A stretch of 64,000 nt of DNA from Woeseia sp. (GTDB lineage Bacteria > Pseudomonadota > Gammaproteobacteria > Steroidobacterales > Woeseiaceae): NCBI GenBank assembly GCA_021773015.1, contig JAJFKW010000001.1:124001-188000 (forward strand), read 5' to 3'. Below are positions 1-64,000 of this stretch, one piece after another. Position 1 is the stretch's first letter, and the number at the start of each line of letters is the position of its first letter. Made by a program: the position numbers and the translations under genes. A model generated the notes under the pieces. It was not told the origin of the DNA, did no database searches, and was given only the letters and a program-made list of their open reading frames with translations.

Positions 1-619
1 TGCTTACTCGGTTGCACCTGCCGGCATTTTTGTTGCCGCCGATTCAGATATCTACACACCAGAAGATCTTGCCAACGTACCGGTATCAGTTGGCTATCAA
101 TCTGGAAGTCACTATTCGACCATCCAAGTTCTCGAGCAATGGTTACAGCCGGATGAAATTTCTTTGAGTTTTAACGATGGCTTGTTGTTTAAACGCCTGG
201 AGTTATTAGCCGACGGGAAAATTCCCGCGGTACACTTGTTTAGTGCGCCGATGTACGTTGCGGAGCAGTTGGGCTTTCGAAAAATTTGCGATTGCACGTT
301 CATGATGGCCGGCATGGTCAACGGCGACCCGAACATGGAAGATATCCGCAAGTTTTACAGTGCATTGAGAAAAGCGCAGCAGGATATTGATCTGCGACCG
401 GAACAGTACACGCACTACTATCTAAAAGAATTACCGGAGCGCTTTCACGACGTCGTCGATACTGGCCGGATGGGACCGGGCGAACGTATTGTCTTTGAAC
501 CATATTCACGCGAAGTGTTTGATGAATCGCGCGAATGGGTGGCCGCCAGAGATATATTCCCCGATGGCGATCTGGGAAGCGGGGACTATAGCCAGGTTAC
601 GCTCGGCGCAAATATCTAA
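1..619 (+). CDS. Periplasmic-binding-protein-like (NMT1/SsuA-type) protein, 5' truncated
   Basis: The reading frame is open from the left edge (first full codon at base 2) to TAA at 617-619, so the N-terminus lies outside the window. The visible part has the look of a type 2 periplasmic binding fold: a PEDLANVPVSVGYQSG segment typical of NMT1/SsuA-like solute-binding proteins, followed by a helical C-terminal half. No permease or ATPase of an ABC system follows. Instead an aromatic-acid MFS gene starts 49 bp downstream. Some enzymes of the same fold, such as dihydroxyphthalate-decarboxylase-like proteins, sit beside aromatic permeases, so an enzymatic role cannot be excluded. The family call is moderate and the substrate is unknown. 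Confidence 0.6.
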   Translation, partial: AYSVAPAGIFVAADSDIYTPEDLANVPVSVGYQSGSHYSTIQVLEQWLQPDEISLSFNDGLLFKRLELLADGKIPAVHLFSAPMYVAEQLGFRKICDCTFMMAGMVNGDPNMEDIRKFYSALRKAQQDIDLRPEQYTHYYLKELPERFHDVVDTGRMGPGERIVFEPYSREVFDESREWVAARDIFPDGDLGSGDYSQVTLGANI

Positions 620-668
620 CGGGCACCGCAATACCGATACCCACATTCCCTAGCTGATAGGAAAAGGC

Positions 669-2000
669 GTGAGCGCTGACGTTAAGAAACTGATTGATGA
701 GAGCAAAATATCGCGCTTCCAAATTGGCGCGATTGGCATTTGTTTTGTCATCCTGTTGCTTGATGGTTTCGATGCGCTGGCGATGTCGTTCACCGGACCT
801 ACGATTTCATCTGAGTGGGGGCTGAGCGGCATGTCATTAGGGATGTTGTTTAGCGCCAGTCTTGTCGGTATGGCTATAGGTGCAATATTCATCGCGCCTA
901 TCGCAGACAAAATTGGCCGCCGATCGACAGTTATCACGTCGCTTGCGATTGTGACTGTCGGTATGGCTGCCGCTGCAGTCAGCGAAACATTCAACCAACT
1001 ATTAGCGATGCGCTTGCTTACCGGAATCGGCGTTGGTGCGGCACTCGCAGGGGTGAATATTCTGGTCGCAGAGTATGCGCCGGCGAAGCAACGTAGTTTA
1101 GCTATCGGCATTTTGCAGGCAGGCTACCCATTGGGAGCGATGCTGGGTGGCGTGGTGGCTGCATTGGCTATCGCGAGTCAAGGTTGGCAATCAGTATTTA
1201 TTATTGGTGCGGTAGGCTCTGCATTGATGCTGCCAATTGCGATTTTCCTGCTTCCGGAATCCATAGACTTTCTTCTTGTCCGCAGGCCGGCCGATGCATT
1301 GCATCGAATCAATCGACAACTAGTGCGTATGGGTCATGCAGAAATCTCGGAATTGCCGAGCGCACCGGAAGTGAAAACAAAGCGCGGATTGCCTGGCCTG
1401 TTCGCACCTGAATTTCGCCGCTCGACAATCTTGCTGTGGATCACATTTTTTATGGTGATGTTCTGTCTGTATTTTATTCTGAGTTGGACACCGAAACTGC
1501 TGGTTGCATCCGGCCTATCGACGACTCAGGGAATCTCGGGCGGTGTGTTGCTGCACATTGGCGGAATCTGCGGCCAACTACTGCTCGGTTTTCTGGCAAC
1601 GCGATTTCGATTGTACAAGGTCATGGTTACCTATTTCGGACTCGCAGCCATGATGATGCTCGTTTTCGCCGTTGTGCTCAACGACCTATCGGTCGCGTTC
1701 ATCATTGCGCCATTAATTGGTGCTTTTGTATTGGGCGCTATAACAGGGTCGTACGCGATAACACATAGTCTTTATCCTTCAGAAATTCGCACAACGGCGC
1801 TGGGCTGGGCAATTGGCATTGGCAGGATAGGGGCGATAGTCTCCCCATTGGCCGCAGGCCACTTACTAGACGACGGCATACAGGTTTCCTATTTGTATGT
1901 CTTGTTTTCGGTACCGATGCTGTTGGGGATGTTTGCGATTCGATCGCTCGGAAATCTGCAAATGCGGCATAACGAAGAAATCGGCGTAGAGGAATTGTAA
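669..2000 (+). CDS. MFS transporter, aromatic acid:H+ symporter (AAHS) type
   Basis: A 443-residue protein with about 12 hydrophobic segments. The AAHS signature DGFD lies in the first membrane helix (residues 32-35), and the MFS loop 2-3 motif IADKIGRRS is at about 78-86, both as in PcaK/BenK/MhpT-like permeases. It would import an aromatic or related carboxylate by proton symport across the inner membrane. The start is GTG, preceded by AGGAAAAG at a short distance. It follows the truncated binding-protein-like gene in the same direction with a 49-bp gap, so the two may be co-transcribed. The substrate cannot be read from sequence. Confidence 0.85.
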   Translation: MSADVKKLIDESKISRFQIGAIGICFVILLLDGFDALAMSFTGPTISSEWGLSGMSLGMLFSASLVGMAIGAIFIAPIADKIGRRSTVITSLAIVTVGMAAAAVSETFNQLLAMRLLTGIGVGAALAGVNILVAEYAPAKQRSLAIGILQAGYPLGAMLGGVVAALAIASQGWQSVFIIGAVGSALMLPIAIFLLPESIDFLLVRRPADALHRINRQLVRMGHAEISELPSAPEVKTKRGLPGLFAPEFRRSTILLWITFFMVMFCLYFILSWTPKLLVASGLSTTQGISGGVLLHIGGICGQLLLGFLATRFRLYKVMVTYFGLAAMMMLVFAVVLNDLSVAFIIAPLIGAFVLGAITGSYAITHSLYPSEIRTTALGWAIGIGRIGAIVSPLAAGHLLDDGIQVSYLYVLFSVPMLLGMFAIRSLGNLQMRHNEEIGVEEL

Positions 2001-2013
2001 GAATAAAAAGCGG

Positions 2014-2043
2014 TTAACATTGAAGTAGCGTTGGGCCTATAAT
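2014..2043 (+). promoter_or_regulatory. Sigma70-type promoter of tRNA-Leu
   Basis: TTAACA (2014-2019) and a perfect TATAAT (2038-2043) are separated by 18 bp, followed by a GC-rich stretch as is common at stable-RNA promoters. The tRNA starts 44 bp after the -10 box, which leaves a short 5' leader. The element begins just after the stop codon of the MFS gene. Confidence 0.7.
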
Positions 2044-2087
2044 GCGCCGGCCCACAGCGTGCAAAGAGCGTACGGTGGGGCGAAATT

Positions 2088-2174
2088 GCCCGGGTGGCGG
2101 AATTGGTAGACGCTGCGGACTTAAAATCCGTTTTGAGAAATCAAGTGCGGGTTCAAGTCCCGCCCCGGGCACCA
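2088..2174 (+). tRNA. tRNA-Leu (anticodon UAA)
   Basis: An 87-nt class II tRNA with an encoded CCA end. The acceptor stem is GCCCGGG (2088-2094) paired with CCCGGGC (2164-2170). The anticodon stem GCGGA/TCCGT closes a CTTAAAA loop with anticodon TAA at 2122-2124. A long variable arm and a GGTTCAAGTCC T-arm are present. All parts are intact. Confidence 0.97.
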
Positions 2175-2643
2175 AATTCTCCCGCCCAATGTAACAAGAT
2201 CGCGTATGGACGGTGAGAATTTATCTTTAGTGGTTCGATCAGGCCGCGCATCCACTCAGGCAACTAAAGATCAAATCGCGTCGTACCCATGCGGGGGTCG
2301 CAGATACTTGAGCGGATTGGTTGCGAATACATCCTCTGCACCATTGGTTTCGCGCTTCCACCATTCCGTTGAGATAACCGCAATCACTGATGTGGTGCCA
2401 AGACCGAAGAAGGTCGCATGATCGGGTCGCTGATTTGTGATCCAGGCAGGACGGCCCCGCGGCGGCTAGTTTATTCGGTCCTCAATTCCACTAAAGATAA
2501 ATTCGCGCCGACCAGCGGTTTGCTCCGGCGCCGCCGACGGGCAACCGACGAACGTTAGTATTGGCATCTAGTTAGTTAATTGGATAGGCTATTTTTGGTT
2601 ATTCATATTGATGATCGATAATCTAACCTGGAGATATAAGCCC
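2175..2643. repeat. Non-coding element with three copies of a 22-bp motif, one inverted
   Basis: This stretch directly behind the tRNA-Leu 3' end has no convincing gene. It holds a motif with core ACTAAAGATAAATTC in three places: inverted at 2211-2232, direct at 2262-2283 and direct at 2489-2510. Inverted and right copies agree at 20 of 22 positions; middle and right copies at 18 of 22. The outer pair includes a perfect 17-bp inverted repeat (2217-2233 against 2488-2504). On the minus strand a stop-bounded frame of about 60 codons, ending at about 2279 with no good start, lies between the arms. A decayed mobile element, a MITE-like repeat or a regulatory array are possible. Confidence 0.5.
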
Positions 2644-2856
2644 ATGCCGGATCAGCCGCACATTGTGATGAAATCGCTGGTAATGGTGCTACTCGGCGCC
2701 GGAATTTGGCTGGGCGGGCAAAACTCGCTGGCAATTGCGCTGGATACGGATGGTAGGCCTACGATAGCAACATTCAATAACAGAATTCGGCAGACGATTT
2801 CTGTTTTAATTTTAGTGTTCGCCGGTTACTTGATCGGTCGTTTTCCCTGGTGGTGA
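2644..2856 (+). CDS. Small hypothetical membrane protein
   Basis: About 70 residues from an ATG at 2644, which follows GGAG with about 10 nt spacing. An in-frame ATG at 2608 would add 12 residues but has no visible ribosome site. Two hydrophobic stretches (around VMVLLGAGIWLGG and ISVLILVFAGYLIG) suggest two membrane passes joined by a short polar loop. I do not recognise a family. It stands alone between the tRNA-linked repeat element and a stretch without a clear gene. Confidence 0.4.
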   Translation: MPDQPHIVMKSLVMVLLGAGIWLGGQNSLAIALDTDGRPTIATFNNRIRQTISVLILVFAGYLIGRFPWW

Positions 2857-3278
2857 GGTTGATGCGGCAAGGATTGCCCGCATCAACAACAAGAATGGCA
2901 GCCCCAGAACCCCGGTGCAATGTCGCTTTAAATATTGGGCCGCAACTGAGGTCTCGACGTAACTTAGCATTCGCTATACTCGCGAAGGCGCTCATTCGCT
3001 CAATTTCAGATCGTAATTGCTACCGCTCAGAAATCTGCTATGGAATCGGACAAAGTCAATTGCTGTCTCATATTGGGCGCAAACATTGGTGCATTGACCG
3101 GCATAACATTGCTGATTGTTGCGTTAGACCAAAACCGCGATATGAGCCGAGCACAAACTAGAATTGACATATCGCAAAATCTGTCCAAGCTCGCCGCTTG
3201 TCCTCGTTCTTGCAGCGATAGTAGTCTCCACGTAAGCTGATCGTTGTTCCAGTTTGATCGACAGGTAGCAAATTCGAT
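2857..3278. other. Intergenic stretch without a convincing gene
   Basis: Short overlapping frames exist on both strands. One plus-strand frame from ATG 3040 encodes a hydrophobic stretch (LILGANIGALTGITLLIVAL) followed by a polar tail, and could be a small membrane protein. It has no ribosome site and its C-terminal part reads like a shifted frame. No terminator or repeat is obvious. Confidence 0.3.
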
Positions 3279-3671
3279 GTGATTTGTAGTTCGTGTAATT
3301 CTGTCTATTCGGTCGACGCCGACGTACTCGGGAAGGTCGAGTCACTCGCGGGTTTGTGCCATCAGTGCGGGACAGCGCCGAGGTTTCTTCCATTCGCTTG
3401 GTCATTTATCAGTGGCGCGATAGGAGGACTCATTTGTGTAGAGCTGCTCCTGATTCTGTACTTCCTACGTGGAGAGTTCGAAGTGGTTGCTTCCGCGATT
3501 ACGGTAGGCATAGTTTGTCTCGCGATTTACTTAATTGCGAGAGCAAGCACGCCAATTCGACACACAAGCGAGGCGAAGCGTAAGCAAGATTCTCTGATTC
3601 AGAGAATCGTCGGAGCAAGTCTCGGATATGCCACTGGCATCGGTACGCTTCTAATTTTCGTCCTTAACTAG
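3279..3671 (+). CDS. Hypothetical membrane protein with N-terminal zinc ribbon
   Basis: A 130-residue protein starting with GTG. CSSC at residues 3-6 and CHQC near residue 28 form a two-CxxC zinc ribbon of the MJ0042 or rubredoxin-like kind. Hydrophobic stretches follow at about 45-65, 70-90 and near the C-terminus, so the ribbon probably faces the cytoplasm as a short sensor or assembly module on a membrane anchor. No named family is recognised. It stands alone between intergenic stretches. Confidence 0.5.
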   Translation: MICSSCNSVYSVDADVLGKVESLAGLCHQCGTAPRFLPFAWSFISGAIGGLICVELLLILYFLRGEFEVVASAITVGIVCLAIYLIARASTPIRHTSEAKRKQDSLIQRIVGASLGYATGIGTLLIFVLN

Positions 3672-3826
3672 ACTGGTTTAAGGAGTTGGTGGGATCTGAC
3701 AATATGCTTTGATGGTCGTCGTGTGCCGGCGGAATGCATTGCTCCCCGAATTTACGTCCGAAGATGAGCAACCAGAGCTGGTGTTATCATTGCAGGCATT
3801 AGTCAACCAGTTGGACCGGCGATGTC

Positions 3827-4441
3827 GTGAAAAGTATGCTGAATCTTAAAAATGCCTGGATCATCGTATTTATTGCTGTTTTGATTTGGTCGGCGTACAA
3901 ACCTGCGGATTTCGTCACGTGGTTACTCGAAGTTTCCCCGGCATTGATCGGTGCCGCGGTTCTCATCTACACACGGCGAACTTTTCCACTCACCTCTCTG
4001 GTCTATCTGCTGATTCTTTTCCACTGCGTCATATTGATGGTTGGCGGACATTACACATATGCGGAAGTGCCGCTTTTCAATTGGTTGCAAGACGAGTTTG
4101 ACCTCGCCCGTAATAACTACGATAAGCTCGGTCACTTCGCGCAGGGTTTTGTGCCGGTCATGGTTGCTCGCGAAGTGGTTATCCGACGTAGCGTATTCAA
4201 TTCGGACAACTGGAGAAATTTCTTCATCGTCTGCTTTTGTCTGGCGTTCAGTGCCTTTTACGAGTTAATCGAGTGGTGGGTGGCATTATTATCGGAGGAG
4301 GCCGCAGATTCGTTCCTGGGTACTCAGGGATACATTTGGGACACCCAGTCAGATATGCTGTGGGCGCTCTCCGGAGCCGTGCTGGCGTTGCTGGTGCTTG
4401 GCCGAATGCATGACCGTCAGTTGGCGAATTTGTCTTCATGA
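3827..4441 (+). CDS. DUF2238 (YjdF-like) integral membrane protein
   Basis: A 204-residue protein with about six hydrophobic helices. Family features are the central GGHYTYAEVPLFNWL segment, the NNYDKLGHFAQGF motif and YELIEWW followed by DTQSDM, which line up with the YjdF/DUF2238 inner-membrane family. The conserved His, Asp and Glu residues in these motifs suggest a buried polar or metal site, but no activity is established. The start is GTG at 3827 or ATG at 3836, three codons later. It is monocistronic: the next gene begins 85 bp downstream. Confidence 0.8.
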   Translation: MKSMLNLKNAWIIVFIAVLIWSAYKPADFVTWLLEVSPALIGAAVLIYTRRTFPLTSLVYLLILFHCVILMVGGHYTYAEVPLFNWLQDEFDLARNNYDKLGHFAQGFVPVMVAREVVIRRSVFNSDNWRNFFIVCFCLAFSAFYELIEWWVALLSEEAADSFLGTQGYIWDTQSDMLWALSGAVLALLVLGRMHDRQLANLSS

Positions 4442-4526
4442 TAACCAAATGTCATTGGTTTCTTATTACAGTGCGGCGTATTCACTGCCATAATTCGCCG
4501 CTGAATTACAACTTCCGGAATATACG

Positions 4527-6626
4527 ATGAAGAAGTCCCTATTGTGTGTGTTTACGTTGTTAATGTTGAGCGCCTGTGCGCAAGAGAAGACTGGAGCGCC
4601 GATGCCCGAAAAAAAAGTGCATAAGCATGAGCTGCACGGTGACGTTCGCGTGGATGACTATTTTTGGCTGCGCGAGCGCGAGAACCCGGAAGTAATTTCG
4701 TACCTGGAGGCTGAAAATGCGTACTCCGATACGCAAATGCAGCCGATGAAAGGCATACAGCAAATCCTCTTTGATGAAATGAAGTCTCGAATCAAGGAAG
4801 ACGACGATTCTGCACCCTACAAGTACGGTGACTACTATTACTTCCGACGTTTCGTTACCGGAAACGAATACCCGATATATGTTCGTAAAAAAGGTTCGCT
4901 GGAGGCTCCAGATGAAGTTTTGCTGGACGTTAACAAGCTGGCTGGCGACGTAGATTATTTCGCACTGCGCGGTTTCAAGGTCAGCCCCGATCACAAGATG
5001 GCCGCCTACGGCGTTGATACCAAGGGCAGGCGTTTCTATGACCTCTATTTTCTGAATTTGGAAACTGGTGAGACGTCGTCAGAAGTGATCGAAGACACCA
5101 CCGCTAATTTTGTCTGGGCAAACGACAGCCAAACGATTCTTTATGGTCGACAGCACCCGGAAACATTGCGTTCGTATCGCGTCTACCGGCACGAAATCGA
5201 TGGGGATGCTGATGCTTTGGTCTTCGAGGAGAAAGATGAAACGAACTACTTAGGAGTTAGTAAATCACTTGCAGGGAAGTTTATATTCCTAACCAGTTCG
5301 CAGACATTGTCGAATGAGGTTCGCTACATATCCGCTGAGTCACCTACGGACGATCCAACGGTGTTTCTGCCACGCGAAGAAAATCACGAATATTTCGTTG
5401 TCGATGGTGGCGATCGATTCTTTATAGTTTCAAACGAAGGAGCAACAAACTTTCGACTACTCGAAGCGCCCCTGGACAATACTGCCAAAGGTGCGTGGCA
5501 AGAGGTTGTTGCTCACCGTGATAATGCGTTAATTGAAGATTACGAAGTTTTTCAAGATTACATAGCAGTCCATCTCGTCGAAGATGGTTTGTCGCAGATT
5601 GAAATAATAGATAGAGCCAGCGGCGTCTCGTTACGCGTTGACTTCGACGAAGACGTTTACACTGCATCCAGTGGGTCAAATGCCGAGTTTACTGCGACAA
5701 CGTATCGTTACGTTTACGAATCGTTGACGACGCCGGAATCTATCTACGATTTTGACATGTCTACGAATGAGCACGATCTGATCAAAGAAAAAGCGGTGCT
5801 TGGCGGCTTCGATAGAGACAATTACGAATCGCAGCGAATTTTCGTTTCCGCTCGAGATGGTGCGCAGGTACCGGTGTCTTTAGTTTACAAAAAGGGCATG
5901 CAACGAAACGGCAAAAATCCGACATTGCAGTACGGTTACGGTTCCTACGGTTCGATCATCGAACCGTCATTTGGCAGTGCAAAGTTGAGTCTGTTGGACC
6001 GCGGATTTATTTATGCCATTTCACACATTCGTGGCGGCGCCGAGATGGGGCGTGAATGGTATTACGATGGCCGCCAGCTCAATAAGAAAAATACATTTAG
6101 CGACTTTATTGACGTTTCCAAATATATGATCGAAGAAGGCTACACATCGCCAGATCATCTGTACGCCAGAGGCGGCAGCGCGGGTGGCTTGCTGATGGGC
6201 GCCGTGGTCAATATGGCACCAGAGCTGTATCGAGGCGTTTCTACGCGTGTACCGTTCGTGGATGTCGTAACGACGATGCTTGATGAGGATATCCCCTTGA
6301 CCGCTGGTGAGTGGGATGAATGGGGCAATCCGGCAGAAAAAGAGTACTACGATTACATGAAGTCGTATTCTCCTTACGACAACATTCAGGCGCAGAGCTA
6401 TCCCAATTTATTGGTGACGACTGGCTTGCACGATTCGCAAGTTCAGTATTGGGAACCGGCGAAGTGGGTCGCGAAACTTCGGGAGTACAAGACAGACGAA
6501 AACTTACTGCTGCTAAAAACCGATATGGCGGCGGGGCACAGTGGCAAAACAGGGCGCTTTAAGAAAATTGAAGACACTGCCTTGTACTACGGCTTTTTTC
6601 TTTATCTTGAGGGTATTCGAGAATAG
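4527..6626 (+). CDS. Oligopeptidase B-like S9A serine peptidase, predicted lipoprotein
   Basis: A 699-residue protein with a lipoprotein signal (lipobox LSAC, Cys at about 18), an N-terminal beta-propeller and a C-terminal alpha/beta-hydrolase domain. The catalytic triad reads as Ser551 in GGSAGG, Asp636 in HDSQVQYWEP and His671 in AGHSG. The spacing of 85 and 35 residues is that of E. coli PtrB. The opening DVRVDDYFWLRERENPEV motif is typical of the family. It would cut short peptides after basic residues. The odd point is location: the classical enzyme is cytoplasmic, while this copy should be tethered in the periplasm or outer membrane. A hairpin with 8-bp arms (6653-6670) follows the stop but lacks a T-tract. 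Confidence 0.92.
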   Translation: MKKSLLCVFTLLMLSACAQEKTGAPMPEKKVHKHELHGDVRVDDYFWLRERENPEVISYLEAENAYSDTQMQPMKGIQQILFDEMKSRIKEDDDSAPYKYGDYYYFRRFVTGNEYPIYVRKKGSLEAPDEVLLDVNKLAGDVDYFALRGFKVSPDHKMAAYGVDTKGRRFYDLYFLNLETGETSSEVIEDTTANFVWANDSQTILYGRQHPETLRSYRVYRHEIDGDADALVFEEKDETNYLGVSKSLAGKFIFLTSSQTLSNEVRYISAESPTDDPTVFLPREENHEYFVVDGGDRFFIVSNEGATNFRLLEAPLDNTAKGAWQEVVAHRDNALIEDYEVFQDYIAVHLVEDGLSQIEIIDRASGVSLRVDFDEDVYTASSGSNAEFTATTYRYVYESLTTPESIYDFDMSTNEHDLIKEKAVLGGFDRDNYESQRIFVSARDGAQVPVSLVYKKGMQRNGKNPTLQYGYGSYGSIIEPSFGSAKLSLLDRGFIYAISHIRGGAEMGREWYYDGRQLNKKNTFSDFIDVSKYMIEEGYTSPDHLYARGGSAGGLLMGAVVNMAPELYRGVSTRVPFVDVVTTMLDEDIPLTAGEWDEWGNPAEKEYYDYMKSYSPYDNIQAQSYPNLLVTTGLHDSQVQYWEPAKWVAKLREYKTDENLLLLKTDMAAGHSGKTGRFKKIEDTALYYGFFLYLEGIRE

Positions 6627-6761
6627 TGACCGGTCGCTCGCGCCCGTGATGCCGAAATCCGGGGATTTCGCATCCTGCGTGGCGGCCTAAACGTATTTTC
6701 CTGCGTTTCCGAAGTTCGCTATCTGCTAAACTAGCGATCTGGAAAAAACACTCGTGCAAAA

Positions 6762-7373
6762 ATGGCAAAATTATATTTCTATTACTCGTCGATGAATGCG
6801 GGCAAGTCCACGGCGTTGCTGCAGTCCAGCTACAACTATAAAGAGCGGGGCATGAACACTCTCATACTGGCGCCGGAATTAGACGACCGCTACGGCGTCG
6901 GCAGAGTATCGTCCAGAATAGGATTGGAGGCTGCCGCAACGACCTTTACGATTGCTGATGACCTCTACGAAATTGTTGAAGTCTGCATAAAGGAAGATCC
7001 GTTGCACTGCGTGCTGATTGACGAGGCGCAATTTCTTACGCAAGACCAAGTTTTCCAGCTAGGCGAGGTCACTGATTCGCTGAACATACCTGTGCTGGCC
7101 TACGGTCTGCGCACCGATTTCCAAGGCGAGCCGTTCGAGGGTAGCAAGTACCTGTTGGCATGGTCCGATAATCTAAAAGAGCTAAAAGCGATTTGCGACT
7201 GTGGGCACAAGGCGACGATGGTTATTCGCCTAGATGAGCACGGCAACGCCATCACCAAAGGATCGCAGGTTGAGATTGGCGGCAATGACCGATATGTATC
7301 AATGTGCCGTAAGCATTTTAAGGAACATTTCCTGGGCGCTACAAACGCGGGAGCGATCCACGGCGTCGGTTAG
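6762..7373 (+). CDS. tdk: Thymidine kinase (type II)
   Basis: A 203-residue cytoplasmic enzyme that phosphorylates thymidine to dTMP with ATP, for pyrimidine salvage. The P-loop SSMNAGKST is at 9-17, the Walker B-like LIDEAQ at about 85-90 and the [13 protein letters not shown] segment at 113-125. The structural zinc ligands appear as Cys145 and Cys147 (CDC) with Cys182 and His185 (CRKH). The length is usual for the family. It stands alone, and the convergent AAA-FHA gene ends 12 bp beyond its stop. Confidence 0.96.
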
Positions 7374-7385
7374 CGCTCTACCGGA

Positions 7386-8678
7386 CTAATCGTCGTTTTT
7401 TTTGCTGCTAGACTTGCCTGCCTCTGGAATCGGCATCGACTGAGTATTTTCGCGCGCTAACATGCGTCGCATATCCTGCAAGTTTTTCATGATCACCGTG
7501 TCCGCAAAATTTGCGTCCTGCAGGTCAACGCCGTCTTGTGCCTGCGGATGAACAAACTTAATGCGGTGATTGCCCAAAGTAATAATGTCGTTATGCATCA
7601 TGACTTGATTGGAAACTCGTTTTGAATTGACGAAAGTACCGTTTGTACTGTTCAAATCCATTAGAAATGTCGCCTTTCCATGCCGAATTAGCAGCGCATG
7701 GTGCCGACTGATAAATTTGCTGTCGATACGCAAGTCGTTGTGGTCGGACCGGCCAATAATTAACCGCGGCCGTTGCATGGTTAAGTTAGCGAGCGTACGA
7801 CCATTGCTGGTCATGATCAGTTCGGGGGTGTCGGCCTTAGACGATCCGTCGCCGCCTTTTTCTGCTGCTTCGAAACCGCCGGATTCAAGATCTGGCAGTA
7901 CCGGCCGTTCCACGTGTGATTTCTTGAGCGGGCAGTGGCTGGCTTTGGCGAGTGCTAGCAGCACTAACCGGTCGAGAATACCGGGCCAGCCGCCTGAGGC
8001 GACGTAAAATTCGTCACAAACCGCCTCTGGAATGACGTTCTGTGGATCAATACAGCCACCCGCGCGTAACTTCTCATAGAGATAGTCGGTGGTCTCGAAT
8101 TCGTTTAGCGGGCCCAAGTAGAAGCTACCAGTGATCCGCTCTGCAATGCACTCCATTGCAGGCGAGCGAATAATGCCTTCCATCGACCGATCGCTGGCCA
8201 ACACTAAGCGCAACGCGCTGTATTGCTTTACGCGTAACTTGGCGAGCTCGCAAAGCACGCGCAACGCACTCGGATTCATTGCGTGTGTGTTTTCGATGAT
8301 CAACAACGGCGCGTGCGCAGTCGCTGTTCGCTGCATCAAATAGACCTTGAGCATATTGATCAGTTCGTTGACGCCGCTCAGATCCAACTCGTAACCAAAT
8401 TTGCCGAGCACAGCCTCGAGTAATGCGGTCGTGTTAAGGCCGGCGCCATCGATAACCGCAACTTCGCCCTCGCGACCAAGCGACTCGGCGAACGATCTGA
8501 TGATGGTGGTTTTTCCAGACAGGCCAGGGCCGTGGAATAGGCCCAAACCGGTTTGATGCTCGTAGATACTGCGAATGAATTCGTGAGCTTGGAGCTGCGA
8601 CTCATAAGTCACATACGCGAGCGGTTTCCCGTGTACGCGAAACGGTTGCTCGTGAAGACCGGCAGCCCCTAGTTCCAT
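7386..8678 (-). CDS. ExeA-like AAA ATPase fused to FHA domain
   Basis: A 430-residue protein. Residues 1-245 form an ExeA/GspA-type AAA ATPase with P-loop GPGLSGKT at 50-57. The Walker B position reads LLIIEN (125-130), so the usual Asp-Glu is replaced by Glu-Asn. A polar linker (about 250-290) leads to an FHA domain at about 300-380, with the phosphothreonine-binding residues GR (309-310), SRHH (324-327) and NSTNGTF (343-349). The tail is charged. This suggests an ATPase recruited to a Thr-phosphorylated partner, for instance in envelope or secretion assembly. No kinase, phosphatase or secretion gene is adjacent. Confidence 0.8.
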   Translation of the reverse strand: MELGAAGLHEQPFRVHGKPLAYVTYESQLQAHEFIRSIYEHQTGLGLFHGPGLSGKTTIIRSFAESLGREGEVAVIDGAGLNTTALLEAVLGKFGYELDLSGVNELINMLKVYLMQRTATAHAPLLIIENTHAMNPSALRVLCELAKLRVKQYSALRLVLASDRSMEGIIRSPAMECIAERITGSFYLGPLNEFETTDYLYEKLRAGGCIDPQNVIPEAVCDEFYVASGGWPGILDRLVLLALAKASHCPLKKSHVERPVLPDLESGGFEAAEKGGDGSSKADTPELIMTSNGRTLANLTMQRPRLIIGRSDHNDLRIDSKFISRHHALLIRHGKATFLMDLNSTNGTFVNSKRVSNQVMMHNDIITLGNHRIKFVHPQAQDGVDLQDANFADTVIMKNLQDMRRMLARENTQSMPIPEAGKSSSKKNDD

Positions 8679-8718
8679 AACATTGAACTCAGTTTTAGTT
8701 GTATTTTGTCATTCTGAT

Positions 8719-8760
8719 ACAGTTACTTCTTTGTTCTTGTAAATGTAATTTCGTAACTGT
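8719..8760. promoter_or_regulatory. Dyad upstream of AAA-FHA gene
   Basis: ACAGTTAC (8719-8726) and GTAACTGT (8753-8760) are perfect 8-bp inverted arms 26 bp apart, in the AT-rich region between the divergent AAA-FHA and ccmA genes. The position, 40-80 bp before the AAA-FHA start, fits an operator with two half-sites. No regulator for it can be named. Confidence 0.35.
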
Positions 8761-8954
8761 GATTCCAGTTTACGATTGACCTGATCCGCTTGTAAACAAG
8801 AGTCACCCCGATCTATATCGATCAATAGGCCACGAATGCTATTTAATAGTTTGCTGCAACTAAATGATATTACCAATTGATTTTAAACGATAAATGATTG
8901 TCAAAAATCCGACAAATACGTTGTCTCCGAAGCACGACATAGGGAACCAAAGCG

Positions 8955-9569
8955 TTGGCTAGCCTACTTTCTGCAACCGAACTGCAACTGATTAGAGGGG
9001 ACCGCTGTCTTTTCAGCGATATTAGTTTTGCGCTAAATCGCGGTGAATTGTTGTTGATAGAGGGCCGAAATGGCAGCGGCAAAACCAGTTTACTTAAGGG
9101 GCTTGCCGGACTTCTGGATTTTGATGCCGGAAGTGTTTCCTGGGACGGGCAGCAAACCCGCAAAATCCGCCAGGAATTTCGCGCCGCTCTGGTTTGGCTG
9201 TCACATCGCAGCGGATTCAAGAACGATCTTTCGGCGAAGCATAATCTACGCTTTGAGTCTGGACTACGCTGTTTTGCGCACGATGATATCGATGCGGCCT
9301 TACGTAAAGTCGGCTTACATGAAGTGGCGGAGTTGCCGATGCGCGTCCTTTCGGCCGGCCAGCAGCGGCGTGTGGGACTTGCACGCATGATACTAGCTGC
9401 CGCACCGTTGTGGATGATGGATGAACCATTTACCAATCTCGACCATGATGGACAAGTGCTTGTTAAACAGTTAATTGACGGGCATTTGGCGGCAGGCGGT
9501 ATTGCTGTTATGGCATCACATCAGGATGTAGCGCTTGATGCTCCTGTCCAGCGCGTATCGTTGACATGA
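8955..9569 (+). CDS. ccmA: Heme exporter ATPase CcmA
   Basis: A 204-residue ABC ATPase, first gene of the cytochrome c maturation operon. Walker A GRNGSGKT is at 37-44, the signature LSAGQQRR at 132-139 and Walker B LWMMDEP at 152-158. With CcmB and CcmC it forms the CcmABCD complex, which releases holo-CcmE (heme chaperone) on ATP hydrolysis. The start chosen is TTG at 8955 with AGGGAA upstream; no ATG lies nearby in frame. Its TGA overlaps the ccmB ATG in an ATGA junction, so translation is probably coupled. Confidence 0.93.
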   Translation: MASLLSATELQLIRGDRCLFSDISFALNRGELLLIEGRNGSGKTSLLKGLAGLLDFDAGSVSWDGQQTRKIRQEFRAALVWLSHRSGFKNDLSAKHNLRFESGLRCFAHDDIDAALRKVGLHEVAELPMRVLSAGQQRRVGLARMILAAAPLWMMDEPFTNLDHDGQVLVKQLIDGHLAAGGIAVMASHQDVALDAPVQRVSLT

Positions 9570-10261
9570 GCACGCCTCTGCAGTTTCCGCGAATTGGTAG
9601 CGGTGTCTTTCAGCTAATGCGCCGAGACTTGTTGCTCGCCATAAAACGCCCTGGTGACGTGATAAATCCATTGTTTTTCTTTGCGATGATCGCGGCATTG
9701 TTTCCATTGGCGCTTGGCCCGGATATTCGGCAACTTGCCGCAATTGGGCCAGGCATCACCTGGGTTGCGGCTTTGCTATCGATGCTTCTGGCTCTGAATA
9801 GCTTGTTTTTGAACGACTTCGAGGACGGCAGCCTCGAGCAGCTGATCCTCAGTCCGCAGCCACTGCCTGTTATGGCGCTCGGAAAAACCGTAGTGCACTG
9901 GTTGCTGACTGGTTTACCATTAATTTTAGTATCGCCGCTGGTCGTTTGGAGTTATGGCCTCGATGACGCGGTCGTGACGGTTATGCTTGGGACCCTGCTG
10001 CCCGGTACCCTAAGCTTGAGTTTGCTAGGCTCCATTGGCGCCGCATTAACCGTTGGTCTGCAGAAAAGTAGCGCGCTACTAAGTTTATTGGTGTTGCCGC
10101 TGGCCATGCCGGTCTTGATATTTGGTGCGCGCACCGTGTCATTGGCGGTTGCTGGCGATGACATTTCCGCGGGACTCTATTTTCTATGGGGCTATTGCAT
10201 GTTGGCGCTTACGCTCGCACCATTTGCAACCGCTGCCGCACTGAGAATTAGCAACGAGTAA
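9566..10261 (+). CDS. ccmB: Heme exporter membrane protein CcmB
   Basis: A 231-residue inner-membrane protein with six hydrophobic helices, the membrane partner of CcmA in the CcmABCD release complex. Family-typical stretches are the N-terminal RRDLLLAIKRPGDVINPLFFF and the central FEDGSLEQLILSP loop. Length and order are those of other system I operons. The start overlaps ccmA by four bases (ATGA), and ccmC begins 10 bp after its stop. Confidence 0.93.
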   Translation: MSTPLQFPRIGSGVFQLMRRDLLLAIKRPGDVINPLFFFAMIAALFPLALGPDIRQLAAIGPGITWVAALLSMLLALNSLFLNDFEDGSLEQLILSPQPLPVMALGKTVVHWLLTGLPLILVSPLVVWSYGLDDAVVTVMLGTLLPGTLSLSLLGSIGAALTVGLQKSSALLSLLVLPLAMPVLIFGARTVSLAVAGDDISAGLYFLWGYCMLALTLAPFATAAALRISNE

Positions 10262-10271
10262 ACTCTGAATT

Positions 10272-11015
10272 ATGTGGAAATTCTTTCATAAACTCGCATC
10301 ACCGCCGCATTTCTATCGACTTGCGCCGCGCTTTGTCCTCGGATTTGGTGTCGTTGGCTGCGTATTGATTGGCTGGGGAACGTATGCCGGCCTGTTTCTC
10401 GCGCCGCCGGACTACCAGCAGAAAGATGCATTTCGAATTATTTATGTGCATGTTCCGGCCGCATACTTATCGATGATGGCGTATAGCATTATGGCAATAA
10501 GCGCCGGCATCGGACTCATATGGCGCATGAAGTTGGCGCATTCTGTGGCGGCAGCAGCGGCGCCGTTGGGCGCCTGGTTCACTTTTTCGGCATTGGTCAC
10601 CGGGGCTATCTGGGGTCGGCCCATGTGGGGAACTTGGTGGGAGTGGGGCGACCCAAGGGTAATGTCGGAATTACTGATGTTGTTTCTTTATATTGGGTAT
10701 ATCGCATTGAGAGTCGCCATCGATGAGATCGGCAAAGCGGATAAGGCCAGTGCGGTGCTCGCGCTGGTTGGCGCTGTCAATATTCCGATTATTCACTACT
10801 CAGTAGAGTGGTGGACTTCGGTACATCAAGGACAAACCGTGGTCGGCGGCAAAATGGCGCCGGAAATGCTGCAACCACTTTTACTTAACATTCTCGGATT
10901 TACGCTGTTGTTCGGCGCAATGTTGTTGTATCGCGTTCGTACAGAGGTATTGCACCGGGAGCGCCGTTCGCGTTGGGTCAAGGCAGAAGTGCTACAAACC
11001 GTGGGTGCTCCGTGA
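10272..11015 (+). CDS. ccmC: Heme-handling protein CcmC
   Basis: A 247-residue protein with six membrane helices. It carries the periplasmic tryptophan-rich motif, here WGTWWEWGDPRV, and the flanking periplasmic histidines (VHVPAAY and IIHYSVEWW), which bind heme and load it onto CcmE. In most homologues the residue after the third Trp is Asp; here it reads WG-DP, a small variation. It sits between ccmB and ccmD, and its stop shares one base with the ccmD start (TGATG). Confidence 0.93.
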   Translation: MWKFFHKLASPPHFYRLAPRFVLGFGVVGCVLIGWGTYAGLFLAPPDYQQKDAFRIIYVHVPAAYLSMMAYSIMAISAGIGLIWRMKLAHSVAAAAAPLGAWFTFSALVTGAIWGRPMWGTWWEWGDPRVMSELLMLFLYIGYIALRVAIDEIGKADKASAVLALVGAVNIPIIHYSVEWWTSVHQGQTVVGGKMAPEMLQPLLLNILGFTLLFGAMLLYRVRTEVLHRERRSRWVKAEVLQTVGAP

Positions 11016-11200
11016 TGGAATTTTTTGAAATGGGCGAATATGGCGGCTATATCTGGAGTTCGGTTAGCATCGCGTTTGCCGTTGTACTGATTGCCGCCGT
11101 TCAGTCGGTATTGCGGCACCGTGCGATGATGGCCGATATTGGGCGCAGGCTAAGCGCACTGCAGCAAGAAAATGATTCAACGAAGGAGAGAGAATCGTGA
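11015..11200 (+). CDS. ccmD: Small Ccm membrane protein CcmD
   Basis: A 61-residue protein with an N-terminal FFEMGEYGGYIWSSV stretch, one membrane helix and a charged cytoplasmic tail (RHRAMMADIGRRL...). This is the standard CcmD pattern: a single-pass protein that stabilises CcmC-CcmE and is needed for holo-CcmE release. The start is the ATG at 11015 overlapping the ccmC stop, rather than an upstream in-frame codon at 10973. It overlaps ccmE by four bases (GTGA). Confidence 0.88.
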   Translation: MEFFEMGEYGGYIWSSVSIAFAVVLIAAVQSVLRHRAMMADIGRRLSALQQENDSTKERES

Positions 11201-11676
11201 AACCTAGACAGCAACGGATGCTGGCGGTTGGTCTGGCCGCCGCAGGTATCGTGATAGCGGTCGCGCTAACGCTGCGCGCGTTTGAAGAGAACATGATGTT
11301 TTACGTTGAGATATCGGAAATCGCGGCAGGAAACGCGCCACAAGACCGAGATTTTCGGGTGGGTGGCTTGGTCGTCGATGGCAGCGTGCGCCGTGTGCCG
11401 GGTGAGCTCCAGGTTATGTTTACACTGTCGGATTTGGACAGTGAGCTTGACGTATCGTACGACGGCATACTTCCCGATTTGTTTCGCGAAGGCCAGGGCA
11501 TCATCGCCCATGGTCGGATGAACTCAGCGGGCGCGTTTGTGGCGGACGAAGTATTAGCAAAGCACGATGAAAATTATATGCCGCCAGAGGTCGCCGATAC
11601 GCTGGCCAAACACGCCGCAGCGAAGAAAGCGGCGATGCAGCAAGAAAAGGATAGTGAAGCTAAGGATGGTCAATGA
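11197..11676 (+). CDS. ccmE: Heme chaperone CcmE
   Basis: A 159-residue periplasmic heme chaperone with an N-terminal membrane anchor (about 9-28) and an OB-fold beta-barrel. The heme-attaching His123 lies in AKHDENYMPPEV, matching the HxxxY type with Tyr127 four residues later. The tail is Lys/Ala/Glu-rich. It receives heme from CcmC and passes it to the CcmF/CcmH ligase. It starts with GTG inside the ccmD stop (GTGA) and overlaps ccmF by four bases. Confidence 0.95.
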   Translation: MKPRQQRMLAVGLAAAGIVIAVALTLRAFEENMMFYVEISEIAAGNAPQDRDFRVGGLVVDGSVRRVPGELQVMFTLSDLDSELDVSYDGILPDLFREGQGIIAHGRMNSAGAFVADEVLAKHDENYMPPEVADTLAKHAAAKKAAMQQEKDSEAKDGQ

Positions 11677-13643
11677 TTCCTGAAGTAGGACATTTCGCAT
11701 TGATATTGGCGTTGTCACTGGCAATTTGTCAGGGCGTTTTGCCAATGATCGGCGCTTACCGAGGCGATGCGGCCATGATGGCGGTGGCACGCCCGGCTGC
11801 CATTGGGCAGTGGATTTTTGTACTAATTTCTTTTGTCTGTCTGACGGCTTCGTTTCTACAGGACGATTTTTCTGTCTTATACGTTGCCAGCCACTCCCAA
11901 TTGGCACTGCCGATTATCTACAAAATCTCAGCAGTTTGGAGCGCTCATGAAGGCTCGTTGCTGCTTTGGGTGCTGATACTCTCAACTTGGACCGTCGCAG
12001 TTGCACGTTATAGTCGTGAGCTGCCGGAAGAAATGGCAACGCGTGTCATCGCCGTACTCGGTTTGTTGACCGTGGGCTTTCTGCTGTTCACGTTATTGAC
12101 CTCAAATCCTTTTGAGCGCCTATGGCCGGCTGCTGCGGATGGCGCAGACCTCAATCCGCTGCTGCAAGACCCGGGACTCGCTATTCATCCGCCGATTCTG
12201 TATGTCGGCTACGTTGGCTTTTCAGTCGCTTTCGCATTTGCTGTTGCGGCGATGCTAGGTGGCGAGCTGGATCAGAAATGGGCACGTTGGACGCGCCCAT
12301 GGACCATCTGGGCCTGGTTATTCTTAACGGTGGGCATCGCATTGGGCAGTTGGTGGGCTTATTACGAGCTAGGCTGGGGTGGCTGGTGGTTTTGGGATCC
12401 GGTTGAAAACGCATCATTTATGCCTTGGCTCGTCGGTACTGCATTGATTCACTCACTGGCAGTAACCGAGAAGCGCGGTTTGTTCAAGAGCTGGACATTG
12501 CTGCTAGCGATTTCAGCGTTTTCGTTGAGCTTGTTGGGCACGTTCCTCGTACGCTCCGGCATTCTCGTTTCAGTACATGCGTTTGCTACCGATCCTACGC
12601 GCGGCGTCTTTATCCTGGCATTTCTTGGGATTGTGATTTTAAGTGCATTGATACTGTACGCGATGCGTGCGCCTGCCATGGACTCGCAAGCAGGGTTTCA
12701 TCCTTTGTCGCGCGAAACGTTTTTGCTGTTGAATAATATATTGCTGGTAATCGCCGCTACGCTGATTCTCGGCGGCACGCTCGCACCCTTGATCGTCGAT
12801 ATCATGAATGCGGGAAAGATTTCGGTTGGACCGCCATACTTTGAGTACGCCTTCGCGTTACCGATGGTTCCGCTGATATTCCTAGTCGGCGTTGGTATGC
12901 ACACCGCCTGGCGCACGCAAGCGCCGCAGGCTTTGTTGAAACAGCTGAGGTTACCGGCGGCGTTTGCGATTGTTGCCGGTGTCGCCGTGCCATTGGTGTT
13001 TTATGGGCGGTTCGGCGTGCTCCTCACAGTTGGTGTGGTTGCAGCGTTTTGGATTGCGGGGGTCTCATTAATACCGATCATTCGTTCGTTGAGAAGAGCA
13101 CCCGGCGCCGCCAGAATCACTCGCTCCGTACTCGGCATGTCAATTGCGCATTTTGGTGTTGGATTGTTCGTCATGGGCGTTACCGTCGTCTCCGCCTATA
13201 CGATCGAAGAGGACATCAGTCTACGAGTAGGCGAGCAATTTGATGTTGCGGGCTATACCTTCGAACTTAGAGAGCTTCGCGATATTGATGGTCCAAATTA
13301 TCGTGCGCTCGAAGGGCAAATCGAGGTTCGTAAAGACGGCGAATTCGTCGCGACATTAAGGCCGCAAAAGCGTACCTACCTGGTGCAAAGTTCGCCAATG
13401 ACCGAGGCTGGAATTGATGCAGGATGGAATCGGGACCTGTTTGTCGCTTTGGGAGATCCTTTAGGTGCAAATGCATGGAGCGTTAGGTTGCAGTACAAAC
13501 CGATGATTCGATTTATCTGGCTGGGCGCTTTGGTGATGGCACTCGGCGGCATTATCGCGGCAAGTGACCGGCGCTATAAACTATATGCGCAGGCACCCGA
13601 AAAAGGTCAGGCAAAGTCGCGTTTGGCTACGCAGAATTCCTAG
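11673..13643 (+). CDS. ccmF: Heme lyase membrane subunit CcmF
   Basis: A 656-residue polytopic protein with the tryptophan-rich WWD domain (WGGWWFWDPVEN at 235-246) and conserved periplasmic histidines such as SHSQLALPIIYK and AIHPPILY. It is the main ligase subunit that reduces CcmE heme and attaches it to CxxCH motifs of apocytochromes, with CcmH and CcmI. A large periplasmic domain lies before the last helix near the C-terminus. It overlaps ccmE by four bases (ATGA). Confidence 0.96.
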   Translation: MIPEVGHFALILALSLAICQGVLPMIGAYRGDAAMMAVARPAAIGQWIFVLISFVCLTASFLQDDFSVLYVASHSQLALPIIYKISAVWSAHEGSLLLWVLILSTWTVAVARYSRELPEEMATRVIAVLGLLTVGFLLFTLLTSNPFERLWPAAADGADLNPLLQDPGLAIHPPILYVGYVGFSVAFAFAVAAMLGGELDQKWARWTRPWTIWAWLFLTVGIALGSWWAYYELGWGGWWFWDPVENASFMPWLVGTALIHSLAVTEKRGLFKSWTLLLAISAFSLSLLGTFLVRSGILVSVHAFATDPTRGVFILAFLGIVILSALILYAMRAPAMDSQAGFHPLSRETFLLLNNILLVIAATLILGGTLAPLIVDIMNAGKISVGPPYFEYAFALPMVPLIFLVGVGMHTAWRTQAPQALLKQLRLPAAFAIVAGVAVPLVFYGRFGVLLTVGVVAAFWIAGVSLIPIIRSLRRAPGAARITRSVLGMSIAHFGVGLFVMGVTVVSAYTIEEDISLRVGEQFDVAGYTFELRELRDIDGPNYRALEGQIEVRKDGEFVATLRPQKRTYLVQSSPMTEAGIDAGWNRDLFVALGDPLGANAWSVRLQYKPMIRFIWLGALVMALGGIIAASDRRYKLYAQAPEKGQAKSRLATQNS

Positions 13644-13649
13644 TGATTA

Positions 13650-14192
13650 GTGACAATGAATAGATTCGCCGCACCGATCGGTGCATTCGTCCTGCTTTTG
13701 GTCGCTTTTGGTATTGGACTAACCCGCGATCCAAGTGCGCTGCCGTCGCCATTTATTGGCAAGCCGGCACCGCAGTTTGCGTTGCCTGAATTGCACGATC
13801 AAAAAGAGCAAGTGGACAATTCGTCGTTTTCCGGAAGCCCCGTACTTGTCAATTTTTGGGCCACTTGGTGTGTTGGCTGCAGGCAGGAGCATGCTTTCTT
13901 GATGCGTTTGGCCAAAGACAATGTTATTCCGATCTATGGGATCAATTGGCGTGACGATCGGGCTGCTGCAATTGAATGGCTTAAGCAACTCGGCAATCCT
14001 TACGTCAAGAATGGTTTTGATGGTGTAAATAGAACCGGGATCGATTGGGGCGTGTACGGCGCACCGGAAACATTCTTAGTCGATGGAAACGGCATCGTCA
14101 TCTACAAACATCTCGGACCGTTAAGCGACGGCGCATGGCAAAGCGAATTTGTGCCGAGATTATTAGAACTAGCGTCGGGGCAGACGCCATGA
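13650..14192 (+). CDS. ccmG: Periplasmic thioredoxin CcmG/DsbE
   Basis: A 180-residue membrane-anchored thioredoxin with a hydrophobic N-terminus (about 7-24) and active site WCVGC (Cys74, Cys77) in a NFWATW context. The GVYGAPETF segment carries the cis-Pro that CcmG proteins show near the active site. It keeps the heme-binding cysteines of apocytochromes or CcmH reduced. The start may be GTG 13650 or ATG 13656; neither has a strong ribosome site. It overlaps ccmH by four bases. Confidence 0.93.
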   Translation: MTMNRFAAPIGAFVLLLVAFGIGLTRDPSALPSPFIGKPAPQFALPELHDQKEQVDNSSFSGSPVLVNFWATWCVGCRQEHAFLMRLAKDNVIPIYGINWRDDRAAAIEWLKQLGNPYVKNGFDGVNRTGIDWGVYGAPETFLVDGNGIVIYKHLGPLSDGAWQSEFVPRLLELASGQTP

Positions 14193-14638
14193 GGCTGTCG
14201 ATCACAGTACTTGTTATCTCGTTGTCGCTAATGTCGAAATCGGTGCAAGCAATCGACCCGGAACAAGCATTCGATGATCCGCAGCTACAGTCTCGGTACG
14301 AGACCATCATTGCTGAGGTCCGCTGTCTGAAATGTCAAAATCAGACCATCAAAGATTCCAACGCGTTTTTGGCTGACGACCTGCGTAGAGAAATCCGCCG
14401 CCTGTTGAGTGAGGGCAATACCGACGCGGAAGTCTACGACTTTCTCGTACTACGATACGGTGAATTCGCGCTTTACCGTCCACGTAAGAGCGGCAAAACT
14501 TTGATATTGTGGTTGGCGCCGTTCATTTTCTTCGGTGTCGGTGGATATGTTTTTTCGCGCGTATTGCGCCGGCGAATGGCGTTGCCAGTCGATGAGTTGC
14601 CGGTCGATGACAATGCTAACCCGACCGAGCGCAGCTGA
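14189..14638 (+). CDS. ccmH: Thiol-disulfide/heme ligation protein CcmH
   Basis: A 149-residue protein with a signal peptide (cleavage near SVQA-ID), the redox motif RCLKCQNQ (Cys46, Cys49) that matches the LRCxxC signature, and a C-terminal membrane helix (about 103-122). It binds apocytochromes and works with CcmF and CcmI. The ATG at 14189 is chosen because it overlaps the ccmG stop (ATGA) and yields a clean signal peptide; a longer frame from 14045 would run through ccmG. It is the short form, with the TPR part encoded separately as CcmI. Confidence 0.93.
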   Translation: MRLSITVLVISLSLMSKSVQAIDPEQAFDDPQLQSRYETIIAEVRCLKCQNQTIKDSNAFLADDLRREIRRLLSEGNTDAEVYDFLVLRYGEFALYRPRKSGKTLILWLAPFIFFGVGGYVFSRVLRRRMALPVDELPVDDNANPTERS

Positions 14639-15639
14639 TGTTGTGGGTTATCTTTCTATTAATGCTGGCTGCTGCACTGGTCTTTGTCGTTTTGCCAGTC
14701 TACAAGATTGAACGAAAATTCAATTTTGCATCGATTTTCGGTGTGCTTGCGATAATAGTGACATCGGTGCTGACGTATTCAATGATTGGCAGCCCAGATG
14801 CGAAATCGGGTCGCTCTATGCCAGATTCCATCGACGATATGGTCGCGGCGCTCGACAGCAGGCTTCAGGAAGACCCAGACGATTTGGCAGGCTGGAAAAT
14901 GCTTGGCCGTTCTTATATGCAACTGCAAGATTTTCCAAATGCGATCAACGCGTACGAATACGCCGTGGAGTTGGAGTCTTCACAAAACGGAGAGACGCTC
15001 ATTGGGTTGGGTGAAGCGGTCTTGAGTAACGACAGCGCGTCGATGGCCGGCCGCGCCGGGGAATTGTTCGAAAGTGGGTTGGCCCTTGCACCAAATAATC
15101 CGCAAGGACTGTTTTATGGCGGGCTGTCGGCATTGCAGCGGGGCGATAAGATTTTGGCCGCGGATCGCTGGGAGGCTTTACTTGCGATGTCGCCGCCGGC
15201 AGAGATTCAATCGGTCTTGAAGACGCGAATTGCAGAATGGCGCGGATTGCCAGTTGAGAGTAGTGCGAGTATGCAACCTGCTGGCGCGGTGTCCAGCGCG
15301 GAGTTTATCGTCGATGTGAGTGTTGCAGAAGGTTTCATACCGGCAATTGATCCCGGGGCAAGCGTATTTGTCATCGCGAGAGACCCAGCGCAGCCCGCAC
15401 CGCCGATAGCTGTGGTCAGACGAAAAGCGGGCGAGCTTCCGGATCGGATAACACTTTCGGATGCGAACGCAATGATACCGGGCCGCGTGCCATCAGCATT
15501 TTCCGAGTTAGAAATTGTTGTGCGGATTTCGGTTTCCGGCCAACCTATAGCCAGTTCTGGAGACTGGTTTGGTGACGGTGTAATGAATACAGCGGAAGGA
15601 GGGTCTATTTCCGTGCTCGTCGACCGCCAGGTACCTTAG
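14638..15639 (+). CDS. ccmI: TPR apocytochrome chaperone CcmI
   Basis: A 333-residue protein with two membrane helices at the N-terminus (about 1-20 and 32-50), a TPR region from about 65 to 190 (for example DDLAGWKMLGRSYMQL), and a C-terminal periplasmic beta-rich domain of the CcmI/CycH type (about 220-330). It delivers apocytochrome c to CcmFH. The start overlaps the ccmH stop by one base (TGATG). A small hairpin, ACCTTA-GAAG-TAAGGT (15633-15648), spans the stop codon and may attenuate transcription, though no strong T-tract follows. Confidence 0.88.
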   Translation: MLWVIFLLMLAAALVFVVLPVYKIERKFNFASIFGVLAIIVTSVLTYSMIGSPDAKSGRSMPDSIDDMVAALDSRLQEDPDDLAGWKMLGRSYMQLQDFPNAINAYEYAVELESSQNGETLIGLGEAVLSNDSASMAGRAGELFESGLALAPNNPQGLFYGGLSALQRGDKILAADRWEALLAMSPPAEIQSVLKTRIAEWRGLPVESSASMQPAGAVSSAEFIVDVSVAEGFIPAIDPGASVFVIARDPAQPAPPIAVVRRKAGELPDRITLSDANAMIPGRVPSAFSELEIVVRISVSGQPIASSGDWFGDGVMNTAEGGSISVLVDRQVP

Positions 15640-15687
15640 AAGTAAGGTCAATTTCACTCGCACAACGTCCAATAAGATAACAACAAT

Positions 15688-17394
15688 ATGCATAAGTACG
15701 AGTTAGTTCGTTCGCCGGCGGGTGATAAGTTACGCGTTCCGGTAAGTGGCAGTGCATTGATGCGATTTCCACTATATAACAAAGGCACGGGCTTCACGCT
15801 TGACGAACGCCGTAAGCTCAAGCTGGAAGGTGCTTTGCCGGCACAGCACAATGACATTGAAACACAAGCAGACCGCAGCTTCCGCACGATCATGTTTAAT
15901 GATGATCCAGTAGGACGGCATATCAGTCTTGCGGCACTACAAGATCGGAATGAACATCTCTACTACCGCGTCTTACGTCGGCATCTCGAAGAATTGATGC
16001 CGATTGTCTATACGCCAACCGTTGGCAAGGCATCGCAATATTTCAGCCGCGTTTTTCGTCGTGGACGCGGCATTTGGATCACACCAGAACACCGCGGTCG
16101 GATTGCAGAAGTTCTGCAAACTGCAGCGCCTTATAGCGATGTCGAACTGATGGTTGTGACCGACAACGAATCGATTCTCGGCATTGGTGACCAAGGCGCA
16201 GGCGGAATGGCAATTAGCGTTGGTAAGCTAGCGTTGTATTGCGCTGGTGCCGGAATTCACCCCGCACGCACATTGCCAATTAGTCTCGATGTAGGTACCG
16301 ACAATCAATCATTGTTAGACGACTCGCTGTATTTAGGCTGGCGACAGCCGCGGTTGCGCGGGTCCGAGTACGAGTCATTGGTGGCAGAGTTCATAGATGC
16401 GACGCGTCATGTTTTTCCATCGGCCATGATCCAGTGGGAAGATTTTCGGAAAGACAACGCACTGCAAATTCTCGACCGATACAGAGATGTCATACCATCC
16501 TTCAATGACGATATTCAAGGCACCGGGGCGGTCGCCGTTGCCTGCCTGATCGCTGCAGGAAAAATATCCAAACAGCCGGTGGAAAACAGCAGAATTCTTA
16601 TTTATGGGGCTGGTGCTGCGGGCTTGGGGATCGCGCGCCAACTTCGCGAATTGATGCGCTCAAATGGTGTCACCGATGATGCATTATGGCGCTCGATTTT
16701 GGTGATGGATAGTCGCGGTATGTTGACCGATGGTCGAGAAAATCTCGATGCTTACAAGAAGGAAATGGCGTGGCCCGAGCAGCTCGCTAGCGAATTGTTT
16801 CCAAACCTTACTCAGCGACGCGATTTAGCCGGCGTTGTTTCGGTCTACCGGCCAACGGCTTTAGTCGGGGCATCTGGACAGGCCAACGCTTTCAATGAGG
16901 TGGCCGTAACGGCTATGGCAGCACACATCGAGCAACCGGCAATATTGGCGATGTCTAACCCAACATCGATCAGTGAGGGTATACCAGAAGATATTTTGCG
17001 CTGGACTGACGGCAAAGCACTTGTCGCAACCGGTAGCCCGTTTGAGGATGTCATCGTTGATGGAAACCGTCGCAGAATTGGCCAAGCAAACAATGTGTTC
17101 GTATTTCCTGGTCTCGGATTGGGAGCGATCGTCAGCGGTGCGCGGCAAGTAACCGATGGCATGATCACGGCTTCCTCCAAAGCATTGGCCGCTAGTCTGA
17201 GCACTTCAGAAATTGAAGAACGCTGTCTGATGCCGAAAGTGTCGCGACTTTGGGAAGTTTGCGGCGATGTTGGAGTGGCAGTTGCTCGACAAGCCGTCAG
17301 CGATGGCGTTAGCGACATGGCGCTCGACGATATCGAACAGAAGGTTTCCGCGTATCGTTGGACGCCACGATACCCCGAGATTATTTGTGACTGA
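15688..17394 (+). CDS. maeA: NAD-dependent malic enzyme
   Basis: A 568-residue enzyme that decarboxylates malate to pyruvate with reduction of NAD(P). The catalytic Tyr is in VYTPTVG (about 107-113) and the catalytic Lys in GGMAISVGK (Lys180). Metal ligands are in FNDDIQGTG, and the nucleotide-binding loop is YGAGAAGLG. This is the large 'eukaryotic-like' SfcA/MaeA form; NAD preference is assumed from the family. It lies 48 bp behind ccmI in the same direction. A functional link to Ccm is not expected. Confidence 0.93.
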   Translation: MHKYELVRSPAGDKLRVPVSGSALMRFPLYNKGTGFTLDERRKLKLEGALPAQHNDIETQADRSFRTIMFNDDPVGRHISLAALQDRNEHLYYRVLRRHLEELMPIVYTPTVGKASQYFSRVFRRGRGIWITPEHRGRIAEVLQTAAPYSDVELMVVTDNESILGIGDQGAGGMAISVGKLALYCAGAGIHPARTLPISLDVGTDNQSLLDDSLYLGWRQPRLRGSEYESLVAEFIDATRHVFPSAMIQWEDFRKDNALQILDRYRDVIPSFNDDIQGTGAVAVACLIAAGKISKQPVENSRILIYGAGAAGLGIARQLRELMRSNGVTDDALWRSILVMDSRGMLTDGRENLDAYKKEMAWPEQLASELFPNLTQRRDLAGVVSVYRPTALVGASGQANAFNEVAVTAMAAHIEQPAILAMSNPTSISEGIPEDILRWTDGKALVATGSPFEDVIVDGNRRRIGQANNVFVFPGLGLGAIVSGARQVTDGMITASSKALAASLSTSEIEERCLMPKVSRLWEVCGDVGVAVARQAVSDGVSDMALDDIEQKVSAYRWTPRYPEIICD

Positions 17395-17432
17395 CGCTTA
17401 CGGCAGTTTATCTTTGCGGACTAATAATCAAC

Positions 17433-17837
17433 ATGGATAGAAATGATTCAATAGAAGCAGCACCAATGTGCTTCGCGTGTGGCCCAGAAAACACGATCGG
17501 CCTGAAAATCGAGTTTACCGTTGAGGGCGACAGTTGCTTCGGAGAATTCACGGCGACGGCAAATCATGTTGGTTTTCAAAATACAGTCCACGGCGGCATT
17601 TTGTTCGCGTGTTTAGACGACGTAATGGCAAACGTGCTATATCGGCAAAATCGAAAGGCACACACCGCAAAATGCGAAATTCGCTATCGGCAAGCGCTGG
17701 AAGTTGGAAAGACAATCACTCTCAATGGATGGATCGAGAGTGAACGGCGTCGCCTAGTTGTCATGAAGGCAGAGGCTAAACTTAAGGAAGATGATTCGTT
17801 GGTTGCAGAATGCGACGCTAGTTTTATGCTCGCTTAA
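17433..17837 (+). CDS. PaaI-like hotdog-fold thioesterase
   Basis: A 134-residue single hotdog-domain protein. The helix-start motif VHGGILFACLDDVMAN (about 53-68) has the HGG and acidic residue used by PaaI/YbgC-like thioesterases. CFACGPEN near the N-terminus matches a subgroup of these proteins. It probably hydrolyses an acyl-CoA or acyl-ACP; the substrate is unknown. It lies 38 bp after maeA. Its stop overlaps the end of a possible small minus-strand gene. Confidence 0.82.
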   Translation: MDRNDSIEAAPMCFACGPENTIGLKIEFTVEGDSCFGEFTATANHVGFQNTVHGGILFACLDDVMANVLYRQNRKAHTAKCEIRYRQALEVGKTITLNGWIESERRRLVVMKAEAKLKEDDSLVAECDASFMLA

Positions 17838-18061
17838 TTTGACAAATTCGGTGTTTGCACGCGCACGGTATCACCGGAATTGTCGCCTTCGGCGCGTACC
17901 GCCGTCTCTTTTGCTACGACATCGCCGGCACGCAGGAGAGCGGCGTTCAACCGGCGTAGCTGCACGTACGAGAGTACTTTGACGTCGAGCATGGCAAGCG
18001 CGTGGATGACGCCCAGTGATAGGTCGTGGACGTCAGTTTCTCTCGTATTAGTAGGCGCCAT
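17834..18061 (-). CDS. Small hypothetical protein
   Basis: A 75-residue minus-strand frame starting with ATG. The first 55 residues are mostly helical with a hydrophobic face (DLSLGVIHALAMLDVKVLSYVQLRRLNAALLRAG), followed by a polar tail. There is only a weak GAG before the start. It would overlap the thioesterase end by four bases (convergent). No family is recognised. It is reported because it fills most of an otherwise empty stretch of nearly 390 bp and its composition looks protein-like. Confidence 0.4.
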   Translation of the reverse strand: MAPTNTRETDVHDLSLGVIHALAMLDVKVLSYVQLRRLNAALLRAGDVVAKETAVRAEGDNSGDTVRVQTPNLSN

Positions 18062-18226
18062 AGATATTCTCGATTAGTCAGTATTACGCTCATTCGCATT
18101 GGCATTATAAATTCCCGCCAGCGGCCATTCTGTGACCGCAATCACGGGAAGGCTACGCAAAAGATTCGTGATAGCATGCGTCGCGGACCGTTTTTAAGGT
18201 ACTAGTGAGTGCCACAAGGAATCTGA

Positions 18227-19195
18227 ATGTCACTACCCGATACATTGAAGGAACAACTTCGATTGCCCGTCGTCGGTGCTCCGATGTTTATTGTCTCAGG
18301 GCCGGAGTTGGTGTTGGCGCAGTGTAAGTCTGGAATTATCGGTTCGTTCCCCGCATTGAATGCGCGCCCGGAGTCGATGTTGGATGAGTGGCTGCAGAAA
18401 ATCACATCCGAGCTTGCCGAGGCTCGGGCACTTGACCCGTCGTCGAAAATAGCGCCATTCGCCGTTAATCAAATTGTCCATCAGAGTAACAATCGCTTAC
18501 GACACGATGTCGAAATGTGCGTGAAGCACGAAGTGCCCATTGTAATCACGAGTTTGCGACCGCCGGCGGAGGTAGTGGAGGCCGTTCACAGCTATGGCGG
18601 ACTCGTCTTTCACGATGTCATAAATCTTCGACACGCAAAAAAGGCGATTGACCAAGGCGTCGACGGCATTATCACAGTATGTAGCGGAGCAGGGGGGCAC
18701 GCCGGCACCACCAGCCCATTTGCGCTCGTTAGCGAAGTGCGCAAGATATTCGATGGCACGATTGTTCTGTCGGGTAGTATGAGTCGGGGCCCTGACGTGC
18801 TCGCCGCGCAAGCTATCGGCGCCGATTTGGCCTATATCGGCACTCGCTTCATAGCCACAGAAGAAGCCAACGCTCCGTTGGACTATAAGAACATGATCGT
18901 TTCCAGCAATGCGGCCGACATCGTCTATACATCGTTGTTTACCGGAATACATGGAAGCTACTTACGCGGTAGCATCGAGAATGCAGGTCTGGACCCGGAT
19001 AATTTACCGACCGGTGATAAACAAGACATGAACTTCGGCAGCGGTGGCAATACGGAAGCGAAAGCTTGGCGCGACATTTGGAGCGCTGGTCAAGGTGTCG
19101 GCAACATCGATCGAGTTTTGAAGGTGGGTGACTTGGTTGACGAAATGGCCGAAGAATATCGATCAACCGCTGACCGTTTGTGCGTCTCGATATGA
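18227..19195 (+). CDS. Nitronate monooxygenase-like FMN enzyme
   Basis: A 322-residue TIM-barrel flavoprotein of the NMO/2-nitropropane dioxygenase family. Typical stretches are PVVGAPMFIVSGPELV at the N-terminus, the AFVNQI-like FAVNQIVHQSN strand, FHDVIN, the phosphate-binding SGAGGHAGTTS and GADLAYIGTRFIATEEA. The enzyme oxidises propionate 3-nitronate or other alkyl nitronates using FMN. It begins about 165 bp after the divergent small ORF and is followed closely by crcB (13 bp). Confidence 0.88.
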   Translation: MSLPDTLKEQLRLPVVGAPMFIVSGPELVLAQCKSGIIGSFPALNARPESMLDEWLQKITSELAEARALDPSSKIAPFAVNQIVHQSNNRLRHDVEMCVKHEVPIVITSLRPPAEVVEAVHSYGGLVFHDVINLRHAKKAIDQGVDGIITVCSGAGGHAGTTSPFALVSEVRKIFDGTIVLSGSMSRGPDVLAAQAIGADLAYIGTRFIATEEANAPLDYKNMIVSSNAADIVYTSLFTGIHGSYLRGSIENAGLDPDNLPTGDKQDMNFGSGGNTEAKAWRDIWSAGQGVGNIDRVLKVGDLVDEMAEEYRSTADRLCVSI

Positions 19196-19208
19196 GGGCT
19201 GTGCTCTG

Positions 19209-19625
19209 ATGCAAGGGATGCTGTGGTCCTATCTCGTTGTCGCATTTGGCGGCGCCTTAGGTGCCATTTCTCGCTTCGCGATAAGCGGTTGGCTCTACAA
19301 TACGAAAGTGGGAATTCCCGCGGGAACGCTTTCTTCAAATTTATTGGGTTGTTTGATAATGGGGATCATTGCCCAATTAGCCACAAGTGCCTCATGGTTC
19401 AACGATGCGGGCATTTTTCCGGAACACTATCGTCTTTTATTTGCCGTGGGGTTTTGCGGAAGTTTTACGACATTGTCGGCTTTGATTTTCGAACTCAATG
19501 AGATGATGCAACGTGCCGCTTACGTAATGGCATTCGGTTATATGATGCTAACGCTGATTGGTGGATTTGTGTGTTTCCTTCTTGGTGCGCTGGGCGTGCG
19601 GGTTTTTTTCGAGTCGCAGAGCTAG
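19209..19625 (+). CDS. crcB: Fluoride channel CrcB/Fluc
   Basis: A 138-residue protein with four membrane helices. Signature motifs are GGALGAISRF (14-23), the pore Asn in GTLSSNLLG (39-47) and GFCGSFTTLSA, the phenylalanine/threonine track. It forms a dual-topology dimer exporting fluoride. The ATG at 19209 is chosen with GAGGG 9 nt upstream; a longer frame runs into the nitronate monooxygenase gene. No fluoride riboswitch is apparent in the 13-bp gap, so expression probably follows the upstream gene. Confidence 0.92.
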   Translation: MQGMLWSYLVVAFGGALGAISRFAISGWLYNTKVGIPAGTLSSNLLGCLIMGIIAQLATSASWFNDAGIFPEHYRLLFAVGFCGSFTTLSALIFELNEMMQRAAYVMAFGYMMLTLIGGFVCFLLGALGVRVFFESQS

Positions 19626-19636
19626 TGGCAATCCGC

Positions 19637-19918
19637 TTATAGTGAACGGCGGTTTCTGAGACTGATCCCAATCCATGCCGCGAGGAGTGCGGCGGTTAGT
19701 GCGATTGTCAGATCCAGCAATACAGAGAGTGCGAAAAATTGTGGTTTTTCGTGTGCCTCGCTATCGAGCAAGAAAGCCAGAGGAAATCCGACTCCGTCGA
19801 GCAAACCGCAACAGGCTGGCTGATGCAAGTAACTCCAGATGTTGGCGACTAAAAACAACGCGAGTACCGACCAGAAAGCGCTAGATGAACGTAAACTCTG
19901 CCATGTGACAGCGCTCAA
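19637..19918 (-). CDS. Small hypothetical membrane protein coupled to PLP decarboxylase gene
   Basis: A 93-residue protein with hydrophobic stretches at about 15-32 and 62-85 and a short loop with a CC pair between them. The start codon is TTG at 19916-19918, overlapping the stop of the upstream PLP-enzyme gene (TTGA), so translation looks coupled. No family is recognised. The pairing suggests a membrane accessory for the enzyme, or chance co-transcription. It is convergent with crcB, with 11 bp between the ends. Confidence 0.6.
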   Translation of the reverse strand: MSAVTWQSLRSSSAFWSVLALFLVANIWSYLHQPACCGLLDGVGFPLAFLLDSEAHEKPQFFALSVLLDLTIALTAALLAAWIGISLRNRRSL

Positions 19919-21249
19919 GCGACTTCCTCAAGAACGCTATGAATTTCCTCTACCCAATGAATGTGATCGGACTTCATCAGGCAAGATCGCAAACACGTCA
20001 CGGTATCTCGATCATGTGTGAGATCTGGCCAATACGGCGACACAAGCGAGAATGGCAATTCAATGAGCGCAAGATGCAGATCCTTTTCGGCCGTCCTGTT
20101 GAATATGTTGCGTGCCTTTTCGCTTACGACACTTGCACTTTTATCGGCAACACCGAATACAACAATATCCAATGCCGGTTGCAGCAACGCTTGATAGTTG
20201 TCGCTGATCTCGACAAGGTCATAAAGTTTTTGTGCAGCTGCCAACGACTGATCCAACATTTGGGAGAATTCACCGGAGACGTCCAACGGCAGCAATTGTT
20301 GGGTGGCCCATAAAGCGGCGGCAGCGGCACCTGCACGCGAACACTCGAGACTGATTTCACCAAGGTGAAGTTCTGCGGAGCTGAAATACGTGTAGGGTGA
20401 TTCGTGCTTGTAGAATCGGCCAACACTGGCATCGCGAAACAAAATACAACCACAACCGTAAGGTTGTAGGCCGTGCTTGTGAGGATCGATTACAATGGAA
20501 TCCGCATTTTGAATCTGCGCGAATGCCCTCGTCACTGCTTCGCGGGTTGCGTTAGCAATTCGGAAATAACCACCGTATGCTGAATCAACGTGCACGCGAA
20601 ATTTAAATTCTTTTTGCAGGGCGAGAATTTCATCTAGTTGGTCTACGGCACCAATACCGGTAGTTCCAAGTGTGGCCACGACTGTGCCTACCGCTCCACC
20701 GGAAAGGATGGAGCGTAGGGCGTCGACGTCCATCTGTCCGCGGTCGTTGACCGGCACGCTTTGAAACTTAAGGCCTAGCACCGCACTGATCCTTGAATGC
20801 GTGTAATGTGCTTGTTCAGACGCAACAATCATTGCGCCGGGATGCAACTGCCTGGCAACCCACAATGCCTCCATGTTCGCCATTGTTCCGCCGCTGGTTA
20901 GGTGGCCCAAAGGCGCGGTGTAGCCCATCATCTCACCCAATTCGGCGACCGCTTCTTTCTCGAGTGCTGAGCTTGCGATGCCGCCATCAAGTGCGTGATT
21001 ATTCGGGTTTACCCACATTGACAGCATATATGCGAGACGTGCAACAGGATGCGGGGGCTTTAACATTTGCCCGGCGTACAGCGGATGATGGTACGGATAG
21101 TTGTCTTGCATTTTTATTGCAAGCGCTTGCAGCGTAGCATCGACGCGGCTCACATCCAGCGTAGTTGAGTATTCTGGAAGGTCACTGAAGCCTGACGACA
21201 ACGTGGTGAGCGCCTGTTTGAGGAGATCGAGCTCCTTATTGTTGATCAT
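19915..21249 (-). CDS. PLP-dependent group II decarboxylase-like enzyme
   Basis: A 444-residue enzyme of the amino-acid decarboxylase superfamily (glutamate/tyrosine/aspartate decarboxylase fold). The PLP lysine is Lys258 in IDPHKHG, the ring-binding Asp222 is in HVDSAYGG, the stacking His is in EQAHYTHSR (about 148), and phosphate-binding residues are in TSGGTMANMEAL (118-129). The substrate is not clear. Proteins of this subgroup are often labelled aspartate aminotransferase family. It is the first gene of a two-gene minus-strand unit with the small membrane protein. Confidence 0.83.
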   Translation of the reverse strand: MINNKELDLLKQALTTLSSGFSDLPEYSTTLDVSRVDATLQALAIKMQDNYPYHHPLYAGQMLKPPHPVARLAYMLSMWVNPNNHALDGGIASSALEKEAVAELGEMMGYTAPLGHLTSGGTMANMEALWVARQLHPGAMIVASEQAHYTHSRISAVLGLKFQSVPVNDRGQMDVDALRSILSGGAVGTVVATLGTTGIGAVDQLDEILALQKEFKFRVHVDSAYGGYFRIANATREAVTRAFAQIQNADSIVIDPHKHGLQPYGCGCILFRDASVGRFYKHESPYTYFSSAELHLGEISLECSRAGAAAAALWATQQLLPLDVSGEFSQMLDQSLAAAQKLYDLVEISDNYQALLQPALDIVVFGVADKSASVVSEKARNIFNRTAEKDLHLALIELPFSLVSPYWPDLTHDRDTVTCLRSCLMKSDHIHWVEEIHSVLEEVA

Positions 21250-21321
21250 ATTACAGATTCCAGAGTCTTTACCCGCGAAGCTTAACGCAATTGGATGCAG
21301 CGTTTCTGTAGAATCAATAGC

Positions 21322-22575
21322 ATGGGATTGCTCGCTCTTGCCGTACCCTTTTTCCTACTCGCGTTAGTGCTCGAAGTGGTACTCGATTGCATACGGGGAA
21401 CGCGCTATTTCCGCATAAATGATGCGCTCAATAGCCTGAGTGTTGGCACCCTTAGCACGACTACGGGATATTTTACGGCATTTTTTGGTGCCGCTATTTG
21501 GGCGTATGTCCTGCAGCATTTTTCATTAATCTCGATAGAGCTAGATTACTTCGATGCGTCACTCCGCGGGATCGTGAATTGGACGATTGCGCTGCTTGCA
21601 TTCGACTTTTTCTACTATTGGCGACATCGATTCGGGCATGAGATATCGATTTTGTGGGCGGCACATGCGGTGCACCACCAAAGCGAAGACTACAACTTGT
21701 CGACCGCATTACGTCAATCAAGCAGCGGGTTTTTGTTCAGTTGGATTTTCTATTTACCGCTTTTCGTGTGTGGCATGCCTTATGAAGTGTTTGTTACCGT
21801 TTATGCGTCGGACCTGATTTACCAATTTTGGGTGCACACACGGCACATTAAGAGTTTGGGCTGGCTTGATCGGGTAATTGTCACGCCGTCGAATCACCGG
21901 GTTCATCACGCGCAGAATGAGGTTTACATCGACAAAAACTATGGCGGCATACTAATCGTCTGGGATCGGCTATTTGGCACATTCCAGGAAGAGTTGGCAA
22001 CGCAGCCGGTCGTATTCGGCGTTCGCAAGCCACTGCAGAGTTGGAATCCGATTTGGGCCAATCTGCAGGTCTATGATTATTTACTGCACGACGCGATTCG
22101 TACCAATCGCTGGCGGGACAAACTTGCTATCTGGTTTAAAAAAACGGGTTGGCGGCCTGCTGATGTTGCCGAAAAATATGCGAAACCGGTTTCGTCGTTA
22201 GATAAATTTGCCAAGTATTCTCCGCCAATTTCGAAAGGCAACAAGGCATACGCCGTCGTGCAGTTCTCGCTGCTTGTGCCGCTTATTTTTTGGATTGGAG
22301 AGCGTTATACGGTGCATGGCGTTCGTGGCGTTGTTCTTCCATGTTTGGTTCTGTGGTTTTCGCTTTGGTCGATTGGCGCCATTACGGAAAATCGACGTCA
22401 TGCGTTCCGCAGCGAAGTCGCAAGACTGCTGTTGGTGGTTCCGGTGGTTGCAATCTATCTTTACGCGGCAGACCCGACCGTATTGCCTGTATCGACAATC
22501 GCCGCCATCACGGCATGTTTTATCGGCTTCTCACTCTGGTTCGTTACGTCTTTAAATCGTTATAAAACAACCTAG
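21322..22575 (+). CDS. Sterol desaturase/fatty acid hydroxylase family membrane protein
   Basis: About 417 residues from ATG 21322; an in-frame ATG at 21295 would add nine residues and neither has a clear ribosome site. Three histidine boxes of the di-iron hydroxylase family are present: HRFGH (102-106), HAVHH (115-119) and HRVHH (192-196). A C-terminal block of several more membrane helices (about 315-415) follows, as in alkylglycerol-monooxygenase-like proteins. It probably hydroxylates or cleaves a lipid. The divergent PLP gene starts 72 bp away. Confidence 0.85.
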   Translation: MGLLALAVPFFLLALVLEVVLDCIRGTRYFRINDALNSLSVGTLSTTTGYFTAFFGAAIWAYVLQHFSLISIELDYFDASLRGIVNWTIALLAFDFFYYWRHRFGHEISILWAAHAVHHQSEDYNLSTALRQSSSGFLFSWIFYLPLFVCGMPYEVFVTVYASDLIYQFWVHTRHIKSLGWLDRVIVTPSNHRVHHAQNEVYIDKNYGGILIVWDRLFGTFQEELATQPVVFGVRKPLQSWNPIWANLQVYDYLLHDAIRTNRWRDKLAIWFKKTGWRPADVAEKYAKPVSSLDKFAKYSPPISKGNKAYAVVQFSLLVPLIFWIGERYTVHGVRGVVLPCLVLWFSLWSIGAITENRRHAFRSEVARLLLVVPVVAIYLYAADPTVLPVSTIAAITACFIGFSLWFVTSLNRYKTT

Positions 22576-22593
22576 AGTGGCTACTTTTTAATG

Positions 22594-23061
22594 TTATTTA
22601 ATACTGGTGTGTCGGTTCCAAATGACGGTTTTACCAAACACTGATAAACCGAGGTAACCGCGGACCTTCAGCTTGTTGGCGCCAATCTCCGTTATTTTGC
22701 AACGATAGGTATTACCTCTGTTAGGATCGTAAATAGTGCCGCCCTCCCAGATACCCTTTTTGTTGCGCTGGAAGCCCCTTAATATTGTCAGCCCCAGGAG
22801 TCGCCGGCTCTGCAACTCATTGTCAGGGTTGAGCACATCGCGTCGGTTGGCGCCTACTTGATGCGGGTCACTCACTAAGCCAACGACAGTGCCAATGAGT
22901 ACATTGTTTTGCAGCGCAATTTCGACCATCCCGTCACCATCGCCGGTTATCCAAGTTCCAACTATCGAGTTGGTGTCAGATGTTGCGGAGCCAATCGATG
23001 TTAGAACCAGCAGTATCAATACAAAGATCGAATGCATCGGAGAGAGCCGCTGAGCAGTCAT
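22594..23061 (-). CDS. DUF2147 exported protein
   Basis: About 155 residues with a signal peptide (hydrophobic MHSIFVLILLVLTSIG region) and a DUF2147 beta-barrel-like domain: IVGTWITGDGDGMVEI, a central GLTILRGF and WEGGTIYDPNRGNTY, then KVRGYLGLSVFGKT near the end. The function of this family is unknown. The start at 23061 is chosen because it lies 7 bp after the stop of the upstream PPOX-family gene. A longer frame to 23106 would overlap that gene by 38 bp. Confidence 0.8.
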   Translation of the reverse strand: MTAQRLSPMHSIFVLILLVLTSIGSATSDTNSIVGTWITGDGDGMVEIALQNNVLIGTVVGLVSDPHQVGANRRDVLNPDNELQSRRLLGLTILRGFQRNKKGIWEGGTIYDPNRGNTYRCKITEIGANKLKVRGYLGLSVFGKTVIWNRHTSIK

Positions 23062-23068
23062 CTCAGTA

Positions 23069-23635
23069 CTAATCTGTATCGGCAATTTTGCCGACTTCCA
23101 GGCCAATCAGCCCATCGAGACTCTTGGCATTTCTGTCGCGGCGATATTGCAGGATTTGCTGATCGGTTTTGTCTCGAAAATAGTTGTCAAAAGAATCCCG
23201 GTGTTTTTTGAAGTCGTACAACGGCACACCGTAGCCACATGAGTCCATAATTTTTTTGACGTCGATGACGATAATGTTACGTATTGCGGGCAGTTGCGAG
23301 AAACCTTGTGCGAGGCCACTGAATCTTTCGTCGTGCGGTTCGATCACTTCGCCCTTGCCGAAGAATCTGTAAATTCGTGGTGGACCAGAAAACGCACACA
23401 TCATAATTGTAATTCGGCCGTTATCTTTTAGGTGTGCAACGGTTTCGATGCCACTGCCACCGACGTCCGCATAGACTAGCTGGCGTGGATTCGCAACCTG
23501 AAGACTGTCGAGGCCCTTTGGGGAACAATTGACGTGTCCATCGCCCAGCATCGGTGCTGTGGAGACAAAAAACATTTGTTGGCGCTCCATCCAACGCTGA
23601 ATCCGCTCGTCAATTTCCGTATATTCTTCACCCAT
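23069..23635 (-). CDS. Pyridoxamine 5'-phosphate oxidase family protein
   Basis: A 188-residue split-barrel flavin-binding protein. The N-terminal ERQQMFFVSTAPMLGDGHVNCSPKG stretch and the NGRITIMMCAFSGPP strand match the PPOX-like family, in a subgroup with a C-terminal helical extension (YDFKKHRDSFDNYF). It is unlikely to be PdxH itself; the family includes flavin or F420-type reductases of unknown substrate. It is the first gene of a two-gene unit with the DUF2147 protein. Confidence 0.8.
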   Translation of the reverse strand: MGEEYTEIDERIQRWMERQQMFFVSTAPMLGDGHVNCSPKGLDSLQVANPRQLVYADVGGSGIETVAHLKDNGRITIMMCAFSGPPRIYRFFGKGEVIEPHDERFSGLAQGFSQLPAIRNIIVIDVKKIMDSCGYGVPLYDFKKHRDSFDNYFRDKTDQQILQYRRDRNAKSLDGLIGLEVGKIADTD

Positions 23636-23734
23636 ACGCTATAGTCCTCAGGCATTTTTCATTACGAATTTTCTAATCCGATATTTTTTTGCAGCAGAAT
23701 ATCCCGATAATCTTGCCCCTACGATAACGAAGCG

Positions 23735-24946
23735 ATGAAAAACCAACAACATTTTTCGCAATCCGACGCAAGAAGGATCGCGCTGGCGGCGCAAGGATTT
23801 GGCCAGGTGAGGACGGCGAGCAAGCCCAGCGTGGCCAAACTGCGGACTGCCATCAAGCGGATGGGTATCCTGCAGCTGGATTTTGTCAATGTACTAATAC
23901 CCGCGCACCAATTCGTCATTTTTTCTCGCCTTGGCCCGTTCGACTACCCTCAATTTCACCGATTGGTATACGACTCGGGTGAGTATATCGAGCACTGGGC
24001 CCATGAGGCTTCCATCGTACCGGCCGATTATTGGCCGTTGCTTAGGTACCGGCGCGATGAATTCAAACCTTGGCCGAATTCGCCGATAATGAAATTACGC
24101 GGTCGAAATAGATATCTAGCCAACGTGCTAGATCAGATAAAGACTTCAGGTGCCGTAACTTCGCGAGATTTGCCTGCTGTGAAGGGTCCGAAAAGAAAGC
24201 CCGGTGACTGGCACCGCTCCGTGCCGCGTTGGGCGCTAGAACACCATTTCGGTAACGGACTGGTGACTGTTAGCAACCGCTTGAGTAACTTTCAGCGGGT
24301 ATACGACTTGCCGCATCGAGTGATTGGCGAAGCGCATATGGCGCGTCGCTGCGATACTGCAAGCGCACACCGTGAATTGCTTGCGATCGCGGCACGAGCG
24401 AGCGGTATAGCAACGGTCCGAGATTTGGCGGACTATTTCCGCATGCCGACAAAATTGGCGGTGCCTAGAATTGCCGAACTGGTGGAGGACGGAATTCTGA
24501 CCGCGTGTAACGTGGAAAACTGGCAAGAGCCGGCCTATGTACACCGTAGTGTTCGATCACCGAAAAAGTTGAATTGCCAATGTTTACTGTCTCCGTTCGA
24601 CCCGCTCGTTTGGTATCGACCGAGGGCATTGCGCCTATTTGACTTTCACTATCGTATTGAGATTTATGTGCCCGCAGCTAAACGAATGTGGGGATACTAT
24701 GTTCTGCCATTCTTGCTCGACGATAAGATAGTGGCGCGACTCGATATTAAGGCGGACCGTCATGCCGGGGAACTTCTTATATTGGCGTCGCACGAAGAGC
24801 CAGGAATCGATCGCACGAGAGTGGCAAATGCGTTGAGCGGCGAGTTACAGCTGTTGTGTGAGTGGCTCAATCTCGGTCGCGTCAGAGTGTCTCGAAAAGG
24901 ACGTCTGGCACGCGATCTTGCGGTCGCTGTAAAGAGATTGTCGTAA
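23735..24946 (+). CDS. YcaQ/AlkZ-like DNA glycosylase (winged-helix family)
   Basis: A 403-residue protein of the HTH_42 family that includes E. coli YcaQ, an interstrand-crosslink and alkyl-base DNA glycosylase. The catalytic QxD motif is seen as Gln47-Leu48-Asp49 in GILQLDFVNV. The characteristic EYIEHWAHEASIVP and FDPLVWYRPRALRLFDFHYRIE segments are present, the latter being the conserved C-terminal beta region. The gene is alone, about 100 bp from the divergent PPOX gene. It would unhook bulky N7-alkyl lesions in the cytoplasm. Confidence 0.88.
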   Translation: MKNQQHFSQSDARRIALAAQGFGQVRTASKPSVAKLRTAIKRMGILQLDFVNVLIPAHQFVIFSRLGPFDYPQFHRLVYDSGEYIEHWAHEASIVPADYWPLLRYRRDEFKPWPNSPIMKLRGRNRYLANVLDQIKTSGAVTSRDLPAVKGPKRKPGDWHRSVPRWALEHHFGNGLVTVSNRLSNFQRVYDLPHRVIGEAHMARRCDTASAHRELLAIAARASGIATVRDLADYFRMPTKLAVPRIAELVEDGILTACNVENWQEPAYVHRSVRSPKKLNCQCLLSPFDPLVWYRPRALRLFDFHYRIEIYVPAAKRMWGYYVLPFLLDDKIVARLDIKADRHAGELLILASHEEPGIDRTRVANALSGELQLLCEWLNLGRVRVSRKGRLARDLAVAVKRLS

Positions 24947-24992
24947 TGAACAGCTTGATTTTGGGTCAAAATGATTAATTTAGGGTAGCTGA

Positions 24993-26342
24993 CTAGACGG
25001 ACTGTTGTGGTCGAATCTTCGTGCCATCGAAAAATCGCCGTAGATTGAAATCTGAGAGATCAAAGGTCGATTTAGAACGACTCACCATTTCTGCCGCAGC
25101 TTTACCGGCGCCCGGTCCGATGCCGAATCCATGACCGCTAAAACCGGTCGCAACGAAAAATCCCGGAATCTTCGCCGTTTCGCAAATAATGGGTACGACG
25201 TCCGGCGTCACCTCGACCATGCCAGCCCAACTTTCTACAATTTTTACTGATGCCAATTGTGGCAAGAGATTGTCGATGGCAGCCCGCGTTTTGCGCAATG
25301 CGCGATTGCTCGGTGCGGGACTTAAAATGCGATTTTGCTCGAATGGCGATATTTCGTCCAATGACCAACGAACGGGCGCACACAATTCATCCCAGAATTC
25401 CTTGCCAATGGAAATTCGCAGTTTGCCGAACTCCATCATCAGAGCCGGGAGAAATCGAATACCAAATCGAATTGTTGCAGGCGTCACTGGGTGGTCCAGC
25501 AAGAATCCGTCGGCGATCGTGTAACCACCATCTTGGCGCCGGCGGATCCCCAGGCGATCATCGTAGACATCACCGTCAAACAGTTTTTCAGACGGCGCGA
25601 GCCGCGCGACGGTGCCCTTCACCTTGAGTTGCGGTAACGATATGCCCAAAGAACGGCAGAACATTGACGTCCAAGCTCCCCCTGCACAAAGCACTGTCGA
25701 CGTTTTTATTGTGCCATGCTCGGTGACCACTGCAGATACTTTTCCTGCAGCTGTTTCGATCCCGCGTACAGCGCAGGACGTTAATATGTTCGCACCTTTG
25801 TGCGCAGCAGCTCGAGAAATGGCCGGGGCTGCCTTATGCGGCTCGGCGCAGGCATCGCTTTTTGTGTAAAGGCCACCGACCCATTTGTCTGCTGCCCCGG
25901 CAATGTGATCGTTCAGATTTTTGCGATTGACGACGCACGTGTCGAGGCCATATTCCTCGGCGATCGGCAACCAGGCTTCTAACTCGTTCAAGTACTTTTG
26001 ATCCTGCGCTAAAACCAGGCAACCGCCTTGCACGAATCCGACGTCCTCGCCTATCTCGTTTGCCAAGTTCTCCCAGATGCGCGCGCTTTCAATCATCATG
26101 GGGATCTCACGAGTATCGCGCAGCATCTTGCGAACCCAACCCCAATTACGGCCAGATTGTTCGCATGCAATATGACCCTTTTCACACAGCGTGACGTTCA
26201 CGCCCGCACGCGCAAGAAAGTACGCTGTTGAGACGCCAACGATACCGCCGCCAATAATCACAATGTCACTCGTTCGCGGAATTGATTCCGGTGCGTGAAG
26301 CGGCTGCGTCCAATTCTGCGAAACTAAGTTATCCATTGCCAT
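24993..26342 (-). CDS. FAD-dependent oxidoreductase (DAO family)
   Basis: A 449-residue flavoprotein of the D-amino-acid-oxidase/glycine-oxidase/sarcosine-oxidase fold. The dinucleotide motif GGGIVG is at 31-36, CEKGHIACEQSGRNWGW follows, and a C-terminal GFSGHGFGIGPGAGKA loop closes the FAD site. It probably oxidises a secondary or primary amine or amino acid, producing peroxide or feeding a quinone. It is 56 bp downstream of the RND permease in the same direction, probably without functional connection. Confidence 0.85.
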   Translation of the reverse strand: MAMDNLVSQNWTQPLHAPESIPRTSDIVIIGGGIVGVSTAYFLARAGVNVTLCEKGHIACEQSGRNWGWVRKMLRDTREIPMMIESARIWENLANEIGEDVGFVQGGCLVLAQDQKYLNELEAWLPIAEEYGLDTCVVNRKNLNDHIAGAADKWVGGLYTKSDACAEPHKAAPAISRAAAHKGANILTSCAVRGIETAAGKVSAVVTEHGTIKTSTVLCAGGAWTSMFCRSLGISLPQLKVKGTVARLAPSEKLFDGDVYDDRLGIRRRQDGGYTIADGFLLDHPVTPATIRFGIRFLPALMMEFGKLRISIGKEFWDELCAPVRWSLDEISPFEQNRILSPAPSNRALRKTRAAIDNLLPQLASVKIVESWAGMVEVTPDVVPIICETAKIPGFFVATGFSGHGFGIGPGAGKAAAEMVSRSKSTFDLSDFNLRRFFDGTKIRPQQSV

Positions 26343-26397
26343 CTTGTGTTTTCAATGCAATCGCTACAGTAGCCGCAGAAAATCACTTGGGCAACAC

Positions 26398-29300
26398 TCA
26401 GTTCGCCTTATGCGCTAGCAGCATCGCATTGTCGTCAAGACGGTCGGTCGAAGCACGTTTCGGACCACGCTGCCGCATGAAAAGTCGGAACAACACTGGA
26501 ACTAGCAACAGCGTCAGAATGGTTGCGACAAATAGACCGAAAACCATGCTGGCGGCTACCGGACCCCACAATAGAGACTTACCGCCTAAGCCAGTTGCAA
26601 GTGAAAACAATCCGGCAATCGTCGTCATCGTGGTCATGAGGATCGGAATTACCCTGCGGCGAGCTGCATACAGTATGGAGTGCAACGGTCGCATGCCGCT
26701 ATTGATGCGTGAGTTCGCGGCATCTATTAAAACGATGGCAGCATTAACGGCGATACCGGTTAACGCAATAACGCCATACAGCGTGTACAGGCTGAGAGGT
26801 TGCTGGGTAACAAACAACCCAAATACAACGCCGGTAAATGCCATTGGTACTGTGACGATAATAAGCAACGGTTGAAAATAGCTACGAAACTGAGTGGCCA
26901 AAATCAGATATATCAGGCCCAGGCCGAACAAAAATAGGATAACCATCGAATCGAGGCTTTCCTGTAAGTCATCGAATGCCCCTGAAAAGTCGATGTCGAC
27001 GCCGGGATATTGTTTCTGTAATAACAGCCATTCGTCATTGATGAATTGGACCGCGGCTAGGGTATTTGGTGAATTTTCACCGAGATCTGCATCAACCGTG
27101 ATTGTGCGCCGGTAATTGTGGTGTTTTATGGTGCCGGTTGCTCGCGATACTTCTGTCGATGAGAGCGCGCGGAAAGTCGTCGATCCGCCACCGGGCAATG
27201 CAATCGGATCGTCTAAGATCGTATCAATTCTATTCAAACTGCGCCGTGGACCGCGAACTCGAAGCTCCACTTTCTCTCCTAGATATCGGGTGAATGCGAT
27301 GACTTCGCCGTCGACGTGTAACCTCAATAATCGTGCGACCGCACCTGGACTCAGCCCAGCTTCGCGAACGGCACGGAAATCTAACTCGAGTGTGAGTTCG
27401 TAGCGGCCAGCTACATCGTTGTCCGTAATGTTTTCGGATCCAGGAATTCGGCGCAAGATTTCTTTAACCGCGTCGGCTGCCGGGCGCAATTCCTCATAGC
27501 GGTCACCACGGACTTTCACGCTGATGTCTTTTGCTACCGGTGGGCCACCCGACAATTCAAAAAACGACACCTCACCGTTGCCAGGCGTGTTTAACGCAGC
27601 TTCCCGTACTGCGTCGACAACTTCGCTAACACTGCGATCGGTCGACCCTTTCGGTTGTAGAGAGACCTGAATTTGGCCGTAGTTGTCTCCAAACAACCCC
27701 TCGGCATCGGTGAATTTGATGCCCGCCATCGTGGTGATAGCGCGAACCTCTTCTGGGCGAAGGTGTGGCCGAATTGCGCGTTCGACACGCTCAGATTGAG
27801 CCAAAGTCTGATCGAGCGGTGCGTCGGGTGGCATGTCGATGTTCACGTAGAACATTCGAATGGGATCGAATGTGAAGAAATTTACTTTCACCGCGCCCGT
27901 GGCGACGCCAGTTACCGCCAACACGAAGGCCAGTGCCGCAATTACAAATAGTGGTGCTGGCTTACGCATTACACGAGCCAATAATTTCGTGTATTTAACC
28001 CGCACCCAATGTGTCCACCGGCCGCGCCAATGCTGCATCGGATCAATGGCTTTTACCGGCTGTTTGGATGAGCCGATTACGTGCGAAGGGAGAATCCAGT
28101 ACGCCTCAATCAAGCTCACGAGCAAGCCAATCGTCACCACGACCGGAATCACGATCATGAATTTGCCAATGATGCCGGGTAGTAGCATCAGTGGAACGAA
28201 GGCGGAGATCGTGGTGAACACCGCGGACGTTACTGGCTTAACAACTTCCGATAAAGAATCCAGTGCGGCAGTGATGACCTCCTGTCCACGCTGCAGTCGG
28301 TAGTAGAGTGCTTCAACAACGACGACAGCGTCGTCTACCAACATGCCGAGCACGATTACAATACCGAGCAGCACCGATACATTAAGGGTGCTGCCCAGCA
28401 TGTTCAGAACCCAGAATGTGCCGGCAATGGAAAATGCTATGCCTAACGTGACGAAGGATGCGATGCGTATACCTAGAAATAGCCAGCACACGCCCAACAC
28501 TAAAATCAGTCCCAGCGCAGCATTGGTTTGCATGACGGTAATTGCTTTGCGAGTTTGCGTTGTCTGATCATCCGACAAGATAATCTCGAGTCCGCTTCCT
28601 GCAAGGATTTCGTTTTTTGATTCAATGTACGCGTTGACTCGATCAACCAATTCAAGGGTATTGGTGAAACTGACTTTGGTTATGGCCATTGAGATGGCAG
28701 GGCGACCGTTGAAACTCACCAGCTGTACTGATTCTTTTCGGCCCCGTTTTACCTGAGCAACCTGGTCTAGCGGAATTTTATTCTGTGCGGTTCCGGGTAC
28801 TGAGATCAAGAATTTCGCAAGTTCTTCTGGTTCTGTCGTTTTGCCTTTAACGCGTAACAACCAAGCTTCATTGCCAATGTCAACTTTTCCCGCCGAAATA
28901 TCTTGATAGGCTGCACGAAGTTGATCCGCGAGGTCTGACGCTCGCAAACCGAATGCAGCAAGTGCTCGCGGATCTACTTCGATATGCAATTCGGGCTCAT
29001 TAAAGCCAAACGCCTGCACCCGATTGACGCCGGTCAAGCGTTCAATCTCTTCCTTTACTAGCTTTCCTTGGCGACGCAGCCTTTCATCATCAGCCTGACC
29101 AACGACCACGACGATTGCCGTAGGGAATCCGTTTGAGGTCGTGATTTCGAGGATCCGTGGATCATCTGCGTCATCCGGGAGCTCATCGTTTGCCTTGCTT
29201 TGAATCTCGCGGCGTAGGTCTGTGAGTCTCTTGTCGAAATCGCGTTCCGACAACTCGCGAAAACGGACCAAAATATCTGACACCCCTTGTTGCGAACTGC

Positions 29301-29544
29301 TGCTAACAAAACGAATGTCTTGAACATTTCGCAGCGCGTCTTCGAGCGGGCTGGTCACGAGTTGCTCGACATCGGCAGCAGTTGTACCGGGCAACCTGGT
29401 GTTGATGTTGACGAAATTGAAGTTTATCTCTGGGTCTTGTTCGCGCGGCATCTCCAGATACGAGAGAGCGCCCATGATAAGAACGACAGTAAACAAAATA
29501 TTGACCAACGGATGGTTGGTCAACAATGTACGTACGAATTTCAT
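26398..29544 (-). CDS. RND efflux permease
   Basis: A 1048-residue inner-membrane proton-driven transporter with the RND layout: a helix at 10-30, a large periplasmic loop, six helices, then the repeat of this pattern. The N-terminal MPREQDPEINF and LPGTTAADVEQLVTSPLE segments and the TM4 motif GMLVDDAVVVVEAL, with its proton-relay aspartates, are typical. It belongs to the branch of hydrophobe/drug efflux pumps related to VexF/MexF-type proteins. It overlaps the adaptor gene by four bases. No outer-membrane factor is encoded nearby, so a shared TolC is presumed. Confidence 0.92.
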   Translation of the reverse strand: MKFVRTLLTNHPLVNILFTVVLIMGALSYLEMPREQDPEINFNFVNINTRLPGTTAADVEQLVTSPLEDALRNVQDIRFVSSSSQQGVSDILVRFRELSERDFDKRLTDLRREIQSKANDELPDDADDPRILEITTSNGFPTAIVVVVGQADDERLRRQGKLVKEEIERLTGVNRVQAFGFNEPELHIEVDPRALAAFGLRASDLADQLRAAYQDISAGKVDIGNEAWLLRVKGKTTEPEELAKFLISVPGTAQNKIPLDQVAQVKRGRKESVQLVSFNGRPAISMAITKVSFTNTLELVDRVNAYIESKNEILAGSGLEIILSDDQTTQTRKAITVMQTNAALGLILVLGVCWLFLGIRIASFVTLGIAFSIAGTFWVLNMLGSTLNVSVLLGIVIVLGMLVDDAVVVVEALYYRLQRGQEVITAALDSLSEVVKPVTSAVFTTISAFVPLMLLPGIIGKFMIVIPVVVTIGLLVSLIEAYWILPSHVIGSSKQPVKAIDPMQHWRGRWTHWVRVKYTKLLARVMRKPAPLFVIAALAFVLAVTGVATGAVKVNFFTFDPIRMFYVNIDMPPDAPLDQTLAQSERVERAIRPHLRPEEVRAITTMAGIKFTDAEGLFGDNYGQIQVSLQPKGSTDRSVSEVVDAVREAALNTPGNGEVSFFELSGGPPVAKDISVKVRGDRYEELRPAADAVKEILRRIPGSENITDNDVAGRYELTLELDFRAVREAGLSPGAVARLLRLHVDGEVIAFTRYLGEKVELRVRGPRRSLNRIDTILDDPIALPGGGSTTFRALSSTEVSRATGTIKHHNYRRTITVDADLGENSPNTLAAVQFINDEWLLLQKQYPGVDIDFSGAFDDLQESLDSMVILFLFGLGLIYLILATQFRSYFQPLLIIVTVPMAFTGVVFGLFVTQQPLSLYTLYGVIALTGIAVNAAIVLIDAANSRINSGMRPLHSILYAARRRVIPILMTTMTTIAGLFSLATGLGGKSLLWGPVAASMVFGLFVATILTLLLVPVLFRLFMRQRGPKRASTDRLDDNAMLLAHKAN

Positions 29545-30590
29545 TGTGCGGATACTGTTATGTCATCGCCGTCCTGCAACCTAAAATGCCCACGATAAAT
29601 GACCAGCGTATCTAGCGGGAGCTCCGTTCGAGCTGGCCGGCCTTCTTGCGCGAGGGCAATCGGAAAAAACCGAGCCCTTCCACTATCGGCGACAAACACA
29701 CCTAAACTCATACCACGTTGCACGATATATTCAACTGGGATCAATCTTGAGCCTTGACTCCAAACAACGTGGCCACTGCTACCAATAGGTGCAACATCTG
29801 CCACGAAGTGAAATCTCGCGTACACCACTCGACTGGTTGCGTCGATAACATTTGATAATCGTGCCAATTCAACTTGCCAGACATTGCCGCGACTCTCGAA
29901 TCGTTGATCTGAGGCATCCGTAATGTCGAGGGCGTAGCGTGGATCGAGCTCGACGTCAATTTCCCGCTCGGCGGTCTGGACCAAGGTGATTAGTGGCGTG
30001 CCAGGTTGCGCGTAGTTACCAACTTGTGCCTGGCGTTCGACAATCGAGGCATCGAACGGCGCTCTAATCTCTGTTCGAGAAAGGTCAAGTCGAGCACGGT
30101 CTACCGCTACAAGTTGCGATGAGCGATTCGCTCGAAATACTGCCAAGCTTGCAATCCTTGACTGTAATTCTTCGTCCGATATGAAGTTTTTGAGTAACAA
30201 CTCCTCAGCATTCTTTAATTTAGATTGTGCCTCGATAATTCTCGCATCGACCGCAGCCAATTCCGCATTCGCTTGTGCTAGCGCCAAGCGCGCGTTGTCG
30301 TCGTCAAGGCGAATCAATAATTCATTTTTGGACACTTCGGCACCGACATCTGCGAGCACGCTGTCGACAGTTGCGGTTACCTGTGATGTTACAACCGCAC
30401 GATTTGCAGAAATGACGGTGGCTGGTGCTCGCAGTTCGTGGCTAACCAACAGTTCTGCCAATGGTCGCGCCGCAACCTGAATGGACTGTGCCGCAAAAAC
30501 ATTGCCAATGAAAAAATGCAGCAGAATGAGAAATGCGAAGATTATGCGCACTGAATAAATACTCTTATTGGTTATTGAATCGGCCAGCAC
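29541..30590 (-). CDS. RND efflux periplasmic adaptor (membrane fusion protein)
   Basis: A 349-residue HlyD/AcrA-family adaptor with a signal peptide (hydrophobic FAFLILLHFFIGNVFA), a lipoyl half-motif around VVTSQVTATVDSVLADVGAEV, a coiled coil at about 100-150 (LAQANAELAAVDARIIEAQSKL), the second lipoyl half (RTEIRAPFDASIVERQAQVGNY) and a beta-barrel domain. It would link the RND permease to an outer-membrane channel. It precedes the permease with an ATGA overlap. Confidence 0.9.
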   Translation of the reverse strand: MLADSITNKSIYSVRIIFAFLILLHFFIGNVFAAQSIQVAARPLAELLVSHELRAPATVISANRAVVTSQVTATVDSVLADVGAEVSKNELLIRLDDDNARLALAQANAELAAVDARIIEAQSKLKNAEELLLKNFISDEELQSRIASLAVFRANRSSQLVAVDRARLDLSRTEIRAPFDASIVERQAQVGNYAQPGTPLITLVQTAEREIDVELDPRYALDITDASDQRFESRGNVWQVELARLSNVIDATSRVVYARFHFVADVAPIGSSGHVVWSQGSRLIPVEYIVQRGMSLGVFVADSGRARFFPIALAQEGRPARTELPLDTLVIYRGHFRLQDGDDITVSAQ

Positions 30591-30749
30591 TCGCGCCCAG
30601 CGAATACCCAGATATCGTCGAATCTGTAGTATGGTCAGCCCGTATACTTAGTTCGATTGAGACAATTTGTCTATTGTATGCCTTAGAGCCGTTCGTCAAA
30701 ACCCCTGAATGAGGGATATTGCGTGATTCTGAAGGAGCCAAATCTAACG

Positions 30750-31340
30750 ATGTGTTTCGGATCTTCCCTCAAGCGAAAGGTCTCGCTTGGTCTCCTTGCC
30801 GTCGTGCTATTGTCGACCGTGCTCGGTTGTGCGAGCCGGGAACAGTTAGTGCCGCACCCAGCGGTAGCTTCAGCACCAACCAATTTCTCTGGCAACTGGA
30901 AAATACGGCCACAAGATTCAGCAACCGAGCAGCGTGTTACCCGTGTAGCACGCAAAATCAGCGGAGTGAAATTCAACCGGTCTGCGCGCAGACGTGCGCA
31001 GGGCGACGCTGGGCTAGCATTATTGTTCCTGGAACTAGGCAAAAAATTAAAAGTAACTCAAACGGATCATGGCCTGTTTATCAGTTTTGACCGATCCGTG
31101 GTGGAAGAGTACCGATTCGGCGAGGATAGATTGCTAAGGCTCGGTGAAGTCGAGGTGCAACGCGTTTCCGGTTGGGATGCGACGGCATACGTTATAGAAA
31201 CCCTGGACAAAAATAGTACGAAACTCTCGGAACGAGTTTGGCTTAGCAACGGCGATGAGATTCTAAACAGGAAAATTACGATTCGAAATCGAAAACTCGA
31301 GGAACAATTTGTCTTGCAGCGTTTCGATCGAGTCGACTAG
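30750..31340 (+). CDS. Hypothetical lipoprotein
   Basis: About 196 residues with a lipoprotein signal: KRKVSLGLLAVVLLSTVLGC, with the acylated Cys at about 27. The mature part starts with a Ser/Pro-rich linker, then a FSGNWKI strand and alternating beta-like segments (LKVTQTDHGLFISFD, EEYRFGED). ATG 30750 is favoured by AAGGAG upstream; GTG 30723 is an alternative. I do not recognise a family. The gene is divergent from the RND adaptor, with about 160 bp between. Confidence 0.6.
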   Translation: MCFGSSLKRKVSLGLLAVVLLSTVLGCASREQLVPHPAVASAPTNFSGNWKIRPQDSATEQRVTRVARKISGVKFNRSARRRAQGDAGLALLFLELGKKLKVTQTDHGLFISFDRSVVEEYRFGEDRLLRLGEVEVQRVSGWDATAYVIETLDKNSTKLSERVWLSNGDEILNRKITIRNRKLEEQFVLQRFDRVD

Positions 31341-31434
31341 GCATGCGTTACAGAATGCGGGGAGCGGATCTGGCTGGCCCGGCGGGATAAAAGGCAAACC
31401 GAATCCACCCCCCGACTCACGAACGCTGTATTGA

Positions 31435-32031
31435 CTATTTTTCCATCTCAAACGTGAATTTGTTCCGCAAGCCACGCGTTACGAGTGGCTCGCCGTTGAC
31501 GACGCGTGGCTTGTATCTGAATCGCTTGGCTGCATCTATAGATGGCTTCTCGAAAATTTTGTGGCTGGATTGGATGACAACGACGTTTTCAACCACGCCC
31601 ATTTCGTTGACGTCGTACATGACGACGACGAAGCCCTCCAAATCTTGAGTAATGGCACGCATCGGATAATTCGGCTGTCCCTTGACCATGCTGACAAGCG
31701 CTCCATCGTTGCGATCAAATGATATTTTGTTTGCGCCGCGCCCTGGCACTGTCGGGGTCGTTCTTGGTATGTAGATAGTTGAGCCATTGTTGCTGATCGT
31801 TGTCGGAGGTGTATGGGTTGGAACCGGTAGCGGTGGGCTGATTTCGTCGATAATTTCCTGCTTTGTATTGAGGTCTTCGATAGGTTTTTCCATCACGAAG
31901 GTCAAAGTGGCGCGGTCGCGGGTGCCCATGGCGTGGCCTGATTCCATGTCTATCAAAACGTGCATGGCGTACAGCAGAGAGGCGGTGACCGCGATTCCGA
32001 CCGGGGCTGAGGCTAGTAGTCGCATCATCAT
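31435..32031 (-). CDS. TonB family energy transducer
   Basis: A 198-residue protein with an N-terminal membrane anchor (about 8-26), a proline-rich linker (SPPLPVPTHTPPTT, about 65-80) and a C-terminal TonB domain (about 115-197) containing NYPMRAITQDLEGFVVVMYDVN and the FRYKPRVVNGEP strand. It would couple the ExbBD proton motor to outer-membrane receptors; neither ExbBD nor a receptor lies here. It is divergent from the PadR gene, so the operators between them may regulate it too. Confidence 0.85.
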   Translation of the reverse strand: MMMRLLASAPVGIAVTASLLYAMHVLIDMESGHAMGTRDRATLTFVMEKPIEDLNTKQEIIDEISPPLPVPTHTPPTTISNNGSTIYIPRTTPTVPGRGANKISFDRNDGALVSMVKGQPNYPMRAITQDLEGFVVVMYDVNEMGVVENVVVIQSSHKIFEKPSIDAAKRFRYKPRVVNGEPLVTRGLRNKFTFEMEK

Positions 32032-32077
32032 TAATTTTGCTCCATTTTAGGTTGCCGCCTGTATACTTGGTGTTTCG

Positions 32078-32141
32078 AGGTATACTACATACCTTGAACT
32101 AAAAAGTATAGATTGACATACCTATTTATTCGAGGTATGTT
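32078..32141 (+). promoter_or_regulatory. PadR promoter with two dyad operators
   Basis: A sigma70 promoter is seen as TTGACA (32113-32118), a 17-bp spacer and TATGTT (32136-32141). It is overlapped exactly by a perfect 8-bp dyad, ACATACCT-N9-AGGTATGT (32116-32140). A second related dyad, AGGTAT-N5-ATACCT, lies at 32078-32094. PadR proteins often bind ATGT/ACAT dyads in their own promoters, so this is a strong candidate for autorepression. Confidence 0.75.
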
Positions 32142-32163
32142 CGGTTAATCAATTTGTAGCTGC

Positions 32164-32511
32164 ATGATGTACATGGCAAAAACCAATCCCCCCTTTATGA
32201 GCGGTGTCCCTGAATTGCTCCTGTTGCGTCTTTTGAACGAAAAAGAGATGTACGGGTACGAACTGGTTCGATCCGTGAAGACGGTAACCGACGAAGCAAT
32301 TTCGTTGGGGGAGGGGGTAATTTATCCGGTGTTGCACAGCTTGGAGCGGGGCGGCGCGCTTAAAGCACGTCGAAAATCTGTGTCCGGTCGGACACGTGTC
32401 TACTATTCCCTAACAGGCAAGGGTCGCACCCGGCTTGAACGATTGCACGGTGAGTGGAAGCGTATTGAAAGCGGAATTCGTGCTGCGCTGGACGCGCCTG
32501 GATATGCCTAA
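32164..32511 (+). CDS. PadR family transcriptional regulator
   Basis: A 115-residue winged-helix protein of the short PadR type. The family core SGVPELLLLRLLNEKEMYGYELVRSV and ISLGEGVIYPVLHSLERGGALKARR (recognition helix and wing), followed by RVYYSLTGKGRTRLE, are all clear. Several ATG codons (32164, 32167, 32173) could start it. It overlaps the next gene by eight bases, a common PadR plus membrane-partner arrangement in which the ligand signal and the repressor are co-expressed. Confidence 0.92.
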   Translation: MMYMAKTNPPFMSGVPELLLLRLLNEKEMYGYELVRSVKTVTDEAISLGEGVIYPVLHSLERGGALKARRKSVSGRTRVYYSLTGKGRTRLERLHGEWKRIESGIRAALDAPGYA

Positions 32512-32929
32512 TAAGGCGCTACAAGGCTTTCACCTTCGGCTGATAGATGCCGGCGTCTCCGCACGCGTTGCAAACAGAGCGGTTCAAGAATTCAGTGACC
32601 ATATCGATGACTTAGCCATCGAATCGATGAACGACGGGTTCGATGCTGAGCAAGCCGAGCGCCGCGCATTGGCACAGCTTGGCGACTTGGCGGCTATCGC
32701 TAAAGAGATGGCCAGTCGAACTGAGTTGAAAGTCTGGGTTTATCGCTATCCGCGACTGGCTCGCCTCGTCTTGCCCATCCTTTACTTTGCGCTGCTTCCT
32801 ACCGCACCCATATTCGCTGGGGTTGCAAAAGCGCCAGTGATTGTGAGGTGGGGTACGTGCGCTATGCTGGGCGCTGCCATCACAGCGTTAATGTTTCTCG
32901 TCTTGCAGCTATCAATCGCCGTAACTTAA
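32504..32929 (+). CDS. HAAS/DUF1700-like PadR-partner membrane protein
   Basis: A 141-residue protein from ATG 32504, overlapping the PadR stop. The N-terminal helical part has the pattern seen in PadR-associated DUF1700/HAAS proteins: FSDHIDDLAIESMNDGFDAEQAERRALAQLGD, then AIAKEM. It is followed by two membrane helices (about 85-105 and 115-137). Such proteins are thought to be membrane-side partners of PadR regulators. A longer frame from 32435 would run through PadR and is not preferred. Confidence 0.7.
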   Translation: MPNKALQGFHLRLIDAGVSARVANRAVQEFSDHIDDLAIESMNDGFDAEQAERRALAQLGDLAAIAKEMASRTELKVWVYRYPRLARLVLPILYFALLPTAPIFAGVAKAPVIVRWGTCAMLGAAITALMFLVLQLSIAVT

Positions 32930-32951
32930 TTTCGTCGAACGCCGCTATACA

Positions 32952-33725
32952 TTAAGTGGGCTGATACTGGGTGAGCACTGCGCGAACAGCCAATTTGCCG
33001 TCGCGATGTTGTTCGATCAGAACCGGCAAAAAATTAAGTTCTTCAACGCACCACAATGTCGTAATGCGTGACGACTCTTGTTTTCGGTGTTGAATGCCTA
33101 CGGCAGTAAACTTACCGAACGGCACCTTAATTTTTTTGTTTCCGACATTGCTAATTTGTAGTGACTTCAGCTCATCTTCATCCAGCATAGAATACTCGCT
33201 GCCAGCTTCACCATTGAGCAGGTCCAACATCAATTCGTACTGAATAGACACTCTGTCATGCACCCGGCCATCGAGTATCAGCGTAACGGGATTGCTGTTG
33301 ACCGACCCGGTAACCCGATTTTCTGCCCAGTCAAAATCAAAGCTCATTTGCTTATCTTTTTTGGAAATTTTGTCCGTTGATTCATAGTGCAGCGGTTTTA
33401 CGCCGCCATCTTGAATCATGAACGTCGAATGTTCGACGACATCGCCGCGTACGAAAAGTCTCGCCAGGCCGGAGGCGCGTAATTCCGACTTCGCGGAATA
33501 GCCATTTTCCGTAACTTTGACTTCAGTACGCATCTTGCCACTGAGCACGCTTATCTTGACTTTGTACTCGGCGACATGTGGTGTCAAAGTTCGTAGAGCG
33601 ATGTCTGCAGAATCAAGAGAATTGTCAACGTCAGTTGGTGGGCCGACAGACTCGGCAAACGCTGGCGCGACCATCAGAATAACGGCGTATTTCCAGAAAA
33701 AGCGCAATTGATAGATTCGTTGCAT
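32952..33725 (-). CDS. DUF3108 exported protein
   Basis: A 257-residue protein with a signal peptide (about 1-25) and a DUF3108 domain: HVAEYKVKISVLSGKMRTEVKV, then FDFDWAENRVTGSVN, DGRVHDRVSIQYELMLDLLNGE, and a final TTLWCVEELNFLPVLIEQHRDGKL segment. The family is periplasmic or outer-membrane associated and structurally related to lipid-binding beta folds; no activity is known. It is convergent with the PadR operon (22 bp apart). Confidence 0.82.
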   Translation of the reverse strand: MQRIYQLRFFWKYAVILMVAPAFAESVGPPTDVDNSLDSADIALRTLTPHVAEYKVKISVLSGKMRTEVKVTENGYSAKSELRASGLARLFVRGDVVEHSTFMIQDGGVKPLHYESTDKISKKDKQMSFDFDWAENRVTGSVNSNPVTLILDGRVHDRVSIQYELMLDLLNGEAGSEYSMLDEDELKSLQISNVGNKKIKVPFGKFTAVGIQHRKQESSRITTLWCVEELNFLPVLIEQHRDGKLAVRAVLTQYQPT

Positions 33726-33848
33726 AAGGATCCGATTGTCGTAGTGAGGCGAGGAAAGTGCATCTCGTCACCATCGCCGACATGATAGTAAATGATTGAT
33801 CCAACGAGAACAGAAAAAGCGATCGTCAATGCTGTCACAGTGACGCTG

Positions 33849-33866
33849 AACCGTCAGTGAACGGTT
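33849..33866. promoter_or_regulatory. Small dyad upstream of fabH-like gene
   Basis: AACCGT-N6-ACGGTT, perfect 6-bp arms, about 135 bp before the FabH-like start. It lies in the 275-bp region between the divergent DUF3108 and FabH genes. It could be an operator or a leader hairpin. Confidence 0.25.
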
Positions 33867-34000
33867 AGCCAGGTTCGAGTTGTGTAGTTTGCGGTATCAG
33901 TCTTCGCTCGCGCAATGTACTATGGCCGCTTCGTCGCACCAATACTCATAAAAAGATTATATAAAACAATGGTTAAGCATCCTGTTGGTGGCTTGATGTC

Positions 34001-34969
34001 ATGACATTCGCGCGCATTTCGGGAACCGGCGGCTATCTTCCAGAGCGCGTGATGACCAATCATGAGCTTGAAACCATCGTTGACACATCCGACGAGTGGA
34101 TCCGTGATCGGTCTGGCATTCGACAACGACATATCGCCGCTGATAACGAGACAACTTCGGATATGGCCTTGTCTGCCGCGCGGGAGGCTCTGGCAGCCGC
34201 GAAGGTCGAGGTTGCGGACATTGACCTTATTATTGTGGCTACAACCACGCCGGATCGTGTATTTCCAAGCGTCGCCTGTACTGTACAAAGGAAGCTGGGA
34301 ATCCATGACATTCCAGCGTTTGACATACATGCAGCGTGTTCAGGGTTCATGTTCGCACTAGATGTGGCAAATCGATTTGTTAAAACAGGTGGCGCGAGCA
34401 ATGTTCTGGTCATTGGTGCCGAAATATATTCGCGAATTTTGGACTGGTCTGATCGCGCAACTTGCGTATTGTTTGGCGACGGCGCAGGAGCGGTCGTATT
34501 GCAGGCAGCGGAAGAAGCAGGGATCGTTTCCACGCACATCCATTCAAATGGCAAACACGAAGAATTGTTATACGTCTCGGGAAGTGTCGGAGATCGAGGG
34601 ACCGAGCGACAAAGTGATGCCGCATTTATCAAAATGCGAGGCAACGAAATATTTAGAAAAGCGGTCGCAGCGCTCGGCAATATTGCGCGCGAAACGCTAG
34701 CCGGCAATGGTATTACCAAAAGCGACTTGTCCTGGTTAGTGCCTCATCAGGCCAATCTGCGCATAATCTCTGCGACTGCAAAAAAACTCTGCCTGCCGAT
34801 GGAGCGGGTGGTAGTTACGGTCGACCAACATGCCAATACATCCAGCGCTTCAATCCCGCTTGCATTAGATGTGGCAGTTCGGGATGGACGAATTAAGCGC
34901 GGCGATTTGCTACTTTTTGAGGCCTTCGGTGCCGGGCTTACCTGGGGCTCAGCGCTCGTCAAATACTGA
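34001..34969 (+). CDS. Beta-ketoacyl-ACP synthase III (FabH-like), orphan copy
   Basis: A 322-residue thiolase-fold enzyme with the full KAS III triad: Cys113 in HAACSGF, His249 in PHQANLRII and Asn279 in HANTSSASIPLAL, almost the same numbering as E. coli FabH (112/244/274). It would condense an acyl-CoA starter with malonyl-ACP. It is not in a plsX-fabH-fabD cluster, so it may be a second copy dedicated to a special starter unit rather than the housekeeping enzyme. Confidence 0.92.
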   Translation: MTFARISGTGGYLPERVMTNHELETIVDTSDEWIRDRSGIRQRHIAADNETTSDMALSAAREALAAAKVEVADIDLIIVATTTPDRVFPSVACTVQRKLGIHDIPAFDIHAACSGFMFALDVANRFVKTGGASNVLVIGAEIYSRILDWSDRATCVLFGDGAGAVVLQAAEEAGIVSTHIHSNGKHEELLYVSGSVGDRGTERQSDAAFIKMRGNEIFRKAVAALGNIARETLAGNGITKSDLSWLVPHQANLRIISATAKKLCLPMERVVVTVDQHANTSSASIPLALDVAVRDGRIKRGDLLLFEAFGAGLTWGSALVKY

Positions 34970-35194
34970 ATATGGGTGAGCGTATGCGGGCTGCCTAGGA
35001 AATATCGGTCGTTATTGAGGCCCACGTATTTGCCCAAACGGTTTAAAAAGAAAGTTAACAATATCTTATAACTATCGGAATTATAAGTATAAAATATTCT
35101 CTATGGATTCCTGCTAGACTTGGCGGCGTCCTGAAGTCGCAAAAATCTAAATGCGGCGACGATAAAAATCATAATAATTATAAAGGGGATAACG

Positions 35195-35503
35195 ATGGAC
35201 TTAAGCAAAATCGTCAGACTGGTTGCTGTGCTGTTTGCGGTGGTTGCGGCGTTGGTGGATGTGCCACAGGCTGCGGTGATCATTGCCGTGCTCGGATTGG
35301 TTGCAGGCTGGTTCATTGAGGAAGATCGAGCAATGATGTTTCTGGTGGTTACGATCGCATTGGGCGTATGCCATGGTGCGTTGAATGCCATTCCAGGAGT
35401 CGGCGAGTATCTAACCGCGATTCTCGGCAGCGTTAGCGGATTATTTTACGCTGCCGCTTGCACTGTGATCGTGGTGGGATTAGTCAAGCGTCTCATGCCG
35501 TAG
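35195..35503 (+). CDS. Small hypothetical membrane protein
   Basis: A 102-residue protein, nearly all hydrophobic, with about three to four membrane segments (7-24, 26-42, 48-70, 78-98) and a short GVGEYLTAIL motif. An AAGGGG ribosome site lies 8 bp before ATG. A terminator follows 45 bp downstream, so this is a single-gene transcript. I do not recognise a family. Confidence 0.65.
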   Translation: MDLSKIVRLVAVLFAVVAALVDVPQAAVIIAVLGLVAGWFIEEDRAMMFLVVTIALGVCHGALNAIPGVGEYLTAILGSVSGLFYAAACTVIVVGLVKRLMP

Positions 35504-35548
35504 TTCGATCGAGATACCGGCATCCAGATCATTGGATGTAGTGAATAC

Positions 35549-35573
35549 AGGGCCCACGCAAGTGGGCCTTTGT
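35549..35573 (+). terminator. Intrinsic terminator after small membrane protein
   Basis: The stem GGCCCAC/GTGGGCC (35551-35557, 35562-35568) has a GCAA tetraloop and two more pairs outside. It is followed by TTTGTTGTT, a short T-rich tract. This is a classical rho-independent terminator for the preceding gene. Confidence 0.85.
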
Positions 35574-35763
35574 TGTTGCTGGTCATGATGATCTTGCGAT
35601 TCTTGATTACATAATCTGCAAAATGGCTCCATCATGCGAATTTTGTGTGAACTGGTTCTCACTTTTACGAACTGTGTGTCTCTATACTGCGACAGTATTA
35701 GGCATGTCGCTGATATGCGACAGGTAAAAGGAATTGCGCAGTTTTTTAGGAACAGAGCAGGCT

Positions 35764-35922
35764 ATGGATATACCCATCTCAGAATCGAGCGTGACGCTGC
35801 AACTGTCATTGATTCAAAAGCGCTGTCGCGAACTAATGGACGACAGCACGGATTTGCAATTAACGCTGGAAGAGTCCGTTGCCGACGAAAGTGGTAGCGA
35901 CCCGTATAATCAACATCGCTAG
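35764..35922 (+). CDS. Possible small acidic protein
   Basis: A 52-residue frame from ATG 35764, with AGCAGG a few bases before it. The protein is acidic and serine-rich, with a helical middle (LSLIQKRCRELMDD) and a tail rich in Glu, Asp and Ser. No family is recognised. The other 270 bases of this gap hold the terminator and two copies of TGCGACAG (35688-35724) but nothing else that can be named. A TTG-started longer form (35734) is possible. Confidence 0.35.
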   Translation: MDIPISESSVTLQLSLIQKRCRELMDDSTDLQLTLEESVADESGSDPYNQHR

Positions 35923-35941
35923 TTGAATGGCAAAGGTCGCG

Positions 35942-36637
35942 TCAGCGACTGTGACCGGCGGCCCGCTTGATTCGTCTAATCAAAATTAGACGCCAAAACC
36001 AGATTGCCGTGATCAAAAACGCGGAGATCACCAGCGCAGTGGGCGGTAGTGCTATAACAACGAAATCGTAGATGCCATGTAGAATTGCTGCAACCGATAC
36101 AGAGATTAACGCGATCAGTGCAATCGGCCGCCGCTCGACGAAAGCGACACCAACGTAGTATCCCCAGATCGACGCAAATACGATATGAATGACCGGCCCG
36201 ATAAAACCCCTGAAAATTAGTCCATTGTGATCGATGAATTTTAAGTACTCGATATTCTCGGCTGCCGCAAATCCGAGGGCAATGAATGACGCATAAATTA
36301 TTCCGTCCAGTTCCTCGTCAAACGCCTTAAATTGCAACGCAACAAGCATGAATGGAATGAGCTTGACGCTTTCTTCGATAACGCCGATAGCAAGTATCGA
36401 ATAGAGTATAAGTTGAATGTAGCTGGTTTTAGCCAATTCATACGCATCGAAGCGCAATCCGACCGTGTCTAGCGCGCCATAGCTAAGTTTGCCTAGAAAA
36501 TAAGCGCCGATACCAAGCAGGAAACAAATGACCAGGTTCAGAATAGGTTCTGGTTGATGTCGGTCCTTGTGATAGTGATATGCAGCCCAGAATACAAGGG
36601 GTATCAATATCGGTAATATGGCCAGCCAGTTGTTCAT
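35942..36637 (-). CDS. PrsW-family intramembrane metalloprotease
   Basis: A 231-residue protein with about seven membrane helices. The PrsW signature residues are present: Glu88-Glu89 in IEESVKLIP, Glu127 in AAAENIEYL, His151 in GPVIHIVFA and His187 in LHGIYDF. PrsW proteins cleave anti-sigma factors or related membrane substrates. ATG 36637 is chosen because it yields the membrane helix directly; a longer frame to 36847 overlaps the divergent Rof gene. No sigma or anti-sigma gene is adjacent, so the target is unknown. Confidence 0.85.
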   Translation of the reverse strand: MNNWLAILPILIPLVFWAAYHYHKDRHQPEPILNLVICFLLGIGAYFLGKLSYGALDTVGLRFDAYELAKTSYIQLILYSILAIGVIEESVKLIPFMLVALQFKAFDEELDGIIYASFIALGFAAAENIEYLKFIDHNGLIFRGFIGPVIHIVFASIWGYYVGVAFVERRPIALIALISVSVAAILHGIYDFVVIALPPTALVISAFLITAIWFWRLILIRRIKRAAGHSR

Positions 36638-36688
36638 CTGCCGATTATGGCGAGTGTGAACAGCGTAGTCGCCGGGATAACTCACGAA

Positions 36689-36967
36689 ATGAAAACGAAA
36701 CCAGCTACCTATCAACCGATTTCCTGCGACATTTTTGACTATGTTGAGATTGCTTGCCTCTATAGATACAAAGTGATTCTCAGATTGCTGAACGGCGACC
36801 AACTCGACGGAATCGCGGTGGACACCAAAATTGATGGTGACCGGCAAGAGTGGATAATTCTGCAGTCTCCGGATTCGCAGACGCGATTAGATAAAATCAT
36901 CGAAATCGAAGTCACTACACCCGGTGCTAAGTTCGATAAGGTCAAAATTCAATCTGACCTGCAATAA
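36689..36967 (+). CDS. rof: Rof (YaeO)-like Rho-binding antiterminator
   Basis: A 92-residue Sm-like-fold protein. YQPISCDIFDYVEIACLYRYKVILRLLNGDQLDG lines up with the start of E. coli Rof (TYQPINCDDYDNLELAC...), and RLDKIIEIEV matches its RLDKITSF segment. Rof binds Rho and inhibits termination. ATG 36689 is chosen because residues before it do not fit the family. It is divergent from PrsW, only 51 bp away, so the two promoters must be compact or overlapping. Confidence 0.85.
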   Translation: MKTKPATYQPISCDIFDYVEIACLYRYKVILRLLNGDQLDGIAVDTKIDGDRQEWIILQSPDSQTRLDKIIEIEVTTPGAKFDKVKIQSDLQ

Positions 36968-37051
36968 GCACTATGGCGCGTGCTTCGCAGTAGACAATCA
37001 TAATTTCGTAATCGGTCTACGTACGGTGGCCTAGGTACGGCAGTGTGATGA

Positions 37052-38371
37052 TTATTTGCGATGCGAGGCTGCGGCCAATTGAATCCTGAATGTGCGTTCT
37101 ATTTGATTACTGCGTCGTTCGGGAATTCCGGCATCCCTCGCATGTCGCGACCAATTCGCAATGGAATCCGCAACTTCAAGTATTATTCTTTTCGTTTGCG
37201 GCGTACGTATGCCCGCCGATTTTGCAAGATCCAATAGATCTTGCGTCGCAAACTCGTCGCGTCGGCCATTGGCAGACATTTGATGACGGCCGGTCCAAGC
37301 GCCTTGTGGGTTGTATGAGTAGGCGACATCGAATGCAGGAGAGAGTCTCCATTCGCCTGACTGGTCCATCAGAAATGCAATATTCTTGACGTGATCATCT
37401 TGATTGCGCGCAATAATGTTAAATATCGCCCGCCGGTACTGCTGTTCCAAATCTTGACGCGGTAATCCCAATTCACGAACGACGAGAAAAGCCTGTTCGT
37501 AGGAATAGGCATCCGGTTGATTAAAATCGAAATGCATAAGTGCAGCGAGGGACTGCATATGCAGCTTATTGCCGCGTTCGGTGCGGTCGAATCGCCGGGT
37601 CATGAAATGTGCGTACTGACTTTGCTCGAACAGACGACACGGCATCATATTGATGCCCGCTTCAGTCGCCATAAGGGAGTACGCATATTCAATTCGGCCA
37701 AAATCTGCGGGATCGGCCAATTCTTTGTCGCGATTGTCGGCTATGCCATCGAATTTAAGGATCCAGTGGGAAAATCCCTCGTCGACGGGCACCTGACCTG
37801 ATCTAAATTCGCCGGTTGCTGCATTCCATGCAACAACCGCTTTCGCTCGTGCACCGCCTGCCGACGTGCCGACGTGTAGAATGTCTTCCATAAGCCGCCG
37901 CTCATCGGCGTTTGAAAAGTGTGCGCGAGCATTTATCCTTTCGTCCAATATTTGATTTGCGAGTGCCGCTAGAGCATCGACTTCGATTCGTCGTGATTGC
38001 TTATTGGGTCCGACGGCGGCGGGCTGAAATTCCAACGCCCCCATGCCGCGTGTGCCGACATAACAGAGTCGTTGGACGGGATTGAAGCTATGGGCGGGCA
38101 GCCCTTGCTGCGCCAGCCAGCTATCGATCAGGACATTGCCGTAATTGTCTGGCAGTGAATCGGCCAGCATCCCTGGTAATCCATGAAAAGACGCACGTGG
38201 CAATTCTGGAAACGTAAACGGCGTCTCGCCGAGCGGCATTGTGAAAGGGGAGACTTCAATACTGCTGGCGGCGAAATCCGCAGTATATTGAAATACTGCA
38301 ATTTCCTTGTTTTCCAGCCAACTAACGGCACCTATGGTTTTTCCCCAAAGATTTACAGACGCGTCAGTCAT
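37052..38371 (-). CDS. hipA: HipA-family Ser/Thr kinase toxin
   Basis: A 439-residue HipA-type kinase. The glycine loop is VGTSAGGARAKAV (167-179), the catalytic loop is ARNQDDHVKN (321-330) with Asp and Asn residues for metal and catalysis, and the metal-binding Asp348 is in AFDVAYSYNP. The N-terminal subdomain carries LPDNYGN and GMGALEF as in HipA. In E. coli HipA phosphorylates GltX and arrests growth. It overlaps the upstream antitoxin by four bases and would be released from repression when HipB is lost. Confidence 0.93.
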   Translation of the reverse strand: MTDASVNLWGKTIGAVSWLENKEIAVFQYTADFAASSIEVSPFTMPLGETPFTFPELPRASFHGLPGMLADSLPDNYGNVLIDSWLAQQGLPAHSFNPVQRLCYVGTRGMGALEFQPAAVGPNKQSRRIEVDALAALANQILDERINARAHFSNADERRLMEDILHVGTSAGGARAKAVVAWNAATGEFRSGQVPVDEGFSHWILKFDGIADNRDKELADPADFGRIEYAYSLMATEAGINMMPCRLFEQSQYAHFMTRRFDRTERGNKLHMQSLAALMHFDFNQPDAYSYEQAFLVVRELGLPRQDLEQQYRRAIFNIIARNQDDHVKNIAFLMDQSGEWRLSPAFDVAYSYNPQGAWTGRHQMSANGRRDEFATQDLLDLAKSAGIRTPQTKRIILEVADSIANWSRHARDAGIPERRSNQIERTFRIQLAAASHRK

Positions 38372-38730
38372 TCTTCAGCTGACGTCGTGTCCCAGGCCCA
38401 CGTCGTTGCCTCGCCAGCTGGTTTTGGTCTTGCACGTAATCGCTGACGACCGCCGTGTTGAACTCGCTCGAGCGGTCGGATGCTCGGGTCTGGTAGGAGC
38501 GTTTCCAGTGATTTCTCGAGATTCAGTGCGGAAATAACACGAATAAATACGTCGAGCGTAACGCCGTCGCCACTCTCCAATCGAGTTATTGTTCGCAGTG
38601 AAACACCTGCCTCAGTGGCCAGTTGTTGTTGGGTAACATTCTTGCTGAGCCGTATTTCTTGCAGGCGTGTACAAAGGCCCTTCTCGATATGTCGACTTGC
38701 GGCATGTTGAAACGATAATTTACCAGTCAT
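38368..38730 (-). CDS. hipB: HipB-family antitoxin, XRE helix-turn-helix
   Basis: A 120-residue protein with an XRE helix-turn-helix (about 20-75): LQEIRLSKNVTQQQLATEAGVSLRTITRLESGDGVTLDVFIRVISAL. An Arg/Pro-rich tail follows. ATG 38730 is chosen because AGG stands six bases before it; a longer frame to 38796 would cover the operator. Its stop overlaps the hipA start (ATGA). It should bind HipA and repress the operon from the AT-rich dyads just upstream. Confidence 0.9.
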   Translation of the reverse strand: MTGKLSFQHAASRHIEKGLCTRLQEIRLSKNVTQQQLATEAGVSLRTITRLESGDGVTLDVFIRVISALNLEKSLETLLPDPSIRPLERVQHGGRQRLRARPKPAGEATTWAWDTTSAEE

Positions 38731-39140
38731 AAGTTGCCTACAATAATCAAAAAGGTCTATAAATCGTAGTATATTGCGCATTATCGAGAATCGCAATAGA
38801 GATTACCTTTAACACGCGAAATATTGCGTTTAATAATCCTAAATAACGATAATACGTAATATATAACCTATAGCAATCGTTTGAGATGCATACTCGTAAA
38901 GAACACTGGCTCAGCGGAAACCTACAGAGCGACTACTCGCAAAGCTCCGGTCCTCACCGGTCCTGAACGTCCGCGAACAGAAAAATTATTGCCAAGGGAG
39001 CAAAAATGCCGCCAATCGCTCACAATGATTGACCCGGCTGGAGCCCTTGAATACTTTGAGCATAATTTGCTGTGATCGCATCTGCCACCTGCATCGCAAT
39101 CCATGAGAAATGAGAAGACAGTAATGAGAAGACAGACATC
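38731..39140. promoter_or_regulatory. Divergent hipBA / xdh control region with TATTGCG dyad
   Basis: There is no convincing gene in this 410-bp stretch. Its left half is AT-rich and holds a perfect dyad, TATTGCG-N13-CGCAATA (38772-38798), 42-68 bp before hipB, and another TATTGCG at 38822-38828. These are likely HipB operators. A possible sigma70 promoter for the purine operon is TTGACC (39029-39034), 17 bp, TACTTT (39052-39057). At 39109-39135, just before the first xdh gene, the 13-bp unit AATGAGAAGACAG occurs twice with a 14-bp period. Confidence 0.5.
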
Positions 39141-39968
39141 GTGACAAACCAAGAGATCCTGCAGAAAGTACTCGCGTTGCGACATACGAACACACCGCAT
39201 GCCATTGCGACGGTGGTGGAGGTCGTCGGTTCTACCTCTGCCAAAACAGGATCCAAGGCATTAATCGCGGCCGATGGCCGAGTCTTGGCTGGTTGGGTCG
39301 GCGGCGGATGCGCGGAATCGACTGCCTGTCACGCAGCACTCGCGTGCATGCAAAGCAACGAAACGACGATAATCAATATCGATTTAGACGACGAGGTACT
39401 TGGCGCTGGCATGCCCTGTGGAGGCCATATGCGAGTTTACATAGAGCCTTTCGTTGCGCGTTCGACAATTTGGATCGTTGGCCACGGCGCCATTGCAGAG
39501 CATTTATGCACGATTGCGGCAATCGCCGAATATAATGTCGCAATACTCGATACCAATATCGAAGCAAAAAAGTTTCCGGCGGCACATAGACTCATTGATG
39601 ATGACTACGAATATGATCAGCTAGCGCCCAGCAGCAGCGATTTTGTAGTCATCGCAACGCAGCATAAAGGCGACCATCTGTCGGTCATCAAAGCGCTTAA
39701 ATCGGATGCGCGGTATATCGGACTAATTGCAAGTCAAAAGCGCGCTCTCCTCGTTAAGCATTTCCTGCGCGATAAGCAATTTTCGGATGTGGATCAGCAA
39801 CGCGTTATTTCACCCTGCGGCCTGGATATCGGCGCCCAAACTCCGGCAGAAATTGCTCTGAGTATTCTCAGCGAAATTGTGATGATTCATCATGGCGCAG
39901 AAGGGAATCGATTGAACAACAATCCGCAGCGCGCTGCCGAAGTTCCGCGCCTGGTTGGCAACGACTGA
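39141..39968 (+). CDS. XdhC/CoxI-family molybdenum cofactor insertion protein (first copy)
   Basis: A 275-residue protein of the XdhC/CoxI family, which sulfurates and inserts the molybdenum cofactor into xanthine dehydrogenase-type enzymes. The N-terminal part has TVVEVVGSTSAKTGSKALI and WVGGGCAEST; the C-terminal Rossmann part has IVGHGAIAEHLC and ISPCGLDIGAQTPAEIALSI. The start is GTG, behind a direct repeat. It opens an eight-gene plus-strand operon for purine breakdown. A second, longer XdhC follows xdhB, so the two may have split roles in maturation. Confidence 0.87.
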   Translation: MTNQEILQKVLALRHTNTPHAIATVVEVVGSTSAKTGSKALIAADGRVLAGWVGGGCAESTACHAALACMQSNETTIINIDLDDEVLGAGMPCGGHMRVYIEPFVARSTIWIVGHGAIAEHLCTIAAIAEYNVAILDTNIEAKKFPAAHRLIDDDYEYDQLAPSSSDFVVIATQHKGDHLSVIKALKSDARYIGLIASQKRALLVKHFLRDKQFSDVDQQRVISPCGLDIGAQTPAEIALSILSEIVMIHHGAEGNRLNNNPQRAAEVPRLVGND

Positions 39969-39971
39969 ACG

Positions 39972-41507
39972 GTGGCTGCAAAATTGCCAAAGGACGTGCG
40001 CAAAACAATTCGTTTCATTCTAGATGGCGAAATCGTTGAGCTCCGCAACTGCGACCCAACGCGAACAGTACTGCAGTATCTTCGAGAAGATTTGCAACGA
40101 GTTGGCACCAAAGAGGGGTGTGCTGAGGGAGACTGTGGAGCCTGTACGGTGGTTATTGGCGAACTAGTGTCTGTGCCAGACGGGTTGCAACTTAGAGCAA
40201 TCAATTCGTGTATTCAATTCCTGCCAACCTTGGACGGCAAGGTACTATTTACGATTGAAAGTTTGGCCGCTGAATCTGGCGAGTTACATCCTGTTCAGCA
40301 AGCGATGGTTGAATGTCACGGGTCCCAGTGTGGCTTTTGCACGCCAGGCTTCGTAATGTCTTTATTCGCACTCTATAAATCCGCTGCCCACCCCGATAGG
40401 AGAGAAATCGATAACGCTTTGGCGGGTAATTTATGCCGCTGCACCGGCTATCGTCCGATTGTCGATGCCGCACGAAAAATGTACGACTACCACTCGACGG
40501 AAAACAAGGACAAGTCGAGCTGGCTGAGCGTCCCAGGCAGCACGGTGCTGGATGAATTGTCCGTTACGGAGGCCCAGCAGGTCGATAAGCTTCGAAGCAT
40601 TGCGGCAACCGGTACTCTGCATCTCGAATTCGACGGCAAGCAGTATTACGCGCCCGATTCAATCGAAGAGCTGGCTGCGCTTTTGCGTCAGAATCCGGAC
40701 GCGTGCATTCTTTCTGGTGGCACCGATATCGGTTTATGGGTTACCAAGCAGCACCGGCATTTGGCATCTGTCATTTACACCGGAAACATCCAGTCATTTA
40801 AGCAAATATCAGTGTCGGCCTCGCACTTAACAATCGGCGCAGGCGCTCCGATTTCTGATGTAATGCCGATGTTGAGCCAATATTTTCCAGAGTTGGACGA
40901 GCTATTCTTAAGATTTGCTTCTCCACCGATTAGAAACGCCGGAACGCTGGGCGGCAATATTGCGAACGCTTCTCCCATTGGCGATTCGATGCCAGTACTC
41001 ATTGTGCTGGGTGCTGAACTACTACTACGATCAGGCGACAACAATCGCGTGATCGCGCTCGACGATTTCTATTTGGATTACCAAAAAACTGCGCTAGCAC
41101 GTGGTGAATTCGTGCAAGAAGTTCGCATTCCGCTGCCCGCGACTGACGCGACCGTCCGTACCTACAAACTATCAAAGCGATTCGACCAGGATATTTCGGC
41201 GGTCTGTGCTGCGTTTTCCGTGGCCTTCAACGAAAATATCGTTACGAATGTCCGCATCGCCTATGGTGGCATGGCCGCGATTCCGAAACGTGCTGTTAAA
41301 TGTGAGTTGGCATTGTTAGGGAAACAATGGGACGACGCTGGCATTCTTGAGGCGGTATCCGCGCTTGATCGAGACTTTGCGCCGCTCACTGACATGCGTG
41401 CAAGTGATGGTTATCGCCGAAACGCTGCGGCGAACTTGCTGCGACGTTTCTACATAGACTCGAAGCAGGGGGAAACTTTGACGAACGTGTATCATTATGG
41501 CCGTTAA
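39972..41507 (+). CDS. xdhA: Xanthine dehydrogenase small subunit (2Fe-2S/FAD)
   Basis: A 511-residue subunit. The plant-type 2Fe-2S cluster cysteines are in KEGCAEGDCGACTVV (Cys50, 55, 58 with a fourth downstream), the second cluster in SQCGFCTPGF and GNLCRCTGYRP, and the FAD domain from about 215 has ILSGGTDIGLWV and IRNAGTLGGNIANASPIGD. Electrons pass from the Mo site through the clusters to FAD and NAD. GTG start, three bases after the previous stop. It overlaps xdhB by 11 bases. Confidence 0.95.
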   Translation: MAAKLPKDVRKTIRFILDGEIVELRNCDPTRTVLQYLREDLQRVGTKEGCAEGDCGACTVVIGELVSVPDGLQLRAINSCIQFLPTLDGKVLFTIESLAAESGELHPVQQAMVECHGSQCGFCTPGFVMSLFALYKSAAHPDRREIDNALAGNLCRCTGYRPIVDAARKMYDYHSTENKDKSSWLSVPGSTVLDELSVTEAQQVDKLRSIAATGTLHLEFDGKQYYAPDSIEELAALLRQNPDACILSGGTDIGLWVTKQHRHLASVIYTGNIQSFKQISVSASHLTIGAGAPISDVMPMLSQYFPELDELFLRFASPPIRNAGTLGGNIANASPIGDSMPVLIVLGAELLLRSGDNNRVIALDDFYLDYQKTALARGEFVQEVRIPLPATDATVRTYKLSKRFDQDISAVCAAFSVAFNENIVTNVRIAYGGMAAIPKRAVKCELALLGKQWDDAGILEAVSALDRDFAPLTDMRASDGYRRNAAANLLRRFYIDSKQGETLTNVYHYGR

Positions 41508-43824
41508 GATCGCTAATTCGACGATCCGCGGCGGCGTAGGCGCGTCGCATCCGCATGATAGTGCGCGTTTGCATGTGACAGGGGGTGCCACTTATACCGA
41601 TGATATTCCCGAGCCGCGAAATATCCTGCACGCCGCACTCGGCGTAAGCAGTCAGCCGCATGCAAGGATTATCTCAATCGATTTAGAGGCTGTCTTAGCA
41701 GCTCCAGGTGTTGTAGCGGTAATTACTGCAGAGCACATTCCAGGCGAGAATAATTATGGCGCGGTCGTTGCCGATGACCCGATTCTGGCGCCTGATTTGG
41801 TGCAATACGTCGGCCAACCCATATTCGCTGTTGCCGCAGCAACTGTTGACCAAGCAAGGCAAGCTGCCGGACTCGCGCAGGTTGAATATGCGGCGTTACC
41901 TGCAATCCTAGACGCGGAGACGGCAGTGCGGGAAAAATCGTTCATTTTGCCAAGTGAAACATTACGGACGGGAGACAGCCGATCAGCAATTGAACTTGCG
42001 CCGCATCGATTACAAGGCAAAGTCAATCTTGGAGGTCAAGATCAATTCTATTTGGAAGGTCAAATTGCATTGGCCATACCGCGAGAGGGCGGCGACTTAT
42101 TTATCTATAGCTCAACGCAACATCCCGGTGAAATTCAACATGCCGTTGCTCACGCGATTGGGCGTCAAGCGAAAGACGTTGTGGTTGAATGTCGTCGCAT
42201 GGGCGGTGCGTTCGGCGGCAAAGAAAGCCAACCCGCATTGATTGCTGCAGTGGCAGCTCTGCTGGCACAAAAAACAGGTGCTGCAGTCAAGCTAAGATTG
42301 GATCGTGATGCAGACATGATTGTGACGGGTAAGCGGCATGACTTCGTCATTGATTATGACGTTGGCTTTGATGATCGTGGTGTGATACTCGGTATCAATT
42401 TTTGCTACGCCTCTAGATGTGGTATGTCTGCCGATTTGTCTGGTGCTATTAATGATCGAACAATGTTTCATACAGACAATGCATATTTTCTGTCGGATGC
42501 CACTATCGAATCGCATCGATGTAAGACGCATACGGTTTCGAATACGGCGTTTCGCGGATTTGGCGGGCCACAAGGAATGTTTGGAATAGAGTACGTTGTT
42601 GATGAAATTGCCCGGCAGTTGCAGGTCGACCCGCTCGACGTACGCAAGGTCAATTTCTACGGAAGTGATACGCGCAATGTTACGCCCTACAAGCAAATCG
42701 TTGATGACAATATTATTCACGAAATTGTCGATAAGTTGGAGGCATCGTCGGATTATCGGCAGCGTCGCGTGGAGATTGCGCAGTGGAATCGGGAAAATGA
42801 TGTTTTGAAGCGCGGCATCGCACTGACGCCGGTTAAGTTTGGTATTTCCTTCACGGCGACACACCTCAATCAGGCGGGCGCGCTGGTTCACATCTACACT
42901 GACGGCACGGTACATCTCAATCACGGCGGCACGGAAATGGGGCAGGGCCTGTTCACCAAAGTTGCCCAGGTTGTCGCTGAAGAATTTCAGATCGATATTG
43001 ATCAAATAAAGGTCACTGCCTCTGATACCAGCAAGGTTCCGAATGCGTCGGCAACAGCAGCGTCAAGCGGCTCTGACCTAAATGGAAAGGCTGCGCAACG
43101 TGCCGCTCGAAAAATCAAAAAGCGTTTGGTCAAATTTGCAACCGAACATTTTTCAGTCAGCGCAAAGGACGTCATATTCGCTAACAACAAAGTTACGGTT
43201 GGTGAACAATCTTTGCCGTTTCAAGAGTTGATAAAGCTTGCCTACATGGCCCGGACTTCATTATCTTCGACGGGCTTCTATCGAACACCAAGAATCAACT
43301 ACGACCGTAGTACTTTTTCGGGCCGGCCATTTTTCTACTTTGCCTACGGTGCGGCTGTATCAGAAGTCGTCATTGATACACTAACAGGCGAAAATCGTTT
43401 ATTGCGCAGTGATATTTTACACGATTGCGGAGATTCATTGAATCCGGCCATTGATCTTGGCCAGGTCGAAGGCGGCTTCGTGCAGGGCGTTGGGTGGTTG
43501 ACCAGTGAGGAACTGTGGTGGAATCAAGATGGAGTACTCAAGACGCATGCGCCTTCTACTTACAAAATTCCGACATCCTCGGACGTGCCGGACGATCTTC
43601 GAGTTGAACTCCTTGCTGATTCTGCAAATCGCGAAAAAACGATTTACCGCTCGAAAGCCGTCGGTGAGCCGCCGTTGATGCTCGCGCTCTCTGTCTTTCA
43701 TGCGATCAAGGACGCCGTTGCCGGTGTCACCGAAGGCAAGCGCAGTCCACATCTTGACGCGCCGGCAACACCAGAAACGATATTAACGTCTATCGAGAAT
43801 CTGTCGGTAGGTTTGGACCAATAG
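41497..43824 (+). CDS. xdhB: Xanthine dehydrogenase large molybdopterin subunit
   Basis: A 775-residue Mo-cofactor subunit that hydroxylates hypoxanthine and xanthine to urate. Motifs include RMGGAFGGKESQ and FRGFGGPQG for cofactor contact, GGTEMGQGLFTK, and the catalytic Glu in SKAVGEPPLML near the C-terminus. Arg in the substrate site appears in CYASRCG-like context, as in bacterial XdhB. It overlaps xdhA by 11 bases, so translation is coupled. Confidence 0.95.
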   Translation: MAVKIANSTIRGGVGASHPHDSARLHVTGGATYTDDIPEPRNILHAALGVSSQPHARIISIDLEAVLAAPGVVAVITAEHIPGENNYGAVVADDPILAPDLVQYVGQPIFAVAAATVDQARQAAGLAQVEYAALPAILDAETAVREKSFILPSETLRTGDSRSAIELAPHRLQGKVNLGGQDQFYLEGQIALAIPREGGDLFIYSSTQHPGEIQHAVAHAIGRQAKDVVVECRRMGGAFGGKESQPALIAAVAALLAQKTGAAVKLRLDRDADMIVTGKRHDFVIDYDVGFDDRGVILGINFCYASRCGMSADLSGAINDRTMFHTDNAYFLSDATIESHRCKTHTVSNTAFRGFGGPQGMFGIEYVVDEIARQLQVDPLDVRKVNFYGSDTRNVTPYKQIVDDNIIHEIVDKLEASSDYRQRRVEIAQWNRENDVLKRGIALTPVKFGISFTATHLNQAGALVHIYTDGTVHLNHGGTEMGQGLFTKVAQVVAEEFQIDIDQIKVTASDTSKVPNASATAASSGSDLNGKAAQRAARKIKKRLVKFATEHFSVSAKDVIFANNKVTVGEQSLPFQELIKLAYMARTSLSSTGFYRTPRINYDRSTFSGRPFFYFAYGAAVSEVVIDTLTGENRLLRSDILHDCGDSLNPAIDLGQVEGGFVQGVGWLTSEELWWNQDGVLKTHAPSTYKIPTSSDVPDDLRVELLADSANREKTIYRSKAVGEPPLMLALSVFHAIKDAVAGVTEGKRSPHLDAPATPETILTSIENLSVGLDQ

Positions 43825-43835
43825 GCGATCTATCA

Positions 43836-44945
43836 ATGGCAGCCTGGTTATCTCAATTGCAACGGCATATTGACGCAAACGAATCATGCGTTCTAATAAC
43901 CGTTGCTGGTGCACGAGGGTCCGTTCCTAGAGATGTTGGCTCCAAAATGATTGTCGGACAGTCCTATACAACCGGTAGTATTGGCGGTGGTCAGTTAGAG
44001 TATCGATGTACCAAGTTTGCGGTTGAATGGCTGAAAAAGCTGAGTGAACCTGGCCAGCGATCTATCCTACAGCGGATAACACTGGGCGCTGGCTGTGGCC
44101 AGTGCTGCGGTGGTGTCGTTGAGATTCTCTTTGAAGAAATACGGCCACAGCTTTCGGGCTGGGTACCAAGGCTTGCGGCAGTCTTGCAAGACGAGAAGCG
44201 TGCTGTCGTTGTAACCGCACGGGAAACATTGGAGAGGTCCAGCAAGCTGATCGTCAGCCAGCGCGGCGTTGAGTTGACTGACGACATCGCTGTGGCAGAT
44301 CATTCCGTTGCACCATTAGCGAAACAATTTTTGCATAGAGATGCAGTGGCCGAGCAACGCAATGTAAAAAGTTCTACAGATCATATGCAACGCATTTTGA
44401 TAGAACCTGTGTCTGATGCAGGCGCGGAAATAGTGTTGTTTGGAGCGGGCCATGTGGCGGCAGCTTGCGTCAACGTATTGTCGTCACTTGACACACTGCT
44501 CCATGTTGTCGATAGCCGAGAAAATCTCTTACGCGGCCCTTGGCCAGAAAACGTCCAAACCTATATGAGAAGCAACGTCGCAGATTTTGTAGCACAGATT
44601 AACTCAGGTGCCTATTGCTTAGTAATGACACACGATCACGAATTGGATTTGCGGATATGTGCAAATCTGTTAGTGAGAGACGATCTACCGTTCATTGGTT
44701 TGATTGGCTCGCAATCGAAATGCCGCCGATTCGAAAAACGTTTGCAGACACTTGACTTCGAAGATCGAATTATTTCAAGGCTAACCTGCCCAATTGGGTT
44801 TGACGACATTTCCGGAAAAGAGCCTGCAACAATCGCGGTTGGCGTAGCTGGACAATATTTGCAATGGCGCAGTCGCGCGTGCATAGAATCACAGGTGGAT
44901 ATTCGGCGCAGCAATTTGTCAGCCGTATTTACAGAGACCCGATAA
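43836..44945 (+). CDS. xdhC: Xanthine dehydrogenase accessory protein XdhC (second copy)
   Basis: A 369-residue XdhC of the canonical long type. The N-terminal domain shows VAGARGSVPRDVGSKMIV, GSIGGGQLEYR and LGAGCGQCCGGVVEI with the conserved Cys pair; the C-terminal Rossmann domain shows VLFGAGHVAAACVNVL and MTHDHELDLRIC, then IGLIGSQSKCRRFEKRL. It should load the sulfurated Mo cofactor into XdhB. It lies 11 bp after xdhB, and puuD follows with a 2-bp gap. Confidence 0.93.
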   Translation: MAAWLSQLQRHIDANESCVLITVAGARGSVPRDVGSKMIVGQSYTTGSIGGGQLEYRCTKFAVEWLKKLSEPGQRSILQRITLGAGCGQCCGGVVEILFEEIRPQLSGWVPRLAAVLQDEKRAVVVTARETLERSSKLIVSQRGVELTDDIAVADHSVAPLAKQFLHRDAVAEQRNVKSSTDHMQRILIEPVSDAGAEIVLFGAGHVAAACVNVLSSLDTLLHVVDSRENLLRGPWPENVQTYMRSNVADFVAQINSGAYCLVMTHDHELDLRICANLLVRDDLPFIGLIGSQSKCRRFEKRLQTLDFEDRIISRLTCPIGFDDISGKEPATIAVGVAGQYLQWRSRACIESQVDIRRSNLSAVFTETR

Positions 44946-44947
44946 CA

Positions 44948-46204
44948 ATGGAAGCATACTTCGTCGATTGGCTAAACTTGCTAGGCCGCTGGCTGCACTT
45001 TATTACCGGCATTGCGTGGATCGGCTCGTCATTTTACTTCGTTTGGCTAGATAATCATCTGCAGTCGCCGGTGGATTCATCCGACGTGCAGAAAGGAGTA
45101 GGGGGTGAGCTGTGGTCCGTCCATGGCGGCGGATTTTATCACGCGCAAAAATACAGCGTGTCGCCCGCAGAACTGCCAGAGACTTTGCACTGGTTTAAGT
45201 GGGAGGCATATACGACGTGGATGTCCGGCATGTTCTTGTTGGCATTGGTTTATTGGTACGGGGCCGAGATCTATTTGGTGGATAGTTCTGTCGCCAATCT
45301 ATCTTCGGGTATAGCCGTTGCCATTGGTTCAGCGTTTCTAGTCGGTGGTTGGTTAATTTACGATTTGCTATGCAGGTCACCGCTTGCGCGCAATGAAAAG
45401 GTTCTGGGCGGCATTCTGTTCTTATTGCTGACGCTCGCCGCTTGGACTTTGTGTCAGCTATTCAGCGGCCGGGGCGCATATATTCATTTCGGGGCAATGA
45501 TCGGTACCATAATGGTTGCCAACGTGTTTTTCGTTATTATTCCCGGGCAACGGCGAATGGTTGCGGCGACCGCGGCAGGCAATACGCCGATCCCGGCGGA
45601 CGGCATTAACGGAAAACAACGTTCGGTCCATAACACGTTTTTCACTTTGCCGGTTCTGTTTGTCATGATCAGCAATCACTATGCTATGACTTACGGTCAC
45701 CCGTTTAATTGGATCATCCTTATCGCAATCTGTGTAGCTGGTGCACTGATTAGGGTATATTTTGTTGCCCGTCATAAAGGCCGACAATCAATTTGGCCAA
45801 TAGTGGGGGCGCTCGTAATTCTGGCGTCTGTCGCCGCCATTATTGTGCCACGGCCAGCCGGTAGCACATTCGCGAATTCCGATCACAGCGGTGCCGGTGG
45901 AACTATAGTCGACAGCGCGACGCAACCGCAATCATTTGCGGATGTCGTGGTAATCATCAAGGAACGATGTGTTAATTGTCACGCATCACAACCGAGTTTC
46001 GCCGGTTTCCCGGCCGCGCCAGGCGGCGTTATGTTCGACACGCCCGAACAGATCGTAAAAGAGAGTTCACGAATTCATCAACAGGTCGTTGTTACGAAGA
46101 TAATGCCAATTGGTAATCTAACGAAAATGACTGACGCGGAAAGATTAATTGTGGATCTGTGGTATCGCGACGGTGCAAATATCGACTGGGTTGGCGAACA
46201 TTGA
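44948..46204 (+). CDS. puuD: PuuD-type membrane urate hydroxylase with cytochrome c domain
   Basis: A 418-residue protein. The first 300 residues hold about eight membrane helices of the urate oxidase N-terminal (DUF989) type, starting WLNLLGRWLHFITGIAWIGSSFYF and including SVHGGGFYHAQKY. The C-terminus is a cytochrome c domain with CVNCH at 341-345 and a possible Met386 ligand in KIMPIGN. It oxidises urate to 5-hydroxyisourate and passes electrons to the respiratory chain instead of making peroxide. It needs the Ccm system encoded elsewhere in this window. ATG 44948 is chosen, two bases after the xdhC stop. Confidence 0.92.
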   Translation: MEAYFVDWLNLLGRWLHFITGIAWIGSSFYFVWLDNHLQSPVDSSDVQKGVGGELWSVHGGGFYHAQKYSVSPAELPETLHWFKWEAYTTWMSGMFLLALVYWYGAEIYLVDSSVANLSSGIAVAIGSAFLVGGWLIYDLLCRSPLARNEKVLGGILFLLLTLAAWTLCQLFSGRGAYIHFGAMIGTIMVANVFFVIIPGQRRMVAATAAGNTPIPADGINGKQRSVHNTFFTLPVLFVMISNHYAMTYGHPFNWIILIAICVAGALIRVYFVARHKGRQSIWPIVGALVILASVAAIIVPRPAGSTFANSDHSGAGGTIVDSATQPQSFADVVVIIKERCVNCHASQPSFAGFPAAPGGVMFDTPEQIVKESSRIHQQVVVTKIMPIGNLTKMTDAERLIVDLWYRDGANIDWVGEH

Positions 46205-46214
46205 GTACGCGTAA

Positions 46215-47147
46215 ATGAGCACTGACTATCCCAGAGATATGCATGGTTATGGCGCGGACGTTCCGCATCCCCAATGGCCAAACGATGCCAAGATCGCCGT
46301 GCAATTTGTACTCAATTACGAAGAGGGCGGTGAGAATTGTGTATTGCACGGCGATGAAGCGTCGGAGGCATTTCTATCGGAGATAGTTGGTGCTCAGGCG
46401 ATTCCCAATCAACGCCACATGAATATGGAATCGATTTATGAATATGGTTCTCGAGCAGGGTTTTGGCGTCTACACAAATTGTTCACAGAAAGAGAAATAC
46501 CGCTTACGGTTTTTGCGGTTGCGATGGCAATCGAGAGAAACCCTTCGGTAGTAGAGGCTATGCTCAAATCCGATTGGGAAATTGCGAGTCATGGATATCG
46601 CTGGATTGACTATCAGCTTATCGGTGAAGCCGAAGAAAGAGCACATATGCAGCGGGCCATTGAGGTCCACAAACGAGTAACGGGGAAGATCCCAGAAGGT
46701 TGGTACCTTGGCCGCTGCAGCCCAAATAGTCACCGGTTAGCGGCAGAATTTGGCGATTTTATATACAACGCAGACTCGTATGCGGATGACTTACCCTACT
46801 GGGACCTCAGTCATGCCAGTCCACAGCTCATGGTTCCCTACACATTGGACGCAAATGATATGCGCTTTGCGACACCGCAAGGCTTCAATTGTGGCGAACA
46901 GTTTTTCAACTATCTCAAAGATAGTTTCGATTGCCTTTACCAAGAAGGCGAGACCGCTCCAAAAATGATGTCCATCGGCTTACACTGCCGACTGGCAGGT
47001 AGGCCGGGTCGTGCGCTGGCCGTGGCAAGATTCTTGGATTATTTGCAAAATTTTGAACGCGTCTGGATTGCCAGGCGACTCGACATCGCGAATCATTGGC
47101 GGGCCAATCACAAAGTGACTGAGGCGGCTCGGGAATTTTCTCGATGA
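46215..47147 (+). CDS. puuE: PuuE-type allantoinase (polysaccharide deacetylase fold)
   Basis: A 310-residue metal-independent allantoinase of the NodB-like family, which opens allantoin to allantoate. The conserved start YPRDMHGYGADVPHPQWPNDAKIAVQFVLNYEEGGENC and YEYGSRAGFWRLHKLF are diagnostic, with SHGYRWIDY and WYLGRCSPNS further on. The gene is 10 bp after puuD and overlaps uraD by four bases (ATGA). Confidence 0.95.
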   Translation: MSTDYPRDMHGYGADVPHPQWPNDAKIAVQFVLNYEEGGENCVLHGDEASEAFLSEIVGAQAIPNQRHMNMESIYEYGSRAGFWRLHKLFTEREIPLTVFAVAMAIERNPSVVEAMLKSDWEIASHGYRWIDYQLIGEAEERAHMQRAIEVHKRVTGKIPEGWYLGRCSPNSHRLAAEFGDFIYNADSYADDLPYWDLSHASPQLMVPYTLDANDMRFATPQGFNCGEQFFNYLKDSFDCLYQEGETAPKMMSIGLHCRLAGRPGRALAVARFLDYLQNFERVWIARRLDIANHWRANHKVTEAAREFSR

Positions 47148-47692
47148 GCGATTCTTCCAAGCAATTCTCCGTAGCGCCCATCGAGATGACACGAGACGAA
47201 TTCGTTCGCACGTTTGGTGGCGTGTATGAACACTCGCCTGAGGTTGCGAAAACTGCGTGGAAAAACGGGATTGATCAAAGTCACAGCTATGTAGACCAAT
47301 TATCTAATGAAATGGCAACGATCGTTGACGGTTTCAGCAGCGAGAAAAAGTTGTCGTTGATAAACATTCACCCGGATCTCGCGGGAAAAGCAGCGAAAGC
47401 CGGCGAGCTCACAGACGAGTCAAATGCGGAGCAGTCGAGCGCAGGAATAGATCAATGCACGGCCGACGAATTTTCGCAATTTCAGGAGTTGAATAAACAA
47501 TATAAAGACAAATTTGGATTTCGATTCATTATGGCGGTCAAGGGCAGTAACAGGCACCTTATTTTGGCCGCATACGAAGAACGACTAAAGAACAGCACGT
47601 CCGTAGAGCTCGTTCGTGCGCTAGAAGAAATTAATAAGATTGCCTATTTACGTTTACTTGACATCGCTGCACATCGTTGTAAATCGCGCTAA
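47144..47692 (+). CDS. uraD: OHCU decarboxylase
   Basis: A 182-residue helical protein that converts 2-oxo-4-hydroxy-4-carboxy-5-ureidoimidazoline to S-allantoin. Conserved features are FVRTFGGVYEHSPEVAKTAW near the start, INIHPDLAGKAAKAGELT with the catalytic His, EQSSAG, and KFGFRFIMAVKG. It overlaps puuE by four bases. Its partner, HIU hydrolase, is not in this operon, although the family enzyme is often fused or adjacent. Confidence 0.93.
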   Translation: MSDSSKQFSVAPIEMTRDEFVRTFGGVYEHSPEVAKTAWKNGIDQSHSYVDQLSNEMATIVDGFSSEKKLSLINIHPDLAGKAAKAGELTDESNAEQSSAGIDQCTADEFSQFQELNKQYKDKFGFRFIMAVKGSNRHLILAAYEERLKNSTSVELVRALEEINKIAYLRLLDIAAHRCKSR

Positions 47693-47728
47693 AGAGCCCA
47701 AGAAAATGTCTGCTGATACTGCCTAATT

Positions 47729-49051
47729 ATGAGTTCAAGTTCATTGAGACTTCATCGCAGTCGCCTTCTGCACTGTTTGCGGGATCCTGGTGAGTCACAA
47801 GATCATACGGCGTATCAGTATTATTCAGACGGCGCCTTGGTGGTTGGCGATGGAAAAATCATAGCGGCCGGTAACGCGAGCGATCTACTTGAACAATGGT
47901 CTGCTAAAGCCGAAATTGTAGATCACGATGGAAAGCTCATTATTCCAGGTTTGATCGATTGCCATGTCCATTATCCGCAAGTCGACGCGATTGCGTCGTA
48001 TGGAAACCAGCTGTTGGATTGGTTGGAGCGCTACACGTTTCCGGAAGAAAGCAAATTCTCGGATGTCGAAAAATGCCGGGCTACAGCCGAGTTCTTTGTC
48101 GACGAGCTACTTCGTAATGGCACGACGTCGGCGCTTGTTTTTGCATCCGTTCATCCACAATCTGTGAACAGTATATTTGAGACTGCGCAACGTCATAGCA
48201 TGCGTCTAGCGGCCGGTAAGGTTCTAATGGATCGAAACTGCCCGCCATCGCTTCAGGATACTGCGGAATCCGCTTATCGGGATAGCCGAGAGCTGCTAGA
48301 ACGATGGCACGGGCAAGATCGTTTGCATTACGCGATTACACCACGCTTCGCGCCCACTTGTAGTGATCAGCAATTATCGCTTGCGGGTCAGTTGGCAACA
48401 GAGTTTCCAGACGCACTTGTACATACGCATTTGGCTGAAAATGTTAGCGAAGTAGCCTGGGTTGCAGAATTGTTTCCAGCAGCTCGCAGCTATTTAGACG
48501 TGTATAAGCGATTCGAGTTACTGCGAGAGCGCTCAGTATTCGCACATTGTATTCACCTCGACGATATAGATCGCCAGAATCTCGCGTCCGCAGGCGGTGC
48601 CGTGGCATTTTGCCCGACTTCAAATCTATTTCTCGGTAGTGGTCTTTTCGATCTGCGCAAATATCGTGAAAATAACATTCGGATTGGCCTTGGGACGGAT
48701 GTTGGAGGCGGGACGAGTTTCAGTTTGTTTCGTACCATGAGTGAAGCCTATAAAGTCTTGCAAATGCAGCAACAATCGATGCCAGGCGTGCGCGGTCTTT
48801 ACCTAGCCACACTGGGCGCAGCGGAGTCGCTATATATCGATCAGTATGTGGGAAACTTCTTACCGGGAAAGGAAGCCGATTTCGTGGTGTTGGACCATCG
48901 CGCAACGCCGCTGCTCAAACGCCGCCTTGAAGTATGTAAAGGCATCGAAGAGGAATTGTTCGTACAGATGATGCTGTCCGACGATCGATCGGTATACGCA
49001 ACCTATGTGTTGGGCGAGTGTGCCTACGCGCGCGAGACTTTAGTCGGTTGA
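47729..49051 (+). CDS. guaD: Guanine deaminase
   Basis: A 440-residue amidohydrolase that deaminates guanine to xanthine. Zinc and catalytic residues are in PGLIDCHVHYPQ (HxH), VHTHLAEN, FAHCIHL and LGTDVGGGTSFS, and NGTTSALVFASVH is typical of GuaD. It supplies xanthine to XdhAB, so it extends the pathway upward to guanine. It is the last gene of the operon. Its last 12 bases overlap the end of the convergent sulfatase gene. Confidence 0.94.
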   Translation: MSSSSLRLHRSRLLHCLRDPGESQDHTAYQYYSDGALVVGDGKIIAAGNASDLLEQWSAKAEIVDHDGKLIIPGLIDCHVHYPQVDAIASYGNQLLDWLERYTFPEESKFSDVEKCRATAEFFVDELLRNGTTSALVFASVHPQSVNSIFETAQRHSMRLAAGKVLMDRNCPPSLQDTAESAYRDSRELLERWHGQDRLHYAITPRFAPTCSDQQLSLAGQLATEFPDALVHTHLAENVSEVAWVAELFPAARSYLDVYKRFELLRERSVFAHCIHLDDIDRQNLASAGGAVAFCPTSNLFLGSGLFDLRKYRENNIRIGLGTDVGGGTSFSLFRTMSEAYKVLQMQQQSMPGVRGLYLATLGAAESLYIDQYVGNFLPGKEADFVVLDHRATPLLKRRLEVCKGIEEELFVQMMLSDDRSVYATYVLGECAYARETLVG

Positions 49052-50443
49052 CTCACTAACAGGTCGCAACGGGTCACTTTGAATTGATGCGACTGAGCTA
49101 AATGCGAATCGTCGCAATTTGTCCGCTACCTCCGTTTCTCTGTCAACGATATTGAGCATTTCTAACGGGTCGATTGCCAGATTGAATAGCTCTTTTGCCT
49201 CAAGATTCCGATTCAATAGCATTTTCCAATCACCATCCCGAACTGCGTACGTCAGATCTGAAACGGAATCCAATGCCCAAAAGAGCCGTCGGTGAGCGAG
49301 TTTTTCGCCTCGGAGCGCAGGTAGAACGTCGATACCATCAATCGCCCGGTCGCTCGGTACGCTCGCACCGCCGAGTTTCGCCAATGTCACAAAAAAATCT
49401 GTGCCAACGATTGTCTCTGCTGATTGCGTCCCGCTGGCGATTTGCCCGGGCCAACTGACGATTGCGGGTACACGGATCCCACCTTCATGCAGTAGCCTTT
49501 TACGGCCTCGAAAACCACCGGTGCTGCCGTAAGCGTTGACCTCGTACCAAGTGAGCCAATCGGACGTAACCGGCCCGTTGTCGCTTGCGAATACAATGAC
49601 CGTTGATTCCGACGCATTGTTTTCGTTCAGCCAATCCAATACCCGGCCGATCTGGGAGTCCATATACGAAATATTTGCATAGTACTCACCAGGGCCACGC
49701 GCAATGAGTTTCTCCACGGGTGGAGCTGCAAGGCCGTTCGGAATCGGAATGATTTCGCCGTTAGTAAAATCGCGATACATTTCGTTGAATTCCGGCGGGT
49801 TCTCGATTGTCGTATGTGGCTCAGCCATACTGAGCATGAGAAAAAATGGCTCGTCCGTTTGCGCTTTATTCAGCCACTCAATGGCTTCATCAGCATACAA
49901 ATCTGCGGTATATCCCTTCTGCATCCCCAACGCCTGTTTATTTCGATAAATATTAGTGGGGTTCTTGTTGGTGGGTATTTGAAAGGCATTGTGGCCGTAG
50001 AAGTAATCAAAGCCTTGATCGGTAGGTTGTGGTTCGGTCGAACTAGCCAAATCAGAATTAAGATGCCATTTTCCGATCAATGCAGTTTGGTAACCTACAT
50101 CGTTCAACACTTCCGCGAGCGTAACTTCATCGTCGTGCAGAAAGACACCACTGCCTTCTGGTATCCAGCTTTCTATGCCCGTTCTATACGGATGCCTGCC
50201 AGTCAGTATCCCGGCGCGTGACGGCGAGCAGAGCGCCGACGGCGCATAATAACTTGTCAATTGCATGCCAGAATTAGCTAGTTCATCTAAGTTCGGCGTC
50301 TCGATAACTGGGTGGCCGTAGCTTGCCAAATCGCCATACCCAAGATCATCAACGTAAATGAGCAAAATATTGGGTCGCTCTTTCGCCTGCACTACTTGTA
50401 GTGCGCAAACAAGCAAAAATAGCGACAGAGTTAGATGTCTCAT
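49040..50443 (-). CDS. Exported sulfatase (arylsulfatase family)
   Basis: A 467-residue type I sulfatase with a signal peptide (cleavage near VVQA-KE). The formylglycine motif is CSPSR at 72-76, and metal-binding Asp residues are in LIYVDDLGYGD (31-38) with a later VFASDNGP. ATG 50443 is chosen because it gives a clean signal; a longer frame to 50497 adds residues that do not fit. It needs a formylglycine-generating enzyme, which is not in the window. The substrate (algal polysaccharide or another sulfate ester) is unknown. Confidence 0.88.
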   Translation of the reverse strand: MRHLTLSLFLLVCALQVVQAKERPNILLIYVDDLGYGDLASYGHPVIETPNLDELANSGMQLTSYYAPSALCSPSRAGILTGRHPYRTGIESWIPEGSGVFLHDDEVTLAEVLNDVGYQTALIGKWHLNSDLASSTEPQPTDQGFDYFYGHNAFQIPTNKNPTNIYRNKQALGMQKGYTADLYADEAIEWLNKAQTDEPFFLMLSMAEPHTTIENPPEFNEMYRDFTNGEIIPIPNGLAAPPVEKLIARGPGEYYANISYMDSQIGRVLDWLNENNASESTVIVFASDNGPVTSDWLTWYEVNAYGSTGGFRGRKRLLHEGGIRVPAIVSWPGQIASGTQSAETIVGTDFFVTLAKLGGASVPSDRAIDGIDVLPALRGEKLAHRRLFWALDSVSDLTYAVRDGDWKMLLNRNLEAKELFNLAIDPLEMLNIVDRETEVADKLRRFAFSSVASIQSDPLRPVSESTD

Positions 50444-50516
50444 GCATACATTCCACAAACCGAAACGACCGTCGATACTAACAACTTTGATGCTCACGCA
50501 CAGCGTTGATCAAACG

Positions 50517-51755
50517 CTAAGGCTGCTCGGTGACGTCAGCGAGGCGGCGAATATCTGGAATGGCAAGTGCAAGCCCACTGATCAGAATGCAAACGCCGCC
50601 GCCCAACAAATACCAGAATCGAACCCCTAACAACTCTGCTACGGGCGCCGCCAGCAGCAGACCCACCGGCGTCATGGCGCCTGCTAGGCTTGCCATAAGT
50701 GAGAAGACTCGCCCCTGCATATTGGCGGGAACCTTGAGCTGCATTACGGTCGTGATCGCGCCGTTTATCATTGCTGCCGATACGCCTACAAACAGCATCG
50801 CCGCCATTGCAGCTAGCATATTTCCCGCAGGTACAAGTCCAAACGTCATCGTGGCAAATCCCAACATCGCAAAGCCCACCAGTGCAGTTGTAACGTGATT
50901 AGCAAAACCGCCCCAAACGGCAAGCATTATTCCTCCGGTTAGTCCGCCGGCGCCGAATACCATTTCTAACCAACTCAATTGGTAAGCTCCAGCTTGTAAT
51001 TCTTGGAGCACAAACAAAGGCAATAACGCAAAACCAGGAACAATAGATAGATTGACAAGAACCGCGCCGGAAACCAGATAAACCTGTGATTTATCCGTTA
51101 CAAGGTAGCTAACGCCATCTTTGATATCCGCGAGCAGTGCAGGTTTAGCTACTTCGTCGGTTGCAATAGCGGGTTGCGGTATATGAATGAATAGCAATGG
51201 CACAATGGCCGCAACGGCGGTGGCGACGTCAACTAACATGACAGCGGGCATACTCAAAACGCTAACCATCAGGGCGCCGAGCGGGGCCGCAATCAATGGC
51301 GCGCCACTTTGCAGCGACTGATTAAGGCCTTGTATACGTATGTAGTGTTCCTTGGGAATCATCAACGTCGTAGAAGCCAACATTGCGGGCGCATGGAAAG
51401 CACCGCCTAATGACCGAACGCCGAGGATAATCATCACATGCGTGATGTTTGCTGCGTTATTCGCAAACATCCAGGCTAACCACAATGACGCAAGTGCGAT
51501 TGCTGCGTCGGCACCCAGCATAATAATTTTTCGATTCCAGCGGTCAACCATCGCACCGACGATGGGTCCCAACAATACCTGCGGGAGCAGACCGACCATC
51601 GCCGCAATAGCTAACAAACTTGCCGATTGGGTGGTTGCGGTAATCCACCATATCAACGCGAATTGCACAGCGAAGCTGCCAAGGAGAGAGATTGATTGTG
51701 CTGACCAGAGCCACCAAAAACCGCGTGCGATTGATTCGGGTGCGGGGTTCTTCAT
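50517..51755 (-). CDS. MFS exporter (EntS-like)
   Basis: A 412-residue MFS protein with about 12 membrane helices and the EntS/TetA(P)-like layout: FWWLWSAQSISLLGSFAVQFALIWW at the start, LLGPIVGAMVDRWNRK (motif A-like loop) and a second-half LSWLEMVFGAGGLTGG. It would export a small hydrophobic compound or siderophore. ATG 51755 is preferred over the TTG at 51794, which lies in the operator. It is divergent from an ArsR-type regulator with a shared operator, so this looks like a regulator-transporter pair. Confidence 0.87.
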   Translation of the reverse strand: MKNPAPESIARGFWWLWSAQSISLLGSFAVQFALIWWITATTQSASLLAIAAMVGLLPQVLLGPIVGAMVDRWNRKIIMLGADAAIALASLWLAWMFANNAANITHVMIILGVRSLGGAFHAPAMLASTTLMIPKEHYIRIQGLNQSLQSGAPLIAAPLGALMVSVLSMPAVMLVDVATAVAAIVPLLFIHIPQPAIATDEVAKPALLADIKDGVSYLVTDKSQVYLVSGAVLVNLSIVPGFALLPLFVLQELQAGAYQLSWLEMVFGAGGLTGGIMLAVWGGFANHVTTALVGFAMLGFATMTFGLVPAGNMLAAMAAMLFVGVSAAMINGAITTVMQLKVPANMQGRVFSLMASLAGAMTPVGLLLAAPVAELLGVRFWYLLGGGVCILISGLALAIPDIRRLADVTEQP

Positions 51756-51785
51756 TGATAATCCACTGCTGTTCGAATAAAGTCG

Positions 51786-51809
51786 ATTATTCAATAAAAA
51801 GTGAATAAT
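51786..51809. promoter_or_regulatory. Dyad between MFS exporter and ArsR-type regulator
   Basis: ATTATTCA-N8-TGAATAAT forms a perfect 24-bp dyad, 31 bp before the MFS start and 54 bp before the regulator start. It is in the right place to control both genes and resembles the AT-rich operators of ArsR-type repressors. Confidence 0.75.
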
Positions 51810-51863
51810 GGCAATAAGTCAAACATGTGTTAGGATTCGTGGCGCGCTAAGCCACTGACAAAT

Positions 51864-52472
51864 ATGACAAAAAAGAATCCAAAATCACCGGTCGAAACCT
51901 ATGTCATCAACGAAATGGCGCAGGTTAAGGCGCTTTCGCACCCTTTGCGCATGAAAATCTTGGAAACCTTGTGTGCCGGCGAACCGATGACCACAAAACA
52001 AGTTGCGCAGGTCCTCGGAGAAAAGCCCACTAAGCTTTATCACCACGTTGGTAGATTGCAGAAAGTGGGTCTTATCGAATTGCATAGCACCCGGCCAAAT
52101 CGCGGTACGGTAGAGAAATACTATCAAGCGATCGCCAAAACATTTAGAGCCGATTCGAGCCTCTTCAGCGATGAAGAAAATTTGCAGACCGCTGGCGCAT
52201 TGGCGCCAATGATTAATACAATTTTTGAAAACACGGTCACCGAACTCAACAAACTCGCTGCAATATCTGAGTCGCCCGATGGGCTTGGGGAAGAGGGCGT
52301 GCTGAGCTACGTGGAATTGCATCTCAGCCAATCGCAAATTGATTCCGTACATTCGGACATCAAAGGCTTACTGGAAAAAATCACTCAAATGGACGATGGC
52401 GACGCGGACGAAGATGCATTGCGAAAATACCGGCTCACGCTTGCTTACTATCCTCTCGATCGATTTCCCTAG
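51864..52472 (+). CDS. ArsR-like winged-helix transcriptional regulator
   Basis: A 202-residue protein whose N-terminal winged helix (about 15-75) has VKALSHPLRMKILETL, MTTKQVAQVLGEKPTKLYHHVGRLQKVGLIEL and a basic wing (STRPNRGTVEKYYQAI). The C-terminal half is helical and acidic, without cysteine clusters, so it is not a metal sensor and probably binds an organic ligand or dimerises. It is divergent from the MFS exporter with a shared dyad, which suggests repression of that exporter. Confidence 0.87.
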   Translation: MTKKNPKSPVETYVINEMAQVKALSHPLRMKILETLCAGEPMTTKQVAQVLGEKPTKLYHHVGRLQKVGLIELHSTRPNRGTVEKYYQAIAKTFRADSSLFSDEENLQTAGALAPMINTIFENTVTELNKLAAISESPDGLGEEGVLSYVELHLSQSQIDSVHSDIKGLLEKITQMDDGDADEDALRKYRLTLAYYPLDRFP

Positions 52473-52582
52473 CTCACTTTCCCAGTTTCACGTCCTCTAG
52501 TGCACGTTGCCTAGTTCATACTCTCCAGTTTGATCTACCTAGGTGCCTTGAAAATACTGCCGAGACGCTGCAACATCGGACT

Positions 52583-53707
52583 CTATTCTTCGGCTAGCCG
52601 ATAGCGGGAAAAAAATTGCCAAACCAATTCCATTCCAAGATCAGTGTATTCCCCTGTCGTAGGCCCGCAATGCGGAAACGCCGGCATCGATTCGTATTGT
52701 TCTTCAGTAACGCAGGTTGCCGCGGCATCCGCTATGCGCTGGCTTGGCCATTGATGCGTCCCGGTAGGGTCCATACAACTCACGACTTCGTGTCCCTCTA
52801 GGCTGCAATCGGTATATGCGGTACAGACAAGTCCTGCTGCCGCGGATTCTTGGTTGTGCCATGGTTTGCGCGTCATGTTACAAGCCATTGACGCAGCCCA
52901 GTTTTTCGCCATGTCTTCTGCGCTTGTATAGAAATATCCGTCGCCGCCGGCTCGGCCATCGAATCTGACGGTGTTGTCCTTGGCGCCAAATAAATGAATC
53001 ATTGGCATGGCGTCAACGGATGTACAGTCGTAGCCTGGAGCAAGTTGAGAAATAATCGGCGCGACTGCCGCGAATCTATTTTCGAGCTGGCAGGCAAGTT
53101 GTTGCGCCATCATTCCGCCATTACTGACGCCCAGCAAATAATTGCGCGATCTATCAGTATTGAATTCGTCTTGAACGGCATCAAGTATTTTTTCTAATAG
53201 CCCGACATCGTCATAACAAGATGTCCAAGCGCACTGATTGCAAGATCCACATTCCGGAGGGCAGGGATATTCGTACGCGCTTTCCGTGCAATGCGGGCCG
53301 ACCGCCGATGGTGGTTGATTGCCTGCTAAATCATTCCAAGAGGTTATCCGCATACCTATGAACGATCCCGTAGCGGCGACAAAATGACTTCCTTGCGGAT
53401 AGACCAAAATGTAACCACGTTTGTTTGCATGTCGATTGAGGCCGTGATATTCGCGAAACCCTGTTGCCGTACTTGTATAACCATGGATCGCCATGACCAG
53501 AGCTGATTGTTCGACGGATTCTTGTACGGACTCGGGGAGGTGCACAAGGTATTCTCGCTCTACACCATCGTGTATGAGCGTACGCTGTAGCATTTTGTCG
53601 CTGAAATTTGCAACTGGTGCTGCAGTGCCGTAATCGATCGATTCACAAGCAGCTAAAAACGGCAATAGCAGGAAAATTGCTATGAGCGAGACGCCGCATG
53701 GCCGCAC
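52583..53707 (-). CDS. PHB-depolymerase/feruloyl-esterase-like lipoprotein, cysteine-rich
   Basis: A 374-residue alpha/beta-hydrolase with a lipoprotein signal (FLAAC, Cys21). The nucleophile is Ser195 in GVSNGG, with an Asp candidate in GAKDNTVRFDG and the His in GTHQWP. This is the LpqC/PHB-depolymerase type. A cysteine-rich insert lies at 140-164 (CTES...CPPECGSCNQCAWTSC), giving about seven Cys in 25 residues, probably disulfides. GTG 53707 is chosen over a longer frame because it gives the lipobox signal. It is likely an esterase on the cell surface. Confidence 0.78.
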   Translation of the reverse strand: MRPCGVSLIAIFLLLPFLAACESIDYGTAAPVANFSDKMLQRTLIHDGVEREYLVHLPESVQESVEQSALVMAIHGYTSTATGFREYHGLNRHANKRGYILVYPQGSHFVAATGSFIGMRITSWNDLAGNQPPSAVGPHCTESAYEYPCPPECGSCNQCAWTSCYDDVGLLEKILDAVQDEFNTDRSRNYLLGVSNGGMMAQQLACQLENRFAAVAPIISQLAPGYDCTSVDAMPMIHLFGAKDNTVRFDGRAGGDGYFYTSAEDMAKNWAASMACNMTRKPWHNQESAAAGLVCTAYTDCSLEGHEVVSCMDPTGTHQWPSQRIADAAATCVTEEQYESMPAFPHCGPTTGEYTDLGMELVWQFFSRYRLAEE

Positions 53708-53817
53708 CGCAACGCGGGCAACGCCATTATCCAACCGAGGCGGTCGATTGGCAGCGACGGCTATGCCGAAGCTTGTCAATATTTGATCCATACGGGTATC
53801 TCGTAGATGATTGTGTA

Positions 53818-54249
53818 ATGAATTCTCAGGATGCCGGTACCGACTTATTAGAGCAACTTCGTCATTTAGGGCTGCCGCAATCAGACTTCGCAATTTTTGG
53901 CAGCGGGCCACTATTTGTTCGCGGAATCATACCTGAAATCAATGATTTAGACGTATTATGCCGCGGCGAAGCGTGGCTGATTTCACGCTCGGTAGGCACG
54001 CATGAATACTTGGCGAAATACGAAACGGAAATAGTCTCACTTCACGGCGGGATGATTACGATCGGGCGTAAATGGGGCATCGGCAATTTCGATACAAACG
54101 AGCTCATTGATACAGCCGAGATCATCGATGACTTACCCTTCGTCCGATTGCAACACGTTGTAAACTACAAGAATATTCGCGGGAGCGAAAAAGACCTAAA
54201 TCATCTGGCATTATTGGAAGAGTCCGCGTCGCTAATCAAGGCTATATGA
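53818..54249 (+). CDS. Nucleotidyltransferase-fold protein (hypothetical)
   Basis: A 143-residue protein. FAIFGSGPLFVRGIIPEINDLDVLCRG shows the GS(x)nDxD pattern of the polymerase-beta-like nucleotidyltransferase superfamily, with Gly-Ser and Asp-Leu-Asp residues. It may thus be a minimal NTase; a C-terminal RGSEKDLNHLALLEE helix follows. ATG 53818 (GTG 53815 possible) is chosen as a longer frame runs into the divergent hydrolase. It ends 1 bp before the nuclease gene and so is probably co-transcribed with it. Confidence 0.6.
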   Translation: MNSQDAGTDLLEQLRHLGLPQSDFAIFGSGPLFVRGIIPEINDLDVLCRGEAWLISRSVGTHEYLAKYETEIVSLHGGMITIGRKWGIGNFDTNELIDTAEIIDDLPFVRLQHVVNYKNIRGSEKDLNHLALLEESASLIKAI

Positions 54250-54250
54250 A

Positions 54251-55150
54251 ATGTACATGACGATTCGCCGAAATCAATTTCACTGCTCTAGATTCCTGCA
54301 ACTGTTGTGTGGTCTTTTGTTGCTATTCCCGTCAATAGGCAACTCTTTTGGTGCTACCGGTCATCGGGCGCTATGTCAGATTGCATTCGACGAGCTAACG
54401 CCAAAAGCACGCAATGAAGTCGAACGATTGATGTCGTTAGATGAAGATTTCGATTCATTTGCAATGTCGTGTACATTTGCCGATTTTCCGGAAAGGCATC
54501 GTGTTCTCGAACACTTCGTCAATTTGCCACGTAGTTATCAAGCAATTACAACGGACGATTGCCCGATGGCGGATAGCTGCTTATTTTCCGCGGTGAAATC
54601 GGACTATGCGATTTTGCGGGACACCGAGGCGAGCGATCAGTCCAAATTACTGGCGCTTAAACTGCTAGGTCACTGGGTCGGCGATGCTCACCAGCCGCTG
54701 CATGTTTCTTTTCAGGACGATCGTGGTGGAAACAATGTCGATCTAGAGGGCGTGGCATGCCCGGCAGATGAATTTTGCCTGGATAATCTTCACGCCGCCT
54801 GGGACAGTTTGATCGTCAATGAAACGCTGGGCGATGATTTTCTTGAAATCGCTAAAACACTAAATCAAGCGATATCGGCAGCCGATCGTGAAAATTGGCG
54901 GCATGACTCCGTTGTCGAGTGGGCGAACGAGTCGTTCCAAATTGCGATTTCTGCGGCAGTGGGATATTGCGATAGTGGACCGGGGGCATGTTGGTACCAG
55001 GATGACAATTTGTTCTTGAGCCCAGGTGAGCCACACCGCATGGTAAGGGTCGATTCCCGTTATGTCTCGACGCATGCGCAGACGGTGGCAATGCGCTTGC
55101 AACAGGGCGGCGTCCGATTGGCGGCACTGCTCAATCGGGCATTTCGCTAA
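54251..55150 (+). CDS. S1/P1-type nuclease, exported
   Basis: A 299-residue zinc nuclease with a signal peptide. The trinuclear zinc ligands of P1 nuclease are found at matching spacing: His38, Asp77, His87, His140, Asp144, His150, His180 and Asp184, in motifs FGATGHRA, FADFPE, EHFVN, GHWVGDAHQPLH and NLHAAWDS. In P1 the mature N-terminal Trp coordinates zinc by its backbone; here that place is Phe33 in NSFGATGH, so cleavage after Ser32 would be needed. It degrades RNA or single-stranded DNA outside the cytoplasm, probably for nucleotide or phosphate supply. Confidence 0.9.
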   Translation: MYMTIRRNQFHCSRFLQLLCGLLLLFPSIGNSFGATGHRALCQIAFDELTPKARNEVERLMSLDEDFDSFAMSCTFADFPERHRVLEHFVNLPRSYQAITTDDCPMADSCLFSAVKSDYAILRDTEASDQSKLLALKLLGHWVGDAHQPLHVSFQDDRGGNNVDLEGVACPADEFCLDNLHAAWDSLIVNETLGDDFLEIAKTLNQAISAADRENWRHDSVVEWANESFQIAISAAVGYCDSGPGACWYQDDNLFLSPGEPHRMVRVDSRYVSTHAQTVAMRLQQGGVRLAALLNRAFR

Positions 55151-55220
55151 GCTGCTGGGAAACTTCAGTAGGCGTCGTGGACTGCGGTCGGCGGTTGGCA
55201 CGATTCATCTTTGGTGTTAA

Positions 55221-55270
55221 AGTGAGGGTTCACTCACTGAGTATATACTCACCCACTGAGTATATACTCA
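55221..55270 (+). promoter_or_regulatory. Tandem palindromic operators of TetR gene
   Basis: A perfect 14-bp palindrome TGAGTATATACTCA occurs twice, at 55238-55251 and 55257-55270, in a 19-bp tandem unit. A further AGTGA-N4-TCACT dyad lies at 55221-55234. The second palindrome ends 4 bp before the TetR start, so binding would block translation start and transcription. The TATATAC core may also act as a -10 box. Confidence 0.8.
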
Positions 55271-55274
55271 CCCA

Positions 55275-55886
55275 ATGACCCGCGCCGCTCAAAAACAACA
55301 TACACGCCAGCGGGTTATCGATGCTGCCACGCATCTTTTCGCTACCCAGGGACTAGCTAGTACTAAAACAGTCGACATCGCTAAGCATGCCGGATTGTCT
55401 CACGGCGGGGTTTTCGTGCATTTTAAATCCCGAGACGCACTGCTGAGCGAAGTGGTATCGAGTATCGGCAGAGAGATAACGGATCGCCTGCACGCGACAT
55501 TACAAGACCAGGCCGAGCTACCCATGGTCTTGCGCACGCATCTGAATTGTCTCGAATTGCATGAAACTGCCTATGCTGCCTTTTTGAGAGAGAGCCGTCT
55601 CTTACCAAAAGAAGTGCTATCTGCCTGGATCGGCGTTCAATCAGCAATTTCAAATTACTTGCAGGCGCCTGCTCGTGTGGCGATTGAACGGGGCCTGATC
55701 CATGACATGCCAATGCACTTGTTATTCAACACGTGGATTGGGTTGGTTCACCATTATCTGATGAATCGTGAATTGTTCGATCCTGACGGCTCGGTTTTAT
55801 TGCGTCATGGCGACCAGTTGATCGCTCATTTCATTTCCCTGATCGCGGTAGACCGAAAATACAGCAGTAGAAAAGCAAATTTTTGA
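55275..55886 (+). CDS. TetR family transcriptional regulator
   Basis: A 203-residue regulator with the TetR helix-turn-helix at about 8-55: TRQRVIDAATHLFATQGLASTKTVDIAKHAGLSHGGVFVHFKSRDALLSEVV. The C-terminal helical part (60-195) would bind a ligand and dimerise. It is preceded at once by two identical palindromes and is most likely autoregulated. It is followed 13 bp later by a small membrane protein gene, which may be in the same transcript. Confidence 0.93.
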   Translation: MTRAAQKQHTRQRVIDAATHLFATQGLASTKTVDIAKHAGLSHGGVFVHFKSRDALLSEVVSSIGREITDRLHATLQDQAELPMVLRTHLNCLELHETAYAAFLRESRLLPKEVLSAWIGVQSAISNYLQAPARVAIERGLIHDMPMHLLFNTWIGLVHHYLMNRELFDPDGSVLLRHGDQLIAHFISLIAVDRKYSSRKANF

Positions 55887-55899
55887 GGGCTCTCGTAGT

Positions 55900-56307
55900 A
55901 TGAAAAATATAACCCGCATCGTTATTTATGGCCTCGCGATTTGGGCATTGCCTTTTGGCATCGGCATGCTGCTGTTTTCGATTCAGCAATCTTCACCGAG
56001 CTTGTTTGATTCGTTGATGTCCATTACGTTTACCAGTGGCACGGTTTACTTTTCTTACAAGTTCCTCAAGCCTAAAATAGATAACTCGCACGCGAGCCTG
56101 TTTTACATTGGAATTGCGTGGGTAGTGATCTGCTTAGCTATCGATTTACCGCTGTTCTTGCTTGTCTTTGGCGTAACGGCGAGCAAGTACTGGTCAGATA
56201 TTGGGATAAATTACCTGGTCATACCGGTTGTTCTTATTGTGATGGGCGCACTGGCCGCGCACAGCGCCAAAGTAGGTGATCGAAACAACGACGGGATAGC
56301 AGAGTGA
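55900..56307 (+). CDS. Hypothetical four-helix membrane protein
   Basis: A 135-residue protein with four hydrophobic segments (about 5-28, 37-55, 65-92, 103-125) and a short charged tail (DRNNDGIAE). No family can be named. It starts 13 bp after the TetR gene and overlaps the next gene by four bases (GTGA), so it is probably regulated by TetR and translated together with the zinc-ribbon protein. Confidence 0.65.
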   Translation: MKNITRIVIYGLAIWALPFGIGMLLFSIQQSSPSLFDSLMSITFTSGTVYFSYKFLKPKIDNSHASLFYIGIAWVVICLAIDLPLFLLVFGVTASKYWSDIGINYLVIPVVLIVMGALAAHSAKVGDRNNDGIAE

Positions 56308-56552
56308 GCGACAAAAAATGCATAAGTTGCGGTATGCCAATTCGATTGGAAAATGAGGCTGCAGGCAACACCACGGACAAACCCTATTGCCAACATTGTT
56401 CAAATGCAGATGGAACGATGAAATCGTATGATTCTGTACTCGAGGGTATGACGCAATTCATGATCAGGTCGCAAGGCATTGACAAGGCAGTAGCGAAATC
56501 GATGGCGGCTGAGATGATGGCGACGCTCCCGGCGTGGACAATGCACAAGTAG
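56304..56552 (+). CDS. Putative zinc-ribbon protein
   Basis: An 82-residue protein. CISCGMP (Cys6, Cys9) and CQHC (Cys29, Cys32) form a zinc ribbon; the pattern KKCISCGMPI...YCQHCSNADG matches the 'putative zinc ribbon domain' family of small proteins. The rest is a helical segment (YDSVLEGMTQFMIRSQGI). GTG start inside the previous stop. It ends the TetR-headed group of three genes. Confidence 0.75.
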   Translation: MSDKKCISCGMPIRLENEAAGNTTDKPYCQHCSNADGTMKSYDSVLEGMTQFMIRSQGIDKAVAKSMAAEMMATLPAWTMHK

Positions 56553-56687
56553 AATATGACCGTGTTTCGCGCAGCCATGTTTCGCTGGAAACCTGGACGC
56601 AATTGTTCTCGCATCAACAGCTATCGTAATAAAGACAATAAGTTATCTATAAAACCTATTGTCAATTCTCATTAATCGATACCAGCA

Positions 56688-56710
56688 AACATCCACGCGG
56701 CGTGGATGTT
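56688..56710. terminator. Hairpin after TetR group, no strong T-tract
   Basis: AACATCCACGC-G-GCGTGGATGTT, a perfect palindrome of 11-bp arms. It folds as a stem with a short loop. It lies between the zinc-ribbon gene and mtnA. No T-run follows, so termination efficiency is uncertain. The pair GACAATA (56634-56640) and TATTGTC (56657-56663) just upstream forms another dyad. Confidence 0.4.
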
Positions 56711-56805
56711 GCGATCCTGTTGTAACGCGATTTGAGAATAAACTTTAACCTCGAAGCTGTGCTTATAATGCACAAGACCATTAACTAAATGGCCTGGCAG
56801 GCAGT

Positions 56806-57933
56806 TTGCCGGAGACAACGTATCGAGCGCCAATATTGAAGGTTCAGCAGCAGCACTATCGTACGATTTGGTCTGACAACGCCGGCGACAGCGTCCATAT
56901 CATTGATCAGACTAAACTGCCGCACGAATTTGTCATTGTCGATCTGCAAAACGTAGCAGACGCAATCCGCGCTATCAGTGATATGTTGGTCAGGGGTGCG
57001 CCATTAATAGGTGCAACAGCAGCTTTCGGCATATATCTTGCGATGCGCGCTGATGGCAGCGAGGTGGCGTTGCGGCGAGCGGCGGAGAGTTTGAAAGCGA
57101 GCCGGCCGACTGCGGTTAACCTTCGTTGGGCAGTTGATCTAATGTTAGCTGAACTTACGCCATTGTCGACGAACCGCCGCGCGGACCGTGCCTTCGAGGT
57201 TGCAACAAGAATTTGCAATGATGACGTCGAAATTTGTCGGTCGATAGGACAACATGGCCTGTCTATAATCCAGGATATTGCAGATACGAAACCCAACGAA
57301 TCTGTCAACATCCTGACGCATTGCAATGCCGGGTGGTTGGCGACGGTGGATTGGGGCACTGCGCTTGCACCAGTCTACTCGGCATTCGAAGCCGGAGTTC
57401 CCATACACGTGTGGGTCGATGAAACTCGCCCAAGAAACCAGGGCGCACACTTGACCGCTTGGGAATTGGCCGAACAGGGTGTTGATCATACTTTAGTTGT
57501 CGACAATGCCGGTGGGCACCTAATGCAACATGGTCTTGTCGATGTTTGTATCGTTGGTACAGATCGTACTGCCGCATCAGGCGATGTCTGCAACAAAATT
57601 GGCACCTATCTGAAAGCGCTGGCTGCTTACGACAACAAAATACCGTTTTACGTCGGATTGCCGTCGCCGACAATCGACTGGACGATTGCGGATGGCGTAG
57701 TTGAAATTCCGATCGAACAACGTAGTGCCGAGGAAGTCACTCAGGTGCAAGGATTGTCTGACTCAGGGGAGGTTACATCGGTCATGGTCGCCGAAGGAAG
57801 AACGCAAGCCAGCAACTTCGCATTTGACGTCACACCGGCACGATTGGTGAGCGGCTTCATCACAGAACGCGGTGTGTGTCCGGCGAGTGCCGACGGGCTT
57901 GCCAGTTTATTTCCGGATATGACGCATGGATAG
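56806..57933 (+). CDS. mtnA: 5-methylthioribose-1-phosphate isomerase
   Basis: A 375-residue isomerase that turns 5-methylthioribose-1-phosphate (or 5-deoxyribose-1-phosphate) into the ribulose form. Catalytic Cys173 is in THCNAG and Asp253 in VGTDRTAASGDVCNKIGTY; RGAPLIGATAAFG is the ring-contact segment. The start is TTG at 56806. The next gene, an aldolase-dehydrogenase fusion, overlaps its end by eight bases. The other methionine salvage genes (mtnB, C, D, K) are absent here, which points to a shunt rather than the full cycle. Confidence 0.9.
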   Translation: MPETTYRAPILKVQQQHYRTIWSDNAGDSVHIIDQTKLPHEFVIVDLQNVADAIRAISDMLVRGAPLIGATAAFGIYLAMRADGSEVALRRAAESLKASRPTAVNLRWAVDLMLAELTPLSTNRRADRAFEVATRICNDDVEICRSIGQHGLSIIQDIADTKPNESVNILTHCNAGWLATVDWGTALAPVYSAFEAGVPIHVWVDETRPRNQGAHLTAWELAEQGVDHTLVVDNAGGHLMQHGLVDVCIVGTDRTAASGDVCNKIGTYLKALAAYDNKIPFYVGLPSPTIDWTIADGVVEIPIEQRSAEEVTQVQGLSDSGEVTSVMVAEGRTQASNFAFDVTPARLVSGFITERGVCPASADGLASLFPDMTHG

Positions 57934-59980
57934 TCTCTGGTCTGCTGCCGACGCGGCTTCGCAGGTTGAGTTCTATGCCGAACAGGGTATTGGCAAGGAC
58001 CTCGCGCTGCGTACCTATACAAGCCGACTGTTGGGCAAAGATCCGCAACTTGTAATGCACGGCGGGGGAAATACGTCGGTCAAGACACAAATGAGAAGAT
58101 TTGACGGCGTACTCGTAGATGTTCTGTGTGTTAAGGGCAGTGGATGGGATCTCGCTACAATCGAGCCTGCCGGTCTGCCTGCCGTGGAACTTGCGCCGTT
58201 GCAGTTACTACGAGATCGCGAGCGCCTCAGCGACGAAGACATGGTTCGCTTCTTGCGGTTGAGTCTTCTCGACCCCGACGCGCCAAATCCGTCAGTCGAA
58301 ACGCTACTCCACGCGTATTTGCCACACAAGGTCGTAGACCACGCGCATGCATTAGCCGTGCTGGCTATTTCCGATCAGCCAGACGGCGAGGAGCGCTGTG
58401 CAGATTTATACGGGGATCGGTTCGCTATTGTTCCATGGGTGATGCCAGGCTTTGAACTTTCAAAAGTAACCGCCGCCGCCGTTGACGCGAATCCTGACGT
58501 TGAGGGTGTCATCTTGCACAAACACGGAATATTTACGTTTGGCGACACCGCGCAACAATCCTATGAGCGAATGATTGCTGCCGTCGACGACGCGGAGAAA
58601 TTTATCGCGACAAAACCACGAAAAATATTTAACGCGACAGTATTGCCGGACCAACTGGCGAGCGTTGCGGATGTTGCGCCAATCATTCGCGGTACCTGTG
58701 CTGAAAAACCGGCAAACGGAATACCAAAACGTCAAATCGCGGACTTCCGTTCCAGTAATTCAATTCGTGCATTCGTGGACGGCGAATCCCTCGTGGGCTA
58801 TGCGACGCGAGGCGTTGTCACACCAGACCATGTCATACGCACGAAACAAAAACCGTTAATCGTGCCGCCACCTGTCCGTGGCGAATTGGATCACTTCACG
58901 ACACGCGTCATTGAGTCGGTAGGGCGATTTCGTGCGCAGTATGAGGCGTACTTTGAGGTAAACAATAAGCTTACTGGTGGTGGCAAAACGCCACTTGATT
59001 CGATGCCACGAGTTGTTTTGGTACCAGGTATCGGCCTATTTGGCCTGGGTAAATCGGCTAAGGACGCGGCGGTGGCTGCAGATCTGGCAGAGGCAACGAT
59101 TGAGACGATTACGATGGCTGAATCTGTTGGAGCTTTTGACGTCATCAGTGACGCCGAACTCTTCGAAATGGAATATTGGTCGCTTGAGCAAGCCAAGCTC
59201 GGCAAAACCCAAGAACTTCCGCTTGCAAGGCAAATTGCTATGGTCACAGGGGCCGCCGGAGCAATTGGCGCGGCGATATGTGATGAATTTTCCAATGCTG
59301 GGGCGGCAATTGTTGCGTTGGATTCAAATGTCGAAAAATTAGCGGCGTTGGAAACAGTGCTCCGAGGCCCGTATTTACCCATAAGGTGTGACGTCACCAA
59401 TACTGATGAGGTGCGTCATGCATTTGACCGTGCCTGTGAAACATTCGGTGGCCTAGACATTCTCGTGTCCAACGCCGGTGCAGCATGGCAAGGTCCTATC
59501 GGAGAATTTGACGATAACATTCTGCGAGAAAGCTTTGAGCTAAATTTCTTCGCTCATCAGTCGGTCGCCAAGAATGCGGTGAGGGTAATGCGCGCTCAGG
59601 ATACGGGCGGTGTATTGCTGTTTAACGCGTCAAAGCAGGCTATCAATCCAGGCGTGGACTTTGGGGCTTATGGTCTGCCAAAAGCCGCAACGTTATTTCT
59701 AGCCCGTCAATATGCATTGGAATATGGGCATTTGAATATTAGATCTAACGTGGTGAATGCCGATCGCATTCGCAGCGGCTTATTGACCGACTCATTTATT
59801 GAGTCGCGCGCAAGAATGCGTGATACGACCAAAGAAGACTACATGCACGGAAATCTTCTTGGCGTTGAAGTTGAAGCGACTGATGTCGCGAAAGCATTTC
59901 TGCATCAGGCGCTGCAATTGAAAACGACGGGTGATGTCACTACCGTCGATGGTGGCAACATAGCTGCAGTACTTCGATAA
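57926..59980 (+). CDS. Class II aldolase / short-chain dehydrogenase fusion
   Basis: A 684-residue two-domain protein. The class II aldolase part (about 1-400) carries HGGGNTSVK (45-53) and zinc histidines in VDHAHAL and LHKHGIFTFG. The SDR part (about 430-684) has TGAAGAIG (441-448), an NAG motif in LVSNAGAAWQG and the catalytic Tyr582 and Lys586 in AYGLPK. The layout is that of RhaD-type rhamnulose-phosphate aldolase/dehydrogenase fusions. Overlap with mtnA suggests instead cleavage of methylthioribulose- or deoxyribulose-1-phosphate to DHAP and an aldehyde, which the SDR part would then oxidise or reduce. Confidence 0.85.
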   Translation: MDSLWSAADAASQVEFYAEQGIGKDLALRTYTSRLLGKDPQLVMHGGGNTSVKTQMRRFDGVLVDVLCVKGSGWDLATIEPAGLPAVELAPLQLLRDRERLSDEDMVRFLRLSLLDPDAPNPSVETLLHAYLPHKVVDHAHALAVLAISDQPDGEERCADLYGDRFAIVPWVMPGFELSKVTAAAVDANPDVEGVILHKHGIFTFGDTAQQSYERMIAAVDDAEKFIATKPRKIFNATVLPDQLASVADVAPIIRGTCAEKPANGIPKRQIADFRSSNSIRAFVDGESLVGYATRGVVTPDHVIRTKQKPLIVPPPVRGELDHFTTRVIESVGRFRAQYEAYFEVNNKLTGGGKTPLDSMPRVVLVPGIGLFGLGKSAKDAAVAADLAEATIETITMAESVGAFDVISDAELFEMEYWSLEQAKLGKTQELPLARQIAMVTGAAGAIGAAICDEFSNAGAAIVALDSNVEKLAALETVLRGPYLPIRCDVTNTDEVRHAFDRACETFGGLDILVSNAGAAWQGPIGEFDDNILRESFELNFFAHQSVAKNAVRVMRAQDTGGVLLFNASKQAINPGVDFGAYGLPKAATLFLARQYALEYGHLNIRSNVVNADRIRSGLLTDSFIESRARMRDTTKEDYMHGNLLGVEVEATDVAKAFLHQALQLKTTGDVTTVDGGNIAAVLR

Positions 59981-60219
59981 CGGGAAATTGCAGACGCATA
60001 TCTGGCCTATTGCGCCAGAAAAAAAGGTGCGAAGGCTTGACAAGAATATACATTCAATTTTCTCTGTAAGATATTGAAAAATAATAATAAGAATTTCCGC
60101 TAGTCGAACAATTCTGATCCGTGATCTTCAGCCACAGTTCATCCTACTTGTGCGAATATGCGACTACGGTTGCCGTTGTAGGTATCCATTTGGCGGGCGG
60201 CAGACAGGAGCAAAGGTCG

Positions 60220-60744
60220 ATGTTGACGACGAAATTTCGAAAAATCATGTATGTGATATTGCCCGTCGTGACGTTAGTTTGCTCATCGTGTGCAGCAGAA
60301 TCTAGCAAACCCAAATCACGCACAACAACCGCTAGCGTATCCACAAACGCTATGCGAGTTGGGGTCTCTCCCAGAGAGCAACGTTGCATGGCGTTGACCC
60401 TTTATTGGGAAGCCCGTGGAGAAGGGCGTAAGGGTATGACGGCTGTTGGCTGGACCGTACTAAATCGCGTAAAGCATCGTGAATTCCCATCGACCGTGTG
60501 CGGCGTTGCTTATCAAGGTGGCGAAACGCCGCCATGCCAGTTTTCATGGTGGTGCGATGGCCGAAGCGATCATCCGGGGGAGCGTGAGAGCTGGCGTACC
60601 GCATTGACGCTCGCAGGCGAGCTGCTCAGTCGGCCGCCGTCGGATCCGACGCATGGAGCGCTGTTTTATCACTCGACTGCAATCAAAGCGCCGTGGAAAC
60701 GGAACCGCACAGCCAAAATAGGCAGTCATATCTTTTATCGCTAG
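60220..60744 (+). CDS. SleB-type cell wall hydrolase
   Basis: A 174-residue Hydrolase_2 protein related to spore cortex lytic enzyme SleB, a lytic transglycosylase fold. The catalytic Glu64 is in LTLYWEARGEG; MTAVGWTVLNRVKH and CQFSWWCDGRSD follow, and HGALFYHS is near the end. A hydrophobic N-terminus ending in VCSSC suggests a signal or lipid anchor. ATG 60220 is chosen because AGGAG stands before it; a longer frame from 60121 has no support. In non-sporing bacteria such proteins remodel peptidoglycan. Confidence 0.83.
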   Translation: MLTTKFRKIMYVILPVVTLVCSSCAAESSKPKSRTTTASVSTNAMRVGVSPREQRCMALTLYWEARGEGRKGMTAVGWTVLNRVKHREFPSTVCGVAYQGGETPPCQFSWWCDGRSDHPGERESWRTALTLAGELLSRPPSDPTHGALFYHSTAIKAPWKRNRTAKIGSHIFYR

Positions 60745-60827
60745 GAAATTTCTATGTTCCAAGCGGACAATTATGACGCTTGTCGCGGTATGCTGACAGC
60801 CAGATGGTGATTCGGAAGGAGTAGGCA

Positions 60828-61535
60828 ATGGCCGTAAGGTATTTACGATTGTTGATTATGGCCTGTGGCGTGATGCTTGTTTCTTATTCATTAGCAACGG
60901 AGTCCGCATTGTCGAATGAGATGTGGGACGAGCCTAGCCACCAACTCGTACTGCATGAAAATAATGCGCGGGTTCTAGATATCCGCATAGTGCCCGGCGT
61001 CGTTTCCGAATATCACCGTCATCGATTCGCAACAATTTACGTGGTTATCCAAGACGCGAAGTTGTGGAATCAATTGGTCGATGGCGACTGGGCGGAAATG
61101 GGCGCTGGCCGACCTTACCGGGATGCGGGAAGCGTTATCGATAGAAGTAGCTATGTTGGTGAGCCGCAGACCCACCGAGTCAAAAACATCGATGAAAGAA
61201 CTTTTCACCTGGTTGCCATCGTTAATGAGAGCAGCGGAACCGTTTCAGCCGATCGAATTGATGATCTGGACGCATCGAAAAATTCCGATAGTCGTTGGTT
61301 TAAACGACATCACATCAGACTGCCTAACAACACACAAAGCGATATTTTGACCTTTTCGAACAATACCGTCTTGGTGCAACCGGGCCATGGCGCTAGCCAC
61401 GTTGTTGAGGACGGTATCTATCACAGCTTTAAGTCCGCACCTGGCGCGTTCTCGTGGCACCCAGCTGGCGCATCGATTCGGGTTACGAATACATCTGATA
61501 AGCAGCTCGAGATTGTGGCAATCGAACTAAAGTAA
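60828..61535 (+). CDS. Exported cupin-domain protein
   Basis: A 235-residue protein with a signal peptide (about 1-23) and a two-part beta-barrel. VSEYHRHRFATIYVVIQDA contains the cupin HxH pattern and Arg, with a second His in EPQTHRVKN; the C-terminal half repeats a weaker barrel (LVQPGHGASHVVEDGIYHSF). A metal-binding periplasmic protein is likely; no reaction is known. An inverted repeat follows. It is convergent with the P460 genes. Confidence 0.65.
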   Translation: MAVRYLRLLIMACGVMLVSYSLATESALSNEMWDEPSHQLVLHENNARVLDIRIVPGVVSEYHRHRFATIYVVIQDAKLWNQLVDGDWAEMGAGRPYRDAGSVIDRSSYVGEPQTHRVKNIDERTFHLVAIVNESSGTVSADRIDDLDASKNSDSRWFKRHHIRLPNNTQSDILTFSNNTVLVQPGHGASHVVEDGIYHSFKSAPGAFSWHPAGASIRVTNTSDKQLEIVAIELK

Positions 61536-61553
61536 TCTGACGGGCATTGAAAT

Positions 61554-61580
61554 GCCGGCTCTAGCAGCGCTAGAGCCGGC
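61554..61580. terminator. Perfect hairpin between convergent cupin and P460 genes
   Basis: GCCGGCTCTAGC (61554-61565) pairs perfectly with GCTAGAGCCGGC (61569-61580), leaving a three-base loop. It lies between two convergent genes and can serve both as a bidirectional terminator, although no long T-tract follows on either strand (the minus side reads ATTTC). Confidence 0.6.
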
Positions 61581-61645
61581 TTCAGGTTCGTGCGGTGGGT
61601 AGGATTCACCGCACATTGTTGAAATCAAAACCAATGAAAAGGTGT

Positions 61646-62227
61646 TTAATCTTCTTCTGAGAGTACCGGGTAAGCTTCTATGTAAACCCAATCGGTCGAC
61701 TTGGCCGGGATATGGCAGCCCAGACAATCATCCTTGTAATTTGTTGCTACATTGCTGCTATTCGAAGGCGGTTTGAACAATGCCCAGCCCCAACCATCGC
61801 CCCAGATAGCGCTGTCGGGAAACCGTTCTTTCGAGTCCTTGATCATCACAAACCACTGCTTCAAGCTCGCAGTCGCATGACTGACGCCTGCACCCGTCGT
61901 ATAGTTGCCGCTCTTCGCCGAACGCAGTTCTTTTACGATTGTCGCTCCATCGGGAAACTCTCCGGTCTCGCGATAGTGTAAGAGCGAAGATTTTTCGGTG
62001 AAAACATCGTGAAATCCGGAAGCCTCACCGTCAGGTACAAACCATGAACCGAGATGGACCATAGTGCTTCTAAATTTTTTCGGGAAAAATATTTGCCCAT
62101 CGTCGCCGACATATGAAGAGAACTTTTCGCCGGCAACACCTGCCGCAGGTAACATCCCTAGCGACAGGCATAGACTGACACAAAGCATGTGGCGTATTGG
62201 CGCGGTGTATTTAGACAACACTGTCAT
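61646..62227 (-). CDS. Cytochrome P460-family protein (second copy, divergent)
   Basis: A 193-residue protein with a signal peptide (cleavage near GVAG-EK) and a P460 fold. CxxCH is CLGCH at 168-172. The strand FPDGATIVKELRS contains Lys99, in the place where the heme-crosslinking Lys of P460 is expected. The middle is more divergent than in the other copy (KQWFVMIKDSKERFPDSAIWGDGWGWALF). It starts directly after the stop of the first copy, so both are one transcript. Role unknown: hydroxylamine or NO chemistry is possible. Confidence 0.8.
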   Translation of the reverse strand: MTVLSKYTAPIRHMLCVSLCLSLGMLPAAGVAGEKFSSYVGDDGQIFFPKKFRSTMVHLGSWFVPDGEASGFHDVFTEKSSLLHYRETGEFPDGATIVKELRSAKSGNYTTGAGVSHATASLKQWFVMIKDSKERFPDSAIWGDGWGWALFKPPSNSSNVATNYKDDCLGCHIPAKSTDWVYIEAYPVLSEED

Positions 62228-62842
62228 TTAGTCCAAATTGGAATTCTTGCCACCCGCGGCAATTTCGCCAGTTCCCATACCTTCACGGAGTACCGGATAG
62301 TATTGGGTAAACACCCAGTCCGTAGCCGCACTTGCCAGGTGACAGGAGTTGCAAGCTTCCTTCGGAAATGCCTTTGCCGAAGTCGTTAGCGTCTTGTGAT
62401 CAGGGGTAGAAAAGCTGTAGTAGGCCCAATTTCCTGGTTCCTTTGGAAAATGCTTCTTACTTTTGATCGTTGCCTCCAAACCCACAAAATTGCCCTGGAA
62501 ATATCCCCTTCCGCTAACCGCGGCTTTCGAACCGACACCGACCAGCTCTTTGACAAGAATCGTTCCATCGCGAAATTCGCCGGTTTTTTTCCAGTGTTTC
62601 CAGCTGACCGGATCAATATAAACATTATGAAACTCAGGGAACGCGGCCTTGCCATCGTTCATGTCGTTGGGCGTCAGCGGCGTTCCAACGTATACCCACT
62701 CTCGGTATCCAACGGGCCGTGCAAGCGAACCGTCTTCAATATTAAAAAATTCCTCTGCTTGCGCGGTCTCTACGTGAGTTAGCGATAAAGCAACTGTTAG
62801 AACAAAGGTGAATACGACCGTACTATTGATAAAACGCTTCAT
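62228..62842 (-). CDS. Cytochrome P460
   Basis: A 204-residue exported cytochrome with a signal peptide (cleavage near TAQA-EE) and a P460 fold. YREWVYVGTPLTPNDMNDGKAAF, WKKTGEFRDGTILVKELVGVGS (Lys98) and GNWAYYSF match well with the P460 of ammonia oxidisers as I remember it; CNSCH is at 164-168. P460 oxidises hydroxylamine with NO to N2O. ATG 62842 has GGGAG upstream. It is divergent from the AraC-type gene. Confidence 0.88.
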   Translation of the reverse strand: MKRFINSTVVFTFVLTVALSLTHVETAQAEEFFNIEDGSLARPVGYREWVYVGTPLTPNDMNDGKAAFPEFHNVYIDPVSWKHWKKTGEFRDGTILVKELVGVGSKAAVSGRGYFQGNFVGLEATIKSKKHFPKEPGNWAYYSFSTPDHKTLTTSAKAFPKEACNSCHLASAATDWVFTQYYPVLREGMGTGEIAAGGKNSNLD

Positions 62843-62944
62843 GGTGATTAGGCTCCCTCGTGCTGTTGGCACTGACGTTTGAAATTCGTTGACGCATTCT
62901 CACGGCCAGGGCCACAACAGTTAGTATCTGGGAGAACCAAAATC

Positions 62945-63910
62945 GTGCTTGAACGGCTCAATGAAGACAATCCTTGCGATGTGCTTACAGACGTACTGGA
63001 AACCCTGCGGTTTAAGGGCTCCGTGTTTTTTCGCTCCGATCTTGCGGCGCCTTGGGGGATCGAGCTGCCACCGGAGGGTTTACCCCGATTCCATATCGCT
63101 CTATCAGGCGAGTGCTATGTCGGCACGAACGCTACGGATACGATGATGGTCAATGCGCAGGAAATTGTGATGCTCGCCAACGGTGGCGCACATTGGATCG
63201 CTGACCAGCCAGGACGCGAATTGATAAGCAGTCAGCGTGCGGGTGACGCATGTGAGCTGGGTGCACCGCTTTTTCAACAGGGTGACATTACCAATATGAT
63301 TTTGTGCGGACTTGTACATTTTGACCAGGCATCGCCGCACCCTATATTTAGTTCGCTGCCGGAAATTGTGCATTTTTCCGAAATGCAGAACGTCGATTCC
63401 GTTTGGTCAACGATCGCGCTCATTGAGTCCGAGATTCAGCGTACCGGGCAGCACAGTGGGCCAATCATCGACAGACTTACGGAAGTCCTCTTTCTGCGAT
63501 TGCTAGACGAGTACAGTCAGGAGAATTCTCAGTTCGCAGGATTCATAGGGGCGTTGCGCGATCGGCGACTCTATCGCGCGCTATCCCTGATACATGGAAA
63601 ACCAGAGTACCCTTGGACGCTGGCAGTGTTGGGCGACAAAGTTGGTATGTCTCGAGCAACGCTGGTACGTCACTTTCAAGATGCTATCGGATTAGCACCG
63701 ATGACATACATTGCAAATTGGCGTTTGATGAAAGCCTACAGCCTGGTGAAGTACACCTCTTCAAAACTGGACGAAATTGCTGATTCGGTCGGCTTTGCGA
63801 CAGCGCAATCGTTGAGTAGGGCATTTGCACGGTTCTACGGTATGACGCCACAAGAGCTCCGTCGCAATCAGGGCAGTGGCTCCGAAGGTAGGTCAGCCGC
63901 TAACGGCTGA
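62945..63910 (+). CDS. AraC-family regulator with cupin_6 domain
   Basis: About 321 residues. The N-terminal cupin_6 domain is clear: LTDVLETLRFKGSVFFRSDLAAPWGIELP, a region typical of this AraC subfamily. The C-terminal AraC helix-turn-helix (about 225-315) has LGDKVGMSRATLVRHFQDAIGLAPMTYIANWRLMKAYSLV and DEIADSVGFATAQSLSRAFARFYGMTPQELR. GTG 62945 is preferred, with GGGAG upstream; TTG 62879 would add 22 residues. The start is 102 bp from the P460 start, so it probably controls the P460 pair. Confidence 0.87.
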   Translation: MLERLNEDNPCDVLTDVLETLRFKGSVFFRSDLAAPWGIELPPEGLPRFHIALSGECYVGTNATDTMMVNAQEIVMLANGGAHWIADQPGRELISSQRAGDACELGAPLFQQGDITNMILCGLVHFDQASPHPIFSSLPEIVHFSEMQNVDSVWSTIALIESEIQRTGQHSGPIIDRLTEVLFLRLLDEYSQENSQFAGFIGALRDRRLYRALSLIHGKPEYPWTLAVLGDKVGMSRATLVRHFQDAIGLAPMTYIANWRLMKAYSLVKYTSSKLDEIADSVGFATAQSLSRAFARFYGMTPQELRRNQGSGSEGRSAANG

Positions 63911-63931
63911 GAGTTCTGTCGCGCGTTGTGG

Positions 63932-64000
63932 TCATCTTAGTCGGCGCGGCAGCCACAGAAAAACGAGCAATGCGAGTCCCGCCACTGCAGTCAACCAGAA
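63932..64000 (-). CDS. C-terminal fragment of a membrane protein (partial)
   Basis: The minus-strand frame is open from the right edge to TGA (63932-63934) and encodes FWLTAVAGLALLVFLWLPRRLR: one hydrophobic helix followed by an Arg-rich tail. This is the end of a gene that lies mostly outside the window. The pattern (helix plus basic end) also fits tail-anchored or sorting-signal proteins. No family can be given. Confidence 0.5.
   Translation of the reverse strand, partial: FWLTAVAGLALLVFLWLPRRLR

Follow-up and report, generated by a model that had tools for sequence, protein, structure and literature searches.

Two adjoining genes in the window, the 64,000-nucleotide stretch of DNA analysed here, encode cytochromes of the P460 fold that may together form a periplasmic stress operon, serving detoxification in a heterotrophic host and induced by a divergent AraC-type regulator. 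We give this reading, drawn from aligned residues and gene neighbourhoods, a probability of about one half. The upstream gene, A, keeps the catalytic residues of the P460 of N. europaea (NeP460). The downstream gene, B, keeps the crosslinking lysine with phenylalanine in place of the catalytic carboxylate, and is apparently an unstudied P460 relative.

An earlier, sequence-only reading described two P460-fold proteins, each with a CxxCH motif, head to tail and without a gap opposite an AraC-type gene. This description holds in every part. Both proteins score far above the Pfam cut-off for Cytochrome_P460 (PF16694; 99.1 and 88.5 bits against 27), and each has a single CxxCH and, by eye, a signal-peptide-like N-terminus; searches of NCBIfam and PHROGs gave no match for either. 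The stop codon of A occupies 62228-62230 and the ATG of B begins at the next base, 62227, leaving a gap of zero. The regulator is divergent and matches both the Cupin_6 and the HTH_18 models. The features are as follows.

62228..62842, minus strand: gene A, cytochrome P460 of the N. europaea group, 204 aa, signal peptide (PF16694, E 3e-28, 99.1 bits; PDB 6e17, E 1.5e-60; aligned residues; tree clade)
62549-62551, minus strand: gene A, crosslink Lys98 (alignment)
62474-62476, minus strand: gene A, catalytic Glu123 (alignment)
62639-62641, minus strand: gene A, capping Phe68 (alignment)
62627-62629, minus strand: gene A, His72 (alignment)
62339-62353, minus strand: gene A, haem motif CNSCH, residues 164-168 (sequence)
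61646..62227, minus strand: gene B, P460-fold cytochrome of a separate clade, 193 aa, signal peptide (PF16694, E 6e-25, 88.5 bits; PDB 8gar, E 9e-12; AlphaFold2 model; residue conservation)
61931-61933, minus strand: gene B, Lys99 at the crosslink position, kept (alignment)
61850-61852, minus strand: gene B, Phe126 at the catalytic Glu site (alignment)
62009-62011, minus strand: gene B, His73 (alignment)
61712-61726, minus strand: gene B, haem motif CLGCH, residues 168-172 (sequence)
62879..63910, plus strand: AraC-type regulator with Cupin_6 sensor domain, divergent (PF12852, E 4.8e-32, 111.6 bits against a cut-off of 26.7; PF12833, HTH_18, E 1.7e-20)
62843..62878, no strand: intergenic control region between A and the AraC gene, 36 bp; with the GTG start of the AraC gene it would reach 62944 and span 102 bp

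The start of the regulator gene is uncertain: TTG at 62879 is the listed start, and GTG at 62945 is, by eye, the better match to homologues. A ribosome-binding-site-like GAGGGAG lies 5' of A. None is clear by eye upstream of B, suggesting that translation of B is coupled to that of A. No operator repeats were found in the intergenic region and no terminators at the locus, and a sigma-70 promoter scan returned three sites where 2.0 were expected, which is not above chance.

The closest solved structures to A are the Nitrosomonas P460s (E about 1e-60). In the alignment, Lys98 of A coincides with Lys70 of NeP460 and Lys106 of NsP460, so the lysine that had been singled out in the VKEL strand does line up with the crosslinking residue of solved P460s, in A and in B alike. 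Glu123 corresponds to the distal carboxylate, Glu96, of NeP460, and at NeP460 position 44 A has histidine, as does NsP460. The lysine, the glutamate, the capping phenylalanine (Phe41 in PMC11928373; position 40 when counted along the printed NeP460 chain) and His44 are each kept in 50 of 50 A homologues adjacent to B, and in the tree the window's A falls inside the clade of NeP460 and NsP460. According to a 2025 review (PMC11928373), mutants show that the distal carboxylate is required in N. europaea-type P460s: replacing Glu with Asp abolishes NeP460 activity, while NsP460, with Ala at this site, does not oxidize hydroxylamine and its A131E mutant does. Its lysine, glutamate, capping phenylalanine and clade placement lead us to expect that A is active as a P460; it carries the residues that hydroxylamine oxidation requires. 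It shares the fold, CxxCH, crosslink lysine and capping phenylalanine with NeP460 (PDB 2je2, 8gar) and NsP460 (6amg), and the catalytic glutamate with NeP460 but not with NsP460. What sets A apart from both is its setting: an operon shared with B and linked to an AraC gene, in a genome where the Pfam models find neither AMO nor HAO.

B is a different protein. The two sequences are only 27% identical, and in a tree of 80 sequences the B-type proteins fall on one side of a branch with support of 99/97, with the A-type and c'-beta proteins likewise separated. We therefore reject a recent tandem duplication. All solved proteins in the tree (NeP460, NsP460, McCP-beta and TtCP-beta) lie outside the B clade, which holds no row with other residues at the Lys70 and Glu96 sites. 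The earlier suggestion that the second, diverged copy is a partner or a different enzyme is supported in that B is a different protein, has its own clade and is often found as the partner of A.

To describe this clade we used B loci retrieved with the peptide patterns WFVM[IV]KD or WGDGWGW, taking the best 80 of at least 482 confirmed matches. Within these best 80, the Lys70 position is kept in 80 of 80, as is His44, and the capping-phenylalanine position is a gap in all 80. The Glu96 position is phenylalanine in 80 of 80, a figure that is partly selected because the search motifs include or neighbour that site. Four genes of the class sample found with the Pfam model alone (L152, L154, L162 and L163) provide a motif-free check; they belong to the B clade and have Lys70 and Phe96 in four of four cases. 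Two further class-sample B genes, L151 and L158, duplicate L101 and L036 and so stand outside this check. B is therefore outside the N. europaea P460 group, having the lysine, lacking the carboxylate and branching apart from the NeP460 clade. Because the distal carboxylate required in such P460s is missing, B should not oxidize hydroxylamine.

A search of the PDB found no close chain for B, the best being a weak sequence match to 8gar (E 9e-12). An AlphaFold2 model of B reaches pLDDT 88.3 and pTM 0.78. Its best structural match is a P460, 6e17 (Z 16.5), and the c'-beta proteins McCP-beta (6hih) and TtCP-beta (7ead) follow with a similar fold at Z of about 14. The pocket, in a model built without haem, has phenylalanine at the carboxylate site and keeps His73. 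A non-polar residue at the carboxylate site is a c'-beta feature as well, but B has lysine where McCP-beta has Phe61, and c'-beta forms a distinct clade. With the crosslink lysine kept in 80 of the best 80 of at least 482 matches, we rejected the assignment of B as a plain c'-beta. A further parallel is NsP460, in which the lysine likewise occurs without a distal carboxylate. The 2025 review (PMC11928373) applies the term 'halfway house' to P460s whose pockets are non-polar, and regards their function as unresolved. B differs from NsP460 in having Phe rather than Ala at the carboxylate site, in lacking the capping-phenylalanine position in the alignment and in its clade. By its residues, it looks like a large natural family of the 'halfway house' sort. 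In the WGDG loop of B, 54 of 61 rows have Asp or Glu at position 144, which we considered as a possible reserve carboxylate or proton acceptor.

The pairing of A with B is widespread. Among the best 80 of at least 482 B loci, A lies directly upstream of B at 51 of the 76 that are informative, one gene away in L110 and is absent in 24; the 51 comprise 50 from the locus comparison and L085 (10-nt spacing), with A fragmentary in L084 and L091. In 41 of 50 pairs, Pro49 of B lies within 200 nt of the stop codon of A; the median separation is 137.5 nt, and that of the window's pair is 144 nt. Measured to the nearest start codon, the spacing has a median of 2 nt and is at most 60 nt in 41 of 50, values that lean small because the start nearest the stop of A was taken; the Pro49 distances are free of this bias. 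Carriers of the pair include Enterovibrio, Grimontia, Shewanella, Paraglaciecola, Thiodiazotropha, Nitrosospira, Nitrosomonas and Methyloprofundus. We searched 19 of the 24 genomes with a solo B for A-type genes. Seven have one elsewhere (at least 126 bits), and in the other 12, several of them MAGs of unstated completeness, none was found (best match at most 71 bits). Genomes of the latter kind suggest that B has a role without A.

An AraC gene lies upstream of the module on the opposite strand at 32 of 72 informative loci (best 80 of at least 482), always within 150 nt, and at 24 of these 32 it is at least 40% identical to the window's regulator. Loci L079 and L111, where an AraC-family gene lies downstream, are counted as without. 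Where the loci of Nitrosomonas, Nitrosospira, Methyloprofundus and Methylomonas extend far enough to judge, no divergent AraC gene lies upstream. In the class sample, 13 A/B-type loci (L147-L155, L157, L158, L162 and L163) include six with AraC and seven without, and two with a methionine sulfoxide reductase (Msr) gene and 11 without. Neither gene was found at other P460-family types, at 0 of 30 short loci (L117-L146, spanning only 3.4 kb, with B loci reaching 10.6 kb) and 0 of seven loci of about 6 kb. Of the 87 loci compared, 21 contain LysR genes in some position.

Scanned against NCBIfam, the window's regulator scores highest with RclR, at 86.1 bits against a cut-off of 400, and we do not accept a filing as RclR at that score. 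Seven other regulators, beside A-B or B or on the same plasmid islands, also have RclR as their best NCBIfam match (70-138 bits, same cut-off). All 21 regulators aligned, the window's and those of 20 of the 24 window-like loci, have Cys125 and Cys143. This conservation makes a redox sensor conceivable, and the cysteine pair would allow such sensing; we treat it as a lead only. In P. aeruginosa, the AhpD-like RclX is under the control of RclR, and defence against HOCl and HOSCN requires the two of them (PMC7950407). The P. aeruginosa RclR-RclX and E. coli RclR-RclABC systems resemble the present locus in placing a Cupin_6 AraC protein beside one or more stress genes, and their AhpD-like and RclC-like genes have counterparts next to A and B on plasmid islands. 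They differ in that our regulator scores far below the RclR cut-off, the RclC-like gene is itself sub-cut-off and the adjoining genes encode haem cytochromes.

The genome behind the window has 4.84 Mb in six contigs at 98.9% completeness. No amo or hao genes had been seen in the window, and we could extend this to the whole genome, in which the Pfam models for AMO (PF02461) and HAO (PF13447) find nothing. The models work in control genomes: that for HAO matches both Nitrosospira genomes, and that for AMO matches both of these and Methylomonas. We thus reject energy-gaining hydroxylamine oxidation through HAO. Among 12 other carriers of B, the HAO model matches in six and the AMO model in three (the two Nitrosospira and Methylomonas). 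The HAO matches are full-length and strong in the two Nitrosospira and weaker in Grimontia, Shewanella, Enterovibrio and Thiodiazotropha; given these PF13447 multihaem genes in four non-nitrifiers, some carriers may have another hydroxylamine enzyme. The window genome also encodes a cd1 nitrite reductase, with genes for a haem-copper oxidase-family protein and a cytochrome c a few kilobases away, which we take to be NO reductase subunits. For copper nitrite reductase there are only sub-cut-off matches. We read the host as a heterotrophic, probably denitrifying gammaproteobacterium. Elsewhere its genome holds a second A-B pair, with a c'-beta gene divergent from it; in genome G017 a homologue in the same place is 69% identical, but Gly replaces the second Cys in its haem motif.

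In relatives, MsrB lies directly beside the module at 11 of 80 loci (L041, L046, L051, L052, L092, five Thiodiazotropha loci and L110) and MsrA at 5 of 80, in both cases among the best 80 of at least 482; an MsrB gene 4 kb off in L077 was left out. MsrA and MsrB were each identified by family model on one representative and in the rest by BLAST grouping. Twelve carrier genomes contain 31 MsrB matches in total, one to five each, from which we estimate chance adjacency at well below 1% per locus. The two Msr loci of the class sample are L151, which is L101 again, and L153, where AraC, MsrB and MsrA accompany an A without B. At the window locus itself no Msr or AhpD gene adjoins.

Plasmids add to this picture. 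A tblastn search found 39 plasmid records matching B, 23 of which cover at least 80% of it. Four plasmid loci, adjoining mer genes, have an AraC gene divergent from an AhpD-like gene that is followed by B (the AhpD-like domain was checked in one). In two plasmids A precedes a B that carries a C-terminal class I cytochrome c domain, and on pNY8896 an A-B pair sits amid genes for AraC, AhpD-like, RclC-like DUF417 and GST proteins, the RclC-like match reaching 95.5 bits against a cut-off of 275. The A proteins of these three plasmids have Asp at the catalytic site. In L022, L025 and L091 a dihaem cytochrome c gene follows B. Overall, the genes around A and B in relatives are as suggestive of oxidant defence as they are of N-oxides. 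The heterotrophic N-oxide detoxification first proposed for this locus stands in part: it agrees with a genome in which Pfam shows no AMO or HAO, and these neighbourhoods bring in oxidant defence beside N-oxides.

In the stress operon that we propose, the crosslinked haem of A would oxidize hydroxylamine, or an N-oxide close to it, in the periplasm. B, lacking a proton-accepting carboxylate, would leave hydroxylamine unoxidized; it may bind NO or an oxidant at its non-polar crosslinked haem, pass electrons to c-type cytochromes, or both. Two features speak for an electron relay: the cytochrome c domains joined to B on plasmids and the dihaem gene that follows B elsewhere. The AraC protein would switch the pair on under oxidant or N-oxide stress, for detoxification and not for energy gain. 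Several observations count against such a module: 24 of 76 informative B loci (best 80 of at least 482) have no adjoining A, the nitrifier and methanotroph loci long enough to judge lack the divergent AraC gene, the PF13447 genes of four non-nitrifier carriers leave room for another hydroxylamine enzyme, and the Msr link is a minority one (11 of the same best 80; 2 of 13 in the class sample) and is absent at the window locus. The three plasmid A proteins read also have Asp for Glu, a change that abolishes activity in NeP460 (PMC11928373). More tentatively, and with the balance somewhat against it, B might add a third functional class to the P460/c'-beta fold. This would be a lysine-crosslinked, carboxylate-free electron partner that handles oxidants or NO, either by itself or together with a P460 oxidase. 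It would belong to an oxidant-defence module that AraC controls in marine heterotrophs and on plasmids, the cytochrome pair being common to nitrifiers and methanotrophs.

It is also conceivable, if rather doubtful, that defence against oxidants or reactive chlorine is the main job, the regulator sensing oxidant as RclR does, the pair clearing oxidants or chloramines in the periplasm and hydroxylamine being incidental. Several observations fit: RclR heads the NCBIfam matches of the window's regulator and of seven others; an AhpD-like gene stands between AraC and B at four plasmid loci; on pNY8896, A-B is surrounded by AhpD-like, GST and RclC-like DUF417 genes; MsrA and MsrB occur in the operon; and RclR-RclX offers a precedent against HOCl and HOSCN (PMC7950407). 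However, the RclR scores of 70-138 bits fall well short of 400, and the top rank may reflect how few Cupin_6 regulators have been modelled. Nitrifier and methanotroph loci, moreover, do without the AraC gene, and Msr and AhpD do not adjoin in the window.

Another reading, which we consider unlikely, makes the pair an NO relay in which A produces NO from hydroxylamine and B, acting like c'-beta, traps it or carries it to NO reductase. The catalytic position of B is hydrophobic, as in NsP460 and c'-beta (PMC11928373), the genome has cd1 nitrite reductase with the nearby haem-copper oxidase-family gene, and the second A-B pair adjoins a c'-beta gene. Yet B keeps a crosslink lysine that c'-beta lacks, and at 24 of 76 loci (best 80 of at least 482) it has no adjoining A. 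Finally, B could be an ordinary paralogue that does no chemistry itself and forms an obligate or facultative heterodimer with A or serves as its spare subunit. NeP460-type proteins are dimers, and the two genes abut with a short, conserved distance. We find this improbable, since solo B genes are strongly constrained, B has its own clade and two plasmid proteins join it to a cytochrome c domain.

P460s have been studied as enzymes of nitrifiers and methanotrophs that make NO and N2O, and the A-B operon is conserved in heterotrophs as well. Its recurrence in many bacteria, in some cases next to genes for the repair of oxidant damage, suggests a role for the module in stress defence outside nitrifiers. 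The links to Msr, AhpD-like and RclC-like genes make an oxidant-defence role directly testable, and B, with the crosslink lysine kept and the carboxylate gone, is a natural test of what the crosslink does apart from hydroxylamine chemistry. In the open-access literature searched (including PMC8649781, PMC6277846, PMC4940428, PMC7285500 and PMC3772326) we found no A-B operon, AraC link or Msr link; open-access searches joined cytochrome P460 neither with methionine sulfoxide reductase nor with Woeseia, and with AraC only in unrelated work. New in this analysis are the MsrB adjacency, the AhpD-like and RclC-like company on plasmids and the two plasmid B proteins joined to cytochrome c. The pair also bears on why some organisms retain more than one member of the P460 fold, a question left open in the 2025 review (PMC11928373). 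P460-family genes occur in 9 of the 60 genomes searched among relatives and in 92 of 370 in the class sample, the window's included in both. The window genome has seven, five beyond A and B, and the next highest count in the class sample is four.

Besides the A-B pair of the window (A, a P460-type cytochrome with the crosslink Lys and catalytic Glu; B, a P460-fold protein of a separate clade with Phe in place of the Glu), the same genome carries a second P460 cluster. The loci concerned, together with the window gene convergent with B, are as follows.

L022:9400-12186 (contig 1, about 2,439,400-2,442,190): second P460 cluster of the window's genome
L025:10588-10998: cytochrome c'-beta homologue in genome G017, in the same place as that of the second cluster
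L022:7358-9331 (window's genome) and L025:5393-7375 (G017): protein of about 657 aa near the second cluster
Window 60828-61535: exported-looking protein of 235 aa, convergent with B

In the second cluster, another A-B pair is followed by a dihaem cytochrome c, and a cytochrome c'-beta gene diverges from the pair. The product of this last gene matches the solved cytochrome c'-beta structure 6hih with an E value of 4e-46, and the alignment places Phe at the crosslink site and Asp, not Gly, at the carboxylate site. Its G017 homologue is 69% identical, with a haem motif that reads CYNGH rather than CxxCH. An apparent frame break near the N-terminus splits the G017 B gene of this type (L025:8881-9600), which may reflect either sequencing error or decay.

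The proteins of about 657 aa have similar N-termini in the two genomes; a Pfam search with the copy from the window's genome returned no match. The window protein convergent with B had no match in Pfam or NCBIfam and belongs to none of the 25 neighbour families that recur most often across the compared loci.

An A-B pair is also present in Nitrosospira multiformis Nl7 (L073). A 2016 listing that uses Nmul_A locus tags gives N. multiformis without an annotated P460 (PMC4940428); the strain listed there is probably not Nl7.

Several homologues vary in catalytic site, haem motif or domain content.

L023:8899-9561, L171:7077-7766, L174:5812-6483 and L173:5869-6465: A-group P460s with Asp replacing the catalytic Glu
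L171:7863-8825 and L174:6509-7495: plasmid-encoded B-type P460s joined at the C-terminus to a class I cytochrome c domain

The plasmid hosts of the joined proteins are Aquincola and Pseudomonas aeruginosa. In one B homologue (L046:1938-2450), Asn replaces the haem-ligand His of CxxCH. For the A group, the Glu-to-Asp change at the catalytic site is reported to abolish activity in Nitrosomonas europaea cytochrome P460 (PMC11928373).
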